Assembly (NCBI RefSeq): GCF_030845175.1
Contig: NZ_CP132542.1
Span: forward strand, 3,755,501 to 3,819,500
Length of the DNA: 64,000 nucleotides
Reading direction: 5' to 3'
Source: Coralliovum pocilloporae
Lineage (GTDB): Bacteria; Pseudomonadota; Alphaproteobacteria; Rhizobiales; Cohaesibacteraceae
A program made the position numbers and the translations under genes. Below are positions 1 through 64,000 of this stretch, one piece after another (positions within the stretch are counted from its first letter, which is position 1; each line of letters opens with the position of its first letter). The notes under the pieces were generated by a model that made no database searches, was not told the origin of the DNA, and saw nothing but the letters and a program-made list of their open reading frames with translations.

Positions 1-2
1 TG

Positions 3-47
3 GACCCTATTCAAGCTGTTGTTTGTGGCCAGGCTGCGCTTCCCTGA
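3..47 (+). CDS. Possible 3' tail of a gene entering from the left
   Basis: An open frame runs from the window edge to a TGA at 45-47 and would encode a short tail ending in CGQAALP. It is followed ten bases later by a hairpin with a T-rich flank, which is why this frame is preferred over the longer open frame 1. There is too little sequence to name a product, and the region may be non-coding. Confidence 0.25.
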   Translation, partial: DPIQAVVCGQAALP

Positions 48-56
48 TGAACCCGA

Positions 57-88
57 CGGGCGGGGTCATTTTACCGCCCGGCTTTGTT
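57..88 (+). terminator. Possible Rho-independent terminator
   Basis: A 7-bp perfect stem (CGGGCGG at 57-63 with CCGCCCG at 74-80) has a 10-nt loop and is followed by GCTTTGTT. The T-tract is interrupted, so termination efficiency is uncertain. It would end the gene entering from the left edge. Confidence 0.4.
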
Positions 89-170
89 GGAGATCCTTGA
101 AAACCGGAAGGTTTCCTGCGAACCTCCGCCGCGCCGGACGAAAAAATGACTATCGCAGAATGGGCGTGAG

Positions 171-190
171 CAATGAGTCTTGACCCTAGG
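171..190. repeat. Dispersed CCTAGG-end repeat, single copy
   Basis: CAATGAGTCTTGACCCTAGG matches at 18 of 20 bases the arms of the inverted repeat at 22088-22163. The stop codon of the hydrolase gene on the minus strand (186-188) lies inside it. Shorter relatives occur at 3602-3620 and near 37186-37196. Confidence 0.6.
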
Positions 191-998
191 CAGACAGGCT
201 CTGATCTGCCCGACGGTCTAGAAAATCAGCCACCGGACCGGAGAACAGATCCGGCTGCTCAATCAGCCCCAGATGCTGGAGGTCGGGCACGATGATGATC
301 TCTGACCTGGCGATCTCGCCGGCAATAGCGTGGCTCATGGCGGGCGTGCTGCCGGTATCATGGGCTGATGTCATCACAAGTGCCGGTACAGAGAGCGGTG
401 GCTGCGGGCGGATAAGCTCAAGAACACCTCTCGCCAGAACCTGCCGGTGCAGGGCGTAATTCTCCGGGTGATTGGCCAGCACCACAGCGCGTATCCGGTC
501 GACTTCATCGCCATGGTCACGCCGGAACCTGTCTGTGAACCAGCGTGCCAGGGTCACATCAATATTGGCACCGGGGCCGCCTGCATCGCTGGCTGCAGCC
601 CGCTCTTCCACCAGACGCTGCGCTTCAGGGTCCCGTTCGTGTGGCGAGTTCAGGATGGCAAGGGCCGACACCCGATCAGGATGGTCAATGGCTACCCGCC
701 GGTTGATCATGCCACCGAGGGAGAAGCCCACAAGGGCCGCCTTGCCGATGCCCAGCTCATCCATCAGGGCAATCAGCTGGTCAGACAGGACGGTGAGGCT
801 GGGAGTGTGCCGGGGTAGGGCGCTCTCCCCATGCCCGCAGAGATCATAGGTCAAGACCCGGAAGCGGTGTGCCAGGGCTGGTGCGATGGCCCCCCAGGTG
901 CTTGAACGGCTCAGGCCCAGGCCATGGATCAGCACCACAACAGGCGCATCATCCGGGCCCTGGATGTCATAGGCTGTACCCTCGGCTGAAACCGGCAT
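186..998 (-). CDS. Alpha/beta-fold hydrolase
   Basis: A 270-residue single-domain alpha/beta hydrolase of the 3-oxoadipate enol-lactonase/haloperoxidase type. It shows the oxyanion HG motif (VLIHGLG, about 22-28), the nucleophile elbow GFSLGG with Ser93, an acid in the TSAHDTG segment and a C-terminal His in DLQHLG. No signal peptide is seen, so it is probably cytosolic. The family includes lactonases, esterases and C-C hydrolases, and nothing nearby fixes the substrate. The gene stands alone and its stop codon falls in a dispersed repeat. Confidence 0.85.
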   Translation of the reverse strand: MPVSAEGTAYDIQGPDDAPVVVLIHGLGLSRSSTWGAIAPALAHRFRVLTYDLCGHGESALPRHTPSLTVLSDQLIALMDELGIGKAALVGFSLGGMINRRVAIDHPDRVSALAILNSPHERDPEAQRLVEERAAASDAGGPGANIDVTLARWFTDRFRRDHGDEVDRIRAVVLANHPENYALHRQVLARGVLELIRPQPPLSVPALVMTSAHDTGSTPAMSHAIAGEIARSEIIIVPDLQHLGLIEQPDLFSGPVADFLDRRADQSLSA

Positions 999-1168
999 GC
1001 TTCCTCTCTTTGCTTTGTTGGCGCACGTTGTTTGCCGCCCAACCGGACCTCACCCTAAGATGACAAAGCAGGATGCATTTGGAAATTGAATAATCTTGCG
1101 GAGCTTATGCAGGAAAATCGATTGATGAATCTCTCGGCTCTAACAAACCTCGCGCTAAAGCGGGAACC

Positions 1169-2464
1169 CTAAAGCTTCAGTGTATCGGCCCGGCCAAGGA
1201 TGTTCTTCACATCGAAAATCACCGCACCGTCCCTCGTAAAGCGGTCGATCTCCTCCCGATACTCATCGATGAACACCTGATGGCCAACGGCGACAATGAT
1301 TCCGTCATAGGTGTCATCCTCGAAAGGGGCGGAGGTCAGCTCGAGATCATATTCGGCCCGGACCTCGTCTGCCTTGAGCCAGGGGTCGAACACATCCACC
1401 TGAACCCCGTATTCCTTCAGCTCCGTTATCACGTCCACCACGCGGGTGTTTCTGAGGTCGGGGCAGTTCTCCTTGAAGGTCAGCCCCATCACCAGAATGC
1501 GCGAGCCGTTGACCTGGATTTTTCGGCACAGCATGGCCTTGATCATCTGGCTGGCCACATAGGGGCCCATGCTGTCATTGATCCGCCGCCCGGCCAGAAT
1601 GATTTCCGGATGGTAGCCCACAGCCTGGGCCTTGTGGGTGAGGTAATAGGGATCAACGCCGATGCAGTGCCCGCCTACAAGACCGGGCCGGAACGGCAGG
1701 AAATTCCACTTGGTCCCGGCGGCCTCGAGAACGGCAGCCGTATCAATGCCGAGCCGGTTGAAGATGATGGCCAGTTCATTGACCAGCGCGATATTGAGAT
1801 CCCGCTGGGTGTTCTCGATCACCTTGGCGGCCTCGGCAATGCGGATGGATGCAGCCCTGAAGGTGCCTGCGGTGATGATGCTGCCATAGACCTCATCAAC
1901 CAGTTCGGCAATCTCCGGGGTGGAGCCCGAGGTGATTTTCAGGATTGACGGCAGGCGATGGGTCTTGTCGCCGGGATTAATCCGCTCGGGGCTGTAGCCG
2001 ACAAAGAAATCCTCGTTGAAAACAAGGCCGGATTCCCGGGCGAGAACCGGCACGCAGTCCTCTTCGGTGGCGCCTGGGTAGACCGTGCTTTCATAGACGA
2101 CAATATCGCCCGGCTTGAGCAGGGCACCCACCGTGCGGGAGGCCGAGAGAAGTGGTGCGAGATCCGGACGCTTGTGCTGATCAATAGGCGTCGGAATGGT
2201 CATGATGTAGAAGCTGCAATCCGCCAGATCGGCCGGATTGTCTGTAAAGGTCAGCCCAGCGGCCGCCGCAAACTCTCCATCCTCCACCTCAAGGGTTGAA
2301 TCATGACCCTGCTTCAGCTCTTCGATGCGGGTTTTATTGATGTCAAACCCGATGACCGGACGTGTTTTGCCAAACTCCACCGCCAGCGGCAGGCCCACAT
2401 AGCCAAGGCCGATAATGGCAATCTTCAGGTCGTCAGATGTCTTGTGCGCCGGGCTGGAAGTCAT
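1169..2464 (-). CDS. UDP-N-acetylglucosamine/galactosamine 6-dehydrogenase, TviB/VipA type
   Basis: A 431-residue nucleotide-sugar dehydrogenase that oxidises a UDP-hexose(amine) to the uronic acid with two NAD. The N-terminal Rossmann motif [10 protein letters not shown] is at about residues 19-28. Catalytic Cys267 lies in [11 protein letters not shown], and the C-terminal UDP-binding domain contains [14 protein letters not shown]. The start is placed at MTSSPAHK (2464); the open frame extends upstream into the next gene but that stretch is not family-like. Only 11 bp separate it from the upstream epimerase, so the two are an operon making a uronic-acid sugar nucleotide for surface polysaccharide. 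The exact sugar cannot be decided here. Confidence 0.88.
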
Positions 2465-2475
2465 GTCACACCTGT

Positions 2476-3486
2476 CTATTTGCCGTAATAATCCCGGAAC
2501 CAGCTTACGAAGCGGGCAATGCCCTCCCGGTAACCGGTCTCCGGGCGATAGCCGGTCAGGCTCTGCAGCAGGTCGGCATTGGCCCATGTGGCGGCCACAT
2601 CGCCGGGCTGCATGGGCATGTAGTTGCGGATGGCCCTGATGCCGAGTTCATCCTCCAGCGCCTCGATGAAATCCAGCAGTCTGACCTTGTCGGAATTGCC
2701 GATATTCAGCACCCGGAACGGAGCCACCGGTGACAGGCTGTCACCCTCTGCTACCTGCCCGTCTTCCGGGCGTTCGGGAATGGCATCCATCAGCAGCCGG
2801 ATGCCGCGGACCAGATCATCCACATAGGTGAAATCGCGATACATGTCGCCATTGTTGTAAATATCGATGGGGCGGCCATCGAGAATGGCATCGGCGAACT
2901 TGAACAGCGCCATGTCCGGGCGACCCCATGGGCCATAAACCGTGAAGAAGCGGAACATGCTGATCGGTATGTTCCAGAGATGGGCATAGGAATGGCCCAT
3001 ATTCTCATTGGCCTTCTTGGTGGCGGCATAGAGACTGAGGGGCGTTTCGGTCTTTTCCGTCTCGCTGAACGGCATGTCCTCATTGGCCCCGTAAACCGAT
3101 GAGCTTGAGGCCATCAGAAGATGGTCGACCTGAAGGCGGCGGGCGGCTTCCATAATGTTGAAGGTGCCAACCAGATTGGTATCGATATAGGCGCGCGGGT
3201 TCTCAAGGCTGTAGCGCACACCAGCCTGGGCCGCCAGATGGATAATGATATCGGGCTCGAACCCATCCAGTGCCGCATCAAGCCGGGCCTGGTCTTCCAG
3301 CAGACCCTCCGTGGCCGCAAAGCGTTCATTCTGCTGCAGCATGGCGTGCCGCCGCTGTTTCAGGCGCACGTCATAATAATCGGTCATGCCGTCATAGCCA
3401 TGCACGCTGTAGCCTTCGGACAGAAGCAGACGAGCCAGGTGGAAGCCGATAAACCCGGCTGTGCCTGTAATAAAAACACGTTTCAA
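2476..3486 (-). CDS. UDP-glucuronate 4-epimerase-like NAD-dependent epimerase (CapI/LspL type)
   Basis: A 336-residue extended SDR. The NAD-binding motif TGTAGFIG is at residues 7-14, a catalytic SSS-VYG segment follows, and the Tyr153-x3-Lys157 pair lies in SLYAATKK. Length and the [14 protein letters not shown] and [11 protein letters not shown] segments fit UDP-GlcA or UDP-GlcNAcA 4-epimerases. It is the first gene of a two-gene operon with the nucleotide-sugar dehydrogenase, which would supply its substrate. No glycosyltransferase or export gene is in the window, so the polysaccharide locus must lie elsewhere. Confidence 0.87.
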
Positions 3487-3601
3487 GACAAGGTTCCTGT
3501 GCCGAAGGACAGTGGAGCACGACCGTGATCCGGATCTGAGACTATCTATGTTCGCAAGCCCCGACAGTCAATACAAGCCATTGGGCAAGCTATAGGGTCT
3601 G

Positions 3602-3620
3602 CAAAGAGTCTTGACCCTAA
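3602..3620. repeat. Short relative of the CCTAGG-end repeat
   Basis: CAAAGAGTCTTGACCCTAA shares 17 of 19 positions with the repeat at 171-190. It lies 46 bp upstream of the DUF1403 gene. TTGACC inside it could also act as a -35 element, but no well-spaced -10 is evident. Confidence 0.45.
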
Positions 3621-3665
3621 CAAAGACCGGAGACGCTTCGGCCCGTGTTGGTATAAGCTCCCGTC

Positions 3666-4697
3666 ATGATCAAGCGTGCTGATTCCAGAAGGGCCGATTC
3701 GAAGGGGCCGGGCTTGTGGGCTGATGACGGGTTGCCCGCTGTCTCCGCTTTTCCCGCCTTTCCTTCTTGGGCCCGGCTTGCAGCGGCACCCTCGTCCGAG
3801 CCTCAGCGGCTTCTTGACCATGTGCGCGCCCGAAAGACTGAAGTGATGCTGGCTGCAGGCGCGGGCCTCGGGGCGCTGTCGGGTCTGGCCGGTCAGGTTG
3901 ACACGGCCTTTCCCGGCGACCTCTGGCGCAAGCGGCAGGCTCTGGCGACAGCGGTTCAGGTGCTGAAGAGATCCCGCAGCCGGGCGGATGAAGCCACCCT
4001 TCGCGATGCCCTGTTGTTGACCCGGCCCGGAGATGATCCTGGCCCCGCAGGGCAGGTCTATACGCTCTGCCGGTCCTTTGCGGAACGCCGGATGCTGCGC
4101 CCCAGCGCCCAGGAAGAGCTGCTGGACAGGCTCCCCATGCCCGAGAAAGAGCGGCAGGCCATTGGTGCGGCTTTGATGGCCGCTCTGGATGATGGGGCGG
4201 ATGAGGGTGCCTTGGCAGCTGCGGCCCGTGTCTGTGCCACAATCTTTGCGGCAAGCCCGCACCGGCCTGCCCTAGCTCTGGGCCTGGCTGATGCAACATT
4301 GGCCCGGCATCTGCGCTGGCATGCGCCGGTGCCGCTGCTTGGCTGCGCGCTGCCATCGTCGGCGCTGTCCGGTTTCCTGTCCGAACCGCCGGATCACTGG
4401 TTGTTGCTGTGTGCCTGGGCTTATGCCCGTGCGGCCGCAGAAGCCTGTGATCTTGGTGCAGATCTTCATCGGCGGGCCAGCCGTGCCCGGGCTGCGGCCT
4501 CCAAAATCCGCACAAGGGGCGCAGAGCGGGCGTTTGGGCTGATCCTGTCTGAGGATGCGGTGCAACCGGCGTCTGATTTCTGTCGCCAGACCGGGCTGAC
4601 GGACCGTGCGGCGCGGCGCTTCTGCATACGGCTTGAAGAACTCGGTGCCCTGCGCGAGTTGACCGGCCGGGCGACCTTCCGGCTTTACGGGTTGTAG
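3666..4697 (+). CDS. DUF1403 family protein
   Basis: A 343-residue, Ala/Arg-rich, mostly helical protein recognised as DUF1403, a family found in alphaproteobacteria, often on plasmids or islands, next to an ScpB-like gene. Landmarks are the FPSWARLAAAP start, the central RRADEATLRDALLLTRPGDDPGP-like block and a C-terminal winged-helix-like segment (RAARRFCIRLEELGALRELTGRATFRLYGL). The downstream ScpB-like gene starts within its stop codon, which implies translational coupling. Function is not established. The C-terminal helix-turn-helix suggests DNA binding. Confidence 0.75.
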   Translation: MIKRADSRRADSKGPGLWADDGLPAVSAFPAFPSWARLAAAPSSEPQRLLDHVRARKTEVMLAAGAGLGALSGLAGQVDTAFPGDLWRKRQALATAVQVLKRSRSRADEATLRDALLLTRPGDDPGPAGQVYTLCRSFAERRMLRPSAQEELLDRLPMPEKERQAIGAALMAALDDGADEGALAAAARVCATIFAASPHRPALALGLADATLARHLRWHAPVPLLGCALPSSALSGFLSEPPDHWLLLCAWAYARAAAEACDLGADLHRRASRARAAASKIRTRGAERAFGLILSEDAVQPASDFCRQTGLTDRAARRFCIRLEELGALRELTGRATFRLYGL

Positions 4698-5296
4698 TGA
4701 TGGCAGGGCGTCAGACAAAGCAGCATCTGCTCGACCGGGAGCTTGACCACCTGCCCGATGACCTTCGCTGGCGGGAATGGATGGGCCGGGTGGAGGCCGT
4801 GCTGTTTGCCGCGCCTGAACCGGTGAAGCGGGACGCGCTCAGCCGCCTTGTGGGGCGGGCCTGCAATCTTGATCTGCTGATCGGTGATATTCGTGAAGCC
4901 CTGAAGGACAGGCCCTATGATCTGGTGGAGAGTGCCGGGGGCTGGCAGTTCCAGACCCGCAGGCGCTACGGGGATGTGATCCGGGCTGCGTCCGGTGTGC
5001 CCGACCCGATCTCCTCCCTGTCAGAGCGGGATATGGCCGTTCTCACCGCGATTGCCTATCAGCAGCCGGTGACCCGTGCCGAGCTTGGAGAGATTTTCGG
5101 CGTTGAGATTGGCCGGGAAACCCTGAACCGCCTCAGCCGCCACCGGTTGATCGCACCGGGACCGCGCAGCCCGAGCGCCGGTGCCCCCTATACCTATGTC
5201 ACCACAGATGCCTTCCTCACCCGTTTCACGCTGGCAACGATTGATGATCTGCCGGATCTGGACCTTGAAATGGCTCAGGAGCCGGATGAGGTTTAG
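4697..5296 (+). CDS. ScpB-like winged-helix protein (SMC-Scp complex subunit family)
   Basis: About 199 residues resembling chromosome segregation protein ScpB, with two winged-helix domains: VEAVLFAAPEPVKRDALSRLVG near residue 30, and LTAIAYQQPVTRAELGEIFGVE in the middle. It can start at GTG 4697 (1-bp overlap with DUF1403) or ATG 4700; both lie in the coupling junction. Canonical ScpB pairs with ScpA and SMC, but here the partner is DUF1403 and no ScpA or SMC gene is present. This is therefore probably the accessory alphaproteobacterial paralogue rather than the housekeeping ScpB. Confidence 0.8.
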   Translation: MMAGRQTKQHLLDRELDHLPDDLRWREWMGRVEAVLFAAPEPVKRDALSRLVGRACNLDLLIGDIREALKDRPYDLVESAGGWQFQTRRRYGDVIRAASGVPDPISSLSERDMAVLTAIAYQQPVTRAELGEIFGVEIGRETLNRLSRHRLIAPGPRSPSAGAPYTYVTTDAFLTRFTLATIDDLPDLDLEMAQEPDEV

Positions 5297-5623
5297 AGCG
5301 TGCTTCTGAAAAGTTGACAGACTTTTCAGGTAAAAGCTCGCATCAGAATAAAGCCCGGCAGGTTCTGAGGGTGTGGAGGTTCCCTACCTTCGCCCCATCC
5401 CCAGACTGTCACCCCGGCCAAGCGCAGCGCAGAGCCGGGGTCCAGAGGCGACAGGCTCTGAGTATGTGACGTCTTCTTCGCTGGATACCGCCCAAGTGCA
5501 TTCCTGAAAAATGATAGACTTTTCAGATAAAAGCACTGCTGCCAATTCAGGTTAAAGGGTGCAGGTGACGATCTCGGCTGGTGGCATAGGGAGAAGACAA
5601 GAGCCTGATTTTGAACGGACCTG
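5294..5623. repeat. Intergenic repeat cluster: two palindromic repeats and a REP-like block
   Basis: No gene is supported here. Copies of the dispersed palindrome (CTGAAAAGT paired with ACTTTTCAG) lie at about 5296-5340 and, degenerate, at 5495-5536. A REP-like block (CACCCCGG ... CCGGGGTCCAG) lies at about 5407-5445. The first palindrome immediately follows the ScpB stop codon and may act as a transcript end. Confidence 0.6.
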
Positions 5624-6118
5624 TCAGCCTTTGCCTTCCACCAGATAGGCCTCATCGAACCAGTGTTCTTCCAGATTGGGGCCGTCGCCTATCCGGTCGA
5701 TGACGATGAAGCGTCCCGGGGCACCCATGGGGGCGAGGACGCCGTGCCAGACGCCGCGATGGAGGTTGATGGACTGGCCGGGCTGGCTGAGAAAGGCCTG
5801 CAGATTCGTCGGGCGGCCATCGCTGTCAGCCGAGGCGACGACCACCAGCATAGGCACACCATCCAGCGGAACAAAGGCCTGGCTGCCGTCAGGGTGCCGC
5901 TCCACCATGTCTACAATGTGCGGAAAAGCGCGCGCCTTTGCATCAAACAGGCTGATCCCGGCGCGACCATCGGAGAAGTCCAGCAGGGCCCGGTCATGAT
6001 GCCGTCCGCACATGCCCTGATTGATCAGCTTGTCCGGCGCGCCATCCACTTCAATCACCTCGCCATAAGGGGCAAACATTTCGGCGGTCAGGGGGGCAAG
6101 CGGCAGGGTTTTCGGCAT
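5624..6118 (-). CDS. allA: Ureidoglycolate lyase
   Basis: A 164-residue AllA-family protein that splits ureidoglycolate into glyoxylate and urea, the last step of allantoin degradation. The family pattern is clear: LTAEMFAPYGEVIEV at the start, a central SLFDAKARAFPHIVDMVERHPDGSQAF-type block, and NLHRGVWHGVLAP with the conserved His residues. Length matches the family (about 160). It sits downstream of puuE on the same strand with a palindromic repeat in the 76-bp gap, so co-transcription is likely. Confidence 0.92.
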   Translation of the reverse strand: MPKTLPLAPLTAEMFAPYGEVIEVDGAPDKLINQGMCGRHHDRALLDFSDGRAGISLFDAKARAFPHIVDMVERHPDGSQAFVPLDGVPMLVVVASADSDGRPTNLQAFLSQPGQSINLHRGVWHGVLAPMGAPGRFIVIDRIGDGPNLEEHWFDEAYLVEGKG

Positions 6119-6131
6119 TGGGTTGTCCTTT

Positions 6132-6180
6132 ACAGCGTGCTTCTGAAAAGTTGGCAGACTTTTCAGACAAAAGCTCGCGC
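6132..6180. repeat. Dispersed palindromic repeat copy
   Basis: The core CTGAAAAGTT-GGC-AGACTTTTCAG has flanks GCGTGCTT and AAAAGCTCGC, nearly identical to the copy at 5296-5340. It sits between puuE and allA. Confidence 0.65.
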
Positions 6181-6194
6181 AGATATAAGGCCCA

Positions 6195-7634
6195 CTAGGG
6201 CAGCAGGTCTTTCAGGCGGAATTCGGCGATCCGTTCAACCTGGCGGCAGGCTTCGGAAAATTCTGTCTGTCGGTCATTGTCGATACGGCGATGGAAGGCT
6301 TCAAGGATAGAGGCCTTGGTGTGATCACGTACCGCGATGATGAAGGGGAAGCCGTGTTTGTCCACATAGTGGGTGTTCAGCGTCTGGAAGGTGCTGCGTT
6401 CCTCATCTGTCAGCATATCCAGACCGGCCCCGGCCTGTTCAGATGTGCTTTCGGCAGTGAGACGGCCTGCGGCTGCCAGCTTCCCGGCGAGATCCGGATG
6501 GGCATTGAGCACGCCGAGCCGCTCTTCATCGGACGCGCTGCGGAACATGCGGCAAAGAGCATTGTGAATGCCTGCGGCGCAGTCATGGGCCGGGCCAAGT
6601 TCCAGAGCAAAGGCGCGTTCGGCAATCCACGGGGAATGCTCAAAGATTGAGCCATAGGCTTCAACAAAGGCCTCCCGGCTCATCCGGCTGGGCCGGTCGA
6701 AAGTCTGAGGCGGATGTGTCGTCTTCCAATGCTCGGCAATATCGATGCGACGCGGACACCAGACCCCTTCAAAGCCGGAGATATAGTCGAGAAACCGCTT
6801 CAGCCCGGCAATCTTGCCCGGTCGGCCAATCAGACGGCAATGAAGGCCGATGCTCATCATTTTCGGCTGTCCGGCTTCGCCTTCCGCATAAAGCGTGTCG
6901 AACGCGTCGCGCAGATAGGCGGAGAAATCTTCTCCTGTAACCCAGCCCGGTGAGGCGGCAAACCGCATATCATTGGCTTCAAGTGTATAGGGGATAATCA
7001 GCTGGTCCCGGCCATCCACCTCAAGCCAGTAGGGCAGGTCGTCGTCATAGGTGTCCGAGATATAGTCAAACCCGCCATGGTCTGCCACAAGCCGCACGGT
7101 ATTGACGGAACAGCGGCCGGTATACCAGCCGCGCGGGCGTGAGCCTGTCACTTCCTCGTGCAGGCGTACGGCCTCGGCGATCGCTGCGCGCTCATCGGCC
7201 TCAGCCATATCCTTGTGGTCGATCCATTTAAGCCCGTGGGAAGCGATTTCCCACCCGGCGCTTTTCATCGCTGCCACCTGTTCGGGACTGCGGGCCAGAG
7301 CACTTGCGACCCCGTAAATGGTGAGCGGAATATCATGGCCGGTAAACAGCCGATGGAGCCGCCAGAACCCGGCGCGCGCGCCATAATCATAGATGGATTC
7401 CATATTCCAGTGGCGCTGGCCCTGCCAGGGTTGCGCGCCCGGAATATCAGACAGAAACGCCTCTGACGCCCCATCCCCGTGCAGAAGGCAGTTCTCGCCG
7501 CCTTCCTCGTAGTTCAGTACGAACTGCACCGCTATCCGTGCTCCGCCCGGCCATTGGGCATGGGGCGGATTGGGGCCATGGCCGCGCATATTGCGGGGAT
7601 ATCGTGTCGGGCCTGATGTCTCTGGAGGGGTCAC
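6195..7634 (-). CDS. puuE: Fusion of PuuE allantoinase and OHCU decarboxylase
   Basis: A 479-residue bifunctional enzyme. Residues 1 to about 310 form a NodB-like polysaccharide-deacetylase fold of the cofactor-independent allantoinase PuuE (RYPRNMRGHGPNPPHAQWPGG start, VQFVLNYEEGGEN, WEIASHGLKWIDH). Residues from about 325 to the end form 2-oxo-4-hydroxy-4-carboxy-5-ureidoimidazoline (OHCU) decarboxylase, including AYGSIFEHSPWIAERA, LNAHPDLAGK and FIIAVRDHTK. It would convert OHCU to S-allantoin and then hydrolyse it to allantoate. The start is GTG 7634, because a later ATG would remove the conserved RYPRN segment. It is divergent from uraH, whose product makes OHCU. Confidence 0.93.
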   Translation of the reverse strand: MTPPETSGPTRYPRNMRGHGPNPPHAQWPGGARIAVQFVLNYEEGGENCLLHGDGASEAFLSDIPGAQPWQGQRHWNMESIYDYGARAGFWRLHRLFTGHDIPLTIYGVASALARSPEQVAAMKSAGWEIASHGLKWIDHKDMAEADERAAIAEAVRLHEEVTGSRPRGWYTGRCSVNTVRLVADHGGFDYISDTYDDDLPYWLEVDGRDQLIIPYTLEANDMRFAASPGWVTGEDFSAYLRDAFDTLYAEGEAGQPKMMSIGLHCRLIGRPGKIAGLKRFLDYISGFEGVWCPRRIDIAEHWKTTHPPQTFDRPSRMSREAFVEAYGSIFEHSPWIAERAFALELGPAHDCAAGIHNALCRMFRSASDEERLGVLNAHPDLAGKLAAAGRLTAESTSEQAGAGLDMLTDEERSTFQTLNTHYVDKHGFPFIIAVRDHTKASILEAFHRRIDNDRQTEFSEACRQVERIAEFRLKDLLP

Positions 7635-7804
7635 TGGCGCATCTCCGGTGTATTATTCATTATGCCGTTATAGCAAAAGAATGATTGTGGTTTTTCTCAA
7701 ATCTCAAAAAGGTTCTTCTTGTGATAGGGTGCTGTACCGGATGACAAAAGGCGTCATAAAGGCACGATCCCTTATCCGCATCTGCATGATCCCAAGAGGC
7801 AACA

Positions 7805-8158
7805 ATGACAGGCTATCTGACGACCCATGTTCTTGACACAGCGCGCGGCTGCCCGGCAGAGGGCCTTGAAATCGCGCTTTACCGGATAAGTGATAACGAG
7901 CAGGTGCATCTGAAAACACTTGTGACCAATGCGGATGGCCGGACGGATGAACAGATCCTGCCCGCTGGGGATTTCGTCACCGGTACCTATGAGCTGGTCT
8001 TTCACGCTGGCGCCTATCTGGATGCAACAGGCACCCCGCCGGAAGATCCGCGGTTCCTCGACCTCATCCCCATCCGCTTCGGCATGAGCGAAGAAAGCCA
8101 CTACCACGTACCGCTGCTGCTGTCGCCGTTTGGCTATTCAACCTACCGGGGGAGTTGA
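7805..8158 (+). CDS. uraH: 5-hydroxyisourate hydrolase
   Basis: A 117-residue transthyretin-like HIU hydrolase that opens 5-hydroxyisourate to OHCU. The diagnostic ends are present: N-terminal LTTHVLDTARGCPAEG with the catalytic His, and C-terminal YHVPLLLSPFGYSTYRGS with the YRGS tetrapeptide. A purine-rich AAGAGG precedes the ATG. It is divergent from the puuE fusion across 170 bp that probably hold both promoters. It acts directly after PuuD (29.2 kb). Confidence 0.95.
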   Translation: MTGYLTTHVLDTARGCPAEGLEIALYRISDNEQVHLKTLVTNADGRTDEQILPAGDFVTGTYELVFHAGAYLDATGTPPEDPRFLDLIPIRFGMSEESHYHVPLLLSPFGYSTYRGS

Positions 8159-8199
8159 GGGGCGTTCGATCAGGTGGCCTAATAAAGACTGGATATGCT

Positions 8200-10185
8200 C
8201 TAACCCGCTGCTGAGATGCGTCCGGTGCGCTGGCCGGTGAAGAAATCCGGATAGCGATGTCTCAGGTCGTGCTGCACGGTGCCAAGACCCGTCGGGCGGC
8301 CGAGATAGAAGCCCTGGGCGTTGGTGCAGCCGAAGCCGGTGAAGAGTGTATACTGGGTTTCGGTCTCAATGCCCTCAACCGTGACGCAGGCCCCGAGCTG
8401 GGCGGCCATCTGGATGACCAGATTCACAACATTGCGGACATTGTCGGATTCTTCTGCTGCGACCACAAAAGAACGGTCGATCTTGATTTCATCCCATGAA
8501 AACTTGCTGAGATAGGACAGGCCTGAATAGCCGGTTCCGAAGTCATCAAGGGAAATCTTGACGCCCAGTGCCTGCAGGCTTTCAAGAATGGGCCGGGTAT
8601 GGCCGAAATCGGAAATCAGCATGGTTTCGGTGACTTCCAGCTTCAGCCGTTCTGCGGCCAGGCCGCTCTGTCTCAGGACCTCGCTGACACAGTCCACAAT
8701 GTCATCCTTGAGAATCTGTGCGATGGACAGATTAACGGAGATGTAGAGGTGGTCAGGCCACTGGGCTGCATTCCGACAGGCCGAGAGCAGGACAAATTCA
8801 CCCAGCTCGACAATCAGACCGGAGGTTTCTGCAAGCGGAATGAACTCTCCCGGGCTGATCGGGCCAAGCTCAGGGTGGGTCCAGCGCGCCAGCACTTCAT
8901 AGCCGATGCAGTCACCGGTGGTCATGCTGAATTGCGGCTGATAGGCGAGATGAATCTGCCCTGTCGAGATTGCGATCTTGAGATCACTCTCGATCATTTC
9001 CCGACGCTTCAGCCGGATACGCAGATCATCATGATAGGCTACCACACGGTTCTTGCCCGTCAGTTTTGCATCCGTCAGGGCCAGGTCGGCATTCATCAAC
9101 AGACTGAAGCCTGGAATCTCGGCATGGCGTGATTCCGCAATGCCGATGGACATGCCAAGCTCGACCGTGCCGAAATTCGTCTCCAGCGGACCGCGAAAGC
9201 CATCCAGAACGGTGCTGGCAAACTGCTCGAAATCCCAGGCCACATTGTCGACCACAAGCAGGACCAGAAATTCGTCACCCCCAACACGGGCAACCACACA
9301 ATCCTCTCCGAAAGGCTCAACAACGGCCATCAGCTGGTTTGCAACTGCCTCAAGGGCGGCATCACCCGCTGCATGACCCAGAGTGTCATTGACGCTCTTG
9401 AAGCCGTCGAGGTCGATCGCCAGAACGCAGACCTTGCCGTGATGGGTTTCGCGGGTGGCAAGCTGGTTCAGCGTCTCGTCAATCACCATACGGTTGGCAA
9501 GGCCGGTTACCTGGTCATGTCGAGCAAGAAAAGAATACCGGTCCGCGTTTGACTGGGCCAGAGCGCTGGCGGTTTTCAGTGACCGGTTCTGGCGGATGGT
9601 GATGAGAAGGAGAAGACTGCCAAAAACGAGAAGTGCGCGGATCAGCCAGGTCTGGAACATCTGCGAGTTTTCCAGCCTTTGCCGGATGCTGGTTGCCTTT
9701 GTCAGACTCTTTTCATAAGCCGTTGCACCAATGCTATGGAATATTCTGGACAACCTGTAGGCAGCGGTCAGAAGCCCTTCGGCATCAAGAGGTTGCCCGG
9801 GATCTGCGAACAGCGCATCGACCTTGGCAATTTCAGCCCGTGCATTGGCCAGAGACCGGGTGAGGGCGGGGTCAGCTGCAACAAGTTTGCTAAAGTCACC
9901 GTTTGACCATGTCTCAAGACGGCTTTTGACGATAGCAATCTGGATTCTGGCCCGTGTGTGATCTGTCGGGGCCCGCGAGACAGCATACTGACCGATTGAA
10001 GCGCGGAGTTTCTCAATCTCGATCCGGCCATTTGATGCGCTCCAGGACACATCGAGGCGTTTGGCATGTTCCAGAGAGAAATTGGCGTCTTTGATAACCA
10101 CCCAGTGGATGCCCACGGCAATCGCCAGAACCGCTACACAAGCAGCCAGATAACCTTGCAAGGGGAGTGATGTCAGCCTCAGCAT
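8200..10185 (-). CDS. Membrane-anchored GGDEF-EAL c-di-GMP protein
   Basis: About 661 residues from the ATG at 10185; an upstream in-frame ATG would overlap the preceding gene by 80 bp. An N-terminal TM (LAACVAVLAIAVGIHWVV) and a second TM near residue 190 flank a periplasmic helical sensor. A GGDEF domain with intact RVGGDEFLVL and an EAL domain follow. The EAL signature reads YEVLARW (EVL), but the metal and catalytic residues in SVNLS, EVTET, DDFGTGYS, IKIDRSF and EGIET remain, so both activities are plausible. It follows the periplasmic molybdopterin-fold gene by 10 bp, suggesting that protein supplies its signal. Confidence 0.9.
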   Translation of the reverse strand: MLRLTSLPLQGYLAACVAVLAIAVGIHWVVIKDANFSLEHAKRLDVSWSASNGRIEIEKLRASIGQYAVSRAPTDHTRARIQIAIVKSRLETWSNGDFSKLVAADPALTRSLANARAEIAKVDALFADPGQPLDAEGLLTAAYRLSRIFHSIGATAYEKSLTKATSIRQRLENSQMFQTWLIRALLVFGSLLLLITIRQNRSLKTASALAQSNADRYSFLARHDQVTGLANRMVIDETLNQLATRETHHGKVCVLAIDLDGFKSVNDTLGHAAGDAALEAVANQLMAVVEPFGEDCVVARVGGDEFLVLLVVDNVAWDFEQFASTVLDGFRGPLETNFGTVELGMSIGIAESRHAEIPGFSLLMNADLALTDAKLTGKNRVVAYHDDLRIRLKRREMIESDLKIAISTGQIHLAYQPQFSMTTGDCIGYEVLARWTHPELGPISPGEFIPLAETSGLIVELGEFVLLSACRNAAQWPDHLYISVNLSIAQILKDDIVDCVSEVLRQSGLAAERLKLEVTETMLISDFGHTRPILESLQALGVKISLDDFGTGYSGLSYLSKFSWDEIKIDRSFVVAAEESDNVRNVVNLVIQMAAQLGACVTVEGIETETQYTLFTGFGCTNAQGFYLGRPTGLGTVQHDLRHRYPDFFTGQRTGRISAAG

Positions 10186-10195
10186 TGCGCCTGGT

Positions 10196-10687
10196 TCATT
10201 TTGCCTCAATGGATCGGGTCTGCCAGACGGAACGCGAATGGTAGGCCTCGACCTGCAGGTCAGGATTGTCATCAAACGGGTAGATCATGAAGAGCGGACC
10301 CTTGTCCTCAATACGCATGTAAGTGCCGTTGAGCTTGTAAGCCAGAACGGGGCCAAACGCGGCGGCATCGGACACCGGAATAAGGGCGCTGTAGTCATTC
10401 AGCGCGATAACCCGGATATCGCCGCTGGTGATGCCGGTATCATCCAGAAGATCCTTCAGCAGAACGCCCTCGAAATGCACCAGTCCGCTGTGCCAGGGCG
10501 TATGGGTTTTCACCTCGTGCCTTTGGAAGGTCTCCAGGTCTTTCAGGGTATAATGCTTCTCGGTGCCATCTGCCGTCTTGCCACTGATGGTCAGGATGAT
10601 GTCCTGCGCATGGGCCAGTGTTGCCGGCGCTAAACTCATAACCAGCATAATTATTATTTTTATTGCAAGTCTGGACAGTCCTGTCAC
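10196..10687 (-). CDS. Exported molybdopterin-binding-fold (SUOX-like) small protein
   Basis: A 163-residue protein with a clear Sec signal peptide (IIIMLVMSLAPATLAHA). The mature part resembles the oxidoreductase molybdopterin-binding fold: YTLKDLETFQRHEV, VHFEGVLLKDLL and VIALNDYSALIPVSD, ending in YHSRSVWQTRSIEA. The catalytic Cys of true sulfite oxidases is not evident, so it is likely a ligand-binding variant. It lies 10 bp upstream of the GGDEF-EAL gene, an arrangement suggesting a periplasmic sensor or partner for that protein. Confidence 0.75.
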   Translation of the reverse strand: MTGLSRLAIKIIIMLVMSLAPATLAHAQDIILTISGKTADGTEKHYTLKDLETFQRHEVKTHTPWHSGLVHFEGVLLKDLLDDTGITSGDIRVIALNDYSALIPVSDAAAFGPVLAYKLNGTYMRIEDKGPLFMIYPFDDNPDLQVEAYHSRSVWQTRSIEAK

Positions 10688-10815
10688 GGAGCCCCCTCCA
10701 AGAATTATTAGTAACTTTACGTAATCATAGTGAAGCCGTTTTGTTAAGATTTGATTGAGTTTACCACACGTTTGAGCCCGCCTTTCATGGGTCTGAGCCT
10801 TAGGGTTCTGAACCC

Positions 10816-11364
10816 CTAAAACAAAGGTGCATAGCGCCAGTTATCGGCGTCAGGTGTTACCTCATCGGGGTCATAGTCTGCATCTCTGAGCCGACGCGCA
10901 ACAGGAAGATTATCCTCTGCTGCCTCATCGATCAGGCGACGGCCTTTCTCTTGGTCCTGCTTTGTGCCATAGCCGCGCAGAAGGGCGAGGCCGTAATTGA
11001 ACTTGCCGACCGGGTCGCCTGCGGCCGCTGCCTGCCTGTCCCAGTCTGTGGCGGCATCAGGATTGTAGTCTCCGCCAAGGCCGTTATTGTCCAGCTGCGC
11101 CATCCAGGTCATGGCTCCGGTATAACCGGCATCCGCACAGGTCTCGAACACTTCCCGGGCCATCTGGTGGCGACCGCTCTTGGTGATCAGATACCCGGCG
11201 GCGCAGGAGGACATGTCGGTCTGGCCACGGCGGATATTCTCCATCACCCGTGCCATGCTCATTTCTTCGGGATTGAGTGTCCCGCCCGGATCAGTCTGGC
11301 TGGTCGGGTCCGCAAGGGCAGGCGCCGCCAAAAGGCTCAGAAACAGTGTGACCCTAATCAGCAT
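10816..11364 (-). CDS. Exported Sel1-like repeat protein
   Basis: A 182-residue protein with signal peptide MLIRVTLFLSLLAAPALA. The mature part has Sel1-type helical repeats (AREVFETCADAGYTGAMTWMAQLDNNG; AAAAGDPVGKFNYGLALLRGYGTKQD; GRRLIDEAAEDNLPVARRL). Such proteins mediate periplasmic protein interactions. It is downstream of the quinoprotein-associated binding protein and is probably part of that PQQ accessory cluster. A near-perfect palindrome (TTAGGGTTC/GAACCCCTAA, 10800-10819) covers its stop codon. Confidence 0.75.
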   Translation of the reverse strand: MLIRVTLFLSLLAAPALADPTSQTDPGGTLNPEEMSMARVMENIRRGQTDMSSCAAGYLITKSGRHQMAREVFETCADAGYTGAMTWMAQLDNNGLGGDYNPDAATDWDRQAAAAGDPVGKFNYGLALLRGYGTKQDQEKGRRLIDEAAEDNLPVARRLRDADYDPDEVTPDADNWRYAPLF

Positions 11365-11457
11365 TCCGGTGTCCTCCTCACCTTCGGCATTTCCGAATCA
11401 TACCAGAAACAGAGAAGAGACGCACCCGGACCGCTTGCATTGTGGTGATTTGCAGCT

Positions 11458-12360
11458 TTATCGCACGTCAGGCGGGCGGAAGCTGAGGCCGTGGGCTTTG
11501 AAGATCTGTTCTATCCGACCATCCTGAAGAGCTGCATAGATGGCATCATCCACCGCATAGGCCAGGGGCCTGTAGGCGAAATGAACGGCCACGCCTGATG
11601 TCCAGGAGCCAACCGCAAATCCCGGTAGTGGAGGCGTGTGAACCGCAAGCCCGTCTTTCAGCCCGGCCTCCAGTTGGGCCAGCGGCCCCATGGCGGCCTT
11701 TGTTTCCTCTTCGGCCAGGGCTTTCATCGCCTCGGCCACGGTCGGGTAGCGTTTGACATTCTGCCCAAGCTGGCCGCCGGGAAAAGAGGAGAGATAGAAA
11801 TCGGCAATGGAATCGTTCTCCACCGCCACTGTGTCATAGCGGAAATAGGCAGGCACCGGGGCGTCGTCCGGATAGGCCTTTTCGCTATAGGCAATGGCCA
11901 CCTGCTCCACGTGATACTGCCCGGTGAACACCACCTGTTCCACCCGGCAGGCAAATTCGCTGTCATAGGGCACATGCAGCATGACATTGGCGACGGCTCC
12001 GCCGACAATCGGGCCTTTCCACACCCAGTTTCTCAGATCAGCCTCAAGATTTTCTCCAGCCGAGACAAGAGTAAACCGTGCTTCGACCCCGAGTTCCTCG
12101 GCGATCAGGCGGCCAATTTCAATATCGACACCCTTGATCTTACCGGCTTCCTCGTAGGACCAGGGCCGGAAATCCTCATAGGCTGCAAAGGTGATGAAGC
12201 CCCGGTCGTGGATGGTGTCCAGATCCTGGCCTACAATATCCCGCGAGGCATTCTGCGGCTTGGGCTGGGGCACATAATCCTTGCAGCGGGCCAGCGCCGT
12301 ATCTGTTACGCCGATCAACAGCAGGAGAGAGACACAGGGTCCGGCGAGAGCCTTCAGCAT
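11458..12360 (-). CDS. Quinoprotein dehydrogenase-associated substrate-binding protein (MoxJ-like)
   Basis: About 300 residues from ATG 12360, with a Sec signal ending at TALA before RCKDYVPQPKP. It is a family-3 solute-binding fold: FITFAAYEDFRPWSYEEAGKIKGVDIEIGRLIAEELGVEARF, then ENLEADLRNWVWKGPIVGGAVANVMLHVPYD. This variant accompanies PQQ-dependent methanol/ethanol dehydrogenases and is thought to aid maturation or activity in the periplasm. It lies in a minus-strand run with cytochrome c-550 and the Sel1 gene, opposite the PQQ-associated ABC operon. Confidence 0.85.
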   Translation of the reverse strand: MLKALAGPCVSLLLLIGVTDTALARCKDYVPQPKPQNASRDIVGQDLDTIHDRGFITFAAYEDFRPWSYEEAGKIKGVDIEIGRLIAEELGVEARFTLVSAGENLEADLRNWVWKGPIVGGAVANVMLHVPYDSEFACRVEQVVFTGQYHVEQVAIAYSEKAYPDDAPVPAYFRYDTVAVENDSIADFYLSSFPGGQLGQNVKRYPTVAEAMKALAEEETKAAMGPLAQLEAGLKDGLAVHTPPLPGFAVGSWTSGVAVHFAYRPLAYAVDDAIYAALQDGRIEQIFKAHGLSFRPPDVR

Positions 12361-12412
12361 GAGTGATGCAATCCTTTCAGCCCCCAAAGGTCAAAAGACG
12401 ATGTCAGCAAAG

Positions 12413-12433
12413 ACTGGATATGTTCTATCCAGT
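12413..12433. promoter_or_regulatory. Perfect 8-bp inverted repeat upstream of the binding-protein gene
   Basis: ACTGGATA-tgttc-TATCCAGT lies 53 bp upstream of the MoxJ-like start codon. A related AAAGACTGGATATGCTCTA occurs at about 8184-8202. It could be an operator or another dispersed repeat. Its position in a cluster of mobile repeats makes the regulatory reading uncertain. Confidence 0.35.
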
Positions 12434-12441
12434 TGTTTGAA

Positions 12442-12487
12442 AGCATATTCTTATCCGAAAACCGCGTACACTTTTCGGGAATATGCT
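12442..12487. repeat. Dispersed palindromic repeat copy, rhizobial-like
   Basis: The outer arms are AGCATATTC and GAATATGCT, the inner arms CCGAAAA and TTTTCGG. This is the form most like the palindromes widespread in rhizobial genomes. It directly abuts the TA of the MITE at 12491. Confidence 0.65.
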
Positions 12488-12490
12488 CTA

Positions 12491-12752
12491 GAGCCCATCC
12501 ACTCTATGTTGGTTCACTTGACCAGTTTTCCTTGTTTGCTGACAAGGCGAGCAGTCTGTGGTGATCTGGTTGATCATAAAGACTGCTCAACGCCGCTCAG
12601 CGGGCAAGGAAAGCTGGCCTTCGGTGGGGTGATATGGTCCATCGTCGTCGTCAAAGACCTTGCACGATCTACCAGATCGAGCTGCGTTCTTTTCCTAGCC
12701 GAATAAACCATATCGCCTCCATCAAGTGATTCAACATAGAGTGGATGGGCTC
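12491..12752. mobile_element. MITE-like element with about 22-bp terminal inverted repeats and TA flanks
   Basis: The left end GAGCCCATCCACTCTATGTT and its reverse complement at the right end are flanked by TA on both sides, the target duplication typical of IS630/mariner-type elements. No transposase is encoded. An internal hairpin (CCAGTTTTCCTTG... with ...CAAGGAAAGCTGG) and a GGCCTTCGGTG ... GCTGCGTT segment are shared in layout with the element at 20705-20966. The stop codon of the cytochrome gene is formed by the right TA plus the first base of the element. Confidence 0.7.
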
Positions 12753-13441
12753 TAATTCGCTGCCGACAGGCCGATGGTAAGCACTTCCGCGGCCTTTGCA
12801 AAGTCCGGCTTGGCGGAGGCCAGAATATTGGCGGCCCTGAAGGCAACACTGTCTGCAACAGGCGCGCCGGATTCCGTCTCAATGCCATCGGCAATGCCTG
12901 ACAGCTCGGACTGAAGGGCTGTGGCATCGCCATCACCGCCTGTGGCCATGGCTTTCAGCTGGTCACGGATTTCGAGCAGGCGCGGGGTTACGCTGTCGAG
13001 CGCACCATCACCGGGGCGGGTTTCGATATAGGTACGGATTGCCCAGGCGGCTTTCTGACCCAGGAGTTCGCCAAAGGCCGGCATCTTGGTAATGCCGTTC
13101 TGGGTATAGCCATGCTGGAACCGCTCCACATACCATTCGTCGCCGTCCAGCTCTGCTTCCAGATAGCGGAGATCAGGAGCAAGACCACCGGAGACCACAC
13201 CGAGCCCATGGCAACGGGCGCAATTCTGGTTATAACCGCTATCGCCGATCTCGATGGCCCTGGTCCAGACATCTGCACTCTGGCCGCGATAGGGGTTCTC
13301 CTCCAGCCATTCCTCACCCACATCCGGCAAGGCATCCGTGTTAACCGGCTGCGGTGCCACATCACCATGCCCGTGTACCAGCGATGGCGTCATGGCAGTG
13401 GCGATGATCACGCCCAGGACTGACAGAATTGTTCTGTTCAT
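12752..13441 (-). CDS. Cytochrome c-550, PedF type
   Basis: A 229-residue exported c-type cytochrome, with a signal peptide from MNRTILSVLGVIIATAMTPSLVHG and a haem site CARCH in NQNCARCHGLGVVSGGLAPDLRYL; the axial Met is probably in KMPAFGE. It is the electron acceptor type linked to PQQ alcohol dehydrogenases. The start is placed at 13441; the open frame upstream lacks a signal. The TAG stop is created at the junction with a MITE, so the original C-terminus may have been altered. Confidence 0.87.
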   Translation of the reverse strand: MNRTILSVLGVIIATAMTPSLVHGHGDVAPQPVNTDALPDVGEEWLEENPYRGQSADVWTRAIEIGDSGYNQNCARCHGLGVVSGGLAPDLRYLEAELDGDEWYVERFQHGYTQNGITKMPAFGELLGQKAAWAIRTYIETRPGDGALDSVTPRLLEIRDQLKAMATGGDGDATALQSELSGIADGIETESGAPVADSVAFRAANILASAKPDFAKAAEVLTIGLSAAN

Positions 13442-13621
13442 TGGTGTTGTCTCCTTCCCGTTCCCTGGAACTATTCTTAAAGGAGAGGGGTGGCGGAGGG
13501 CTACGGGACTTTGGTTTGAACAGGCTTCAACCCTGTTGCGACCTTGGTCCAATGGCAGGCGTCTGAGGCCACCCGTAAGCTTTTGAAAATCGTAAAGAGG
13601 TGCATATCTTTGGGAGGATAT

Positions 13622-14785
13622 ATGCGCAGTCTCATCAGCTTTCTGGCTGGTTTTGTGCTTCTGTCACAGGCCGCAATGGCGGAAATCGCCGTGCCGATGG
13701 TCTATCTCAAGCAGCAGGTGGACCTGCCGCCAACCCTGTCCAATCTTGACCCGGTGCCGGATGACCTGGGCGAGAGCGGAGCCCGGCTGGGGCTCGCGGA
13801 CAATCTCACCACCGGCGGCTTTCTGGGGCATCAATACAGCCTCGAGACCGTGTATGTGCCGGTGGGTGGTGATGTGCTTGCTGCAGCCCGTGAGGCCCTT
13901 GCCCGCTCATCCTTTCTTGTTCTGGATGCGCCGGACGTCGTGCTGACAGCCATTGCCGATTTGCCTGAAGCAAAGACTGCGCTGTTGTTCAACGCATCAA
14001 GCGCCAGCAATGTCTTGAGAGGGGAGGCCTGCCGGGCCAATCTGTTTCACACTCTGCCATCCTATCAGATGCGCAGTGATGCCCTGATGCAGTTTGCCCG
14101 TGCCAGACGCTGGGATAGTCTGGCACTGATTGCAGGCGCGCATTCGGGAGACAAGGCCTTTGCCGAAGCGCTACGCAAGAGTGCGGTCAAGTTCGGCCTC
14201 GATATCGACGCAGAAAAGACCTGGCTGTTTGACGCGGATATGCGCCGCAATGCGGCTCAGGAAGTGCCTCTGTTCACCCAGGATCTGGGCGATTATGACC
14301 TGTTGCTGATTGCCGATGAGCTGCACGATTTTGGCCGCTATGTGGCCTATAACACCTGGCGTCCGCGCCCGATTGCCGGCTCTGAGGGCCTGCGTCCCGT
14401 GACCTGGGCCCCGGTGGTGGAGCAATGGGGTGCAGCCCAGCTTCAGAGCCGGTTCCGCAAACAGGCAGACCGGCCCATGCAATCACGGGATTATGCGGCC
14501 TGGGCTGCGGTGCGGGTGATTGGCGAAGCGGTGACGCGCACCAATGGGGCCGAGCCTGAGGCGCTACGGGCGTTCATTCTGTCAGACCAGTTCGAGCTTG
14601 CGGGTTTCAAGGGACGGCCCCTGAGCTTCCGGACCTGGAATGGTCAGCTGCGCCAGCCCATTCCGCTGGTGACCGAGCGGGCGCTTGCGGCCCAGGCCCC
14701 GCTTGAAGGCTATCTGCATGAGCATAACGAGCTCGATACACTCGGCATCGACAAGCCGGAAAGCGCCTGCCGGGCGTTTCAGTAA
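13622..14785 (+). CDS. PQQ alcohol dehydrogenase-associated ABC substrate-binding protein
   Basis: A 387-residue protein with signal peptide MRSLISFLAGFVLLSQAAMA. It is a type-I periplasmic-binding fold of the family found only with PQQ-dependent alcohol oxidation clusters: IAVPMVYLKQQVDLPPTLSNLDPVPDDLGESGARLGL, FNASSASNVLRGEACRANLFHTLPS and DYAAWAAVRVIGEAVTR. It heads an operon with the propeller, the small exported protein, the ATPase and the permease. The start at 13622 follows a GGGAGG ribosome-binding site. The ligand is not known with certainty. In Pseudomonas putida the related PedA1A2BC system is linked to lanthanide uptake. Confidence 0.88.
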   Translation: MRSLISFLAGFVLLSQAAMAEIAVPMVYLKQQVDLPPTLSNLDPVPDDLGESGARLGLADNLTTGGFLGHQYSLETVYVPVGGDVLAAAREALARSSFLVLDAPDVVLTAIADLPEAKTALLFNASSASNVLRGEACRANLFHTLPSYQMRSDALMQFARARRWDSLALIAGAHSGDKAFAEALRKSAVKFGLDIDAEKTWLFDADMRRNAAQEVPLFTQDLGDYDLLLIADELHDFGRYVAYNTWRPRPIAGSEGLRPVTWAPVVEQWGAAQLQSRFRKQADRPMQSRDYAAWAAVRVIGEAVTRTNGAEPEALRAFILSDQFELAGFKGRPLSFRTWNGQLRQPIPLVTERALAAQAPLEGYLHEHNELDTLGIDKPESACRAFQ

Positions 14786-14807
14786 CAAGACGGGAAGGGA
14801 GAGAACC

Positions 14808-15779
14808 ATGGCTTTGTCGCGTCTGCTCACAGCAACGGCCCTTGTGGCCCTGATGAGCGCTCCTGTAGCGCAGGCTGCCGAAATCTGGGTGACCAATGAG
14901 AAGGATGACACAATCAGCGTCATCGATATCGCCACTCTGGAGGTGACCCGCACCATCCCCACCGGCGAGCGGCCGCGGGGTATCACCTTCAGCAAGGATT
15001 TCAGTCGCGTCTATATCTGCGCTTCAGACAGCGACACCGTGCAGGTGATGGACCCGGAGACGGGCAAAATTCTCCATGAGTTGCCGTCAGGGGAAGACCC
15101 CGAGCAGTTTGTGCTGCATCCCAATGACCGGCATCTCTATATCGCCAATGAAGATGATGCGGTGACAACCGTGGTGGACACGGAAACCCGCACGGTGATT
15201 GCCCAGATCAATGTGGGTATTGAGCCTGAGGGCATGGCCGTGTCGCCGGATGGCAGGATTGCCATCACCACATCTGAAACCACCAATATGGCTCACTGGA
15301 TAGACACCGAAACCCGCAAGTTGTTTGCCAATACGCTGGTGGATTCCCGTCCCCGCCACGCGGAATTTGCCGCAGGCGGCAAGGAGCTGTGGGTGAGCTC
15401 AGAAATCGGCGGCACCATCACCGTGTTCGAGACCGAAACCCAGGCCGAGAAGGGCAAGATCCGCTTCGAGGTGAAGGGCGTGCATCCGGACCGGGTCCAG
15501 CCCGTGGGCTTTGAGTTTACCGCTGACGAGAAGACCGTTTTCGTCGCGCTCGGGCCATCCAACCATGTGGCGGTGGTGAATGCCGAGACCCTTGAGGTTG
15601 AGGACTATATTCTGGTGGGGCGCCGGGTCTGGCACATGGCCTTTTCGCCCGACAAATCCATGCTGTTCACCACCAATGGCGTCTCCGGTGATGTGACGGT
15701 TATCGATGTGGCCAAGCGCGAAGCCATCAAGTCAATCAAGGTGGGTCGTTTCCCATGGGGCGCGGCGCTGAGACCATAA
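14808..15779 (+). CDS. PQQ catabolism-associated YVTN beta-propeller protein
   Basis: A 323-residue exported seven-bladed propeller (signal MALSRLLTATALVALMSAPVAQA). Repeated units of the form IWVTNEKDDTISVIDIATLEV, YICASDSDTVQVMDPETGKI, LYIANEDDAVTTVVDTETRTV and TTNGVSGDVTVIDVAKREA are evident. Members accompany the PQQ-associated ABC transporter and are presumed periplasmic scaffolds or binding proteins. A good GGGAGAG site precedes ATG 14808. Upstream gene end and start are 22 bp apart. Confidence 0.9.
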   Translation: MALSRLLTATALVALMSAPVAQAAEIWVTNEKDDTISVIDIATLEVTRTIPTGERPRGITFSKDFSRVYICASDSDTVQVMDPETGKILHELPSGEDPEQFVLHPNDRHLYIANEDDAVTTVVDTETRTVIAQINVGIEPEGMAVSPDGRIAITTSETTNMAHWIDTETRKLFANTLVDSRPRHAEFAAGGKELWVSSEIGGTITVFETETQAEKGKIRFEVKGVHPDRVQPVGFEFTADEKTVFVALGPSNHVAVVNAETLEVEDYILVGRRVWHMAFSPDKSMLFTTNGVSGDVTVIDVAKREAIKSIKVGRFPWGAALRP

Positions 15780-15818
15780 GCATTCAAAACAACAAAACCA
15801 ATTGTTCAGGAGGAACCC

Positions 15819-16277
15819 ATGTTGAAATCCCTGGTGCTGGCACTGGCCTTCAGCCTCACGCTGCCCGCTCTTGCAAGTGCTGCTGCTGATGATGACGATG
15901 ACGACCCGCAATTTGGTCTGGCCGGGCTTCTGTCTGCATCCAACAAGGAAGATCTGCCGCCGGTGATCCTGTCTGCGGGCGTGCCCCTGTCGGACAAGCC
16001 CTGGGTGCTCAAGTCCGGCACCTATTACGAGTTTGAAATCCAGGGCGATGGCAGTCAGGAACTGGCCCTGGTGGGACCGGAGTTCTTCCGGGCCATCTGG
16101 ATTGACGAAATCGTGGTGGAGGGCCTCGAAATCCGTCCGCTCGGCCTCGACAGTATCGAGTTTGATGAGGCGGGCGAGATGGAAATCGGTTTCATCGCCC
16201 TCAAGCCTGGGTCATACTATATGAAGGTGCCGGGCTCTACCGGCGAAACACAACGGCTTGAGATTACCATTCAGTGA
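15819..16277 (+). CDS. Small exported PQQ-cluster protein with an Asp6 N-terminus
   Basis: A 152-residue protein with signal peptide ending ALASAAA. The mature chain then opens with six consecutive Asp residues (DDDDDDPQF). The rest is beta-rich, with a cupredoxin-like or HMA-like layout (GTYYEFEIQGDGSQELALVGPEFFRAIWIDEIVVEGLEI, ALKPGSYYMKVPGSTGETQRLEITIQ). It is a regular member of this ABC cluster with unproven function. The acidic head could bind Ca or lanthanide ions, which is inference. The next gene starts inside its 3' end (4-bp overlap). Confidence 0.75.
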   Translation: MLKSLVLALAFSLTLPALASAAADDDDDDPQFGLAGLLSASNKEDLPPVILSAGVPLSDKPWVLKSGTYYEFEIQGDGSQELALVGPEFFRAIWIDEIVVEGLEIRPLGLDSIEFDEAGEMEIGFIALKPGSYYMKVPGSTGETQRLEITIQ

Positions 16278-16993
16278 CAGGACTATGCGTCCACAATCTC
16301 TCCTATGCCTATGGATCGAAGCAGGCGCTTGATGATGTCAGCTTCGCGGTCCAGCCCGGGCAGTTCTGCGCGCTTCTCGGCCCCAATGGTGCCGGGAAGT
16401 CGACGCTTTATTCCCTGCTGACACGTCTGTTCACCAGCCCCGACGGGCGGATCGAGATTGCCGGTATCAGCCTTGATGATGCGCCGCGTGAGGCGCTTCG
16501 GCGCATGGGGATTGTCTTCCAGCAGCCGACCCTGGATCTGGACCTCACCGTCCGGCACAATCTGACCTATTTTGCCGCGCTGCATGGCCTCTCGGGCAGG
16601 CGGGCTGAAACCCGTATTGATGCGGTGCTTGACCGGCTGGCCATGGGGGGCCGGGCCCGTGAAGTGGTGCGCCGGTTGAATGGCGGTCACAGGCGCAGGC
16701 TGGAAATTGCCCGCAGTCTTATCCATGAACCCGATATCCTGTTGCTGGACGAACCGACCGTGGGGCTGGATGCGGCCACCCGCCGGGCCATTACCGATCA
16801 TGTGCATGATCTGTCCGAGGCAGACGGGCTGACAGTGCTCTGGGCCACTCACCTGACCGATGAAATCCGGGATACGGACCAGGTGCTGATCCTGCATCAG
16901 GGCAGGGTGCTGCGGGATGGGGTGGCCGGTACCCTGCGCGGGGACAGTTCTCTGGCTGACATGTTCCTGACCCTGACCGGAGAGGCCGGATGA
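16274..16993 (+). CDS. ABC transporter ATP-binding protein, PQQ alcohol dehydrogenase system
   Basis: A 239-residue ATPase starting at GTG 16274, overlapping the upstream gene by 4 bp. Walker A is GPNGAGKST (about residues 36-44), the Q-loop is in VFQQPTLDLDL, Walker B is ILLLDEPTVGLD, and the H-loop is in WATHLTDE. The ABC signature is degenerate (LNGGHRRRLEIARSL), as seen in this subfamily. It pairs with the ABC-2 permease that overlaps its 3' end. Confidence 0.93.
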   Translation: MTGLCVHNLSYAYGSKQALDDVSFAVQPGQFCALLGPNGAGKSTLYSLLTRLFTSPDGRIEIAGISLDDAPREALRRMGIVFQQPTLDLDLTVRHNLTYFAALHGLSGRRAETRIDAVLDRLAMGGRAREVVRRLNGGHRRRLEIARSLIHEPDILLLDEPTVGLDAATRRAITDHVHDLSEADGLTVLWATHLTDEIRDTDQVLILHQGRVLRDGVAGTLRGDSSLADMFLTLTGEAG

Positions 16994-17772
16994 GCGCTTA
17001 TCTGATTGTGCTCCGGGCCATCATCCTGAGGGAGGCATTCCGCTTTGTGGGCCAGCGCAGCCGGTTCATCGCGGCCCTTGTGCGCCCGTTGCTCTGGCTT
17101 GTGGTTTTTGCCGCAGGATTTCGGGCGGCGCTGGGCCTGTCGATCACGCCGCCCTATCAGACCTACACCACCTATGAGGTCTATATCGTGCCGGGCCTCT
17201 GCGGCATGATCCTGCTGTTCAACAGCATGCAGAGCTCCCTGTCGCTGGTCTATGACCGGGAAATGGGGTCAATGCGCCTGCTGCTCACAAGCCCCATGCC
17301 GCGCTGGTGGCTGCTGGTCTGCCGGTTGCTGGCCAGCACGGTGATTTCTATCCTGCAGGTTTATACCTTTCTGGCCATTGTGGCGCTCTATGGCATCCGG
17401 TTTGACCCGCTCGGCTATCTCGCCATCCTGCCCGCGCTGCTGATTGCCGGGCCAATGCTGGGTGCCCTGGGACTGGCACTGTCGTCCACCATTCGCCAGC
17501 TTGAGAATTTCGCCGGGGTGATGAATTTCGTCATCTTCCCGATGTTTTTCTTATCCAGCGCGCTCTATCCCTTGTGGAAGATGGCCGAAAGCTCTGAGCT
17601 GCTGCATGATATCTGTGCAGTCAATCCTTTCACCCACGCCGTCGAGCTGATCCGCTTCGCGCTCTATCTCCAGTTCAACGGCCCGGCGCTCGGCTGGACT
17701 ATCCTCGCCACAGCCCTGCTGCTGGCCTTAGCCCTCTGGGGCTACGACCCCACCCGCGGCATGCGACGATGA
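16990..17772 (+). CDS. ABC-2 type permease, PQQ alcohol dehydrogenase system
   Basis: A 260-residue membrane protein with about six TM helices of the ABC-2 fold (PLLWLVVFAAGFRAALGL; YIVPGLCGMILLFNSMQSSLSLVYDREMGSMRLLLTSPMPRWWLL; VMNFVIFPMFFLSSALYPLWKM; ILATALLLALALWGY). It overlaps the ATPase gene by 4 bp and ends the operon. ABC-2 permeases usually export, so a purely uptake role is not obvious. The last 156 bp are duplicated 1102 bp downstream after a foreign gene. Confidence 0.92.
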   Translation: MSAYLIVLRAIILREAFRFVGQRSRFIAALVRPLLWLVVFAAGFRAALGLSITPPYQTYTTYEVYIVPGLCGMILLFNSMQSSLSLVYDREMGSMRLLLTSPMPRWWLLVCRLLASTVISILQVYTFLAIVALYGIRFDPLGYLAILPALLIAGPMLGALGLALSSTIRQLENFAGVMNFVIFPMFFLSSALYPLWKMAESSELLHDICAVNPFTHAVELIRFALYLQFNGPALGWTILATALLLALALWGYDPTRGMRR

Positions 17773-17775
17773 GGG
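17620..17775 (+). repeat. Direct repeat, left copy: 3' end of the permease gene
   Basis: The last 51 codons of the permease gene plus three following bases recur at 18722-18877 with about five mismatches. The pair brackets an AT-rich block carrying one gene. It is the native copy because it joins the full permease reading frame. Confidence 0.9.
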
Positions 17776-17933
17776 GAAGGAGATCCTCCGACTTCCCCCA
17801 AGGATACTTTGTGGGCGTGGTGTGACTACAAAGTATCTTGAGAGCATCTGGAATGCGGAATTTGTTTGCTTGTAGAATGAAGCGTAGATAAACTGTTGAT
17901 TGCGCAACTAGGTTGATAGCCTCGGGTCCAGAA

Positions 17934-18638
17934 ATGATGCGGTGTGAAGAAACGGATTCAATCCAATGGGTTGGTCTTGAGGGTGATGGTGACGAGGCCG
18001 ATTTGGCTGAGGATCTAGAGACCGTTTTTGATATTAAGATCTCCAACGAAGAATACGCTCACGTAACGACTCTTGGTGAGGCGTACGATATTATCTGTGA
18101 GAAACTTGCTAAAAGGGAGGGGCCTCAAACTAGGTGCTGTACTGCTATGGCATTTTACAGATTGAGCCGAGCTCTCGGCAAGACAGCAAAACAGCACCCT
18201 GCAATGAGACTGACCGTTCCTGAAACGAGTAATCCGAAAGATTTCAAGGAGATCCTCGAAAGAGAGACTGGTTTCAAGCTTGATTTCTTGATCAGAAACA
18301 GCCTGTGGGTTGATGTTCTTGATATCTTACGATGTACGACCTGGCTTGCTGCACCGATTCTGTTATCAGGCGTTGCAGCGGGCTTGGCAGGCATTTTGAT
18401 TTTTGCCGCCTCATATTATCTTTGGAGAGTTGCAAGTTATCTCGATAAGGGTGTGTGGGTCTTTGAAGGGACTATAGGAGATTTGGCAAGAAGGACTTCT
18501 GACGCTCACATTGGTCAACTCATATCAAGGGGAGGTCAATGGAAAAAAGAAGACATCTGGCGGATTATGACGGGAATTGTATGTGATCATACCGGATATC
18601 CAAAAGACCGAATGAAGCCGGAGATGACATTCTTCTGA
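17934..18638 (+). CDS. Membrane protein with split ACP-like segments at both ends
   Basis: About 234 residues from ATG 17934 (a TTG 21 bp upstream is possible). Near the N-terminus, GLEGDGDEADLAEDLETVF and a following ITTLGEAYDII-like stretch resemble helices II-IV of acyl carrier proteins or DUF1493, but the phosphopantetheine Ser position is not Ser. The C-terminus (KKEDIWRIMTGIVCDHTGYP, then KDRMKPEMTFF) resembles ACP helix I and its loop. Between them a hydrophobic hairpin (LAAPILLSGVAAGLAGILIF) predicts membrane insertion. The codon use is AT-rich, unlike the flanking permease. The gene sits between the direct repeats and looks like cargo. Function unknown. Confidence 0.7.
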   Translation: MMRCEETDSIQWVGLEGDGDEADLAEDLETVFDIKISNEEYAHVTTLGEAYDIICEKLAKREGPQTRCCTAMAFYRLSRALGKTAKQHPAMRLTVPETSNPKDFKEILERETGFKLDFLIRNSLWVDVLDILRCTTWLAAPILLSGVAAGLAGILIFAASYYLWRVASYLDKGVWVFEGTIGDLARRTSDAHIGQLISRGGQWKKEDIWRIMTGIVCDHTGYPKDRMKPEMTFF

Positions 18639-18721
18639 TCGTGTCGATAGAGCTTTTGAGTGTGATTGAAACAGAGAGCTTTGATCTCTGATAAACAGGC
18701 ATTCTGATTGAGACCTGCGTG

Positions 18722-18877
18722 GTTAATCCTTTCACCCACGCCGTCGAGCTGATCCGCTTCGCGCTCTATCTCCAGTTCAACGGCCCGGCGCTGGGCTGGA
18801 CCACCCTCGCCACAGCCCTGCTGTTGGCCTTAGCCCTCTGGGGCTACGACCCCACCCGCGGCATGCGACGATGAGGG
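18722..18877 (+). pseudogene. Duplicated permease 3' end (right direct repeat)
   Basis: Encodes NPFTHAVELIRFALYLQ onward through the GMRR stop, in frame and nearly identical to the permease C-terminus, with no start or upstream part. Differences are few (for example a TTLATALLL variant of ILATALLL). It marks the right boundary of the inserted block and would restore the permease 3' end if the cargo and one repeat were removed. Confidence 0.88.
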
Positions 18878-18915
18878 TGCTGGAAACAAACGTCGTACTT
18901 TGAAATTTGTTTCTG

Positions 18916-18960
18916 CGCGAGCGCTTATCTGAAAAGCCTATCGACGTTTCAGAAGTGCAT
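18916..18960. repeat. Degenerate copy of the dispersed palindrome
   Basis: GCGCTTATCTGAAAAGCC ... CGTTTCAGAAGTGC keeps the CTGAAAAG / TTTCAG arms and the flanking AAGTGC. It lies in the 270-bp stretch (18878-19144) between the permease fragment and the next gene, where nothing else was recognised. Confidence 0.5.
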
Positions 18961-19144
18961 TACAGGTTCCATAATGTAAATTATCAGACTCCATCATATC
19001 GCCGTCACAGTGCTGTTGCCCTCGCCTCTGGTAAACGCTCCAAGCCTGCTAACAACAAATATCCTGAAGAAAGGCGCTGATGTGGCTCGGTAGCTGGTAC
19101 AGAGTTGCTGGATTTGTCGTATAAGTTGAAATTTATCCTCATGT

Positions 19145-19582
19145 ATGCTTGGTGAGGCCATGCTCAGATACAAACATTTGCTGCCGGAGAAAGACATTTC
19201 AATTCTGGATGAAAAGCTTTCATACAAATGCGTCTTGCTTTCTGAAATGAAAGCAACTGCATCTTATCGTAACAGTTTATGCCGCCAATTGATCAATAGC
19301 GGATGTAAATATTTTATGGCTTGGGGGACAGAATGCGAGACTTGGCATGATAGTATGGATACAGCAGTTCTTGAAAAATCCAATTATGATGAAGTTCCTG
19401 CCGATGAAATGGTGATAACCACATGGCACGACGGTGAATCAATCGTAGACGTACTACGGTTTGCAAAAATTGATGCGTGTAAATCCTATACAGATGAACC
19501 ACTTAACGAGCTGCTGGTTCTGGATACCTCAGAGCAAAATCGAAAGGCCGTTGTTCAAGAGTATTTTGAAAATACCCGTTAG
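19145..19582 (+). CDS. Small hypothetical protein (possibly DUF7684-like)
   Basis: A 145-residue soluble acidic protein. The central block YFMAWGTECETWHDSMD followed by EMVITTWHDGESIVDVLRFAK recalls a small uncharacterised family often met in bacterial islands, but I cannot confirm membership. It may start at ATG 19145 or ATG 19160. Codon use is AT-rich like the gene at 17934, and it lies beside the inserted block at the permease 3' end. No signal peptide or TM. Function unknown. Confidence 0.65.
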   Translation: MLGEAMLRYKHLLPEKDISILDEKLSYKCVLLSEMKATASYRNSLCRQLINSGCKYFMAWGTECETWHDSMDTAVLEKSNYDEVPADEMVITTWHDGESIVDVLRFAKIDACKSYTDEPLNELLVLDTSEQNRKAVVQEYFENTR

Positions 19583-19613
19583 ATTTACTCAGAAATTTAC
19601 AGTTAAAAAATGT

Positions 19614-20567
19614 CTACTCACACTCTAAGTCGAGAGCCATCGAGGGTGTCGCATTTGGGGTTTGCAGAGACACATCAAAGACCCGGCGGAGGAAATCGGT
19701 CTGGGCTTTGGCTGCCTGGTTGAAGAGTGCGCCTGGATGCCAGAGCAGGCCGAAATGGCCGCCGTCGATTTCTATCAGCTCTTTTTCGCCGGGGATCCTG
19801 TCGAAGACGGCGCGTTGCAGGTCGGGGTTGCAGTGGATCATTTCGTCATCGCGCCCGATCATCATCTGGACCGGCATGGTGAGATGGGGCGCGGTGATGA
19901 GCGGAGAGCACGGCACCGGCGTTGCCGGGATGACGCGGGTCACCCTGTTCTGCCAGCCGCTGCCGTGCCGCCCCCCATATTCGATGAACCAGCGGAAGGC
20001 CTGGATGGGTGTCAGGATGGACGGATTGTTGAGCTGATCCGGCGAGACCACCGGCATCGGGCCCGTGGTCTGGTCCGGTCCACCGCTGACATCTCCGTCT
20101 GAAAAGAGAGCGCTCATGACGTCAAAAGCAGACCCGTCTACCGGCCCCTCCGGCCAGTCAGCACCGCAGACCGGTATCTGGGCAATGATGGCGGCGACGT
20201 TGTCGATCAGAGCACCTGCAATCAGGGCCAGACCGGCCGTGTAGCTGTCGCCCCACAGAACGACGGGTGTCTCCGGAGGATGGGTCTGCCGCAGAAAAGC
20301 CACCGCATCGCGATAGCCGCGTGCCTGAATCCAGGGGTTGATTTCCTGTCTTGGTTCGCCGCCGCTCTGGCCGAAATTCCTGTTGTCATAGAGCAGAACA
20401 TCAAAACCGGCGCTGAAGATCGCTTCTGCATAAGCATCGATGACCATGGTGATGGTGGCGCTTGTGCCGTGGCACATGACCACGATCGGCCTTCCCGTCC
20501 GGCCATGGCTGTAATGGTACCCGGCGAGCATTGCGCCTTCTGATGGGAAATGGATTGCTGTTCTCAT
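19614..20567 (-). CDS. Alpha/beta hydrolase, dienelactone/acetyl-esterase-like
   Basis: A 317-residue hydrolase. The oxyanion region is VVMCHGTSA (about 29-37), the nucleophile Ser108 is in LWGDSYTAG, the acid is in MIGRDDEMI, and the His is in DGGHFGLLW. The N-terminal MRTAIHFPSEGAMLAGYHYSH is typical of the serine aminopeptidase S33/UPF0227-like group. GC-rich and native in appearance. There is no operon partner. The substrate is unknown. Confidence 0.83.
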   Translation of the reverse strand: MRTAIHFPSEGAMLAGYHYSHGRTGRPIVVMCHGTSATITMVIDAYAEAIFSAGFDVLLYDNRNFGQSGGEPRQEINPWIQARGYRDAVAFLRQTHPPETPVVLWGDSYTAGLALIAGALIDNVAAIIAQIPVCGADWPEGPVDGSAFDVMSALFSDGDVSGGPDQTTGPMPVVSPDQLNNPSILTPIQAFRWFIEYGGRHGSGWQNRVTRVIPATPVPCSPLITAPHLTMPVQMMIGRDDEMIHCNPDLQRAVFDRIPGEKELIEIDGGHFGLLWHPGALFNQAAKAQTDFLRRVFDVSLQTPNATPSMALDLECE

Positions 20568-20704
20568 GGTTTATCCGCCCTTTGCCTACGTCCGGTATCA
20601 GACCGTATTCCGATGCCGGATGCATGAGGCGGATGTCCCGACAGGGCGCGGATCTGACGGGATGGGCGGGACATGTGTCCCGCCTCGCGGGATGGGGGGG
20701 CTTA

Positions 20705-20966
20705 TACCAACGGAATGAATTCCTGACGCATTTGACCGGGCTTTCTTCGTGTTTTGGCAAGAAGCGTTCGTCGATGTGGTGCGGGGTACCATAAGACGGG
20801 CGCGCCGCTGTCCAAAACGCGAAGAAAGCCGGCCTTCGGTGACGACAAATCGCCCGCTGAACTGCGTTGCTTCTCTTGACCAATACCCCGCATTGCCCTT
20901 CGAGAAACGCCTTGTCAGCAGACGATTTGATATCATCAAATGGGTCAGGAATTCATTCCGTTGGTA
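20705..20966. mobile_element. MITE-like element with about 25-bp terminal inverted repeats
   Basis: The ends are TACCAACGGAATGAATTCCT and its reverse complement, flanked by TTA on both sides (or TA if the outer TA is counted as target). An internal hairpin pairs CCGGGCTTTCTTCGTGTTTTGG with CCAAAACGCGAAGAAAGCCGG-like sequence. A GGCCTTCGGTG ... CTGCGTTGCTTCTC core follows, matching in order and spacing that of 12491-12752 although the ends differ. It encodes no transposase. It occupies most of the 427-bp gap between two genes. Confidence 0.7.
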
Positions 20967-20993
20967 TTACAAGGTTGGAGATCCAGCAGGAAA

Positions 20994-22079
20994 TCAGGCA
21001 GACAGGAGGCTGACAATCAGCTCGGACCGGGAGCGGACGCCTGTTTTGTCATAGATGATGGAAACCTGGTTCCGGACGGTTTTCTCGCTCTTCCCCAGAG
21101 TATCGGCAATGTCTGAATTGCTGAGCCCGCGCGCGATCAGTTCTGCGACGGCGGTTTCTGCCCTAGTCAGGCCAAACGTGTCATCGATACAGGTGCCGTT
21201 GCTGGTGCTGGTGTCGGTGTCGGGTCCTGCAAGGAAGGCCCGCACCCGTGAACAGAACATTACCCAGGCCGGTTCGTGGTCGAGCAGAATATGGTTGGCA
21301 CTGTCAAGCGGCACAAATTCGGCCCGGGGCATGGCGGCGGCCAGCCTGCGGCCTTCATCAAAGGGGATCCGCGCATCGTGTCGCGCGTGGAAGACAAGGG
21401 TTGGTAGGCTGAGTTTGCGGGCCTCTTCCAGCACATCAATCCGGTGCAGCACCTTGAGCGTTTCAACGGCTGTTTCGGGCGATGAGGTCTCGCGCTCCAG
21501 ATCCTGCCACCATTTGTGCTGTCTGGCGGTTCCGTCGGGAATAAACAGGTTGGTGAACACCTGATTGAAGGCCGGAACATCCCGCCCCCAGCCAAGCCTT
21601 GCCAGGTTCAACAGGGTCTCGGCCTCAAGCGCTTCATTCCCGTCTGTAATCCGGGCCAGAAGCCCCTGCGCATAGGCCCCGATCAGCACAAGGCGTTCGA
21701 CCTTGTTGGGATGGCGCAGGGCATAGGCGATGGCCAGAGCGGCGCCCTGGGACATGCCAAGCAAGGTGAAAGGCTCATCGAGCGTGGCGGCCACCGCTTC
21801 CAGATCAGACAGCCAGGCCTCGAAACTGATTGTGTCCACGGATCGGTCAGACAGGCCACAGCCCCTCAAGTCATAGCGAATGAACCGGTGGCTGCGCGAG
21901 AATTCAGCCAGCCAGTGCTGCCAGACCGGGCTGTCGGGGTCGCGGGAAACGTGGCTCAGCCAGGTTGCGGCCTTCAGGATGACAGGCCCCCTGCCCATCC
22001 CCGCAACCGCTATCTGCGTGCCATCCTCTGTGGTGACAAACGAGATATCCTGCGGCGGCAATGCTGCTTCTGACGTCAT
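20994..22079 (-). CDS. LuxR-type regulator with an N-terminal alpha/beta hydrolase domain
   Basis: A 361-residue fusion. Residues 1 to about 280 are an alpha/beta hydrolase (YDLRGCGLSD; LLGMSQGAALA with Ser110; HARHDARIPFDEG; SANHILLDHEPAW), so the triad looks intact. Residues about 296-361 are a LuxR/GerE helix-turn-helix (LTRAETAVAELIARGLSNSDIADTLGKSEKTVRNQVSIIYDKTG). Such fusions are presumed ligand-hydrolysing or ligand-sensing transcription regulators. A perfect 20-bp inverted repeat begins 9 bp upstream of its start codon and could be its operator. Confidence 0.88.
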   Translation of the reverse strand: MTSEAALPPQDISFVTTEDGTQIAVAGMGRGPVILKAATWLSHVSRDPDSPVWQHWLAEFSRSHRFIRYDLRGCGLSDRSVDTISFEAWLSDLEAVAATLDEPFTLLGMSQGAALAIAYALRHPNKVERLVLIGAYAQGLLARITDGNEALEAETLLNLARLGWGRDVPAFNQVFTNLFIPDGTARQHKWWQDLERETSSPETAVETLKVLHRIDVLEEARKLSLPTLVFHARHDARIPFDEGRRLAAAMPRAEFVPLDSANHILLDHEPAWVMFCSRVRAFLAGPDTDTSTSNGTCIDDTFGLTRAETAVAELIARGLSNSDIADTLGKSEKTVRNQVSIIYDKTGVRSRSELIVSLLSA

Positions 22080-22087
22080 AAGGTGAG

Positions 22088-22163
22088 CCTAGGATCAAAA
22101 CTCATTGCTCGCATCCATTCTGTTTATCAGGGAAGGGCGCGATCAATGAGTTTTGATCCTAGG
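22088..22163. repeat. Perfect 20-bp inverted repeat with CCTAGG outer ends
   Basis: CCTAGGATCAAAACTCATTG at 22088-22107 is exactly reverse-complemented at 22144-22163, with a 36-bp spacer. A single arm with two mismatches occurs at 171-190. It could be a folded mobile element or a regulator site for the LuxR-hydrolase gene. Confidence 0.8.
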
Positions 22164-22711
22164 CCGGGCTGCCGACGAGATCAACACCGGTCAGGTATTC
22201 AAATACAGCGATCCGCCAAGCGTTTGTGATTTGTTAACCATAACTTTATTCCGCTAAGAGTAGGATCCGACGAGAAACGGTATTCAGGTAAGCGAAAAGT
22301 GTGGCGTGTAGAAGAAGATCGAGACATGTTTGAAAGGGGTTTCTGGCCATCCTGCCGATGTCCACGGCTTTGCCTCTGCTGTTGACCAGTGCTCACGCGC
22401 AATGTGTCTCTGTTGGTGATACAGCCACCTGCTGTCATCCCGGACAAGCGTAGCGCAGATCCGGGAACCAGAGGCGGCAGGTTCTGAGTGTGGGGCTTCT
22501 TTCCGGCTGGATGCCGGATCAAGCGCGTTCCTGAAAAGTTGCAGACTTTTCAGACAAGAATACGCGACAGAACAAAGCCCGGGATGACACGGAGAGTGTG
22601 GCGCGCTCTGTGCCTCTGCTCCGCCTCCCTGCCTCTGCGCCACCCACAAACTGTCATCCCGCACGTGATGCGGGATCCAGAGCGGCCTTACCTCAGACAC
22701 AGGCCTTTGCC
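22164..22711. repeat. Repeat-rich intergenic region with REP-like and palindromic units
   Basis: No gene is supported. From about 22430 it holds GTCATCCCGG... and ...CCGGGATCCAG REP-like units, a full palindromic repeat (22522-22567), and GTGTGGCGCGCTCTG / GGCGCAGAGGCA blocks that recur in inverted orientation at 34330-34770. The part before 22430 shows nothing recognisable. Confidence 0.65.
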
Positions 22712-23047
22712 TCACCCCTTGGGCAGAGCCTCAAGCTCTCGGCCTTCAATCTCACCACCGTCGGTCAGCTGGCGGATGCGGAAGAGGCCGTCGCTGGTCT
22801 TGTAGACAATGCCGACCAGCGCGTCATCGGGCAGCATATGGACCCCCAGATTGCGCGCCGTTCGGAAGGCAGCCTCATCCTCTTTCTGCCATTGGGCCTC
22901 CATCCGGCGGATCCGGTAGTTCAGCACCAGCGCCAGAGCGGCAATAAAGGTAAGAGAGGGCATCAGCACCCAGGCCATCTTGATCCAGTCCGGCATGGAC
23001 TGGAGCGTGTCGAACATATCGAACAGGAAAGACCCGTTATTCTCCAT
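22712..23047 (-). CDS. Small one-TM protein, copy A
   Basis: About 111 residues from ATG 23047 (GTG 23053 also possible). After an amphipathic start (MENNGSFLFDMFDTLQSMPD), one TM helix WIKMAWVLMPSLTFIAALAL leads into a basic, helical linker and a C-terminal domain (RNLGVHMLPDDALVGIVYKT ... REALPKG-like). It is nearly identical to copy B, which has four extra residues; the roughly twenty remaining nucleotide differences I counted are synonymous. It follows the structured RNA. I do not recognise the family. Confidence 0.82.
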   Translation of the reverse strand: MENNGSFLFDMFDTLQSMPDWIKMAWVLMPSLTFIAALALVLNYRIRRMEAQWQKEDEAAFRTARNLGVHMLPDDALVGIVYKTSDGLFRIRQLTDGGEIEGRELEALPKG

Positions 23048-23072
23048 CGTCACAACCCCGCTTGCGTTTCAT
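23037..23072 (-). CDS. Possible leader peptide, copy A
   Basis: An 11-codon frame encodes MKRKRGCDDGE and its stop codon overlaps the start region of the small membrane protein. It is identical in the other copy. Translational coupling or attenuation is conceivable, but no direct evidence of translation exists. Confidence 0.35.
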   Translation of the reverse strand: MKRKRGCDDGE

Positions 23073-23076
23073 GGAA

Positions 23077-23370
23077 CCGCCAGAGAGAAACGAGAGGGGA
23101 CAAGAACCCGACGCTCCCCCTCAAGGGGCACGTCTTCTCATATCTCTGGCGGACGGGGAGTTAGTAAACCGTATCGAGACGGTCGCACTGGCTTTTAAGC
23201 CGGACCCGAAGACCCAACTCTCTATGGCCAGTGCCTCCCCGCCCATAGAAACGTCGTGACGAATCGTCATGTGACGGTATCACATGAGTGAGGAGACACC
23301 ATTATACGGCTGATGTCAGCCGCTCGATAAGGGGTTACTAAGCCCCAGGGCCGTATATGCCCGACCCTGA
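23077..23370 (-). ncRNA. Structured RNA, copy A
   Basis: Read on the minus strand, this folds like the copy at 33660-33952. Its internal 8-bp stem is GCACTGGC/GCCAGTGC where copy B has GCATCGGC/GCCGATGC. A GGGTC-TTCG-GGTCC hairpin replaces the CTCG-loop form. The outer CCGCCAGAGA/TCTCTGGCGG stem is identical. A TATAGT -10 lies at 23375-23380 (reverse). No known RNA family was recognised. Confidence 0.7.
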
Positions 23371-23441
23371 TGCAACTATAGAGTGATTTGTCGGTTGTGG
23401 GCAAGGGGGATGTGGGGATAGTGGCCTCGCTAGTTATTTAG

Positions 23442-23717
23442 GCTGGTGGTTCGAAGGAGATTGGAACAAGCCCGACGACTAAAATGGGCGGAAACCGGAC
23501 CTTCGCTGCAGGAGCCACAAAAAAGTACCGAAAGGGTGAAAGCAGATATTCAACAGACAGCGTTTTTAATGGCACCAAACTAATTGCCTTAAGCGATGAT
23601 ATCATTCTTCTGGAAAATCAAACGAGCACAGTATGTCATCGCGTATTGGTTGACAGTGCTTGCAAATGATTCAAGATTTGGTTGATTTCATTTTGCTACT
23701 TGCCCGGGAAGTAAGAT
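23442..23717. other. AT-rich leader of the HD-kinase operon; no gene supported
   Basis: This 276-bp stretch begins at the edge of the inverted repeat and ends at the TTG start of the next gene. A 61-codon open frame (23484-23669) lacks a ribosome-binding site and family resemblance, so I do not call it. It probably holds the promoter of the downstream operon. Confidence 0.4.
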
Positions 23718-25001
23718 TTGCCTGACAAACTTGAAGCACTCTTGAACGGCCTGAGGTTAGAATCCTCTAGCCCTGTCGCCAACGTGGAAGTTAGGCAAGA
23801 CGTAGACCAAATCTATAAGTTGTTCGACCTAGAGCGCACGATACGGTTTTTTGGGCAGCGATATTGGGAAAGTGAAAGCCGCTTCGAGAGTGCAAGACCC
23901 GGATTGTTGCAATTAGAAAATGTCGCGGCGCATTCTTTTCAGGTTGCCAATACTGTTATGCTTTTGGGAGGTCGGTTTCCAAATCTCGACGTTAGTAGAG
24001 CAATCGAATTAGCCATCGTTCACGACCAACTTGAGATGATTACCGGGGACAAAGACCCAGTAGGGAGATATGGTGACGGTTCAGATACTCACGCATTCGG
24101 TGTGTCCGAACGGGAGGCAAAAACTGCCGAAGAAGAAGCAGCACTTACTGACTTTGTGAGTAATCTAGCTCCGAGCGCTGCTGGTTGCTACTACGATCTG
24201 ATCTCTGAGGTGACTGCCGAGAAAACGATCGAAGCAAAATTTGTCAAAGCCGTCGATAAGCTACAAGCTTTGGCTTTTGTTAGGGTCAAAAAGGTTGGCG
24301 ATATCGGCCCCTCTCATCTTTCTTTCACTATCAGATATTCACGAGAAGGAGCTAAGAAATTTCCTGAATTGCAACAATATTTTAGCTTGATTTTGAAGGA
24401 TCTCTTAACTGATGTAGAACAAGTTTTTCCTGCGAGTTTTCACTCCTATTGCCAGATTGCTAGCGACATTTTGGATGGCGATTTTGTTCCACCACGAGAC
24501 CAGTTGATGCGAGTTGCTCTGATTGGTAAGTCTGGTGTGGGTAAGTCGACCGTGGCTAAGCTGCTAAACTACCACGTGGGAGCAGAAAGGGTTTCTTCTG
24601 GTGCGATATGCCGGCAGATCGCAAAACTGCTTTTTGGCAATGACGACAAGTCTACTACTCAAACACTTGATGATGTCCTAACAAAGATTGATTCATCAAT
24701 CTTTTTGAATGCTGCACTGCTTACCGCGCCAGTAGGGCGTTCGATATGTTTAGATTCTCTACGGTTTAAGTCTGATTACGAAATAGCTAGGAAACGTGGT
24801 TTCACGATCGTAAGGGTGATCGCATCTGATGACGTGAGGGTAACAAGACTGGCTGAACGTGGTCAGGGGTTCGACTTGGTGAAAGATGGCTCACATCGGT
24901 CTGAAACTGAATTAGACCATGTGGACGTGGATTATACTGTCGATAATAGTGGAAATATTGATGCGCTTGAAGCCTCCGTAAGGCCTCTGATCGGCTATTA
25001 A
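23718..25001 (+). CDS. HD phosphohydrolase fused to a P-loop nucleotide kinase
   Basis: 427 residues starting at TTG 23718 after GGAAGTAAG. Residues about 30-240 form a YfbR-like HD domain: His72 in AAHSFQVAN, His102-Asp103 in IVHDQLEMITGD, and a distal Asp in KAVDKLQALAF. Residues about 264-427 form a dNMP/dephospho-CoA-kinase-like P-loop domain (LIGKSGVGKSTVAKLL; CLDSLRFKSDYEIARKRGFTIVRV; RLAERG). Such folds dephosphorylate and phosphorylate (deoxy)nucleotides. The stop codon abuts the next ATG directly, giving a tight operon with a nucleosidase gene. AT-rich and probably acquired; a nucleotide-targeting defence role is inferred. Confidence 0.8.
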   Translation: MPDKLEALLNGLRLESSSPVANVEVRQDVDQIYKLFDLERTIRFFGQRYWESESRFESARPGLLQLENVAAHSFQVANTVMLLGGRFPNLDVSRAIELAIVHDQLEMITGDKDPVGRYGDGSDTHAFGVSEREAKTAEEEAALTDFVSNLAPSAAGCYYDLISEVTAEKTIEAKFVKAVDKLQALAFVRVKKVGDIGPSHLSFTIRYSREGAKKFPELQQYFSLILKDLLTDVEQVFPASFHSYCQIASDILDGDFVPPRDQLMRVALIGKSGVGKSTVAKLLNYHVGAERVSSGAICRQIAKLLFGNDDKSTTQTLDDVLTKIDSSIFLNAALLTAPVGRSICLDSLRFKSDYEIARKRGFTIVRVIASDDVRVTRLAERGQGFDLVKDGSHRSETELDHVDVDYTVDNSGNIDALEASVRPLIGY

Positions 25002-26873
25002 ATGCGCAAGAACATTTTTCTCCATTTCTTGAACCGTGATACTCGCGAGATTTTCCGTGTTTATGATGTACTCCGACGGCCTGATCATGCAGCAATCTTG
25101 CGCCAACCTCTGAACGCTGCTGCCATTCTTTGCGAAGATACGTGCTACGCGCCTCCTGGATTTGTACTTGAGGATGATATTGCGTTTGAATTGTTTGAGG
25201 GCCAGTCGTCTTACCTTCGTACGGGCTTGATAAAGTTACCTATTCGTGAAAGGAGTTTGGTCGACTATGCCGAGAAAAAGCGCGGCGAATACGCTCCTGC
25301 GAGAAATCGATACTCTGGATTGTTCGATGACAGTAGGCTTATGTCTTTGTCTTCTTACAGCGATGCGCTGGTCGATCGAAAGGCGCAAATTGGGCCTGCC
25401 ATAATTGCAGGTTTTGAAGGAGGAGTTGATTCCAAAGCAAAAGTTTGGAAGCACATCAAAGAAAATGCCTCAACTGACGCAATTGACAATCTCAGAGAAA
25501 CACCGGCAATTCTTGCAGATCAAGGGAAAGCTTTGACTTGGTCGATCATCTCACCTCATCTGATAGACGAGACAGCTCCCATCCATAAGGAGATGAGAGA
25601 TGCACTACAGCATGTGTATTTTAAAGAGTATTGCAGTGAGTTCAGGCTTATTTTGTTATCAGATGTCCCTTACATGCCAGAGCTGTTTTTCTTGCCTTCG
25701 GATCGTAAGGTTTACAGCTTTCGGAGATTGAAAGTGTTCCTTGAAGCTTTCTGTAGCTCGACACTGTTCCTCAGAGCGTCCGCTGATTTTATTACAAGAA
25801 TGAGGCGAGCTACAGGATTTACTGATTTATTCGATGCGTATGTACAACTCGCGAAATTATACCCAAAAGATGGAGATTTGGCCTATCACGTTCGACGTTC
25901 GGTTGAAAAAGCTAAGTTCAAATGGGACGACATTGCGGCAAGAAGAATCGGTGTCTTGAGTGACCCTACTGAAATAGAATCTATTGAAATTGCAGATGCT
26001 TGCGCAGAACTTGCGGCCTCACTATCGGCTGAGCACGGGTTAACTGCACGAGGGGAAAATTCAACTAAGCCTCTTGCAAAAGCATCCATAAGATCTACTG
26101 GAGATAGAAGATTGAAGATAGCAATATTTGTCGCCTTGGAAGAAGAGCTCGATGTCCTGCTGAAGCAGCTCGATTTTACGCGTGACGCCAGCGGCGGCGC
26201 CAGCGGTTTGATCGGCAAGATAGAAGTTGACGTGCTTTGTCCTCGTGAAATGGGTCGTGTTGCAGCGGCAGTCGAGATGACTAGGTATTTGGGTCAAGCA
26301 CAGAAAAAACCTGAGATGGTTTTCTGTATTGGGCTTGCGGGTGGGTTTGCTGAAGAGAATGTTGATCCAGGGACCGTCATCTGCTGCGAGACGGTCGTCG
26401 ATCTTGCAAATCGCAAGGTGATGGATGACAAAGATGGCAATGCGAACTCTAAGTTCAGAAGACGAGACTTCGAGTGCAACAGAACAGTTTACTCTGTATT
26501 GAAATCATCAGATTTCGGTTTGGATGATTGGGAAAGGTATTGCCGTGATAGCTTTGATTGGCCTGCTGGTCGCGTTCCTTCACTAAAAGAAGGGAAAATT
26601 GCGAGCGTCGATGAGGTTGTGGCAAGTGACAACCATAGAAAAAAAATGGTTGCAAGTGTTGATAAGCTTTTGGGTGTAGAAATGGAAGCTGGTGGTGTTT
26701 GCGCCGCAGCACATAAGTTTCTAGTGCCAGTGTCAGTGCTGAGAGTCGTATCTGATATGGCAGACCCATCGAAAGCTGATGATCAATGGCGGTCGACCGG
26801 TATGAAAACGCTAGCAGAACTTGTGAAACGGCTTCCTTTAGGTCAGGTAATCGACCTTGCTAAGAACTTATAG
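25002..26873 (+). CDS. Large protein with C-terminal MTAN-like nucleosidase domain
   Basis: 623 residues beginning at the base after the upstream stop. Residues 1 to about 360 match nothing I recognise and are soluble and mixed alpha/beta. From about 370 a purine nucleoside phosphorylase/MTA-SAH nucleosidase domain follows: KIAIFVALEEELDVLLKQL, CIGLAGGFAEENVDPGTVI, GVEMEAGGVCAAA and LRVVSDMADPS. The ligand Glu of VEMEA and the catalytic Asp of SDMAD are present, so hydrolytic activity is plausible. Nucleosidases of this type are effectors in several bacterial conflict systems. With the HD-kinase partner it could act on nucleotide or cofactor pools. The convergent next gene overlaps by 14 bp. 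Confidence 0.8.
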   Translation: MRKNIFLHFLNRDTREIFRVYDVLRRPDHAAILRQPLNAAAILCEDTCYAPPGFVLEDDIAFELFEGQSSYLRTGLIKLPIRERSLVDYAEKKRGEYAPARNRYSGLFDDSRLMSLSSYSDALVDRKAQIGPAIIAGFEGGVDSKAKVWKHIKENASTDAIDNLRETPAILADQGKALTWSIISPHLIDETAPIHKEMRDALQHVYFKEYCSEFRLILLSDVPYMPELFFLPSDRKVYSFRRLKVFLEAFCSSTLFLRASADFITRMRRATGFTDLFDAYVQLAKLYPKDGDLAYHVRRSVEKAKFKWDDIAARRIGVLSDPTEIESIEIADACAELAASLSAEHGLTARGENSTKPLAKASIRSTGDRRLKIAIFVALEEELDVLLKQLDFTRDASGGASGLIGKIEVDVLCPREMGRVAAAVEMTRYLGQAQKKPEMVFCIGLAGGFAEENVDPGTVICCETVVDLANRKVMDDKDGNANSKFRRRDFECNRTVYSVLKSSDFGLDDWERYCRDSFDWPAGRVPSLKEGKIASVDEVVASDNHRKKMVASVDKLLGVEMEAGGVCAAAHKFLVPVSVLRVVSDMADPSKADDQWRSTGMKTLAELVKRLPLGQVIDLAKNL

Positions 26874-27768
26874 AAGCAAGGGCTCCTTCGTTCGCTAATA
26901 TCTTCTTGGATAATGGCTCCAACGCACTTACATCGTTGATTTCACTCGGCAGTCGAACCCATCTGGGACTTCTATGAGTTGGTATATGTGACGCAAATTC
27001 TTCAGGTTGATCGCACTCAAAGGAGGTTAACACTACCACCGAGTTCTGTGCTTCTGAGCTATCTAATAGCCTCAAGCAATCGATTGCATCAAGTTCGATT
27101 GATTTGGTTAATTGTTCTACGGTCTGGCGAGGCAATCCGATTTGTTCTTGGAGTGTGCGAAATGAGGCTTCTTTCAAGCCCCAATGATCTCTAGAGAAGA
27201 GATCGATATCAACGCCTTTGAGGTACCCAAGGAACCCAAATGACTTTCCTTGACCATAGCTAGGATCACGTTGCGAGTTCACAGTCAAAACTCGGCCAAG
27301 GTTCTTGACTGATACCAATAACCGAAGGTGAACTAGATGCAAAGATTTCTCTGCTTCGACCAATGGAACCTGCTTCGAGAAAGCTGCTAAGACTGACGTC
27401 AGAGGAACAAAGCTCTCTCTATCTTTCCAAATGCTATCTAACTCATCTTTATCGGCGCAAATGACGTCGAATTTCTTTAGTTGATATGTTCTAAGTGGTG
27501 CAATGAACTCTTCAGATGATTGGCCTTCGGCACCCAGCCGTGACCTTAGAACAAATCTACCGGGTGCCACTCTGGCAAAAACTGTCCGATCTCGGTTTCG
27601 TAGCAAATCTTCCGACAAGCGAGCTTGCAGCGTTTTAGACTGCGTCTTTCCAAATAGATGTTCTGGAACTAATTGAAGCCGGTAGGCGGCCTCCAATATC
27701 TCTGAAGCCGATAATGGTTGGGTGGTGTTTCGAAGGACCGCTTCAGCGATTTGAAGATAGGAGTTCAT
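26860..27768 (-). CDS. HARE-HTH protein with a degenerate Nudix-like C-terminal domain
   Basis: 302 residues. The N-terminal 75 (YLQIAEAVLRNTTQPLSASEILEAA, then a winged-helix hairpin ending VFARVAPGRFVLRS) match the HARE-HTH domain. The C-terminal part (LGRVLTV...SFGFLGYLKGVDIDLFS...GLKEASFRTLQEQIGL) resembles a Nudix fold, but the box reads RTLQEQIGL in place of REUXEEXGU: one Glu is Thr and another Gln, suggesting sensing rather than catalysis. It converges on and overlaps the nucleosidase gene. A regulatory or sensor role in the same nucleotide-related island is inferred. Confidence 0.7.
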   Translation of the reverse strand: MNSYLQIAEAVLRNTTQPLSASEILEAAYRLQLVPEHLFGKTQSKTLQARLSEDLLRNRDRTVFARVAPGRFVLRSRLGAEGQSSEEFIAPLRTYQLKKFDVICADKDELDSIWKDRESFVPLTSVLAAFSKQVPLVEAEKSLHLVHLRLLVSVKNLGRVLTVNSQRDPSYGQGKSFGFLGYLKGVDIDLFSRDHWGLKEASFRTLQEQIGLPRQTVEQLTKSIELDAIDCLRLLDSSEAQNSVVVLTSFECDQPEEFASHIPTHRSPRWVRLPSEINDVSALEPLSKKILANEGALASISS

Positions 27769-28166
27769 GGCGATTAGGACTTGCGTAGAAACATTCGTAG
27801 AGCAATAGACCTATTGTTGATACTTCACGATGGATTACGTGAGGCTTATCGTGTGATTGTACGATGAAGTGACTTTGTTGGCTACCCTTCAAAGTCGGCT
27901 TGTGGGTCGCAAATGAATTCACTTTTTACATGCTCTTGTCTCAGGATGCGGAACACGTGCGCATTCGTTAGTAATCAAAACGAGACGTTAGCCTAACTTT
28001 TTGTGTTAACGGTCAAGCCATAGCGAACACAGTCGCCTATTGTTTGCAACCACTAGCAGAGCATATTGTCTTCCTCTTTGAGCGAATGTCTAAGTTGGGG
28101 CTGCCGGCGCAGCAAAAAGCACTACTTATCAATGTCGGCTAAGGGCCGTTTGCAATCGCTCCCCCC
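27769..28166. other. AT-rich spacer; nothing recognised
   Basis: About 400 bp between the HARE-HTH gene and the LysR gene. It is AT-rich near the HARE gene and turns GC-rich at about 28140, which marks the edge of the acquired block. No supported ORF, terminator or repeat was found. Confidence 0.4.
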
Positions 28167-29069
28167 TCACCCCATCCCCTGTAAGATCCGCTCAACAATA
28201 AAATCAATAAACAACCGCGTCTTGGGGTCCTGGCGTTTGCGGTGCATGTAGAGGCAGGCCATTTGGACGGTGACGGGTGGGGTATCTGTGAGGATGGGGA
28301 CGAGGCGGCCGGATTGCAGGTGTTCGGCGATTTCGAATTCCGGTTTGAGGATGATGCCGTGCCCGTCCAGCGCCCAGGCGGTGAGCACATCGCCGTGGTC
28401 TGATTCAAGCGGGCCCGAGACCGGCACCCGCTTGACGCCCTCTTCCGTCTCGAGCGGCCACTGGAATTCCGGCGCGCCGGGATAGCGCAGGATGAGGCAG
28501 TCATGCGCCTCGCTCTTCAGCGCTTCGATGCTGTCGGGCGAGCCGCGGGCGGCCAGATAATCGGGCGAGGCGCACAGCACCCGTCTGCAATCGGTTATCT
28601 TGCGGATGCGCAGGTTGGAATCTTCCGGGATGCCAAGGAAAAAGGCCGCGTCCAGCCCCTCTGTGGCCAGGTCCAGCTTGCGGTCAGACAGGCGCAGGCG
28701 CACATTGATCAGCGGATATTCAGCCCGGAAGGCCGGCACAGCCGGGGCAATCAGCCGTTTGCCAAGCCCGAGGGGGGCGGCCACATAGAGCGTGCCGCGC
28801 GGCACCTGTGTCACCTGGGTGATATCCGCCTCGGCCTCTTCCACCGCGTCCAGAATCTTGGTGGCCCCGCGATAGAACAGATCCCCCTGCTCAGTGGGGT
28901 TGATCACCCGGGTTGTGCGCTGGAACAGCCGGATGCCCAGATGATCCTCAAGCTGGGAAATCCGCGATGAGGCCACCGCCGCCGATATCCGCAGGTCGCG
29001 GGCCGCCGCCGAAATGTTGCCCAGCTCATACACCCTGACAAAGGTGCGCACATTATCCAGATAAGCCAT
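28167..29069 (-). CDS. LysR-family regulator divergent from urate oxidase
   Basis: A 300-residue LysR protein from ATG 29069; 16 upstream codons are open but not family-like. The winged HTH (MAYLDNVRTFVRVYELGNISAAARDLRISAAVASSRISQLEDHLGIRLFQRT-type) leads to a standard effector-binding domain. It is divergent from puuD across 176 bp, so it probably controls purine catabolism in response to a pathway intermediate. That is inference from position. A T-rich stretch and a TCAGT/ACTGA inverted pair lie in the intergenic space. Confidence 0.87.
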   Translation of the reverse strand: MAYLDNVRTFVRVYELGNISAAARDLRISAAVASSRISQLEDHLGIRLFQRTTRVINPTEQGDLFYRGATKILDAVEEAEADITQVTQVPRGTLYVAAPLGLGKRLIAPAVPAFRAEYPLINVRLRLSDRKLDLATEGLDAAFFLGIPEDSNLRIRKITDCRRVLCASPDYLAARGSPDSIEALKSEAHDCLILRYPGAPEFQWPLETEEGVKRVPVSGPLESDHGDVLTAWALDGHGIILKPEFEIAEHLQSGRLVPILTDTPPVTVQMACLYMHRKRQDPKTRLFIDFIVERILQGMG

Positions 29070-29245
29070 CTTGTCCCCACTCCTGGCCCCACGTCTGACT
29101 CTACTTCCGGCATCCATCCGCCGGGCCAGTTGTTTTATTGTGTCAGTCTTCGGTTTTTTTTGAAACTGATCTCTTTTTTATGCAAATACACGACAATCAC
29201 CCGCTGCGCTAGTGTGGTGCGATAAAAGACGGCTGGGAGGCTTTG

Positions 29246-30505
29246 ATGGAAGAGCTGGTATTTATCTGGGACTGGGCGGCGTTTGCGGTGCGCTGGCTGC
29301 ATGTGATCACGGCGATTGCCTGGATTGGCTCATCCTTCTATTTCATCGCGCTGGACCTGGGTCTGCGCAAGGCCCCCGGCCTGCCTGTGGGCGCACACGG
29401 GGAAGAGTGGCAGGTGCATGGCGGTGGCTTCTACCACATCCGCAAATATCTGGTGGCGCCGGAAGACATGCCGGACCATCTGACCTGGTTCAAATGGGAG
29501 AGCTATTCCACCTGGCTGTCGGGTGCGGCGCTTCTGGCCATTGTCTACTGGGCGGGTGGCGAGCTGTATCTGATCGACCAGACCAAGGCCGAGCTTGAGC
29601 TGTGGCAGGGCATCGTGATTTCAGCCCTCTCGCTGACCATTGGCTGGATTATCTATGACATGCTGTGCAAATCGCCCCTGGGAGAGCGGCCCACGGTGCT
29701 GATGGTGCTGCTGTTCGCCCTGCTGGTGGTGATGGGCTGGGGCTATAACGAGATTTTCACCGGCCGCGCCACCATGCTGCATCTGGGGGCGTTTACCGCC
29801 ACCATCATGACCGCCAACGTGTTTTTCATCATCATGCCGAACCAGCGCATCGTGGTGAAGGATCTGCAGGAAGGCCGCAAGCCCGACCCGAAATACGGCA
29901 AAATCGCCAAGCTGCGCTCCACCCATAACAACTACCTCACCCTGCCGGTGGTGTTTCTGATGCTGTCGAACCATTATCCGCTGGCCTTTGCATCAGAGTA
30001 TAACTGGGTGATTGCGGCGCTGGTCTTCCTGATGGGCGTGACCATCCGGCATTACTTCAACACCCAGCATGCCCGGGCCGGAAACCCCACCTGGACCTGG
30101 CTGGCCACCGCGCTTTTGTTCCTCGGCATTGTCTGGCTGTCCATGGCCCCCCTGCAGCAGGATGACCTGGAAACCTCAGAGGCCCGCACGCTGACCGGCC
30201 CACAGGCCGTGTTCGCCAAAGCGGAAGGGTTTGAGGATGTGATGGCCATCGTGCCCGGTCGCTGTTCCATGTGCCACAGCCGCGAACCCTTCTACGACGG
30301 CATCCGCCGCGCCCCCAAGGGCCTGCTGCTTGAAACCGAAGCCGACATCACCCTGGCCGCCCGCCAGATCTACCTGCAGGCCGGCGTAACCCCCGCCATG
30401 CCTCCGGCCAATGTCACCTTCATGGAAGAGGAAGAACGGCAGGCGATTGTAAAATGGTACCGGGCAGCCCTGAAGGAGCTGCCGCTGTCTATGGCAGTGC
30501 GGTGA
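29246..30505 (+). CDS. puuD: Membrane-bound urate oxidase (urate hydroxylase) with cytochrome c domain
   Basis: A 419-residue PuuD protein oxidising urate to 5-hydroxyisourate. It has about eight TM helices (FAVRWLHVITAIAWIGSSFYFI; VLMVLLFALLVVMGWGY; FTATIMTANVFFIIMPNQRIV; WVIAALVFLMGVTIRHYFNTQHAR) and a C-terminal cytochrome c domain with haem motif CSMCHSREP and a TPAMPPANVTFM Met region. ATG 29246 follows GGGAGG with correct spacing. It supplies the substrate of UraH and depends on the XdhABC product, yet is separated from both by inserted AT-rich islands. Confidence 0.95.
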   Translation: MEELVFIWDWAAFAVRWLHVITAIAWIGSSFYFIALDLGLRKAPGLPVGAHGEEWQVHGGGFYHIRKYLVAPEDMPDHLTWFKWESYSTWLSGAALLAIVYWAGGELYLIDQTKAELELWQGIVISALSLTIGWIIYDMLCKSPLGERPTVLMVLLFALLVVMGWGYNEIFTGRATMLHLGAFTATIMTANVFFIIMPNQRIVVKDLQEGRKPDPKYGKIAKLRSTHNNYLTLPVVFLMLSNHYPLAFASEYNWVIAALVFLMGVTIRHYFNTQHARAGNPTWTWLATALLFLGIVWLSMAPLQQDDLETSEARTLTGPQAVFAKAEGFEDVMAIVPGRCSMCHSREPFYDGIRRAPKGLLLETEADITLAARQIYLQAGVTPAMPPANVTFMEEEERQAIVKWYRAALKELPLSMAVR

Positions 30506-30669
30506 GTGGGGGGAGATCCTAGGGGTGCTCGCTGTCTTGCGGCATTTTTCTATCATTCATTCAAACTAAAGTTGTGTTTTCCTTTCAGTCCAAAACAGAC
30601 ATTTACTTGCGGTTGATATAAGCTGACTTGTGTGCACCCAAATTGGTGTTTGTGGTTCTCGTATGACTG

Positions 30670-33408
30670 ATGAGGCAAACTACTTCAATGAAGAGATTTT
30701 TAGATCCCGCACTCGCTACCCTAGTTGCCCATGGAGCAACACCACAGGGTATTAAAGATGCATTGTCTTCATCAAATGGTAGTCAGTATGTGAAATGCGC
30801 CTTTCAGGTAAACCCGTTCGCCTATGGAAGCCGCCATGCAAAAGGAAATGGGTTTACGAAAGAGGACGAGTTTAATAATGCGATGGTCAAGGCATGCCAA
30901 GAGAACGGTGTAGAAGTAGTCGCGCTTACTGATCATTTCCGTTTTGACCATTCTGAAAGTCTTAGAACGAAGTTGGAAGAGGCTGGGATCACGGTATTTC
31001 CCGGTTTCGAGGCAAATTCCGCAGAGGGAGTACATATTCTTTGTCTCTTTCCACCCGGAACAACCAGCTCCGATATGAATGAGAATGTTGGGGCTTGTGA
31101 CATTCGAAATCGCGACGATCCTTCACCGATCGCCCGCAAAGGTTTTGAGGAAATACTCGAAGTCGTACATGATCGTGGCGGCATTACCATTTCGGCGCAC
31201 GTAACCCAGAGTAATGGTTTGCTGAAGGCGCTCTCTGGTCAAACACGAATGAATGCGTGGAAGTCACCAATGCATTTGGCGTCAGCTATCCCCGGTCCAC
31301 GTGGTGATGTACCTCCGGAATATCGACAAATTTGTCTCAATAAGGACGATGCACACAAAAGAGATCGGCCCGTTAGCTTTATCAACGCGTCTGATGTTTC
31401 AGCACCGGGAGATTTCGCAAAACCTGGCAATACGACCTTTCTCAAAATGACTGAGGTCTCGATAGAGGGCCTGCGACAGGCTTTTCTTGATGGTGAAAGC
31501 CGGGTCATGCTCAACTCAGACGAACTTCCATCCGAATTCACGCGAGTTGTTGCCGTCACTTGGGATGGTGGGCTGCTCGATGGTCAGTACGTAGCGCTGA
31601 ATGCCGGATTGAATGTGATGATTGGCGGTCGTGGTGCTGGTAAGTCCACAATCGTTGAAAGCCTGCGTTTCGCCTTTGACATACCACCGCTGGGTGCAGA
31701 TGCAGCGAAGAGCCATGAATCGATGATCAAGCATCTGTTGGGGTCGCATTCAGCGGTTTCGGTCTTGATTTTTTCGCCTAGCCCATCGCCTGGTTACTAC
31801 TTGATTGAGCGCGCTTACAAGCAGGAACCACGAGTTAGAAATCAGTCGGGTGATATCGTGGCTGCCCTGAAGCCGGGTGACATCATTTCTGACTTGGAAG
31901 TTTATGGCCAGCATGAAATTTCTGAGATAACGAGGCATAAAGGTCAACTTGCCGAGCTGCTCGGGCGCTTTGTCAGTACGGATAATGAAGCGACGGTTAG
32001 TGAGGACAGGATCAAGGAACGCTTCCGAACCTCGCGAAAGAAAATCACAGCCCTTGGCGAAAAAATCGCCGAACTGGACCTTGCTTTGGCCGCACTGCCG
32101 GGACTCAAGGAACGACTCAAACGCTTCGAAGAGACCGAGCTTGCGACACGCCTGAAAGAACATGCATCTATCCAGCATGAACATCGAATACTCGACGACT
32201 TCTCCAAAGCTATAGCTGCATTTGAACAAACGGGAGACGCACTAAAGCCGGACAGGGAAACGGCATCAACCGTTTTACCATCAGAAGAAGAAGCGGAATT
32301 ACCGCACAGAGAAGACTTGGCCAAAATCCAAGCGATTGCGCAGGATATGCACGAAGCCCAAGTGCAAGCGGCAAGTGTGCTGGCAAAAGCGGCTCAGAAG
32401 GCTACTACCGATTTGGTGGCGATACGCTCTGAGTGGGAACCAAAGGCCGATGCTGTTGAAGCGACGTACAAGTCGTTAAAGAAAGAGCTGGAGGGTGAGG
32501 GCTTCGAACCCGACACTTACCTGATCGTGAAACAACAAGTCTCTGTACTCAAACCGAAGCAAGCGCAGAAGGATCAGGCTACTTCGGAACTGGTAACCGA
32601 ACAAAGGGCACGACAGGGCATAGTCGATGAATGGGAAAAAGCTGACCGAAAAGCCTACCGTGACCTTGAGAATGCGGCGAAGAGGGTCAGCAAAAAGCTA
32701 AAAGGCACGGTTCGTGCCAGTGTTCGCCCCAGTTCCGACCTGGGACCATTGGAGCAGGTCTTGCGGGATGGAACTGAAGGACAGATCAGTCAAGCCTTGA
32801 CGAAGTTGCAAGAACTTGAAGATTTCCTGCCCTCGAAATTGGCTGCGACGATCCGCAAGGGTACGCAAGCGCTTAGCGATGAATTTGGCTTCACCAATTC
32901 ATCCTCTCAAAAGATCGCTGCTGGGGGCGAAACACTGGCTTTGCTGGTTGAAGAAACGCGGATACCGCCTGAGGCTGTTATTGAACTCAACATTGGTCGG
33001 GATGGAGTCGAGAACTGGAAGGAACTCGACCGCTTGTCTGCCGGTCAGAAGGCGACGGCTGTTCTGATGCTGTTGCTGCTGGAGTCAGACGCTCCCCTGA
33101 TCATCGATCAACCCGAAGATGACCTCGATAACCAGTTCATAGCCGGACATGTCGTCGAGAAAATGCGCATTGCCAAGAAGCAGCGCCAGTTCTTATTTTC
33201 AAGCCATAATCCGAATATTCCGGTTCTAGGTGACGCTGACCAGATCATTGGTCTTACGCCAGTCGTTGAAGATGGCCTAGACCGGACCAAGATTGAGCAA
33301 GAACTGTGCGGTTCTATCGATAAAGAAGAAGTCCAAGAGCTAATAAAAGAGCTTTTGGAAGGCGGCGAACAAGCATTTTCGATGCGTCGAAGAAAATACG
33401 GCTTTTAG
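30670..33408 (+). CDS. TrlF-type PHP-SMC ATPase
   Basis: 912 residues. Residues about 40-280 resemble a PHP phosphoesterase: VVALTDHFRF and ITISAHVTQS are kept, but the usual HxH of motif I is replaced by QVN (CAFQVNPFAY). From about 300 an SMC/AAA15-like ATPase follows: Walker A GGRGAGKST near 319-327, a long coiled coil (about 440-700), the signature LSAGQKATAVLML, Walker B APLIIDQPEDDLDN, and a FLFSSHNPNIP switch. The family occurs as stand-alone genes in defence islands. It is AT-rich relative to puuD. The start could be ATG 30670 or the internal ATG 30688. Confidence 0.8.
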   Translation: MRQTTSMKRFLDPALATLVAHGATPQGIKDALSSSNGSQYVKCAFQVNPFAYGSRHAKGNGFTKEDEFNNAMVKACQENGVEVVALTDHFRFDHSESLRTKLEEAGITVFPGFEANSAEGVHILCLFPPGTTSSDMNENVGACDIRNRDDPSPIARKGFEEILEVVHDRGGITISAHVTQSNGLLKALSGQTRMNAWKSPMHLASAIPGPRGDVPPEYRQICLNKDDAHKRDRPVSFINASDVSAPGDFAKPGNTTFLKMTEVSIEGLRQAFLDGESRVMLNSDELPSEFTRVVAVTWDGGLLDGQYVALNAGLNVMIGGRGAGKSTIVESLRFAFDIPPLGADAAKSHESMIKHLLGSHSAVSVLIFSPSPSPGYYLIERAYKQEPRVRNQSGDIVAALKPGDIISDLEVYGQHEISEITRHKGQLAELLGRFVSTDNEATVSEDRIKERFRTSRKKITALGEKIAELDLALAALPGLKERLKRFEETELATRLKEHASIQHEHRILDDFSKAIAAFEQTGDALKPDRETASTVLPSEEEAELPHREDLAKIQAIAQDMHEAQVQAASVLAKAAQKATTDLVAIRSEWEPKADAVEATYKSLKKELEGEGFEPDTYLIVKQQVSVLKPKQAQKDQATSELVTEQRARQGIVDEWEKADRKAYRDLENAAKRVSKKLKGTVRASVRPSSDLGPLEQVLRDGTEGQISQALTKLQELEDFLPSKLAATIRKGTQALSDEFGFTNSSSQKIAAGGETLALLVEETRIPPEAVIELNIGRDGVENWKELDRLSAGQKATAVLMLLLLESDAPLIIDQPEDDLDNQFIAGHVVEKMRIAKKQRQFLFSSHNPNIPVLGDADQIIGLTPVVEDGLDRTKIEQELCGSIDKEEVQELIKELLEGGEQAFSMRRRKYGF

Positions 33409-33625
33409 TCATTGGAGTAGAGGTTATATTTTGAATCACTTTGTTTTTTGTGGAAAACTGACAGTCTTCGGGAAGGCATAAATCTGCTGCGCAAATAGCT
33501 CATCACTTGAACGTGACAGGGCATAGCGAATGCTTGCTCTCCGCCCATTTCCGTCGTCGATCTCATCTCGCTCTCCCTCGGAACCCCCATTCAAATAACT
33601 AGCGAAGTTATCCCCCACATCCCCC

Positions 33626-33655
33626 TTGCCCACAACCGACAAATCACTCTATAGT
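33626..33655 (+). promoter_or_regulatory. Sigma70-like promoter of the structured RNA module, copy B
   Basis: TTGCCC (33626-33631) and TATAGT (33650-33655) are 18 bp apart and conserved in copy A. Transcription would begin near 33661. A second TATAAT at 33724-33729 is also conserved but lacks a good -35 and lies in a predicted stem. Confidence 0.5.
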
Positions 33656-33659
33656 TGCA

Positions 33660-33952
33660 TCGGGGTCGGGCATATACGGCCCCGGGGCTTGATAACCCCT
33701 TATAGAGCGGCTGACATCAGCCGTATAATGGTGTCTCCTCACTCATGTGATACCGTCACATGACGATTCGTCACGACGTTTCTATGGGCGGGGAGGCATC
33801 GGCCATAGAGAGTTGGGCCCTCGGGTCCGGCTTAAAAGCCGATGCGGCCGTCTCTATACGGTTTATCAACTCCCCGTCCGCCAGAGATATAAGAAGGCGT
33901 GCCCCTTGAGGGGGACCGTCGGGTCTTGTTCCCTCTCGTTTCTCTCTGGCGG
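33660..33952 (+). ncRNA. Structured RNA, copy B
   Basis: Stems, in order: ATACGGC/GCCGTAT (33674/33720) enclosing GGGG-CCCC; alternative CGGCTGA/TCAGCCG (33708/33717); CATGTGA/TCACATG (33744/33756); a long helix GGGCGGGGAG/CTCCCCGTCC (33786/33870) enclosing GCATCGGC/GCCGATGC (33796/33838), a CTCG-capped hairpin and a CCGT/ACGG hairpin; and CCGCCAGAGA/TCTCTGGCGG (33878/33943) enclosing CCCC-ttga-GGGG. Two base pairs (33799-33842 and 33800-33841) covary with copy A. G-U pairs fit this strand only. It may be a leader of the downstream gene or a free RNA. Confidence 0.72.
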
Positions 33953-33956
33953 TTCC

Positions 33957-33992
33957 ATGAAACGCAAGCGGGGTTGTGACGATGGAGAATAA
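33957..33992 (+). CDS. Possible leader peptide, copy B
   Basis: MKRKRGCDDGE, identical to copy A, begins 4 nt after the last RNA stem and stops 11 nt inside the membrane-protein frame. Any ribosome-binding site would be in the 3' strand of the final stem. Confidence 0.35.
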   Translation: MKRKRGCDDGE

Positions 33993-34329
33993 CGGGTCCT
34001 TTCTGTTCGATATGTTCGACACGCTCCAGTCCATGCCGGACTGGATCAAGATGGCCTGGGTGCTGATGCCCTCCCTCACCTTTATTGCCGCTCTGGCGCT
34101 GGTGTTGAACTACCGGATCCGCCGGATGGAGGCCCAGAGAGAAAGGGAGTGGCAAAAGGAGGATGAGGCGGCCTTCCGCACGGCGCGCAATCTGGGGGTC
34201 CACATGCTGCCTGATGATGCTCTGGTGGGCATCGTCTACAAGACCAGCGACGGCCTCTTCCGCATTCGCCAGCTAACCGACGGCGGCGAGATTGAAGGCC
34301 GGGAGCTTGAGGCTTTGCCGAAGGGGTGA
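33982..34329 (+). CDS. Small one-TM protein, copy B
   Basis: 115 residues from ATG 33982 with GGGG eight bases upstream; GTG 33976 is an in-frame alternative. The sequence equals copy A except for a four-residue RERE insertion after RRMEAQ in the juxtamembrane linker. It has one TM helix, a charged cytosolic linker and a compact C-terminal domain of unknown function. Nucleotide differences from copy A are frequent but synonymous, which indicates selection on the protein. Confidence 0.83.
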   Translation: MENNGSFLFDMFDTLQSMPDWIKMAWVLMPSLTFIAALALVLNYRIRRMEAQREREWQKEDEAAFRTARNLGVHMLPDDALVGIVYKTSDGLFRIRQLTDGGEIEGRELEALPKG

Positions 34330-34926
34330 GGTCTAGGTCTGCGCCTGTGCCTGAGGCAAGGCCGCTCTGGATCCTGCATCGAGTGTGGGATGACATCCTG
34401 TGGGTGGCGCAGAGGCAGGGGTGGAGCAGAGGCGCAGAGCGCGCCACACGCTCCGTGTCATCCCGGCCCCCGAGCCGGGATCCAGCCCGGAAGAAGCCCC
34501 ACTCTCAGAGCCTGCCGCCTCTGGTTCCCGGATCTGCGCTTTACTTGTCCGGGATGACAGGCGGGGGATGGGGTGGAGCAGAGGCGCAGAGCGCGCCACA
34601 CGCTCCATGTCATCCCGGACTTTATTCTGTCGCGTATTCTTGTCTGAAAAGTCTGTAACTTTTCAGGAATGCGCTTGATCCGGCATCCAGTCGGGAAGAC
34701 GTTCCACACTCAGAACCTGCCGCTTCTGGTTCCCGGATCTGCGCTCCACTTGTCCGAGATGACAGACTTTGGGTGGGGTGGAGGAAACGGCCTTTCCCCT
34801 CACGCCCATGTGTTCGGGGGTGAATGACTTCTGCTGATCTGTTGCCACACTCCCCCTGTATGAGCGGGGGAGTGCAGCGTTTGGCTGGCGATATTGAATT
34901 CTTGGACAGGATGAAAGGAGCGGATC
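34330..34926. repeat. REP-like and palindromic repeat array
   Basis: Alternating GTCATCCCGG / CCGGGATCCAG units and GGAGCAGAGGCGCAGAGCGC blocks occur at about 34420-34440 and 34573-34593, with one palindromic repeat at 34631-34675. From about 34780 the sequence is unique and carries the promoter and AGGAG site of the dioxygenase gene. No ORF here is supported. Confidence 0.65.
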
Positions 34927-35553
34927 ATGAAACCGGTTCAACAGGCAAGACGTGGCCTGCTGGCGGGCTTCGCGGCGCTTGTGGGGCAGGCGTTTCTGCC
35001 GCAATCTCTGAAGGCGGCCCCTTTGACACCTGAGGGGTTTGAAGGCCCGTTCTACCCGACGCCCGGAATGCGGGTGAGCGACACGGATAATGATCTGGTG
35101 AAGATTGCCGGGCGGGTGCGCGAGGCCGGTGGCGAGATCATCACCCTCAAGGGCCGGATCACTGACCACACGGGCACCCCTCTCTCCGGCCTTCGTATTG
35201 AAATCTGGCAGTGCGATGTGAACGGTAAATATCTGCATCCGGGCGACAGCCGCCGCCTGCGCCATGACCAGGGCTTCCAGGGGTTCGGCCATGATGTGAC
35301 CGATGATGAAGGCCGCTATCGCTTTCGCACCATCAAGCCGACCGCCTATCCCGGTCGCACCCCGCATATTCATCTGAAGGTACTGGACGGCGGGCGCGAT
35401 ATCCTGAGCACCCAGCTCTACATCAAGGATGATCCGCGGAATGCTGGCGATTTCCTCTACAACCAGATGACAGCAGAAGAGGCCGCACTGGTCTCCATGG
35501 TGTTTGACGATGAGCTTGACCAGGTGGAGGCCGTTGTCAATCTGGTGGTGTGA
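34927..35553 (+). CDS. Exported intradiol dioxygenase-like protein
   Basis: A 208-residue protein with a twin-arginine-like N-terminus (QARRGLLAGFAALVGQ) and an intradiol ring-cleavage dioxygenase core. The family block is GTPLSGLRIEIWQCDVNGKYLHPGD followed by YRFRTIKPTAYPGRTPHIHLKV, with the Tyr/Tyr/His/His Fe(III) ligands recognisable. Secreted members without a catabolic operon are common and poorly characterised. No aromatic pathway genes adjoin it, so the substrate is unknown. Confidence 0.82.
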   Translation: MKPVQQARRGLLAGFAALVGQAFLPQSLKAAPLTPEGFEGPFYPTPGMRVSDTDNDLVKIAGRVREAGGEIITLKGRITDHTGTPLSGLRIEIWQCDVNGKYLHPGDSRRLRHDQGFQGFGHDVTDDEGRYRFRTIKPTAYPGRTPHIHLKVLDGGRDILSTQLYIKDDPRNAGDFLYNQMTAEEAALVSMVFDDELDQVEAVVNLVV

Positions 35554-35601
35554 GGGCTGACACTGGGAGAGTTGGTATTCAAAGTACGATAGTCGACTGG
35601 T

Positions 35602-36036
35602 TTATGACAGGTTGTGACCGCAGTGAGCCTCCTCAAACTCCCAGGCTTTCTGATTTTCTCCTGCTTCGAGTAAGGAATATACTTTATAGATATCTGTTTC
35701 CGCTGGCACGTTGATACTGAGCAGATTCAGCTTACCACCATAACTCTCATACGTGCATCCGAGCTCTGAAAGAGGGCTCCAGAGCGTTTCAAAATCAGCC
35801 TGATCGCAGCTCCAGATAACTCTATATGTAGAATTCCCAGAGTCCTTTATTTTCCGGTTGAAGTGTAAAGTGCCATCTTCGACTTTGGCTGATACGATAT
35901 CTTGATAACTTATGCCGTAAATGAAAAAGGGTGAATTGTTCACCGTGAAGTTCCCATCGCTGCATTGCTCCACCCACATTGTTTCTATGAGATCTTCGAC
36001 GGGATCTAAGAAGTTCATCTTCATTTCTTCTGTCAT
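35602..36036 (-). CDS. DUF4265 family protein
   Basis: 144 residues. The block ETMWVEQCSDGNFTVNNSPFFIYGISYQDIVSA...GNSTYRVI is characteristic of DUF4265, a small family of unknown function often found alone in genomic islands. It is AT-richer than its neighbours. The start could be ATG 36036 or ATG 36024. No signal peptide or TM. Confidence 0.72.
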   Translation of the reverse strand: MTEEMKMNFLDPVEDLIETMWVEQCSDGNFTVNNSPFFIYGISYQDIVSAKVEDGTLHFNRKIKDSGNSTYRVIWSCDQADFETLWSPLSELGCTYESYGGKLNLLSINVPAETDIYKVYSLLEAGENQKAWEFEEAHCGHNLS

Positions 36037-36152
36037 CTGAAATTAGCCTGCCTATGTGGGAGATAACCTGGATCCGGCAATGGGTCTTTCAATAAGTGAT
36101 AGAGAAGCTATAGCTCTATTCCAAGTCGCTTTCATGCTTCATTCATTGGCCA

Positions 36153-37094
36153 TCACTCCCGATAAGCCACCGGATCAATAAACCGGGCATCCTTGTGCCA
36201 GGCCCAATAGGTGGTGCGGATGCTGTCTGTGACGGGGCCGACCTGCCCGTCGGCAACCGGGTTTCCATCCAGTCGGGTGACAGGCATGATGCCGCCTGCG
36301 GTTGAGGTGATGAAGACCTCCTCGGCCGACCGCAGGATATCCGGCGACAGGGCCATGGCCTGAACGGTGCGGCCCTGTTCCGCGCCTATATCCATGACCG
36401 TGCGGCGGGTGATGCCGGGCAGAACACCCTCTGCCGGGGTCAACAGGGTGCCGTTCCGCACGCAGAAGACATTGAACCCCGGCCCCTCGGCAATATTGCC
36501 ATTGGCGTCGAGCAGCAGGGCTGTCTCCCCTCCCCGGTCGTAGGCGTGGAACAGCCCGGCGATCAGATCCAGCCAGTGGTAATTCTTGATGCGAGGATCA
36601 ACACTGCCCGGTGGAATGCGGGTGGTGTCGGTAATCGTGATATCGAGACCGCGCTGCATCTGCGCGTCATTGGCCACAGAGCCATAGGGAACCGCAAAAG
36701 CCAGAAAGCGGTTGGTCGCATCGCGCGGGTCACGGCTGAAATTGCTGGCCGTACCGCGGGTGCAGATCATCTCCACATAGGCTTTCCGGTGGCCGGACAG
36801 GGCAACGCATCCATGCAGGATGGTGCGGATGTCATCGGGCGAAACCGGCAGGGTCATCCGCAACCTGTCGACGCTTCCCAGAAAGCGCTCCATATGGGCA
36901 TCGAGGCGGAAAAAGGCCCCGTCCCACACATGCACCGTGTCATAGGTGGCATCGGAATGCAGGAAGCCATAATCCAGAACGGAGATCTTCGCCTCCGAGA
37001 CCGGGATATACTGTCCGTCCTGCCAGGCCACCCCATGCGGATAGGGATGCGGGTCTCTGTAATGCGGGGCAAGGTCCGGAAACGCGTCAGTCAT
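36153..37094 (-). CDS. Class IV aminotransferase (D-amino acid or branched-chain type)
   Basis: A 313-residue fold-type IV PLP enzyme. The PLP Lys is in RIKNYHWLD, and the C-terminal phosphate-binding TSTAGGIMPVTRLDGNPV and EGPGFNVFCV are typical. The YVEMICTRGTAS segment differs from canonical IlvE and recalls D-amino acid or R-amine transaminases; activity cannot be set from sequence. It is divergent from an Lrp-type regulator across 130 bp, a common arrangement for amino acid catabolism. Confidence 0.85.
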   Translation of the reverse strand: MTDAFPDLAPHYRDPHPYPHGVAWQDGQYIPVSEAKISVLDYGFLHSDATYDTVHVWDGAFFRLDAHMERFLGSVDRLRMTLPVSPDDIRTILHGCVALSGHRKAYVEMICTRGTASNFSRDPRDATNRFLAFAVPYGSVANDAQMQRGLDITITDTTRIPPGSVDPRIKNYHWLDLIAGLFHAYDRGGETALLLDANGNIAEGPGFNVFCVRNGTLLTPAEGVLPGITRRTVMDIGAEQGRTVQAMALSPDILRSAEEVFITSTAGGIMPVTRLDGNPVADGQVGPVTDSIRTTYWAWHKDARFIDPVAYRE

Positions 37095-37224
37095 CTGCAG
37101 AGCACCTTTTATCGTTGGTCTATCTGCTCAGCATAGCCAGAAAACTTGACATATTTTGCCCGAAGATATGCTATAAAATGGCTGTTTTTGACCCTAGTTG
37201 AGCTTCAGGAGATATAATTTGCCC

Positions 37225-37707
37225 ATGACGCTGGACAGGATAGATCGCAAGATACTCTCAATCCTGCAGCAGGATGCCCGGCTGTCAGCAGATGCTCTGG
37301 CGGAGCAGGCCGGTATTTCCCGGTCATCTGTTCAGCGACGGCTGAAACGGCTGAACGAGACCGGAGTCATTCAGCGCGATGTGGTGCAGCTCAACCCTGA
37401 AAAGGTCAACGCCCTGATGACCTTTGTTGTGGAGGTTGAGCTTGAGCGGGAGCGGGTCGACCTTCTGGATGAATTCAAGCGCTCCATGCTGGCGCTGGAT
37501 TGTGTGCAGCAGTGCTACTACATCACCGGCCACGCGGATTTCATCCTCATCGTGCTGGCCCGGGATATGAAGGAATATGATCTTTTCTCCCGGCAGGTCT
37601 TTGTCGAGAACCCCAACATCCGCCGGTTTACCACCTCCGTGGTGGTGGACAGGGTCAAGGCAGGCCTTCATGTGCCAGTGGCCGAGGAAACCCTTCTGAA
37701 GGGGTGA
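37225..37707 (+). CDS. Lrp/AsnC family regulator
   Basis: About 160 residues with an N-terminal HTH (LDRIDRKILSILQQDARLSADALAEQAGISRSSVQRRLKRLNETGVI-type) and a C-terminal RAM domain (QQCYYITGHADFILIVLARDMKEYD). The start is ATG 37225; TTG 37219 is better spaced from AGGAGA (37207-37212). It is divergent from the aminotransferase gene and probably controls it in response to an amino acid. A TTTTTGACCCTAG element upstream resembles the dispersed repeat family. Confidence 0.87.
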   Translation: MTLDRIDRKILSILQQDARLSADALAEQAGISRSSVQRRLKRLNETGVIQRDVVQLNPEKVNALMTFVVEVELERERVDLLDEFKRSMLALDCVQQCYYITGHADFILIVLARDMKEYDLFSRQVFVENPNIRRFTTSVVVDRVKAGLHVPVAEETLLKG

Positions 37708-38085
37708 GGGTTGAGATTGGAGTAATCCCCAGGCCCGCGAGAATATCATCGAAAACCGTTGTATTTGCCGCAGAGGGGGAAAGCATAGGTTTCGGACTAA
37801 CCCGCTCTGGACCCCGCATCCCGTGCGGGATGGCGGTCTGTGGGAGGGGCAGCGGCCGGGAGGCATTCTACCTGCCCCGTGTCATCCCGGCCCCTGAGCC
37901 GGGATCCAGCAGGGAAGATGCCACACCCTCAGTGTCATACTGGATTTTATTCTGTCGCGTATTCTTATCTGGAAAGTCTGCAGCTTTTCAGGAACACGCC
38001 TGACCCTATATCCGGTCAGGAAGGCACCACAGCCCCGGAGCCTGGCACTCCGTAGGCTTCAGAGTTACCCGCTCAAAGCTCTCTC
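37708..38085. repeat. Intergenic REP-like unit and palindromic repeat
   Basis: A GACCCCGCATCCCGTGCGGGATGGCGG unit at about 37810-37835, GTCATCCCGG...CCGGGATCCAG at about 37881-37909, and a palindromic repeat at 37956-38000 lie in this gap between the Lrp and chemotaxis genes. No gene is supported. Confidence 0.6.
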
Positions 38086-40077
38086 CTAAACAGCTGCCAC
38101 CCGGGTCAGGAAGGTGCCGACTTCGTCGCGCAGGGTTGCGGTGCGGTCTGCGACGTCGGTGGAGGCTTTGCGGACGATTGTGGCGGCTTCGTTGGTGCGC
38201 TCGGCGGCGGCCCCGACGTCCTGGATGTTGTCGGAGACCTGCCGGGTGCCGCTATGGGCTTCTTCAGCGCGGTGATTGATGTCACGGGTGGTCTCGTTCT
38301 GCTGTTCAAGAACCCGGGTGATATCCTCGGCGCTGGCCTTGGCGGTATCCATAGTGGCGGTGATCGACTGCATGGCGTCAACAACCCGCGTCGTATAGGT
38401 CTGGATGTCGCCCACCCCTTCGCTGATGCGTTCGGTGGCGGTTGCGGTCTGCTGGGCCAGAGCCTTCACCTCGCCGGCCACGACAGCAAAGCCCTTGCCG
38501 GCTTCACCCGCGCGGGCTGATTCAATGGTGGCGTTCAGCGCCAGAAGGTTGGTCTGTTCGGCAATCGCCTTAATCAGGTCGACAATCTCGCTGATGGCGG
38601 TGGCCCGTTCAGAGAGGACGCGGATATCGTTATTGGTGCCTTCGGCTTCTGCGGTGGCGCGGGTCACGATCTCTGCCACTTCGGTGGCCTGTCCCTGCAG
38701 CGCGCTGATGGAGGTGGCAATGCCTTGCGCCGAGGCGGCAACGGTCTTCACATTGTCAGAAGAGGCGCCGGAGGCAGAGGAAACGGTGGTCACAAGCGAG
38801 CTGGTGCCCTGGGCTGCATCATGCAGCACGTTGGACGTCTCTTCCATCTCGCGCACGCTCATTTCGGTCGCCTCCAGAAGAGCGGTGGTTTTCTGGCGGA
38901 AGTCATCAACAATGGCGTCAATTTCCTTCTGCCGGGCCGCTCCGGCTTCAGAGCGGGCACGTTCTTCATCTTCCTGCATGCGCTCCACCACGCTATCGCG
39001 GAAGAAGCCCACGGCACGAGCAATCTGGCCGATCTCGTCTTTGGCTTTTGCCTGTGGCAGCTCGGCCATCAGGTTGCTGCGGTCATTGCCATCGGCCATG
39101 CCGCGAATGGTGCCGTCCAGTCTGGTGATCTTGCGCAGGATGGTTGAATAGACCAGAACAGAGAGACCGACAGCGACCAGGATAACCATCAGCAATCCGC
39201 CGATCAGCATCATGGCGCTCTGCTGCAGACCTGAAATATTCTCGGCCCGCTCAGCCCGAAGCATCCGGGCAAAGTTCTGCCAGAGACTGTCAATGACAAC
39301 CACATATTTGCCGAATGTGGTCTCGATCTTCGAACGGTCGAGCTGTGACCCGTCGGTCGCCTTTTCAAGCTGGCGGCCATATTTGACAAGCCCGCCCTGC
39401 AACTGGCCGTTATAGCCGCCAAACTGTTTGGACAGATCCAGCACAGTCTGTTCCGGTGACAGGCCGATATCCTCATAGGTCTTGACCAGACGGCTGATCG
39501 TATCGGCAATGGCTTTATAGCCACCGGCATTGACGTAGAGCATCATCTTGGCCGGGCCGCCCAGTTCCTTCTTTTTCTCGAAGCTGCGGGCGGACTTCAT
39601 CACCCGGGACAGGCGCACGGCAACGGATGGCAGTTGCTCAAGGGTCTGCTTGGTCAGGAACAGCTGGCCGCGATCGGTGATCTGGGACAGATGGGCAACC
39701 TCGCCGACACAGCGCATGAAACTGGTGACCTTGGTGCTGCTCACCTGATGCAGAGGTTTGGTGTCGACCACCTTGGTGACCTTCTGGCCGTTGACATCCA
39801 CCTTTTTGCGCACTGCTCCGGCTTCATTGAAGCAACCGGCAAACCGCGGGTAGGCAGCGGCATCAACCACCGGAGTCTCTGCTGCGGGGCGACCCTGAAC
39901 CTTGGCCATTAGAACCGGCCAGCTGGCCTCAATCAGCGCCTGGCCTTCCTGTCGGCTTTCTGCAGCTTTCAGGCCCGTCCAGACATCATTGAGAAGATAT
40001 CCGCCAAGGCCAAGCAATGGCACTGTCAGCGACAGCACGAAAACCATCAGGTTCTGCTTGATTGAGAGTTTGTTCAT
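38086..40077 (-). CDS. Methyl-accepting chemotaxis protein
   Basis: 663 residues from ATG 40077, with GGATGGGG upstream. TM1 is at about residues 10-30 ([20 protein letters not shown]), a roughly 270-residue periplasmic helical sensor follows, TM2 is [22 protein letters not shown], then HAMP and the cytoplasmic signalling domain with the hairpin tip [48 protein letters not shown]-type. The sensory ligand is unknown. No che genes are adjacent. Confidence 0.93.
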
Positions 40078-40098
40078 GTGCCCCATCCAACCACTCAC

Positions 40099-40543
40099 AT
40101 ATGTAGTGTGCCTAGTTTTTGGGCAATCGTATTAACAAGTAATTATTTTTACTTAAAATAATACCGCAAAAGGGCAATTATATTGGTATTTATTACTATA
40201 ATATACATCGCAATGTTTGAATGTATTATAGGTAAGACAGAGTATAGCCAGCGCTATATATCTGTTTTCAGGTTGCTTAGGGTCAGAACGCACTGCAAAT
40301 CGGAAATGTTCTGTCGCGGGATCCCGGCTTGGCGCTTCGCTTGACCTGGAGGACAGCGGATAGCTGAGGTGGTGCAGAAAGCTAAGCGTTCACCCAGTGT
40401 CAAAGCAGTGGACCGCGCAACGGGTATTTTCAAGAAAAGACAGAAAGTATTTCGTGAAACCCCTCGTTTTTCTTGAAAACCGATGCCTGTAAGGTCAGAC
40501 TCCATAAGAACATGCTCCACAAAGCGGAGCCGGGAGAGACCTC
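40099..40543. other. AT-rich promoter region and xdhA leader
   Basis: The half next to the chemotaxis gene is strongly AT-rich (TTATTAACAAGT, TAATATAC) and probably carries its promoter. A CGGGATCCCGG REP-like unit lies at about 40316-40330. The rest leads to xdhA with a GGGAGAG site before ATG 40544. No ORF is supported. Confidence 0.4.
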
Positions 40544-42025
40544 ATGACCACTGAAGCCCTGCCTATACGCCGGGAGATCCGATTTCTGCTGAACGGACGG
40601 GATGTCAGCCTTTCTGATGTGCCCGCGAGCCGGACAGTGCTGGATTTCCTGCGTCTGGACCAGCGCCTGACCGGCTCCAAGGAAGGCTGTGCGGAAGGGG
40701 ATTGCGGGGCTTGTACCGTGCTGGTTGGCAGTCTGAAAAATGGCGCGCTCTGCTATGAAACGGTCAATGCCTGTATTCGCTTTCTTGCCAGTCTTGATGG
40801 CTGCCACGTGGTGACTATTGAGCATCTGCGGGGGTCCGATGGCAGTCTGCATCCGGTGCAGCAGGCCATGGTGGACGAGCATGGCAGTCAGTGCGGCTTC
40901 TGTACGCCGGGCTTTGTCATGTCGCTTTATGCCCTCTGGATGGAACAGCCCGAGCCGAGCCTTGAGGCGATTGAAACCGCGCTTCAGGGCAATCTCTGTC
41001 GCTGTACCGGTTATGAGCCGATCATCCGCGCTGCGCACGCCATCAGCCGCTACGGTACGCCTGCCTCTGATGCACTTGAGGCAGAGCGGGAGGCCGTGCG
41101 TGCCCGGCTGGAGGCGTTGAGAGACGGTGCGCGGGTCGTGACCGGACCGGAGGATAATCAGGCCATTCTCCCCGCTGATGTGGATGATTTCGCCGCCGCT
41201 TATCAGCAGCATCCGGAGGCAACGATTGTTGCCGGGGCAACAGATGTGGGTCTGTGGGTGACCAAGTTCCTCCGCCCGATCAGTCCGGCCATTTTCATTG
41301 GTCATCTGGACGGGCTGCGGCAGGTCTCGCTCATAGAGAATACGCTGACCCTTGGTGCGGGCCTGTCTTATACGGACAGTCAGGCGGCGCTCACCGAACA
41401 TGTCCCGCATCTTGAAGCCTACTGGAAGCGGATTGCCGGCTGGCAGGTGCGCAATATGGGCACAATCGGCGGCAATATCGCCAATGGTTCGCCAATCGGG
41501 GATACCCCGCCGGTGCTGATCGCTCTCAGGGCTGAATTGAGCCTGCGCAAGGGAGACCATCGCCGCCGGATGCCGCTTGAAGACTTCTTCATTGATTATG
41601 GCAAACAGGATCGCCAGCCCGGCGAGTTTGTCGAGGCAGTCCATATTCCGCTGCCGTCTGACGGGCAGATTGATGCGGCCTACAAGATTTCCAAGCGGCG
41701 GGATGAGGATATCTCGTCTGTGGCCATGGGGCTGAGCGTGTCCGTTGAGAACGGCACCATTACCGACTGCCGGATTGCCTGCGGCGGCATGGCCGCAACA
41801 CCGAAACGGGCGAATGAGGCAGAGCAGGCTCTTCTGGGGCAGCCCTGGAGCGAGGCCACGTTTGAGGCCGCAGCCGTGGCCATTGCCAGGGATTATACAC
41901 CGCTTGATGACTGGCGGGCTTCATCTGACTACCGGATGATGGTGACGCAGAATCTGATCCGCCGGTTCTGGCTCGAGCATGGTGACGATGCCAAAGGCTC
42001 CGGCTCTATCCGGTTGAGCGCGTGA
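40544..42025 (+). CDS. xdhA: Xanthine dehydrogenase small subunit (FeS/FAD)
   Basis: 493 residues. The plant-type 2Fe-2S site has Cys49, Cys54 and Cys57 in GCAEGDCGACTVL. The second cluster has QCGFCTPG and NLCRCTGY. The FAD domain (IVAGATDVGLWVTK; RNMGTIGGNIANGSPIGDTPP) follows. With XdhB it oxidises hypoxanthine and xanthine to urate using NAD. First gene of xdhABC; the XdhB ribosome-binding site overlaps its stop. Confidence 0.95.
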   Translation: MTTEALPIRREIRFLLNGRDVSLSDVPASRTVLDFLRLDQRLTGSKEGCAEGDCGACTVLVGSLKNGALCYETVNACIRFLASLDGCHVVTIEHLRGSDGSLHPVQQAMVDEHGSQCGFCTPGFVMSLYALWMEQPEPSLEAIETALQGNLCRCTGYEPIIRAAHAISRYGTPASDALEAEREAVRARLEALRDGARVVTGPEDNQAILPADVDDFAAAYQQHPEATIVAGATDVGLWVTKFLRPISPAIFIGHLDGLRQVSLIENTLTLGAGLSYTDSQAALTEHVPHLEAYWKRIAGWQVRNMGTIGGNIANGSPIGDTPPVLIALRAELSLRKGDHRRRMPLEDFFIDYGKQDRQPGEFVEAVHIPLPSDGQIDAAYKISKRRDEDISSVAMGLSVSVENGTITDCRIACGGMAATPKRANEAEQALLGQPWSEATFEAAAVAIARDYTPLDDWRASSDYRMMVTQNLIRRFWLEHGDDAKGSGSIRLSA

Positions 42026-42039
42026 GGGAGGGTGATCCG

Positions 42040-44388
42040 ATGACAGAGACCATGACCACACGCAGCAGCGGGATCAAGGGTGCCGTGCATACGGACCTGA
42101 AGCATGACAGTGCCATCAAGCATGTGACGGGGCGGGCTGATTATACCGATGATATTCCGGAACCCGTCGGCACATTGCACGCCTATCTGGGCGTCTCGGA
42201 CGTGGCGCACGGGCATATCCGCGCGATGGATCTGAGCACGGTGGAACGCGCGCCCGGTGTTGTGGCTGTGCTGACGGCCGAGGATATTCCGGGGCATAAT
42301 GATGTCTCACCCACGGGCCGCAACGATGAGCCGGTCTTCCCGACCGACAAAATCGAGTTTCACGGACAGCCGCTCTTTGCGGTGATTGCCGAAACACGGG
42401 ATCTGGCCCGGCGGGCGGCGCAGCTGGCTCAGCTGGATGTGGAGACCCTGCCCCATGCCCTTGACCCCGTAGAAGCCCGTGAGGCTGACTATCCTTACGT
42501 GACCGACCCGCTGACGCTGAAGCGTGGTGATGCGGCCTCAGTGCTCGATCAGGCGCAGAACCGGATTGCCGGGCGCATGGTCATTGGCGGTCAGGACCAC
42601 ATGTATCTGGAAGGTCATATTGCCTTTGCACTGCCGGGCGAGGATGAGGACGTCTCGGTCTTCTGCTCCACCCAGCACCCGAGCGAGGCCCAGCATATGG
42701 TGGCCCATGTTCTGGGTGTGGCGTCCAACGCGGTCACCATCAATGTGCGCCGTATGGGTGGCGGGTTCGGCGGCAAGGAAAGCCAGATGAACCTGTTCTG
42801 TGCCGTGGCGGCTCTGGGGGCGAAAAAACTCAACAGGCCCGTGAAAATCCGACCCGATCGCGATCAGGATATGACCGCCACCGGCAAGCGCCATGATTTC
42901 GTTGTCGATTATGATGTGGGTTTTGATGATCAGGGCCGGATTGAGGCTGTGGCTGGAGATTTTGCTGCTCGCTGTGGCTATTCCTCCGATCTGTCCGGGC
43001 CTGTGACGGACCGGGCGCTGTTTCACGCGGATAACGCTTATTTCTATCCCCATGTGCGGCTCTCAAGCCATCCGATGAAGACCAACACGGTCTCCAACAC
43101 GGCCTTTCGTGGCTTTGGCGGCCCGCAGGGTGTGATTGCAGCAGAGCGGATGATTGAGGAAATCGCCTATGCGCTTGGTAAGGACACGCTCGAAGTCCGC
43201 CGGGCCAATTTCTACGGCGAGGGCCGCGATGTCACCCCCTATCACCAGACGGTCGAGGATTGCGTTATCGGACGCATCATCGATGAGCTGGAAGAGAGCG
43301 CCGATTATCAGGCTCGCCGGGCCGAACTTCTTGCAGCCAACGGGGCAAACCGGATCATCAAGCGCGGTCTGGCGCTGACACCGGTCAAGTTCGGCATCTC
43401 GTTTACGGCCACCTGGTACAATCAGGCAGGCGCGCTGATCCATATCTACAATGACGGGTCCATTGCGCTCAATCACGGCGGCACCGAGATGGGCCAGGGG
43501 CTGAACACCAAGGTGGCCCAGGTGGTGGCTGATGCCTTTCAGGTGGATATTGACCGGATCAAGATCACCAAAACCACCACCGAGAAAGTCCCGAATACGT
43601 CGGCCACCGCTGCCTCGTCTGGCTCTGATCTGAACGGCATGGCGGCTCTTGATGCGGCTGAACAGATCAAGGCGCGGCTCGTGGCCTTTGCGGCTGAGCA
43701 CTGGCAGGCAAAAGCAGAGGATATCCGCTTTCTGCCGAACCGGGTGGCAATTGGCGCTGAGGAAATCGCTTTCTCCGACTTTATCAGACAGGCCTATATG
43801 GCCCGGGTGCATCTGTCGGCGGCGGGTTTTTACAAGACGCCGAAAATCCACTGGGACCGGGCCAGCGGCCAGGGGCGTCCCTTTTATTACTACGCCTATG
43901 GTGCCGCCTGTTCCGAGGTGGAAGTGGATACGCTCACCGGTGAATACCGGGTGCTGCGCACGGATATCCTGCATGATGTGGGGCGCTCGCTGAACCCTGT
44001 TCTCGACAAGGGACAGGTGGAAGGAGCCTTTGTGCAGGGCATGGGCTGGCTGACCACGGAAGAACTGTGGTGGGACAGTCAGGGACGTCTCAGAACCCAT
44101 GCGCCCTCCACCTACAAGATTCCGCTGGCGTCTGACCGGCCCCGGATTTTCAACGTCAATCTGGCGGACTGGTCGGAAAACCGCGAAATGACCATCAAGC
44201 GGTCAAAGGCCGTGGGTGAGCCGCCCTTCATGCTCGGGATTTCTGTCTTTGAAGCCCTGTCCATGGCCGTGGCCAGCGTTGTGGATTACGCGGAATGTCC
44301 GCGCCTTGATGCGCCTGCCACACCGGAACGGGTTCTGATGGCCATTGAGCGCCTGAAGGCAAAGGCAAAGGGAGGTAATGATGGCTAG
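42040..44388 (+). CDS. xdhB: Xanthine dehydrogenase molybdopterin subunit
   Basis: About 782 residues from ATG 42040, preceded by GGGAGGG; GTG 42022 is an in-frame alternative. The Moco domain shows GGQDHMYLEGHIA, RMGGGFGGKESQ, the FRGFGGPQG loop, NHGGTEMGQGLNTKV and the catalytic Glu region KAVGEPPFMLG. It forms the heterotetramer with XdhA. XdhC starts 11 bp before its stop. Confidence 0.95.
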   Translation: MTETMTTRSSGIKGAVHTDLKHDSAIKHVTGRADYTDDIPEPVGTLHAYLGVSDVAHGHIRAMDLSTVERAPGVVAVLTAEDIPGHNDVSPTGRNDEPVFPTDKIEFHGQPLFAVIAETRDLARRAAQLAQLDVETLPHALDPVEAREADYPYVTDPLTLKRGDAASVLDQAQNRIAGRMVIGGQDHMYLEGHIAFALPGEDEDVSVFCSTQHPSEAQHMVAHVLGVASNAVTINVRRMGGGFGGKESQMNLFCAVAALGAKKLNRPVKIRPDRDQDMTATGKRHDFVVDYDVGFDDQGRIEAVAGDFAARCGYSSDLSGPVTDRALFHADNAYFYPHVRLSSHPMKTNTVSNTAFRGFGGPQGVIAAERMIEEIAYALGKDTLEVRRANFYGEGRDVTPYHQTVEDCVIGRIIDELEESADYQARRAELLAANGANRIIKRGLALTPVKFGISFTATWYNQAGALIHIYNDGSIALNHGGTEMGQGLNTKVAQVVADAFQVDIDRIKITKTTTEKVPNTSATAASSGSDLNGMAALDAAEQIKARLVAFAAEHWQAKAEDIRFLPNRVAIGAEEIAFSDFIRQAYMARVHLSAAGFYKTPKIHWDRASGQGRPFYYYAYGAACSEVEVDTLTGEYRVLRTDILHDVGRSLNPVLDKGQVEGAFVQGMGWLTTEELWWDSQGRLRTHAPSTYKIPLASDRPRIFNVNLADWSENREMTIKRSKAVGEPPFMLGISVFEALSMAVASVVDYAECPRLDAPATPERVLMAIERLKAKAKGGNDG

Positions 44389-45244
44389 CTTTGCAAGCAC
44401 GCCCGCAGCCTTTCTTGAAACTCAGAAGACTGTGGTCGAGATTACCCTTTCCGAGGTGCGGGGCTCGTCTCCGCGCGGGGCGGGCACCTTTATGTTGGTC
44501 TCAGAAAAGGCGTTTTGGGGCACTGTCGGTGGTGGCCGTTTCGAGCAGATAGCCATAGACCACGCGCGTGCCATGCTGAAGAGCGGAGAGGAGCAGGACC
44601 GTCTGGATGTGCCCCTTGGCCCTGAAATCGGCCAGTGCTGCGGTGGTCATGTGACGGCCTCATTCAAAATCATCAACCCGTCTGACCGGGCACGGATCAA
44701 ACGCCGGATGCGCTCTGAAGAAGCCGCGCGACCTCATGTGATTATTCTGGGGGCCGGTCATGTGGGCCGGGCGCTTGCGGACCTGCTGCAGCATCTGCCG
44801 GTGAAGGTTCAACTGGTGGACAGCAGGCCCGAGGAACTCGGTCGCTGCACGGCCCGTGTTGAGACCTGCCTCAGTGCCCTGCCCGAATGCGAGATTGCCG
44901 ACGCACCGCCGAAAAGCGCCTTTGTGGTGCTGACCCATGATCACGGGCTGGATTTCCTTTTAACAAGTGCAGCCCTTGACCGGGGAGATGCGGCTTATGT
45001 GGGGCTGATCGGATCCGCCACCAAACGGACCCGGTTCGAGCGATACAGACTTGACCAGGACGGCGATGGGGACTGTTCCGGCCTGACCTGCCCGATTGGC
45101 GCAGGTGGTCTTGACGACAAGCGGCCAGAGGTGATTGCCGCCTTCGTTATCCCTGAGATTTTATCGGCTCTGGCGAAGGCCGGAGTGATGGAGAAAGGAG
45201 GCACGCATGGGAAGACCAGCTTGCCTGAGAACGTTTCAGACTGA
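44378..45244 (+). CDS. xdhC: Xanthine dehydrogenase accessory protein (Moco sulfuration/insertion)
   Basis: 288 residues with the XdhC N-terminal motif TLSEVRGSSPRGAGTFML, a CCGGHV Cys pair (GQCCGGHVTASF) and a C-terminal Rossmann domain (VIILGAGHVGRALADLLQHL). It matures the Moco of XdhB. It overlaps xdhB by 11 bp. The very 3' end carries a short tandem repeat (GTTTCAGACTGAGAAA units, about 45228-45261) that runs into the intergenic region. Confidence 0.93.
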   Translation: MMASFASTPAAFLETQKTVVEITLSEVRGSSPRGAGTFMLVSEKAFWGTVGGGRFEQIAIDHARAMLKSGEEQDRLDVPLGPEIGQCCGGHVTASFKIINPSDRARIKRRMRSEEAARPHVIILGAGHVGRALADLLQHLPVKVQLVDSRPEELGRCTARVETCLSALPECEIADAPPKSAFVVLTHDHGLDFLLTSAALDRGDAAYVGLIGSATKRTRFERYRLDQDGDGDCSGLTCPIGAGGLDDKRPEVIAAFVIPEILSALAKAGVMEKGGTHGKTSLPENVSD

Positions 45245-45439
45245 GAAAGTTTCAGACTGTGAGACACCATAAAACCCGGCTCTGACCGGACCTGAAGACC
45301 AGAAAGAGATCAAAGAGAAACTGGCGCATCCGCTCCTCATACCGGAGCAGCGGCACAGAAGACTTGCGCCTGATTGACCCCGCGGGAGGCGGGAACCGGC
45401 CCCATCACAGAGGTGTTCGGGCCAGAGGAGGAGACGAAA

Positions 45440-47035
45440 ATGACCCCTAACGGAACCGGGCAGAGTTACAGCTACAGCCTGTTCTCTCGCCATGATTTCA
45501 GTGCCTTCTGGGCGCTGTTCACGGATAACCTGATTAACCTGATTGTCCTGTCGGGCATCTGTCAGTTTGTCTTTCAGATGCCGGCGGAGATCGTCTATGG
45601 CCGCATTGTGCCGGGCGCGGCAGTCGCCATTCTCGCCGGTGTGATTGTCTACACGCTTCTGGCGAAACGCGTGGCAGAACGCGATGGCCATGATGTGGCC
45701 GCCATGCCTTACGGTATTTCGACCCCGGTGATGTTCGTCTATCTGTTCGGCGTCATCGGACCCATTTACTGGTCCACCAATGATCCGGTGCTGGCCTGGC
45801 AGGTGGGCATTGGTGCGGGCTTTATCGGCGGCATTGTTGCAGGCCTCGGGGCGATTATCGGCCCGTTCCTGAAGCGGATTACCCCGCGTGCGGGCATGCT
45901 CGGCACGCTCTGCGGCATCGCGCTTGTGTTTATCGGCACCGTGCCGCTGGCACAGGTCTTTGTTGACCCGCTTATCGGCTTTGCCTCGCTGATTATCATT
46001 CTCTGGGGTCTGGTTGGCCGCTTCCGCCTGCCGTTTAACATTCCCGCCGGTCTTCTGGCGTTGATTGTCGGCACTGTTGTGGCACTTGGTATCGGTAAAT
46101 CCACCATCACCGTGGATGGTATGGGCTTCTATCCGCCCCTGCCCTACATTGGCGACCTGATTGCCGGTATTCAGCACCTGTTTGCCAACCCGGAACTGTT
46201 CCTGGTTCTGGTGCCGGTGCAGATCTACAATTTCATCGAGACCATGAACAATGTGGAAGCGGCTGAAACCGCAGGCGATCGCTATCCGGTGGCCACCTGT
46301 CAGGTGACGGACGGTGTCGGCACCATGATAGGCGCCGTGTTCGGCTCCCCCTTCCCCACCACCGCCTATATCGGTCACCCGGCCTATAAGCGCATGGGCG
46401 CCCATTCCGGCCATGTGATCGGCGTTGGGGTGGTCATTCCGCTGGCGGCCTTCTTCGGCCTGCTTGCATTCCTCAACAATCTGATCCCGGTGGCAGCCGC
46501 TGCACCCGTGCTGATCTTTGTGGCGCTCAGCCTCATCACCAACACGGCTCATTCGGTGAAGCCTGCCCACATGGCGGCGGTGACGATCGCGATGATGCCG
46601 CATGTGTCGTCCTTCCTGATGGTCAAGTGGGGCTCTCTGATGGGCGCGCTTGGGGCAAGCGGGGTCGAAGGTCTGCCACGCCTTGGCGATGAGGCCCTGA
46701 CCGCAGCCCTTCTGCAGCAGGGTGCACATTTCACCGGCCATCAGGCGCTCAGTCAGGGGGCCATCCTCACCGGTCTGATCTGGGGAGCGATTGTGGCTGA
46801 TGTGATTGACAAGCGCTTCCGCACCGCTGCAGGCTTTGCGCTTGCTGCCTTTGTCATGGCGCTGGTGGGTATTATCCATTCGCCAAGCCTGCAATGGCCG
46901 ACCTTCAGCCATATCTCGATCGGATATCTGCTTGCTGCCGGCTTCCTGTTCCTTTACCCAATGCTGCACAAGGATGAGGACCTGGAAAACCATGCGGTGG
47001 TGACCGACGAGGTGCAACCCGAACGGGCCGGATAA
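45440..47035 (+). CDS. NCS2 family purine/xanthine permease-like transporter
   Basis: About 531 residues with 12 or more TM helices. Family landmarks are the early LFSRHDFSAFWALFTDNLINLIVL segment, AAMPYGISTPVMFVYLFG, the IYNFIETMNNVEAAETAGDRYPV cassette and FGSPFPTTAYIGHPAYKRMGA. It would import xanthine, hypoxanthine, guanine or uric acid for the neighbouring enzymes. The start at 45440 follows AGAGGAGGAG; the frame upstream is non-conserved. Confidence 0.88.
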   Translation: MTPNGTGQSYSYSLFSRHDFSAFWALFTDNLINLIVLSGICQFVFQMPAEIVYGRIVPGAAVAILAGVIVYTLLAKRVAERDGHDVAAMPYGISTPVMFVYLFGVIGPIYWSTNDPVLAWQVGIGAGFIGGIVAGLGAIIGPFLKRITPRAGMLGTLCGIALVFIGTVPLAQVFVDPLIGFASLIIILWGLVGRFRLPFNIPAGLLALIVGTVVALGIGKSTITVDGMGFYPPLPYIGDLIAGIQHLFANPELFLVLVPVQIYNFIETMNNVEAAETAGDRYPVATCQVTDGVGTMIGAVFGSPFPTTAYIGHPAYKRMGAHSGHVIGVGVVIPLAAFFGLLAFLNNLIPVAAAAPVLIFVALSLITNTAHSVKPAHMAAVTIAMMPHVSSFLMVKWGSLMGALGASGVEGLPRLGDEALTAALLQQGAHFTGHQALSQGAILTGLIWGAIVADVIDKRFRTAAGFALAAFVMALVGIIHSPSLQWPTFSHISIGYLLAAGFLFLYPMLHKDEDLENHAVVTDEVQPERAG

Positions 47036-47110
47036 TCTGGCACAGTAATTTCTGAACTCATCCGGGGGCGGGCTGGTCCGCCTCCGGTCTTGCCTTGATA
47101 AAGAACCAAG

Positions 47111-48418
47111 ATGATGACTGACACCCTGCTTCTGCGCGGCCGCGTTCTCTCCTTCAAGTCTGAGCCCCAGGGCCCGGACGATACCGATGCCTTCACCTAT
47201 CTGGAGGATGGGGCGTTGCTGGTCTCAGACGGCCTGATCCGGGCGGTCGGGCCTTATGACAGTCTCGCACAAGAGGCCGGGGATGCCCGTCTTGTGGACC
47301 ATCGGCCCAACCTGCTGATGGCCGGGTTTATCGATACCCATCTGCATTTCCCGCAGGTGCAGGTGATTGCCTCCTGGGGCGCGCAGCTGCTCGACTGGCT
47401 CAACACCTATACGTTTCCGGAAGAAACCCGCTTTGCCGATGAGGGCCACAGCGCCGAGATGGCCGGGCACTTCTATGACCAGATCATCGCCCATGGCACC
47501 ACAACGGCCGTGGCCTATTGTTCTGTTCACAAGGCCTCGGCAGACGCCTATTTCTCAGAAGCCGCGCGCCGCAACATGCGGATGATCGGCGGCAAGGTGC
47601 TGATGGACCGCAACGCCCCCGATGGCCTGCGCGACACACCACAGAGCGGCTATGATGACACAAAGGCACTGATTGAGGCCTGGCATAACAAGGGGCGCGG
47701 ACTCTATGCCATCACCCCGCGGTTTGCCATCACCTCAACCCCTGAACAGATGGAAATGGCAGGTGCCCTGGTGCGGGAGCATCCCGATTGCTACATGCAG
47801 ACCCATCTGTCTGAGAACCATGATGAAATCGCCTTCACCAAAGAGCTGTACCCGGACGCGCCGGACTATCTGGGGGTCTATGAGCATTATGGGCTTCTGA
47901 CGCCGAAGGCCCTGCTTGGCCATTGTATCCATCTGGAAGAGCGCGAGATTGATGTGCTGGCCGGAACCGGGGCAAAACCGGTCTTCTGCCCTACCTCGAA
48001 TCTGTTTCTCGGCAGCGGGCTGTTTGATGATGCAGGCCTGCGGGCGCGCGGCATAACCAATGCCATTGCCACCGATATTGGCGGCGGCACCAGCTATTCC
48101 ATGCTGCAGACCCTGAATGAAGGCTACAAGATCCTGCAGCTCCAGAACCAGAGCCTGCACCCCTTGCGCGCCTTCTACTGGATCACCCGCGGCAATGCGG
48201 AAGCCCTGGGCCTCTCAGGGCAAATCGGCACACTCGAGGCAGGCGCCGAGGCCGATATCGTCGTCCTCAACGCCAGCGCCACACCCCCCATGGCCCTCCG
48301 CTCAGAACGCACCAGAACCCTCTCAGAAGAACTCTTCATCCTCCAGATCATGGGCGACGACCGAGCCGTGGATGAGGTCTACGTGGCCGGGGTAGCGCAG
48401 AAGGGGGTTGGCGGGTAA
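47111..48418 (+). CDS. guaD: Guanine deaminase
   Basis: 435 residues of the amidohydrolase superfamily. The metal site HLHFPQ (FIDTHLHFPQVQVIASWG), the WLNTYTFPEE signature, QTHLSENHDEI, HCIHLEEREI and ATDIGGGTSYSMLQTL identify guanine deaminase. It makes xanthine for XdhABC and ends the run xdhABC-permease-guaD. The start is ATG 47111 or 47114. Confidence 0.94.
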   Translation: MMTDTLLLRGRVLSFKSEPQGPDDTDAFTYLEDGALLVSDGLIRAVGPYDSLAQEAGDARLVDHRPNLLMAGFIDTHLHFPQVQVIASWGAQLLDWLNTYTFPEETRFADEGHSAEMAGHFYDQIIAHGTTTAVAYCSVHKASADAYFSEAARRNMRMIGGKVLMDRNAPDGLRDTPQSGYDDTKALIEAWHNKGRGLYAITPRFAITSTPEQMEMAGALVREHPDCYMQTHLSENHDEIAFTKELYPDAPDYLGVYEHYGLLTPKALLGHCIHLEEREIDVLAGTGAKPVFCPTSNLFLGSGLFDDAGLRARGITNAIATDIGGGTSYSMLQTLNEGYKILQLQNQSLHPLRAFYWITRGNAEALGLSGQIGTLEAGAEADIVVLNASATPPMALRSERTRTLSEELFILQIMGDDRAVDEVYVAGVAQKGVGG

Positions 48419-48664
48419 GCCGGGTGATGGGGGGCTTTAGGGGCACTCACGAAACGCTGATTTTGAACAGGATGGGCGGTAAGCTGAATTTTGATGCAAG
48501 TGCGAAATCAAGTGAGGACTCTGGGTAAAGCGGACTCTGAATAAATTGCTCTGAAACGCGATACCCCTTCTTTCTCTTGAGCAAATATTAGCTATTACAA
48601 GCACGTTGCTTATTTGGCAGCCTTATTGTAGCGTCTGCAACTATAACGTTTGTGAGATTCTGAT

Positions 48665-50737
48665 TTGACGACGCTTTCCCCGAATATTGAAAATCGTGTC
48701 CGAAAACTCCCGAAGCCGTCAACATCGGCTCAAGGTTTGCTCCCCCTTTTTGAGGCTGTGAGCAACGCATTCTTTGCCATTGATGATAGGACTGAGACGG
48801 AAGCCACGCATCGCGGACAAGTTCGAGTGACGGTTCGTGAACTCTCAAGCATGGACAAAATCCAGATCACTGTCAGTGATGACGGAATAGGTCTGGATGA
48901 CGACCGCTTTGAAGCATTTTGCGAAGTAGATACAGATTTCAAAAGCGAAAAAGGTGGTAAAGGTGTCGGACGCCTCTACTGGTTAGATGCATTTTCGAAC
49001 ACAACCGTATTGAGTCGTTTCATGGGTGAATCGGGCCCACAGACACGAGCCTTTCAGTTCAAACTTTCTAACGAAGAACAAATCGAAGATACATCGCCAG
49101 GTGACCTTGGCGAGGCACCATCTGGTCTTGGTACTGTCGTAATTTTCTCTGGCTTGCGTGCCGAGAGTTATAGAAAGCAGTTTCCCAAGAGAAGGGACAC
49201 TTTCTTACGCTATTTCAGTGCACACTTTATTTCTGATTTTTTGGTTGGGAACGGCGCAGAAGTTATTGTCGACCTCGACGGCGAATTGTCTAAATACCCA
49301 CAAGCTGTGTCAGACCTGGTCGTGGGTGAGGCATACAAGGGAGATACGTTAGAGCACGAAGAGTTTGGCTCCTTAAGTATTACTGGCTATACTTGTAAGC
49401 CTGAAGCTAGTACAGGTCTGGATGGCACTCATCAGTTGCATCTTTTAGCGCACGGTAGAACCGTCGAGCCTAGGAAGATTGACAAGCTTCTCGGAGTGCT
49501 CAGAGTCAGCCGCGAAGATAACGAAGACCTTGTTTTCCATGGTTGTGTTTCCGGTCCTTACCTTGATCAGCACGTCAATGAGGGGCGCACCGCTTTTAAT
49601 TTAAAGGAGTCAAAGCTTCGGGAGCTTTGCCGTTTCTGTGCAGACTTTGTGAAGGAGAGTTTCATTTCCGAGCAGATAAAAGAGTTCGAAAAGGCTCGGA
49701 AGAAAGACTATCAAGATTTTGTTCAGCGCTACCCAATTTACGGGTTTGCCGATGATGATACGCAGTTGGATCGGGTTCCATTCGCAGCTCGCTCTCCTGA
49801 GGAGTTTGCCACAGGACTCGTAAAATATCAGATCAGGCGAGATGAAAAAAGGCAAAACGATTTAGAAAGAGTGATTAGCCTGTTGGAGCAGGATAATGAT
49901 ATCTCTGAGAGTTTTGCAGATACGCTTACTTCGGCGACTCGTGAACTGCAAGATTCGGAAAGACTGGCGCTGGCTCAGCATGTGGTACGCCGCAAATTGG
50001 TTCTCGAATTACTTGAGAAGCTTATCACACGCATTCGGGCACGAGGTGATAAAGAAGAGGATTATCACCTCGAGAGTACATTGCATTCATTCATAGTCCC
50101 GATGCGTATCAATGGAGCGGACCCCTCGCAGGTTGAGTCTACAGCGCATGATCTTTGGATTGTTGACGAAAGACTGGCGTTTACACGGTCATTCTCATCA
50201 GACCAAAGACTTGCTCAAACGTTGGAAAACTCTGAAAGCGATGTACGTCCAGATTTGTTCGTGTGGAACCTTGCTCATGGCTTGGGTGTAGTCGACCCCA
50301 ATGTTGTAGACGCTGAAGTTGATGTGTCTGAACCGCTGAGGAAAGTCATGATTGTAGAGTTCAAGCGACCAGGTAGGCGCCAATACGGTAAGGTAGAGGA
50401 CCAAATTGAGCAACAGATTACAAAATACCTCCGGCAGTTAAAGGGTGGTCAGATCGAAGCTTTCAATCGTCAAAAGGTCCGAATTGCAAACGACTGCCTG
50501 TTTTACGTTTATGTTATAGCGGACATTGTTGGCGACCTTGAGGAGCAACTTGGTGGTTGGACAACCACAGCAAACGGTGAAGGTCGAATTCGGAGCTTAG
50601 ACAACGATTTTAAGGGTTCAACTATTGAAGTTATCCAGTGGCAAGATTTGGTGAATGACGCATGGGTCCGTAATGAGGCGACCATCCGTGCCGCAGGCTT
50701 GTCACGAACGAGACCACTACGAAGCCGTAAAAAATGA
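48665..50737 (+). CDS. GHKL ATPase fused to a PD-(D/E)XK nuclease-like domain
   Basis: 690 residues starting at TTG 48665. The N-terminal GHKL/HSP90-type ATPase has an N-box (LLPLFEAVSNAFFAID, Asn34), a G1 box (DDGIG, 72-76) and a G2 loop (KGGKGVGRL, 97-105), followed by an S5-like region. A helical middle segment leads to a C-terminal domain with Asp530 (RPDLFVWN) and Glu565-x-Lys567 (IVEFKRPG), the PD-(D/E)XK pattern. It resembles para-MORC-type single-gene defence ATPases. AT-rich, isolated after guaD, no methylase nearby. Anti-phage or anti-plasmid activity is inferred. Confidence 0.75.
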   Translation: MTTLSPNIENRVRKLPKPSTSAQGLLPLFEAVSNAFFAIDDRTETEATHRGQVRVTVRELSSMDKIQITVSDDGIGLDDDRFEAFCEVDTDFKSEKGGKGVGRLYWLDAFSNTTVLSRFMGESGPQTRAFQFKLSNEEQIEDTSPGDLGEAPSGLGTVVIFSGLRAESYRKQFPKRRDTFLRYFSAHFISDFLVGNGAEVIVDLDGELSKYPQAVSDLVVGEAYKGDTLEHEEFGSLSITGYTCKPEASTGLDGTHQLHLLAHGRTVEPRKIDKLLGVLRVSREDNEDLVFHGCVSGPYLDQHVNEGRTAFNLKESKLRELCRFCADFVKESFISEQIKEFEKARKKDYQDFVQRYPIYGFADDDTQLDRVPFAARSPEEFATGLVKYQIRRDEKRQNDLERVISLLEQDNDISESFADTLTSATRELQDSERLALAQHVVRRKLVLELLEKLITRIRARGDKEEDYHLESTLHSFIVPMRINGADPSQVESTAHDLWIVDERLAFTRSFSSDQRLAQTLENSESDVRPDLFVWNLAHGLGVVDPNVVDAEVDVSEPLRKVMIVEFKRPGRRQYGKVEDQIEQQITKYLRQLKGGQIEAFNRQKVRIANDCLFYVYVIADIVGDLEEQLGGWTTTANGEGRIRSLDNDFKGSTIEVIQWQDLVNDAWVRNEATIRAAGLSRTRPLRSRKK

Positions 50738-51135
50738 AGAAACTCATTTTTTCCAAGCTGGTTAGGTGTATTTTCTACCAGAAAGCCGTTGGATCGCTTT
50801 CACCATTTTAGAACTGGGAGTCGAATCTCTCGGATAGACTCCAAGGAAACGTTTTGAGCCCTGAAACCCATATCTCGACAACCTGTCCAGTTCCAACTTC
50901 CTATAAACCCGTTCATCAATTCGATATATATGGTCTTTGAATTACGGAATCACGGCAACAGTTTACTGAATCCTGCCTCTCACATAGCATCATCTTGCCA
51001 AGTAATGGATAGCCGTGATCAAGCCACAATAGATAGAGCATTTTGTGCGAAAACGGGTTCACCTCAAATGCTCTATCTCTTTGTTTCCAAGCGTTTTCTT
51101 ATCCGAAAACTGTACACCTTTTTCGTGAATGTACT
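50738..51135. repeat. Intergenic: RAYT-like left remnant and palindromic repeat
   Basis: A segment at 50940-51032 (AATTACGG...CAGTTTA ... GATCAAGCCACAATAG) recurs at 51550-51634 as a direct repeat. A palindromic repeat copy (GCGTTTTCTTATCCGAAAAC ... GTGAATGTAC) lies at 51090-51136 and overlaps the stop codon of the next minus-strand gene. The first 200 bp show nothing recognisable. Confidence 0.55.
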
Positions 51136-51495
51136 CTAACGCGCTATTCTGGCGCATTCTGTGATGATTTCTCCATTCAGCGTGTGCGCTGTCTCGTGGA
51201 CTGTGATTTGAATAATTTCGTCGCCCAGTCCTTCAAAATCTCCGCCCAGGCCACTTTCTATGGTTTTCATGCATTCATCCGCGTAACCATCACTCGCAAT
51301 CACCAATGGCTCTTTGTTTCCCTTGATGAAGATCTGAAGTGGAATCGGGTCTTCAACTTCGGTCTCTCCAATAGAAACCTTCTCTATTTGAGACAGTGGA
51401 ATGCGATATTCTGAAAATTTTTGAAAAGCGTAGCTCGGCAGGCTTGTCGTCAATCCAATCATTAGAAAAGAGCAAAAGAATTTCCTGAGTTTCAC
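51136..51495 (-). CDS. Small exported protein of unknown function
   Basis: 119 residues with signal peptide KFFCSFLMIGLTTSLPSYA. The mature part is about 95 residues, acidic and beta-rich, with two Cys residues (DECMKTIES; ITECARIA) that could form a disulfide. I do not recognise a family. It is AT-rich and bracketed by about 90-bp direct repeats, which suggests acquisition as a small mobile cargo. Confidence 0.6.
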   Translation of the reverse strand: MKLRKFFCSFLMIGLTTSLPSYAFQKFSEYRIPLSQIEKVSIGETEVEDPIPLQIFIKGNKEPLVIASDGYADECMKTIESGLGGDFEGLGDEIIQITVHETAHTLNGEIITECARIAR

Positions 51496-51529
51496 GTCTC
51501 ACCTCGTCCAGTCCGATTATTTCAGGGTA

Positions 51530-51690
51530 AATTACGGTGACAGTTTAGAAATTACGGTGACAGTTTACGTAATTCGGTCTCTCTTATGGCATCATCCTGC
51601 CAAATAGTGTGTAGCTGCGATCAAGCCACAATAGCCAGTAAAATGCACCATCTGAAATGTGAGGCGCAACTCGTAAACTGTCACCGCAAC
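51530..51690. mobile_element. RAYT/IS-like remnant with GGTGACAGTTTA inverted ends
   Basis: ATTACGGTGACAGTTTA occurs twice (51531 and 51551), and its reverse complement GTAAACTGTCACCG ends at 51687. The internal GCATCATCCTGCCAA...GATCAAGCCACAATAG also occurs at 50940-51032. No transposase gene is left. The ends resemble non-autonomous elements mobilised by Y1 (REP-associated) transposases, which is a recollection of the motif rather than a database match. Confidence 0.55.
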
Positions 51691-51727
51691 ACCCTCATCT
51701 CAGAGGACGTTGCTCATGCCTTTGCCC

Positions 51728-53236
51728 CTAACCCAGCCCAATCTCCCGCTTGCGGCGCATAACAAACGCATCCAGCTCTTCTCTTGTGCTGGGGTCCATG
51801 TCAGGAACTGTGAACTCTTCCAGCAGGGTTTGGGCTTTCTTGCGGCAGCGGGTGGCCATGTCGTTGGCGCCTGCGGCGTTCCATTGTTCGTAGCTGGAGA
51901 AATCCATGATGTCCGGCATGGCAAACGCGTCCCGGAAATGGGCCAGCGTAAATTCGTCGCCCAGATAGTGGCCTGCCGGGCCGATCCGTCTGACTGCCTT
52001 GAGCGCCTCGTCGAAGCGGTCGAGGGAGATTCCGCCTGCATAGCGGGCCATCATCTGGTTCTGCTCATCATCGGCGATGAATTTCGCGTAGCAGATCGTC
52101 AGGCCGCCCTCGTCCCAGCCTCCGGCGTGCAGCATCAGATTGGCCCCGGCATTCATCGCGGTCATCAGGGTGGTTGCCCCTTCATAGCCGGACTGGGCAT
52201 CAAAGGCTTTCGATGAGGCGTGATTGGCGGATGTCCGCCATGGCAAACCATAGAGACGCGCCAGCTGACCAACGGCAGAGGTAATCAGCGCAACTTCAGG
52301 CGTACCGGCCATAGGCGCCCCGGACTGCATCGAAATCGACACCGTATATTGTCCATAGACCACCGGGGTTCCGGGACGATAGAGCTGGAGATAGGCGATT
52401 GCGGCCAGGGCCTCAGCATTGACCTGCGCCAGCGTGGCTGCAACGTCGGCCGGTGTGTTGGCCGCAGCAAGCACGAAAGGCGAGCACAGGACAGCCTGCC
52501 CGGCATCGGCAAAGACGCGGGCTCCATCCAGCATGGCCTGATCCCAGACCAGAGGCGAATTGCCCGAGGCATGCATCCAGATTGCAGTAGCATCGTCCAT
52601 AACGTCACCGGCCACAATCCGTGCCATGGCAACGCAATCTTCTGCCCGTTCCTTTGATGTGCCAATGCCAAACAGCGGCAGCTCTGTTTCTGTCATATGA
52701 TGTTGCATCATGATCAGATGGCGGTGGGGAACGGGGATATCCATCGGCTCACAGGTGAACCCGCCTGCCATATGAAAACTGCGGCAAGCCTGGGTCAGGC
52801 GTGCGAAATTGATCACGTCCTGTTCTGTTGTGGATCGCCTTATGCCATCCAGATCACGGGTGAATGGTGCGCCCTTCATCGTGCAGAACACGCTGGTATT
52901 GCCGCCCATGGTAAAGCCCGTTTCAGCACCCCGGCCCTGGACCCGGAACTCGGATGGCGCTTTCCTGACCAGATCCATCAGCAGATGGCGGTCAATGCGC
53001 ACGCGCTCGCCCTGTATATCCGCCCCCGCTGCGCGCCATTCGCTCAGCGCCTGAGGGTCGCGGAATTCAATGCCCACCTCTTCCAGAATGGCCATTGAGG
53101 CGTCGTGGATGCGCTGCAAGCCTTCCTCATCCAGAACCCTGATCGGATTGAGGTTCCGACGAACCGGGGCCAGTCTTGGTTTTGCGGCCTGGCGCGTACG
53201 CACGCGCGCTGTTCGGCCAGACCTCAAACGCGACAT
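51728..53236 (-). CDS. MttB-family (non-pyrrolysine) methyltransferase
   Basis: 502 residues of the trimethylamine methyltransferase superfamily: RVLDEEGLQRIHDASMAILEEVGIEF, TMGGNTSVFCTMKGAPFTRDLDG, SGAPMAGTPEVALITSAVGQLARLYGLPWRTSANHASSKAFDAQSGYE-type core and LMLHAGGWDEGGLT. There is no in-frame amber codon, so it belongs to the group using quaternary amines such as glycine betaine, carnitine or proline betaine. No corrinoid protein gene is adjacent. It overlaps the upstream SDR gene by 13 bp, as part of one operon with the monooxygenase. Confidence 0.85.
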   Translation of the reverse strand: MSRLRSGRTARVRTRQAAKPRLAPVRRNLNPIRVLDEEGLQRIHDASMAILEEVGIEFRDPQALSEWRAAGADIQGERVRIDRHLLMDLVRKAPSEFRVQGRGAETGFTMGGNTSVFCTMKGAPFTRDLDGIRRSTTEQDVINFARLTQACRSFHMAGGFTCEPMDIPVPHRHLIMMQHHMTETELPLFGIGTSKERAEDCVAMARIVAGDVMDDATAIWMHASGNSPLVWDQAMLDGARVFADAGQAVLCSPFVLAAANTPADVAATLAQVNAEALAAIAYLQLYRPGTPVVYGQYTVSISMQSGAPMAGTPEVALITSAVGQLARLYGLPWRTSANHASSKAFDAQSGYEGATTLMTAMNAGANLMLHAGGWDEGGLTICYAKFIADDEQNQMMARYAGGISLDRFDEALKAVRRIGPAGHYLGDEFTLAHFRDAFAMPDIMDFSSYEQWNAAGANDMATRCRKKAQTLLEEFTVPDMDPSTREELDAFVMRRKREIGLG

Positions 53237-54054
53237 GACACCCCTCCATCAACGGTGATTTCGGTTCCGGTGATGTAGGACGCGTCATCGCTCGCGAGGA
53301 ACGCGGCGGCATTGGCCACATCCCAGGGCGTTCCCACCCGGCCCAGAGGAATACGCGCCGCGCGCTGCTGGTCCAGTGCATCCCAGTCTATGGCGTCCGG
53401 AGTATCTGATTTTTGTATGGTGACCTCACGCGCCATCGGTGTGTCGACAAACCCCGGCAGAATGGCATTGGCCCGGATTCCGTGCGGGGCAACCTCTGCA
53501 GCCAGGTTCCGTGTGAAGGAGATGATCGACCCTTTGGTGGCGTTGTATCCGATATAGGGTGTGCCGAGATACCGAAGCCCGGCGATTGACGAAATGTTGG
53601 TGATGACACCGGCACCGCGCTCCACAAAATGCGGCAGAGCATGCTTGGTGGGCAGGAAAACCGCCTTCATGTTCACATGGACCATCAGATCCCAGTCTTC
53701 CACCGTGCTGTCCATGGCGCCGCCTGTGCGCAGAATGCCAACATTGTTCTGCAGGATGTCGATCCGACCAAAGGTCTCGAGACATTTTGCAATTGCTGCG
53801 ATGACCTCGTCCTCACGCGTCACATCAGCGGCCACAGCATGTGCCGTCCCGCCTTCTGCACGGATCAGGGTGCAGGTTTCCTCCGCTGCCTCCAGATTGA
53901 GGTCAAGCGCGCATATTGCGGCGCCGTCCCGGGCCAGCCGAATAGCTGTGGCCTTGCCGTTCCCCATGCCGCCATTCCCCATACTGCTGGTCATAGACCC
54001 GGCACCGGTAACCAGAGCGATTTTTCCTGCCAGTTTTCCTGCAAGACGCGTCAT
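53224..54054 (-). CDS. Short-chain dehydrogenase/reductase
   Basis: 276 residues. The NAD(P) motif is slightly expanded (TGAGSMTSSMGNGGMGNGKA instead of TGxxxGxG). Then come NNVGILRTGG, catalytic Ser in NISSIAGL, Tyr-x3-Lys in YNATKGS, and a C-terminal SYITGTEITVDGG. It is classical SDR length. It is third in a tightly packed operon (4-bp gap to the next SDR, overlap with mttB). Substrate unknown. Confidence 0.88.
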   Translation of the reverse strand: MTRLAGKLAGKIALVTGAGSMTSSMGNGGMGNGKATAIRLARDGAAICALDLNLEAAEETCTLIRAEGGTAHAVAADVTREDEVIAAIAKCLETFGRIDILQNNVGILRTGGAMDSTVEDWDLMVHVNMKAVFLPTKHALPHFVERGAGVITNISSIAGLRYLGTPYIGYNATKGSIISFTRNLAAEVAPHGIRANAILPGFVDTPMAREVTIQKSDTPDAIDWDALDQQRAARIPLGRVGTPWDVANAAAFLASDDASYITGTEITVDGGVSCRV

Positions 54055-54057
54055 GAT

Positions 54058-54849
54058 TTATTCCTCATTGGATTGCAGAAAAGCACTCATGCCCCCATCA
54101 ACCGCCAGCACCTGGCCGTTGATGTAAGACGATGCTTCAGACATCAGAAAGGCGACGGGGGCTGCAATCTCCCCTGGCTCAGCCCACCGTGCGGCAGGCG
54201 TGCGGTTCTCGATGCGCCGGACAAACTCCTGATCATCGAGAATTTTCCGGTTCATTGCAGTCAGCACATAACCCGGTGCAACAGCATTGGCGCAAATGCC
54301 CTTTGCGCCGAAATCCGCAGCCAGCGAGCGGGTCAACCCCGACAGGGCCGCCTTGGAGGACGCATAGTTCCCGATGCCGGGGCGCGGATGGCTGGCCGCA
54401 ATAGACGACACAGACACGATGCGCCCCCGCTGCGGCCCTGGATTGGTCAGCATGATACGGCCTGCTGCCTGCGCCAGAACGAAAGGTGCCAACAGATGCA
54501 GCTCATAGATAGAGCGATAATCCTCGACGGTCTGATCCAGAACATGCCCGTGATTGGTAATGCCTGCATTGTTGATCAGCCCCCAGATGCCACCTGCCTG
54601 CCGGCTGACGTCCTCCACCCAGGCCCGGCCTCTGTCGAAATCGGTCAGGTCAAAGGCAGAGGCGCGGGCATCAATGCCTTTGCCTCTCAAAGCTTCCGCA
54701 GTGTCTGCTACGGCTTCGGCATTCACATCCTGCAGCCAGAGTTGCGCGCCCAGTTCTCCGCAGAGCTCTGCCATGGCTGCACCCAGCCCGCGCGCCGCTC
54801 CGGTAATCAGGATGGCCTTGCCGGTGAGTGAAAAGGCCGCCGCATTCAT
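54058..54849 (-). CDS. Short-chain dehydrogenase/reductase
   Basis: 263 residues with TGAARGLGAA, NNAGITNHG, SVSSIAASHPRPGIGNYASSKAALSGL (Ser, Tyr, Lys) and SYINGQVLAVDGGMS. A canonical classical SDR. It overlaps the monooxygenase gene by 4 bp, so it probably oxidises or reduces an intermediate of that pathway. Confidence 0.9.
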   Translation of the reverse strand: MNAAAFSLTGKAILITGAARGLGAAMAELCGELGAQLWLQDVNAEAVADTAEALRGKGIDARASAFDLTDFDRGRAWVEDVSRQAGGIWGLINNAGITNHGHVLDQTVEDYRSIYELHLLAPFVLAQAAGRIMLTNPGPQRGRIVSVSSIAASHPRPGIGNYASSKAALSGLTRSLAADFGAKGICANAVAPGYVLTAMNRKILDDQEFVRRIENRTPAARWAEPGEIAAPVAFLMSEASSYINGQVLAVDGGMSAFLQSNEE

Positions 54850-55907
54850 GATGCGATCGCGGTTTTATCGCTTTCGAGGGCCGCATTGACCGCTGGCATG
54901 ACCTGGTCGCAGAACAGCTCCAGCGAGCGGAGTGTGTTGGCGAACGGGATTGAGGCAATCTGCATGAAGACGCTGAGATGCGTGATGCCGAACTCGCGCG
55001 CTTCAGCAACGATACGGCGGGTGACCTCTTCAACATCACCGATAATGGCGCGCTCCATGACCAGATCGAGATCGGGTTCATTGTCGAAGGGCACGATCTT
55101 CAGATCCGCTCCATCCATCAGCGGTTCAGGTCGGCGCATGTTGAAGGCCATCCGGGCATGAATCAGAACCTGTTCTGCCGCCGCGCGGGCATCAGCCTTG
55201 TCTTTGGCGATATAGACGTAACGCTGCACAGCAAACGGGAAGTCATCACCCGACAGCCCGTTTTCTACCCGTGTTTCCCGGTAAAGACGCCGGGCTGTTT
55301 CAACGATGGAATTCGGCCCGATGGCTGGCGTTGTCAGCGTCTCTGCACCGTAATCAATCATCTTCTGGCGCATTTCAGGCGCATTGCCCACAGCGAAGGT
55401 GCGAATGCGTTCCTGAACCGGTGCGATGGAAAGGGCGGCATCATGGATGTTGATGTGATCACCCTGATAATCGATCACGCCGCTATAGACGCCCTGTTCA
55501 ATACAGTCCCAGATTTCCAGCCCGCGCATCAGGCGATCATTGATTTCAAACCCGAACTTCTTGAATTCGCGGGGCTGATATCCGGTGCCGAGACCGAGCA
55601 CCAGACGGCCCTCGGTCAGCTGATCGGTGAGACAGATATCCTCGACCAGGCGCAGGGGCTCGTAGAATGGCATCACAACAACGGCCGGACCGACCTTTAT
55701 CCGCTTGGTCTGGCCCGCCATATGGGCTGCCGTCATCAACGGTGACGGAGAAATGCAGTAGTTTGACAGGTGGTGTTCTGCGAACCAGGCAAGATCAAAC
55801 CCGGCGTCATCAACCATGCGGGTCATCGCGCGCATCTGGTTGAACACATCCGCATGGCTGGATCCGTCCACGGGTTTGGTCATCAGGTTGAACAGCGAAA
55901 ATTCCAT
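54846..55907 (-). CDS. LLM-class flavin-dependent monooxygenase (luciferase-like)
   Basis: About 353 residues from ATG 55907, with GGAGG eight bases upstream; the open frame above is not family-like. TIM-barrel bacterial luciferase fold: WFAEHHLSNYCISPSPLMTAAHMAGQTKRIKVGPAVVVMPFYEPLRLVEDICLTDQLTEGRLVLGLGTGYQPREF-type core. It needs reduced FMN, probably from the flavin reductase at 57.1 kb. First gene of the operon monooxygenase-SDR-SDR-mttB. The substrate may be an organosulfur, quaternary amine or terpenoid compound. Confidence 0.88.
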   Translation of the reverse strand: MEFSLFNLMTKPVDGSSHADVFNQMRAMTRMVDDAGFDLAWFAEHHLSNYCISPSPLMTAAHMAGQTKRIKVGPAVVVMPFYEPLRLVEDICLTDQLTEGRLVLGLGTGYQPREFKKFGFEINDRLMRGLEIWDCIEQGVYSGVIDYQGDHINIHDAALSIAPVQERIRTFAVGNAPEMRQKMIDYGAETLTTPAIGPNSIVETARRLYRETRVENGLSGDDFPFAVQRYVYIAKDKADARAAAEQVLIHARMAFNMRRPEPLMDGADLKIVPFDNEPDLDLVMERAIIGDVEEVTRRIVAEAREFGITHLSVFMQIASIPFANTLRSLELFCDQVMPAVNAALESDKTAIAS

Positions 55908-56012
55908 GCCACCGGCCTCCACATTGCCATCACTTAATCTTTCAGGGAGCACTGTTCCCGAGATGAGAGCTGTCGACAAACGGTCAATTCTAAAGCACTG
56001 GAAAAGGAATTC

Positions 56013-56900
56013 TTATGCAGACCGGGCTTCATCCCGTAACCAGGTGAGGAACGCCTGCACGCGGGGCTGTTCTATGCGTCGTTCAGGGCACAGGAAGAAG
56101 TAGGAGAATGGCCCTGGTACTGATTGAAACGGCAGAGCGATCAGCTGGCCGCTTTTCAGCAGAGGCTCGGCAATGATGTTGCGGACAACGCCAATCCCCT
56201 GCCCTGCTGCTATGGCTGTCTGGGTCGCACTTGAATCGCCGAAATATCCACCATGTTCGAAGTCGTCCGGGTTGCCGCCATTGACTTCGATAACAGTGCG
56301 CCACTCGCTGAAATTTGTATCGTGCAGAAAGGGAAAGCCTTTCAGATCGTCGATATCCGACAGGCCGTCCAGCGCAGGGGAAAGCCCGGCTGAGGCGACC
56401 AGCAGATGGTGCTCGCCAAACAGGCGTTCCTCATAGACACCTCTTGCGCCACCGGTTCCCCAGCGGATGGCCACATCTGCGTCTTCCTGCCCGAAATCCG
56501 TTCTGGCGACGGTTGACAGAGTGACCAGGTCAATGGCCGGATTTCTGCTTAGAAATGATCCGCACCGTGTTGCAAACCATGTGGATGCAAAGGATGGCAG
56601 AAGGCTGACGGTCAGGGTTGATCGGCCGGACCCCGGGCCCAGTTCCTGAACAGTTTCCCCCAGTTCATTCAGGGCGTTTGTGACAGCCTCCAGAAACCGC
56701 TCTCCCTGCTCTGTCGGGACGATCTGGTTGTTCTTGCGCCGAAAGAGGTCCACCCCCAGTCTTTGCTCCAGCAGTTTGACCTGTTGACTGACCGCGGGCT
56801 GTGTCAGGTTCAGCTCCGCTGCAGCCATGGTGAAGCTCTGCAGGCGTGCGGCAGCTTCAAACGCGATCAGCGTCTGCAGGGGTGGCAGCGTGCGTCGCAT
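56013..56900 (-). CDS. LysR-family regulator, GcvA-like
   Basis: About 295 residues from ATG 56900; longer starts (56987, 57035) exist but add non-family residues. MRRTLPPLQTLIAFEAAARL followed by SFTMAAAELNLTQPAVSQQVKLLEQ is the GcvA-type HTH, with a standard effector domain. It sits between the monooxygenase operon and the flavin reductase gene and probably regulates both. Confidence 0.87.
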   Translation of the reverse strand: MRRTLPPLQTLIAFEAAARLQSFTMAAAELNLTQPAVSQQVKLLEQRLGVDLFRRKNNQIVPTEQGERFLEAVTNALNELGETVQELGPGSGRSTLTVSLLPSFASTWFATRCGSFLSRNPAIDLVTLSTVARTDFGQEDADVAIRWGTGGARGVYEERLFGEHHLLVASAGLSPALDGLSDIDDLKGFPFLHDTNFSEWRTVIEVNGGNPDDFEHGGYFGDSSATQTAIAAGQGIGVVRNIIAEPLLKSGQLIALPFQSVPGPFSYFFLCPERRIEQPRVQAFLTWLRDEARSA

Positions 56901-57091
56901 CCGGTTGCTGTCAAAGCCCACGGGTTCCAGCTTTGACAGGGCGTTGGGTCCAAGTTGATCCAGTTTTGTCTGAAGGGCGCGTCTCATAGCCTGCTCTGCA
57001 TAATCAATCGTTGGGCAAAGTCTAAGCAATTCCATCTTGTGGTCAACGCTCTCTCTCCGCCAGAACTCATCTGGACAGGAGGATGATCAAC

Positions 57092-57580
57092 ATGCTGGAC
57101 CCGAGTGATTTCATTTCTGCCATGCGGAAGGCACCAACGCCGGTCTCAATTGTGACGACCAGCGGTGAGCACGGCTCTCATGGTGCAACAGTCAGCGCCG
57201 TGTGCTCGCTGTCTGCCGCTCCGCCCTCCGTCCTGATCTGCCTCAACAAGGCCAGTCGCATTCTCGGGATGATAGAAGAACACGGCGTTTACTGCGTGAA
57301 CTATGCCGCGCAACAGCACAAGGACCTCGCCCTGGCTTTTGCCGGTGTGCCTGACTATGCAGACAGGCGCTCGTTCTCCGCCGATCTGTGGGACACAGAC
57401 CCACAGGCCGGCCTCCCCATTCTGCGCGAGGCCGCTGCAGTCTTCTCATGCCTGCACATCGAGACCGTCAGTTTCGGGTCCCACCGGATCATGATTGGCA
57501 AGGTGGAACGGACAGACTGGTCTGACCAAAAACCGCTAACCTACTGGGACGGCAATTTTCAGGGTATCCATTGCCTTTGA
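57092..57580 (+). CDS. Flavin reductase (FMN reductase of a two-component monooxygenase)
   Basis: 162 residues from ATG 57092, nine bases after AGGAGG; ATG 57083 is too close to it. Flavin reductase-like split barrel: FISAMRKAPTPVSIVTT, HGATVSAVCSLSAAPPSVLICLN, GVYCVNYAAQQHKDLA and HRIMIGKVER. It would supply FMNH2 to the LLM monooxygenase encoded 1.2 kb away on the other strand, with the LysR gene between. Confidence 0.9.
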   Translation: MLDPSDFISAMRKAPTPVSIVTTSGEHGSHGATVSAVCSLSAAPPSVLICLNKASRILGMIEEHGVYCVNYAAQQHKDLALAFAGVPDYADRRSFSADLWDTDPQAGLPILREAAAVFSCLHIETVSFGSHRIMIGKVERTDWSDQKPLTYWDGNFQGIHCL

Positions 57581-57643
57581 CGGTTTGGGGGATGCAGCCT
57601 CGCGAAAGTGTCATATAGCAAATATTGTGATTTGTGTCGGAGC

Positions 57644-58462
57644 TTACTCCGATGCGAGGGATACTAGCATTTGAGCCATAATCGCGTCTCGTCGTACCAC
57701 CCCTGTCGGCTTTCCTGTTGTATCCACGGAAATGAGCACCGGCACATCTTCAGAAAGCATTGCTCTAAGAGCTTCAGAATTGGTGGTTTTTGGTTCAACG
57801 GAAGTAGTCGTAATTGCGACTAACTCTTGCAGCATCCGGATACCCTTGGGCATCCCCTTTTCAATCGCCTTGATGAATCTCCGTTGTTGTTCTCTGCCCT
57901 GCGCGTCGCTGAGCGCGTCACGAAGTTTCACGCCCATAGTAGAGGCGATGAACAGGCCGTCGGAATCTACAAAAATCACAGGCATGTCTGCATCTTGAGC
58001 AAGCAGAATATTTAAATAGTGGTGTATCCCTCCTTCAGAATAATAATTTCCGCGGCCGAGATGAATGGTGATCGCAACCTTGTCTCCAGGGGAGAGTGTA
58101 TCGCGACGCATACGAAGTGCTTCATGGCTGCTCTTCTCGATTATATTTATGGTATGTATATCAGCTTCCGCGTCTGATGATGTGGGGCGAGTGGCCACTT
58201 CAGAATGTGCAAATTGTGTGAATTTTACCGCTATCCCGCCCGCAGATACTTCTGAAATTCTTTCAGAATACGCAACTAATGCGTAAATGATTAATGGAAG
58301 GAACATCAACGCAATAAATGCTCCGTCGCCGATTTTTTCGAGTAATCCTAGCTCGACAAGTAAATAAAGAAAAATCAACCCAATGATTAAAGATAATATG
58401 CTTGCAGTCAGTCCGATTTTTTTTGTTTTAGACGAGGGTGTTTCAAAACTTGGCATGTCCAT
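57644..58462 (-). CDS. Membrane protein with two TM helices and a CBS-like C-terminus
   Basis: About 272 residues from ATG 58462, with GGAGA upstream. TM helices are IGLTASILSLIIGLIFLYLLVEL and GAFIALMFLPLIIYALVAY, then a cytosolic part including YSERISEVSAGGIAVKF, a central alpha/beta region (VAITIHLGRG, VIFVDSDGLFIA) and a CBS-like end (EALRAMLSEDVPVLISVDTTGKPTGVVRRDAIMAQML). AT-rich and monocistronic. The family was not recognised. Confidence 0.65.
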   Translation of the reverse strand: MDMPSFETPSSKTKKIGLTASILSLIIGLIFLYLLVELGLLEKIGDGAFIALMFLPLIIYALVAYSERISEVSAGGIAVKFTQFAHSEVATRPTSSDAEADIHTINIIEKSSHEALRMRRDTLSPGDKVAITIHLGRGNYYSEGGIHHYLNILLAQDADMPVIFVDSDGLFIASTMGVKLRDALSDAQGREQQRRFIKAIEKGMPKGIRMLQELVAITTTSVEPKTTNSEALRAMLSEDVPVLISVDTTGKPTGVVRRDAIMAQMLVSLASE

Positions 58463-58612
58463 CAAGAGTCTCCAAGAGATATTTAATTGTAAATGACGCT
58501 TATTTTGCGTCTATTTAATCGGCTCTTTCATGATCTGACACGCTCACCTTGGCCTATCTCTAACAGAGGTTATCAACCAAGGGAGCTCTGCCGACAGCCG
58601 GCCTCTCACCCG

Positions 58613-59509
58613 TCAGGTATCCTGCCGGGCCAGTATTTTGGCGATCGTGTCGGCTTTGTTGTCAGCGACTGAGGCGTTGAGGCCCATTTTGTTGGCGATC
58701 TTTACGACGTCTGTTTCTTTCATGCGCATCAGGGAAGATTGGGTGAACGGGCCTTTGGTTACAGAGGTCCACATCCGGCCTTTGGTTTTTTTCTGATCGT
58801 GCAGATCTCCGCCCGCAACCCGGTCCCAGAACCGGCCACCGACATATTGTTCGGCATCATAGGTCTTGATCAGATAGCTGCCGAGATCGTCGTCCTGCCC
58901 CTCTTCATTGTCGATCTTGAAGGTCCAGAGCTTGAAGCCGCCATTTTTGTGCTCGGCGAAAACGCTCTTCACAAAGCCATGGGGTATGGGGATATCTATT
59001 CCGTGTTTGCTTTCCCGGTCCCCGATTGTTTCGATGACCTTGCCGAAATCAAAGACCGGAGCCGTCAGGACATAGGTTTCCATAATGTCGTCCTGAGCGT
59101 CCAGATCCCTGATGGCCTCTTCCAGATGACGCCAGATCTTTCGATTAAGCCCGGGCTTCTGGGGCGACATGTTTGACAGCAGGAATGTTTCGCTGTTCTG
59201 CAGCTCTGTTTCGCGCTGATCGGCACTGGCAACCAGATGGCCGCGATCATATCCGCTACCCTTATAGGCCCCCAGACTTGCCCTGAAACGCCATGGGATC
59301 CGCTGGTCTGCCCGAAAATTGTCTTGCCGTTCACCGTCGGCAAACTCCCGGTCCAGAAGTCTTTCGAGCGGGTTGATAATCTCCAGAACCCACTTTGCCT
59401 GCCTGAAATACCAGGAATATCCAATGGTGAAATGGCGACCAGTCAGAATCTGATCGCAGACCGGCGCGCCATAGCGCAGTTCTCTTTGCATCTGAAACGG
59501 ATCATTCAT
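58613..59509 (-). CDS. DNA/RNA non-specific endonuclease (NUC1)
   Basis: 298 residues from ATG 59509, preceded by GGGGAGGGGGA. The beta-beta-alpha metal nuclease core has the catalytic DRGH motif (YDRGHLVASAD, His91), FLLSNMSPQKPGLNRKIW with the metal Asn, and ETYVLTAPVF. No signal peptide, so its DNA target would be internal unless it is exported otherwise. The last 40 residues (LMRMKETDVVKIANKMGLNA..KADTIAKIL) resemble a SAP or Rho-N-like nucleic-acid-binding helix pair. No inhibitor gene is obvious. Confidence 0.87.
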   Translation of the reverse strand: MNDPFQMQRELRYGAPVCDQILTGRHFTIGYSWYFRQAKWVLEIINPLERLLDREFADGERQDNFRADQRIPWRFRASLGAYKGSGYDRGHLVASADQRETELQNSETFLLSNMSPQKPGLNRKIWRHLEEAIRDLDAQDDIMETYVLTAPVFDFGKVIETIGDRESKHGIDIPIPHGFVKSVFAEHKNGGFKLWTFKIDNEEGQDDDLGSYLIKTYDAEQYVGGRFWDRVAGGDLHDQKKTKGRMWTSVTKGPFTQSSLMRMKETDVVKIANKMGLNASVADNKADTIAKILARQDT

Positions 59510-59653
59510 CGCGGTCCCCCTCCCCGATTGTCCCGGACATTGCCAGGATCTGTAGAATATCAGTTTGTAGTTTAGAAATGAAGTGTGACGGCGGTTTGAC
59601 ACAACTTCAGAGAGGGTTTTGCCATGCAGAACGCCAGGCCGGAAACGCATAAA

Positions 59654-59685
59654 CCCCGCGATCTGGTGCAGATCGCGGGGCTTTT
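59654..59685 (-). terminator. Strong hairpin terminator, possibly bidirectional
   Basis: A perfect 11-bp stem CCCCGCGATCT / AGATCGCGGGG has a 5-nt loop, CTTTT on the plus side and TTTATG on the minus side. It is 59 bp downstream of the minus-strand GGDEF-EAL gene, which it probably terminates. Confidence 0.75.
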
Positions 59686-59720
59686 ACCTGAAAAGCCACT
59701 CAGCTTTTCAGAAGCACGCT
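59680..59720. repeat. Dispersed palindromic repeat copy
   Basis: CTGAAAAGCCACTCAGCTTTTCAG flanked by TTTTAC and AAGCACGC. It lies between the terminator and the 3' end of the GGDEF-EAL gene. Confidence 0.6.
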
Positions 59721-59743
59721 GGATGCTCCGGATGGGCGCAGTG

Positions 59744-61315
59744 TTATCTGATCACGCGCAACGGGCTTTCGCCACGGCCCAGATGGTTGTTGATGAACCG
59801 GGTGGTCTCCTCGGCATCGACCGGTTTGCCGAGATGGTAGCCCTGGCCGTACTGGCAGCCCAGATCTTTCAGTATGGACAGCTGCTCCATCTCCTCAATG
59901 CCCTCGGCGGTGGTGTGCAGGCCGAGCCCTTCACCCAGGGACAGGATGGTCTTGACGATCCGCATCTGCTTCTCGTCCGTCTCAAAATTGTTGATGAAGG
60001 ACCGGTCGATTTTGATGCGATCAAAGTTGAGCTGAGACAGTTGTGACAGATTGGAGTAACCGGTGCCGAAATCGTCAAGTGCGATGCGCACGCCCGCATT
60101 GTGCAGGGCCTTGAGGATAAAGCTTGCGGTATCCATGTCCTGTACCAGTGAGGACTCGGTGATTTCCACTTCCAGGCGGTGTGGAGGGAATTCCGCCTCG
60201 CCAAGGATGGAGATGACCCGCAGGCCGACCAGACGGTCGGAGAGCTGAACCGGCGAGAGGTTGAACGACAGGGTCAGATCGTCCGGCCAGGTCTTGGCGT
60301 CGCGACAGGCCTGCAGCAGCAGTTTGTCAGACAGTTCGGTAATAACGCCGATGTCCTCGGCAACCGAGATGAACTTCTCCGGCGGAACAAAACCGTGCCC
60401 GTCGCGGTTCCAGCGTGCCAGAGCCTCAAAGCCGCGCAGTTTGCCGGTCTTGAGGTCGATCAGCGGCTGATAATGGGGTCTGATCTCGTCATTGGCCATG
60501 GCCGCCAGCAGGTCCTGCTCCAGCCTGGAGCGCTCGATGCTCAAGGCCAGCATGGGCGTTTCAAAGAAGGCAATCGTGTTCTTGCCCGACCTTTTGGCGC
60601 TGTACATGGCAAGGTCGGAATTGTGGATGACGTCTTTCAGCGTGTCGCCGTCCTCTGGATATCGAGCCAGGCCGATGCTGGCACCGATGTGGTTGGTGAT
60701 GCCGTCTATGAGGATAGGCTGGGATATATCCGCGTGCAGTTGCTTGGCGATGTCATCGAATTTGGTGGCCTGGGTGAGGCTGACAATGGCCAGGAATTCA
60801 TCTCCACCCAGACGGAAGGCCATTTTCACCGCCTTGTTTGAGGTAATCCGTTCGGCCACCTCTTTCAACAGCCTGTCGCCACCGGCATGACCCAGCAGGT
60901 CATTGGCTTTCTTGAAGCCATCCAGATCAACGGAAATCAGCCCGTATTTCTTGTTGCTGTCCTCCATTGAGCCGTAGTCGGTGCGCTCAATGAACTGTTT
61001 GAGATAATGACGGTTCGGCAGGCCGGTCAGGTTGTCATGCCGCGAGAGCCAGTCGAGATCGCTCTCGGCCTGCAAGCGTCGTTCCATCTCCTTGCGCTGC
61101 CTGAAATGGTAGCGATAGGCATTGAAGAAACCGGCGATGCCCAGCATGATAACCGCAAGGAAAAGCTCGTCGAGATCCCAGCTTTCATGCTCTTCCATAA
61201 AGTCCACAAGCATCTCGAACGCTTCATATTCGGCTCCGATCATCCAGATGACAATCGCGAGGACGAAAACCAGCGTCGGTTCGAGAATATTCGATTTAAG
61301 TAACTGCCCCAACAT
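59744..61315 (-). CDS. GGDEF-EAL c-di-GMP protein with an N-terminal membrane hairpin
   Basis: About 523 residues from ATG 61315. Two TM helices (TLVFVLAIVIWMIGA; LFLAVIMLGIAGFFNAYRY) flank a short acidic loop. An intact GGDEF domain (FRLGGDEFLAI) and an intact EAL domain (FEALARW, FNLSP, EITESS, DDFGTGYS, IKIDRSF, AEGIEE) follow. It may make or degrade c-di-GMP; with both motifs intact the net activity cannot be told. Monocistronic. Confidence 0.92.
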   Translation of the reverse strand: MLGQLLKSNILEPTLVFVLAIVIWMIGAEYEAFEMLVDFMEEHESWDLDELFLAVIMLGIAGFFNAYRYHFRQRKEMERRLQAESDLDWLSRHDNLTGLPNRHYLKQFIERTDYGSMEDSNKKYGLISVDLDGFKKANDLLGHAGGDRLLKEVAERITSNKAVKMAFRLGGDEFLAIVSLTQATKFDDIAKQLHADISQPILIDGITNHIGASIGLARYPEDGDTLKDVIHNSDLAMYSAKRSGKNTIAFFETPMLALSIERSRLEQDLLAAMANDEIRPHYQPLIDLKTGKLRGFEALARWNRDGHGFVPPEKFISVAEDIGVITELSDKLLLQACRDAKTWPDDLTLSFNLSPVQLSDRLVGLRVISILGEAEFPPHRLEVEITESSLVQDMDTASFILKALHNAGVRIALDDFGTGYSNLSQLSQLNFDRIKIDRSFINNFETDEKQMRIVKTILSLGEGLGLHTTAEGIEEMEQLSILKDLGCQYGQGYHLGKPVDAEETTRFINNHLGRGESPLRVIR

Positions 61316-61516
61316 GATATACAACTCTTGATGTTTATTTGCTATCCCTTTGTAATTAAAGATAGAAAATAGTCAGGAGTCATTGTCATTTGGTAAAACT
61401 GACAGGCCTCGACTTTGCGGATTCTATAACAAAGCTAACAAGTGCTTAAAGTCTGTTGAGCCGGGTCGGCCTTGACCCGCTCATCCACTTCTGCAGAAAC
61501 CGGTTGTTGTTTGCTG

Positions 61517-62800
61517 TTACTCCACCGGCTGGCCGTGGAGACGGTTCTCTATCTGCTGGTCCCACATCTGACCATAGGCGCGCATGTGCTGGAGCAGAAG
61601 GTCGCCGTGTTTCTCCCACCAGTCGAGGATGGAGCGGTATTCCACAATCCTGGCCTTGCCATCGGTTATGCGTACCACCGGCCATGAGCCCACCAGCGCG
61701 TTGTCGATGCCGAACAGCTCTTTGCCCCACCAGCGGGCATCGCCGAAAGCGTTGAAGGAGAAACCCTCTGTCTTCATGCCGGTGAGCACCGCAAAGGGGT
61801 CTGTGGTCTGGGCCAGTTCCACCGCCTTGCGCCAGATTTCAAGAATGGAGAAATATTCCCAGGGTACCGCGCTCCATTCGCCCGGATAGCGCAGGTTGAA
61901 TTCCTTGTAGAAATCATTGGGCCGGTCAAACCGGATGCGCGGGTCGTTGAGGGCTTCGTCATCGAAATCGGGGAACTGGAAGATGAAGCCTTCCATGAAC
62001 TCCGTCGAGGTCTTGGCGATCAGTGAATGGTAATTGTCACAGGTGCAGGAGAGCAGTTGTCCCTTGAACCCGGCTCTGAAGGCGGCTTCTGTCAGAGCGT
62101 GAACAAAGGGCTCATAGGTGGTGTCCCAGCAGAGGATATCCGGCTCGTCCTCCAGCATGACAGCCACCATGGCATCCACATCATTCAGATCGCCGGGGAA
62201 GAGAATTTCCCGCGTCACATCCATTCCGGCGGCCTCAAACGCGGCACGGTAGGTAGCAACAGACGGCAGGCCGAGCGCGTCTTTCTGGGCGCAGATAGCG
62301 ACCTTCCTGCAGTCGGGCCGGTTCTCGGCAATCCAGTCGACCCCGGTCACCACATAGATCGGGTGCACCTCACACGGGGCGATCAGATAGGGAATGTCGG
62401 GGCTCAGGTCGCTGGGCAACAGCGTTGTGGCCAGCACCTTCTCCCGGGTCAGGAAATCGCTGATGGCGGGCACCGTGTCGCCGCCCAGCATGACCATCAG
62501 CTTGACCTCGTCCTCATGCACCAGCTTGCGCGCGCCGATAAGCGCCCGGGCCGGGTCATACTGGTCATCAAAGGAGGCGATTTCCACCGGGTGGTTTTCG
62601 TTGCCGACGCGCAGGCCGCCGGCTGCATTGACGTAATCCGCCCACAGAAGCGAGGCATGGATGCCCGGCAGACCCCAGGATGACTGAATGCCCGTAAAAG
62701 GCGCCAGCACACCCACCTTGATCGGCGCGCGACCACGAATGTTGAGACTGGGCATTGTGGCGGTGACAGCCAGATCCGCCCCGAACCGATATGTACTCAC
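61517..62800 (-). CDS. Type-I solute-binding-fold protein lacking a signal peptide (AmiC/UrtA-like)
   Basis: 427 residues starting at GTG 62800 after GGGGGGA. Fold of amide/urea/branched-chain amino acid binding proteins: APIKVGVLAPFTGIQSSWGLPGIHASLLWADYVNAAGGL, FDDQYDPARALIGARKLV and VKLMVMLGGDTVPAISDFLTREK. No Sec or Tat signal precedes the mature-like sequence, so it may be a cytosolic sensor as AmiC is, or it uses an unrecognised signal. No ABC permease genes adjoin it. Confidence 0.75.
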   Translation of the reverse strand: MSTYRFGADLAVTATMPSLNIRGRAPIKVGVLAPFTGIQSSWGLPGIHASLLWADYVNAAGGLRVGNENHPVEIASFDDQYDPARALIGARKLVHEDEVKLMVMLGGDTVPAISDFLTREKVLATTLLPSDLSPDIPYLIAPCEVHPIYVVTGVDWIAENRPDCRKVAICAQKDALGLPSVATYRAAFEAAGMDVTREILFPGDLNDVDAMVAVMLEDEPDILCWDTTYEPFVHALTEAAFRAGFKGQLLSCTCDNYHSLIAKTSTEFMEGFIFQFPDFDDEALNDPRIRFDRPNDFYKEFNLRYPGEWSAVPWEYFSILEIWRKAVELAQTTDPFAVLTGMKTEGFSFNAFGDARWWGKELFGIDNALVGSWPVVRITDGKARIVEYRSILDWWEKHGDLLLQHMRAYGQMWDQQIENRLHGQPVE

Positions 62801-62920
62801 CGGATTCCCCCCTGGGCCACAGATGACCCGTGATTCACATGTGCGGAAGTATATAGACCGTGCGCATGTGCTTTCAACAGAGTTTGGTGCGTGTATCGTG
62901 CTCGAGGCAGTGGGGCTGGC

Positions 62921-63607
62921 TCAGTCCTTTTGTGAGACAGCGCGATACAGGATCCAGATCAGGCCGAGATAGGTGATGGCCAGTGTGGGAATACTTGTGT
63001 TGAAGCCCGGGTCAAATTCGGGAATGCCGAACCGGTCGCGCAGGGACAGGGTGGCAGTCATCGCCATGAACAGGATTGCGTAGACAAAGGCACCGATAAT
63101 CACCATCCGGTTTCTCAGGCTGCGCCTGATGCCTGCAGCGGTTTCCTGTGCGAAATAATACCACAAAGCTGCGATAACTAAGACAGCTTCAATCAGAACA
63201 GCGAGATAGGCATTGGATTCATACAGGCCGAGCCCGACCTGATGCGTATCCTCACCAAAGACGTGATGGGGAAAGCCCGAGAAGAAGTCGAGGATAAAAT
63301 GCCCCATGACCAGCGCCAGCGCTAAAAGGCCAATCACATTGCTTCTGAATATAAACCGTCCAATCAGATAGGCGATGCCAGCCCAAAGGGCCTGAGGCAG
63401 AAGGTCGTGGCTGTAAACCATGTCCACGGCGATATTGCTGATTGTCACGTCAAGAGCGTTTTCCGGGCTGGTGGGTTCCAGTCCGAGATAGTGAAAGATC
63501 AGCCAGAGCAGATCCTGAAACTGCGATACGAGCAGAAAAAACAGCAAAGTCCCGCTTGGATATTTCTGATGGGCAATCAAGGCGGTGGCATAGTGTCCGG
63601 CGAGCAT
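62921..63607 (-). CDS. Multi-pass membrane protein of unknown function
   Basis: About 228 residues from ATG 63607; the open frame extends to 63718 but across the putative operators. It has five to seven TM helices (TLLFFLLVSQFQDLLWLIFHYLG; LWAGIAYLIGRFIF; VIGLLALALVMGHFILDFFSGFPHHVF; AVLIEAVLVIAALWYYF; LAITYLGLIWILYRAV). GHYATALIAHQ at the start and the HFILDFFSGFPHH motif recall YdjM-like metal-dependent membrane hydrolases. It is divergent from a TetR gene and is likely its target. Confidence 0.7.
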   Translation of the reverse strand: MLAGHYATALIAHQKYPSGTLLFFLLVSQFQDLLWLIFHYLGLEPTSPENALDVTISNIAVDMVYSHDLLPQALWAGIAYLIGRFIFRSNVIGLLALALVMGHFILDFFSGFPHHVFGEDTHQVGLGLYESNAYLAVLIEAVLVIAALWYYFAQETAAGIRRSLRNRMVIIGAFVYAILFMAMTATLSLRDRFGIPEFDPGFNTSIPTLAITYLGLIWILYRAVSQKD

Positions 63608-63686
63608 GGTTTTGGCCTCTTTCTGGGCACGTTTGTCTGCCAGGGGGCTGTCAGAGACAAAGCGGCTGGTATTTTTCAGATTAATT

Positions 63687-63706
63687 TCGTACCTATAGTT
63701 ACGAAA
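63687..63706. promoter_or_regulatory. Putative TetR operator 1
   Basis: TTCGTACC-TATA-GTTACGAA, an 8-4-8 inverted repeat, lies in the divergent intergenic region 80 bp upstream of the membrane-protein start. Confidence 0.5.
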
Positions 63707-63722
63707 AGCCAATGTCAATAAT

Positions 63723-63742
63723 TAAATACCATATGGTACGAA
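63723..63742. promoter_or_regulatory. Putative TetR operator 2
   Basis: TAAATACC-ATAT-GGTACGAA has the same 8-4-8 layout and the same GGTACGAA half-site as operator 1. It ends at the base before the TetR start codon. Confidence 0.5.
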
Positions 63743-64000
63743 ATGTCGAAGAACCGAGAAACTGAAAAGAAACCCACCCGCGGGCGTCCCAAAACACTGG
63801 ATCGCGACACTGTGCTGGAGATCGCGCTTGCGGGATATTGGGCTGATGGTCCGACAAATCTGGCGATCGGAGAGATCTGCCAAAGAGCTGGTGTCTCCAA
63901 ACCAGGGCTGTATCGGGAATTCGGCAGTGATGATGGATTGAAGGCAACGGCCCTTGAGCTTTACAGACAGCGGGCTCTGGTTCCGCTCTGGGACATACTG
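63743..64000 (+). CDS. TetR-family regulator, truncated by the window edge
   Basis: The first 86 codons are present. A basic N-terminal tail (MSKNRETEKKPTRGRPKTLD) precedes a TetR HTH (TVLEIALAGYWADGPTNLAIGEICQRAGVSKPGLYREFGSDDGLKATAL-type). The ligand-binding part is outside the window. It probably represses itself and the divergent membrane-protein gene through the two inverted repeats between them. Confidence 0.85.
   Translation, partial: MSKNRETEKKPTRGRPKTLDRDTVLEIALAGYWADGPTNLAIGEICQRAGVSKPGLYREFGSDDGLKATALELYRQRALVPLWDIL

Follow-up and report, generated by a model that had tools for sequence, protein, structure and literature searches.

The window, the whole 64,000-nt stretch of DNA analysed here, covers positions 3755501-3819500 of the 3.918-Mb chromosome of Coralliovum pocilloporae. 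It holds two copies of a compact module, copy 1 at 33593-34329 on the plus strand and copy 2 at 22712-23441 on the minus strand, exactly where a preliminary description had put them. A genome-wide search brings the number of full copies to four rather than two; copies 3 and 4 lie at C1:3838474-3839172 and C1:3885520-3886214, 49 and 96 kb beyond the window pair. All four share a promoter, an RNA region of about 300 nt, an 11-codon leader ORF and a protein with one transmembrane (TM) segment. The promoter, leader and protein had already been reported for copies 1 and 2, and we find each of them in both. The promoter hexamers are identical in every copy (TTGCCC-N18-TATAGT), and the leader peptide, MKRKRGCDDGE, is the same in the aligned copies. 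A fifth match in the genome, C1:2013984-2014051, is not a copy of the module: just 68 nt of the protein-coding portion survive there, as a relic that adjoins a REP-like repeat and has no RNA part remaining. Repeats of the type TGTCATCCCGG...GGATCCAG lie 3' of three of the four copies (34329-34700 and 22430-22700 in the window) and occur elsewhere in the genome as well. Past the 3' end of copy 2 there is also a long hairpin (an inverted repeat, 81% over 79 bp, at L002:876-957) whose match to a microRNA model is surely chance.

Table 1. Parts of the two window copies and their neighbours, numbered from the first nucleotide of the window.
Feature	Positions	Strand	Basis or detail
Copy 1 neighbour, 912-aa PHP/AAA protein, PADLOC Ppl	30670-33408	+	Ppl 1.2e-38
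Copy 1 promoter	33626-33655	+	TTGCCC (33626-33631), 18-nt spacer, TATAGT (33650-33655); direct reading
Copy 1 first leader hairpin, GGGGTCGGGCATATACGGCCCC	33662-33683	+	helix 2: 97.7% of cells paired, double changes in 6/6 pairs
Copy 1 a1-presenting hairpin, GGGG-CTTGATAA-CCCC	33684-33699	+	loop is a1 (TTGATAA), which pairs with J3/1
Copy 1 b1, TATAGAG	33701-33707	+	complement of P3 loop; different in each of 4 copies
Copy 1 C4-like RNA core	33786-33883	+	Rfam models, R2 model, fold, covariation
Copy 1 core stem P1	33786-33795/33870-33879	+	
Copy 1 core stem P2	33796-33803/33838-33845	+	encloses inner hairpin
Copy 1 core stem P3	33846-33851/33858-33863	+	loop b' at 33852-33857
Copy 1 J3/1 (a')	33863-33869	+	
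Copy 1 core 3' end, GCCA	33880-33883	+	RCCA, RNase P-like
Copy 1 downstream hairpin, CCGCCAGAGA/TCTCTGGCGG	33878-33952	+	helix 15, 95.7% paired; direct reading
Copy 1 leader ORF, 11 codons, MKRKRGCDDGE	33957-33992	+	overlaps start of membrane protein gene; direct reading
Copy 1 small one-TM protein, 115 aa	33982-34329	+	protein analysis, related proteins behind the same RNA
Copy 2 small one-TM protein, 111 aa	22712-23047	-	protein reading
Copy 2 leader ORF, 11 codons	23037-23072	-	sequence reading
Copy 2 C4-like RNA core	23146-23247	-	b' loop CTCGAT at 23173-23178; R2 80.5 bits; RF02221 28.4 bits
Copy 2 b1, TATCGAG	23323-23329	-	sequence reading, alignment
Copy 2 promoter (TTGCCC ... TATAGT)	23375-23404	-	sequence reading
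Copy 2 neighbour, probable defence cargo	23718-26873	+	HD/AAA protein (23718-25001), PNP-superfamily effector (25002-26873)

The small protein is under purifying selection. Copies 1 and 2 differ by 23 synonymous and no non-synonymous substitutions, which agrees with the earlier claim that the changes are synonymous, and copy 1 has a 4-codon insertion besides. Three of the copies differ by 15-23 synonymous against 0 non-synonymous changes. Over all pairs of copies there are 9 to 23 synonymous changes and 0 to 2 nucleotides at non-synonymous codons, the amino-acid change being in copy 4 only. Its C-terminal part is soluble, it shows no homology to toxins, and searches of Pfam, PHROGs, PADLOC, plasmids, phages, IMG/VR and GTDB contigs gave no match to it. 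At L040, L041, L042, L046, L050, L056, L057 and L068 the RNA is followed by related small TM proteins that carry the motif ED-YNFW-DFFDTYQSLSDWIK. A weak relative of the protein in G052 has too little space upstream for the RNA.

The RNA core of copy 1 folds at -55.5 kcal/mol into three stems, P1, P2 and P3. The RNA also folds far better than shuffled sequence does (z -5.5). Stem P2 is the 8-bp stem of the preliminary description, GCATCGGC/GCCGATGC (33796-33803 with 33838-33845) in copy 1 and GCACTGGC/GCCAGTGC in copy 2, and the two compensated pairs are there. The inner hairpin, which had been noted for its YTCG loops, likewise still pairs, with loops CTCG or TTCG. More telling than these stem changes is the covariation between the P3 loop (b') and a segment about 150 nt upstream (b1). 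In copies 1-4 the loops read CTCTAT, CTCGAT, CTACTT and CTTGTT and the upstream segments ATAGAG, ATCGAG, AAGTAG and AACAAG (33702-33707 in copy 1); the pair is distinct in each copy and covaries every time. The joining segment J3/1, TATCAA (TACTAA in copy 2), complements the leader segment TTGATAA (TTAGTAA). Among the four copies the cognate b1/b' loop duplexes are worth -6.9 to -8.3 kcal/mol, and all 12 crosses come to -3.2 or weaker. Beyond the core, the hairpin CCGCCAGAGA/TCTCTGGCGG would, from its base pairing, mask the GGCGG ahead of the leader ORF.

This arrangement is a familiar one. C4 of phage P1 is a classical phage-immunity RNA: it is cut by RNase P to a stable product of about 77 nt, which represses translation of a coupled pair of downstream ORFs. 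The phage P1 record AF234172 marks a1 (48255-48261), b1 (48269-48276), C4 (48343-48419), a2, b2 and icd. In that sequence a1 (TTGACAG) lies in a hairpin loop after the first hairpin and pairs with J3/1, and b1 pairs with the P3 loop. The hairpin GGGG-CTTGATAA-CCCC has the layout of c4-a1b1 (RF03163) of phage P1. Our module shares with C4 and c4-a1b1 of phages P1 and P7 (RF01695, RF03163) the promoter, the first hairpin, a1 in a hairpin loop, b1, the three-stem core, J3/1 as a' and the P3 loop as b', the order of these parts, the variable target-pairing segments and the overlapping ORF pair downstream. It also has hints of processing in its sequence, a GG 5' end and an RCCA 3' end. The differences are that the window RNA is chromosomal, in four copies beside defence systems, that it precedes a small membrane protein instead of icd-ant, and that it falls below the Rfam cut-off. 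Our core model (R2, below) does not recognise the C4 of phage P1 either (3.7 bits, not significant). The further target of C4, a2/b2, in which b2 lies on the ribosome site of the controlled gene, is absent in the window's order and present in relatives outside the Alphaproteobacteria; downstream copies of b1 in this order amount to nothing beyond chance (4.89 vs 4.93 permuted). The 3' strand of stem P1 and J3/1 instead resemble the complement of a ribosome site (GGGGAG with CUCCCC, GGGGTG with CACCCC), a modest resemblance, 5 nt only in copy 1, whose significance is inflated by relatedness and partly confounded.

No Rfam family reaches its gathering score in the window, including at the RNA. 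A permissive search places sRNA-Xcc1 (RF02221) at 29.9 bits and C4 (RF01695) at 21.6 bits on the same stretch, 33780-33886, and both miss their thresholds, 53 and 45 bits. RF02221 scores 26.9-29.9 bits in the four copies, which are its top four matches in the genome (E 0.006-0.03); RF01695 has no match genome-wide at E<=10. The alignment accounts for these matches: the core folds into P1, P2 and P3, with complements between loop and leader. The recognition also works in the other direction. At the level of the phylum R2 finds a site in G856 (L179, 453-539, minus strand; 37.8 bits, genome E 8.3e-5) that is an accepted sRNA-Xcc1 member, with 69.9 bits by RF02221. The claim that this RNA belongs to no known family is therefore right as far as gathering scores go, and fails on the topology of phage P1 C4 and on the two-way model matches with sRNA-Xcc1. 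By its architecture the RNA is of C4 type, hence not an unknown kind, and is set apart by the missed Rfam cut-offs and the absent b2.

The likeness to sRNA-Xcc1, an integron-borne RNA upstream of symE in Xanthomonas, has two sides. It is the best Rfam match in all four copies, it precedes a small gene in a mobile-element setting, and one of its above-threshold members is the site that R2 recovers; against this stand the 29.9 bits where 53 are needed, another downstream gene, and no integron seen at the window copies. The L179 site carries a1 and b1 as well as downstream sites that match, and this suggests C4-type control for sRNA-Xcc1 upstream of symE too. Other loci outside the Alphaproteobacteria have a1/b1 too, and the P3-loop region finds a downstream complement of at least 7 nt in 9 of 13 such loci, mostly on the Shine-Dalgarno sequence. 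Uniting C4 and sRNA-Xcc1 in one layout gives a concrete, testable mechanism for the latter.

Two models were used for relatives: R1, made from the four copies, and R2, made from the core only with the leader left out. R1 matches 45 of 397 genomes of the order (26 of 141 genera). R2, which gives 79.5 and 80.5 bits for window copies 1 and 2, matches 58 of 385 genomes of the class, about one in seven, with up to 11 matches in one genome. In an alignment of 62 distinct sequences the paired cells make up 92.6% (73.8% after shuffling), and the covariation score is 0.305 against 0.118 shuffled (0/500) and at most 0.052 slid; the core stems, helices 10-14, covary across the set. That alignment was fitted to the model, and the pairing of a1/b1 with the core lies outside the model's structure. 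It can be judged separately: 49 distinct a1b1/P3 pairs have a cognate mean of -16.7 kcal/mol where the best among 20,000 permutations is -11.4, and at 30 class-wide loci found with the core-only R2 the unmodelled leader pairs with its own core (-29.6 vs -22.7 permuted). The covariation, and the lack of an Rfam family at gathering score, support the central proposal of the preliminary description, that a structured RNA on the strand it named lies upstream of a small membrane protein and that both appear to be under selection. The covariation also shows that the C4 architecture is spread through the Alphaproteobacteria beyond the reach of the Rfam models.

The expectation that the RNA always precedes the small protein does not hold. 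It precedes related TM proteins in several genera, and in other loci an Mrr nuclease, DUF2285-like and XRE genes in probable integrative elements, and other small membrane proteins (the labels DUF2285-like, XRE and integrative element, here and below, were given from sequence without a database search). In Cohaesibacter the RNA is followed by a 39-codon ORF that overlaps the start of an Mrr endonuclease by ATGA. A general link between Mrr and the RNA is ruled out: it is confined to Cohaesibacter, 2 of 29 named loci. The overlapping short ORFs here recall icd-ant1 of phage P1 and orf45-anrP of IsrK (PMC4825925). A sub-group of the RNA sits in probable rhizobial integrative elements (L064, L067, L070, L072, L077, L079, L082, L086-L088, L091, L092) between a RepA-like/excisionase-like pair and a DUF2285-like gene, and may control transfer of the element.

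On the promoter side of all four copies there is a PADLOC system, a different one each time. Copies 1 and 2 have the neighbours in Table 1, copy 3 a type VI retron and copy 4 PD-Lambda-5. The cargo of copy 2 is the weakest of the four cases (PDC-M60C 2.6e-15, Effector PN-superfamily 3.8e-11; domains HD_3 and PNP_UDP_1). For comparison, 1 of 40 other proteins in the window has any PADLOC match at E<1e-15. The retron, an HTH protein plus reverse transcriptase, lies directly upstream of copy 3 (L019:7577-8768). The RNA-Mrr unit of Cohaesibacter has as its upstream cargo Gabija, another Gabija, Mokosh or DUF4297-HerA; in L044-L055 a fixed RNA-Mrr unit in one chromosomal setting has exchangeable defence cargo, which makes the site a defence hotspot. 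Further neighbours elsewhere are a type I restriction enzyme (L066), a type I methyltransferase (L042), capP (L041), PDC-S49 (L061) and PDC-S06 (L093). Defence neighbours are not universal, since many relatives lie in probable integrative elements or elsewhere with no such gene in view.

We think it very probable that in each module the coupled short ORF and membrane protein are under the control of a C4-type antisense RNA. One transcript from the conserved promoter would carry the leader with a1 and b1, the C4-like RNA, the leader ORF and the overlapping membrane protein gene. The 3' half of the C4-like RNA, J3/1 as a' and the P3 loop as b', can pair with a1-b1. The duplex of a1b1 with the core excludes P3 and the 3' strand of stem P1, which leaves the transcript two states that cannot coexist. 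The C4-like RNA, if cut out by RNase P at its GG...RCCA ends, could act in trans also. Translation of the leader ORF would be shut off, by one of the two states or by a processed core RNA in trans, and that of the membrane protein with it through coupling and polarity, by analogy with icd-ant of phage P1 and orf45-anrP of IsrK. In this order b' is without the downstream ribosome-site target that it has in phage P1, and the 3' strand of stem P1 and J3/1 could pair with the ribosome-binding region instead. Because the four b1/b' pairs differ, each switch should answer to its own RNA alone; a cell with four lock-and-key pairs that exclude one another would possess a ready-made series of orthogonal antisense switches. 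The membrane protein is probably an effector that acts on growth and is held silent next to the defence system, and our guess at its purpose is an addiction module or a back-up abortive-infection guard. The setting beside exchangeable defence systems raises the question of whether expression of the membrane effector is released on infection.

The pairing data are explained equally well by action in trans and by an mRNA leader that works purely in cis. In the cis case the a1b1/core pairing and the three-stem fold would form a conformational switch, like structures A and B of IsrK, that senses temperature, an ion, translation or termination state, with no free antisense RNA. Leader and core are always in tandem on the same strand, the paired state is the predicted minimum, and IsrK is a precedent for such a switch ahead of coupled ORFs, orf45-anrP (PMC4825925). 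In that system, from Salmonella prophage Gifsy-1 (RF01394), there are likewise two exclusive structures, and a short upstream ORF is silenced by pairing of the leader RNA with about 30 nt of sequence further downstream, for which we liken it to the window RNA; it differs as a prophage switch with a terminated leader sRNA, and the window has no isrK match. We consider the purely cis reading rather unlikely, as the ends of our RNA look like those of processed C4, its nearest known relative, sRNA-Xcc1, is a discrete 88-nt RNA in Xanthomonas (PMC2996969), and the C4-like RNAs of Acinetobacter appear processed (PMC5320573).

If the TM protein were a toxin and the C4-like RNA its antitoxin, in the manner of type I systems, the module would stabilise the adjoining defence cargo by addiction and the private pairs would stop cross-protection among the copies. 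Such a role says what the module is for and can coexist with C4-type control. It is favoured by the short TM proteins that follow the RNA in many genera and by four mutually non-pairing copies, each beside different cargo; we hold it tentatively, given a protein with a soluble part and without toxin homology, and loci with DUF2285-like or XRE genes in its place. That the RNA is mainly an immunity RNA acting in trans on incoming phage or plasmid RNA, with the membrane protein incidental, might be thought from its place in defence islands and from the phage immunity that P1 C4 confers. We find this improbable: in nearly every locus the leader contains the match to the variable loop, and the membrane protein shows strict conservation. 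A mobile DNA element, an integron cassette or MITE, whose inverted repeats act as folded single-stranded DNA in recombination, might also be suspected, since the 0.7-kb unit stands in four near-identical copies at separate sites and sRNA-Xcc1 occurs in integron cassettes (PMC12444791). This is very unlikely for a unit with a conserved promoter and leader ORF, coding under selection and the leader-core pairing of the phage P1 c4 layout; a search for direct repeats bordering the four units of cargo plus module also came up empty.

If the C4-type reading is extended to the whole class, the Alphaproteobacteria would hold a large unannotated clade of C4-type antisense RNAs, through which genes in defence islands and integrative elements are each kept under a private expression lock. 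The locked small membrane proteins would be silent back-up effectors, freed when a phage interferes with RNA processing, termination or translation; they would accompany whatever defence cargo the island acquired. We offer this as speculation that is rather unlikely to hold. The C4-like sRNAs of Acinetobacter baumannii (Group 1, PMC5320573) resemble the window RNA in their many chromosomal C4-type RNAs per genome and variable specificity segments; they differ in matching the Rfam C4 motif, and the accessible part of that account describes them without a linked small membrane protein or defence neighbours. Among the loci collected here, L108 has a tandem pair of C4-like cores at 1382-1473 and 1501-1593 on the minus strand.
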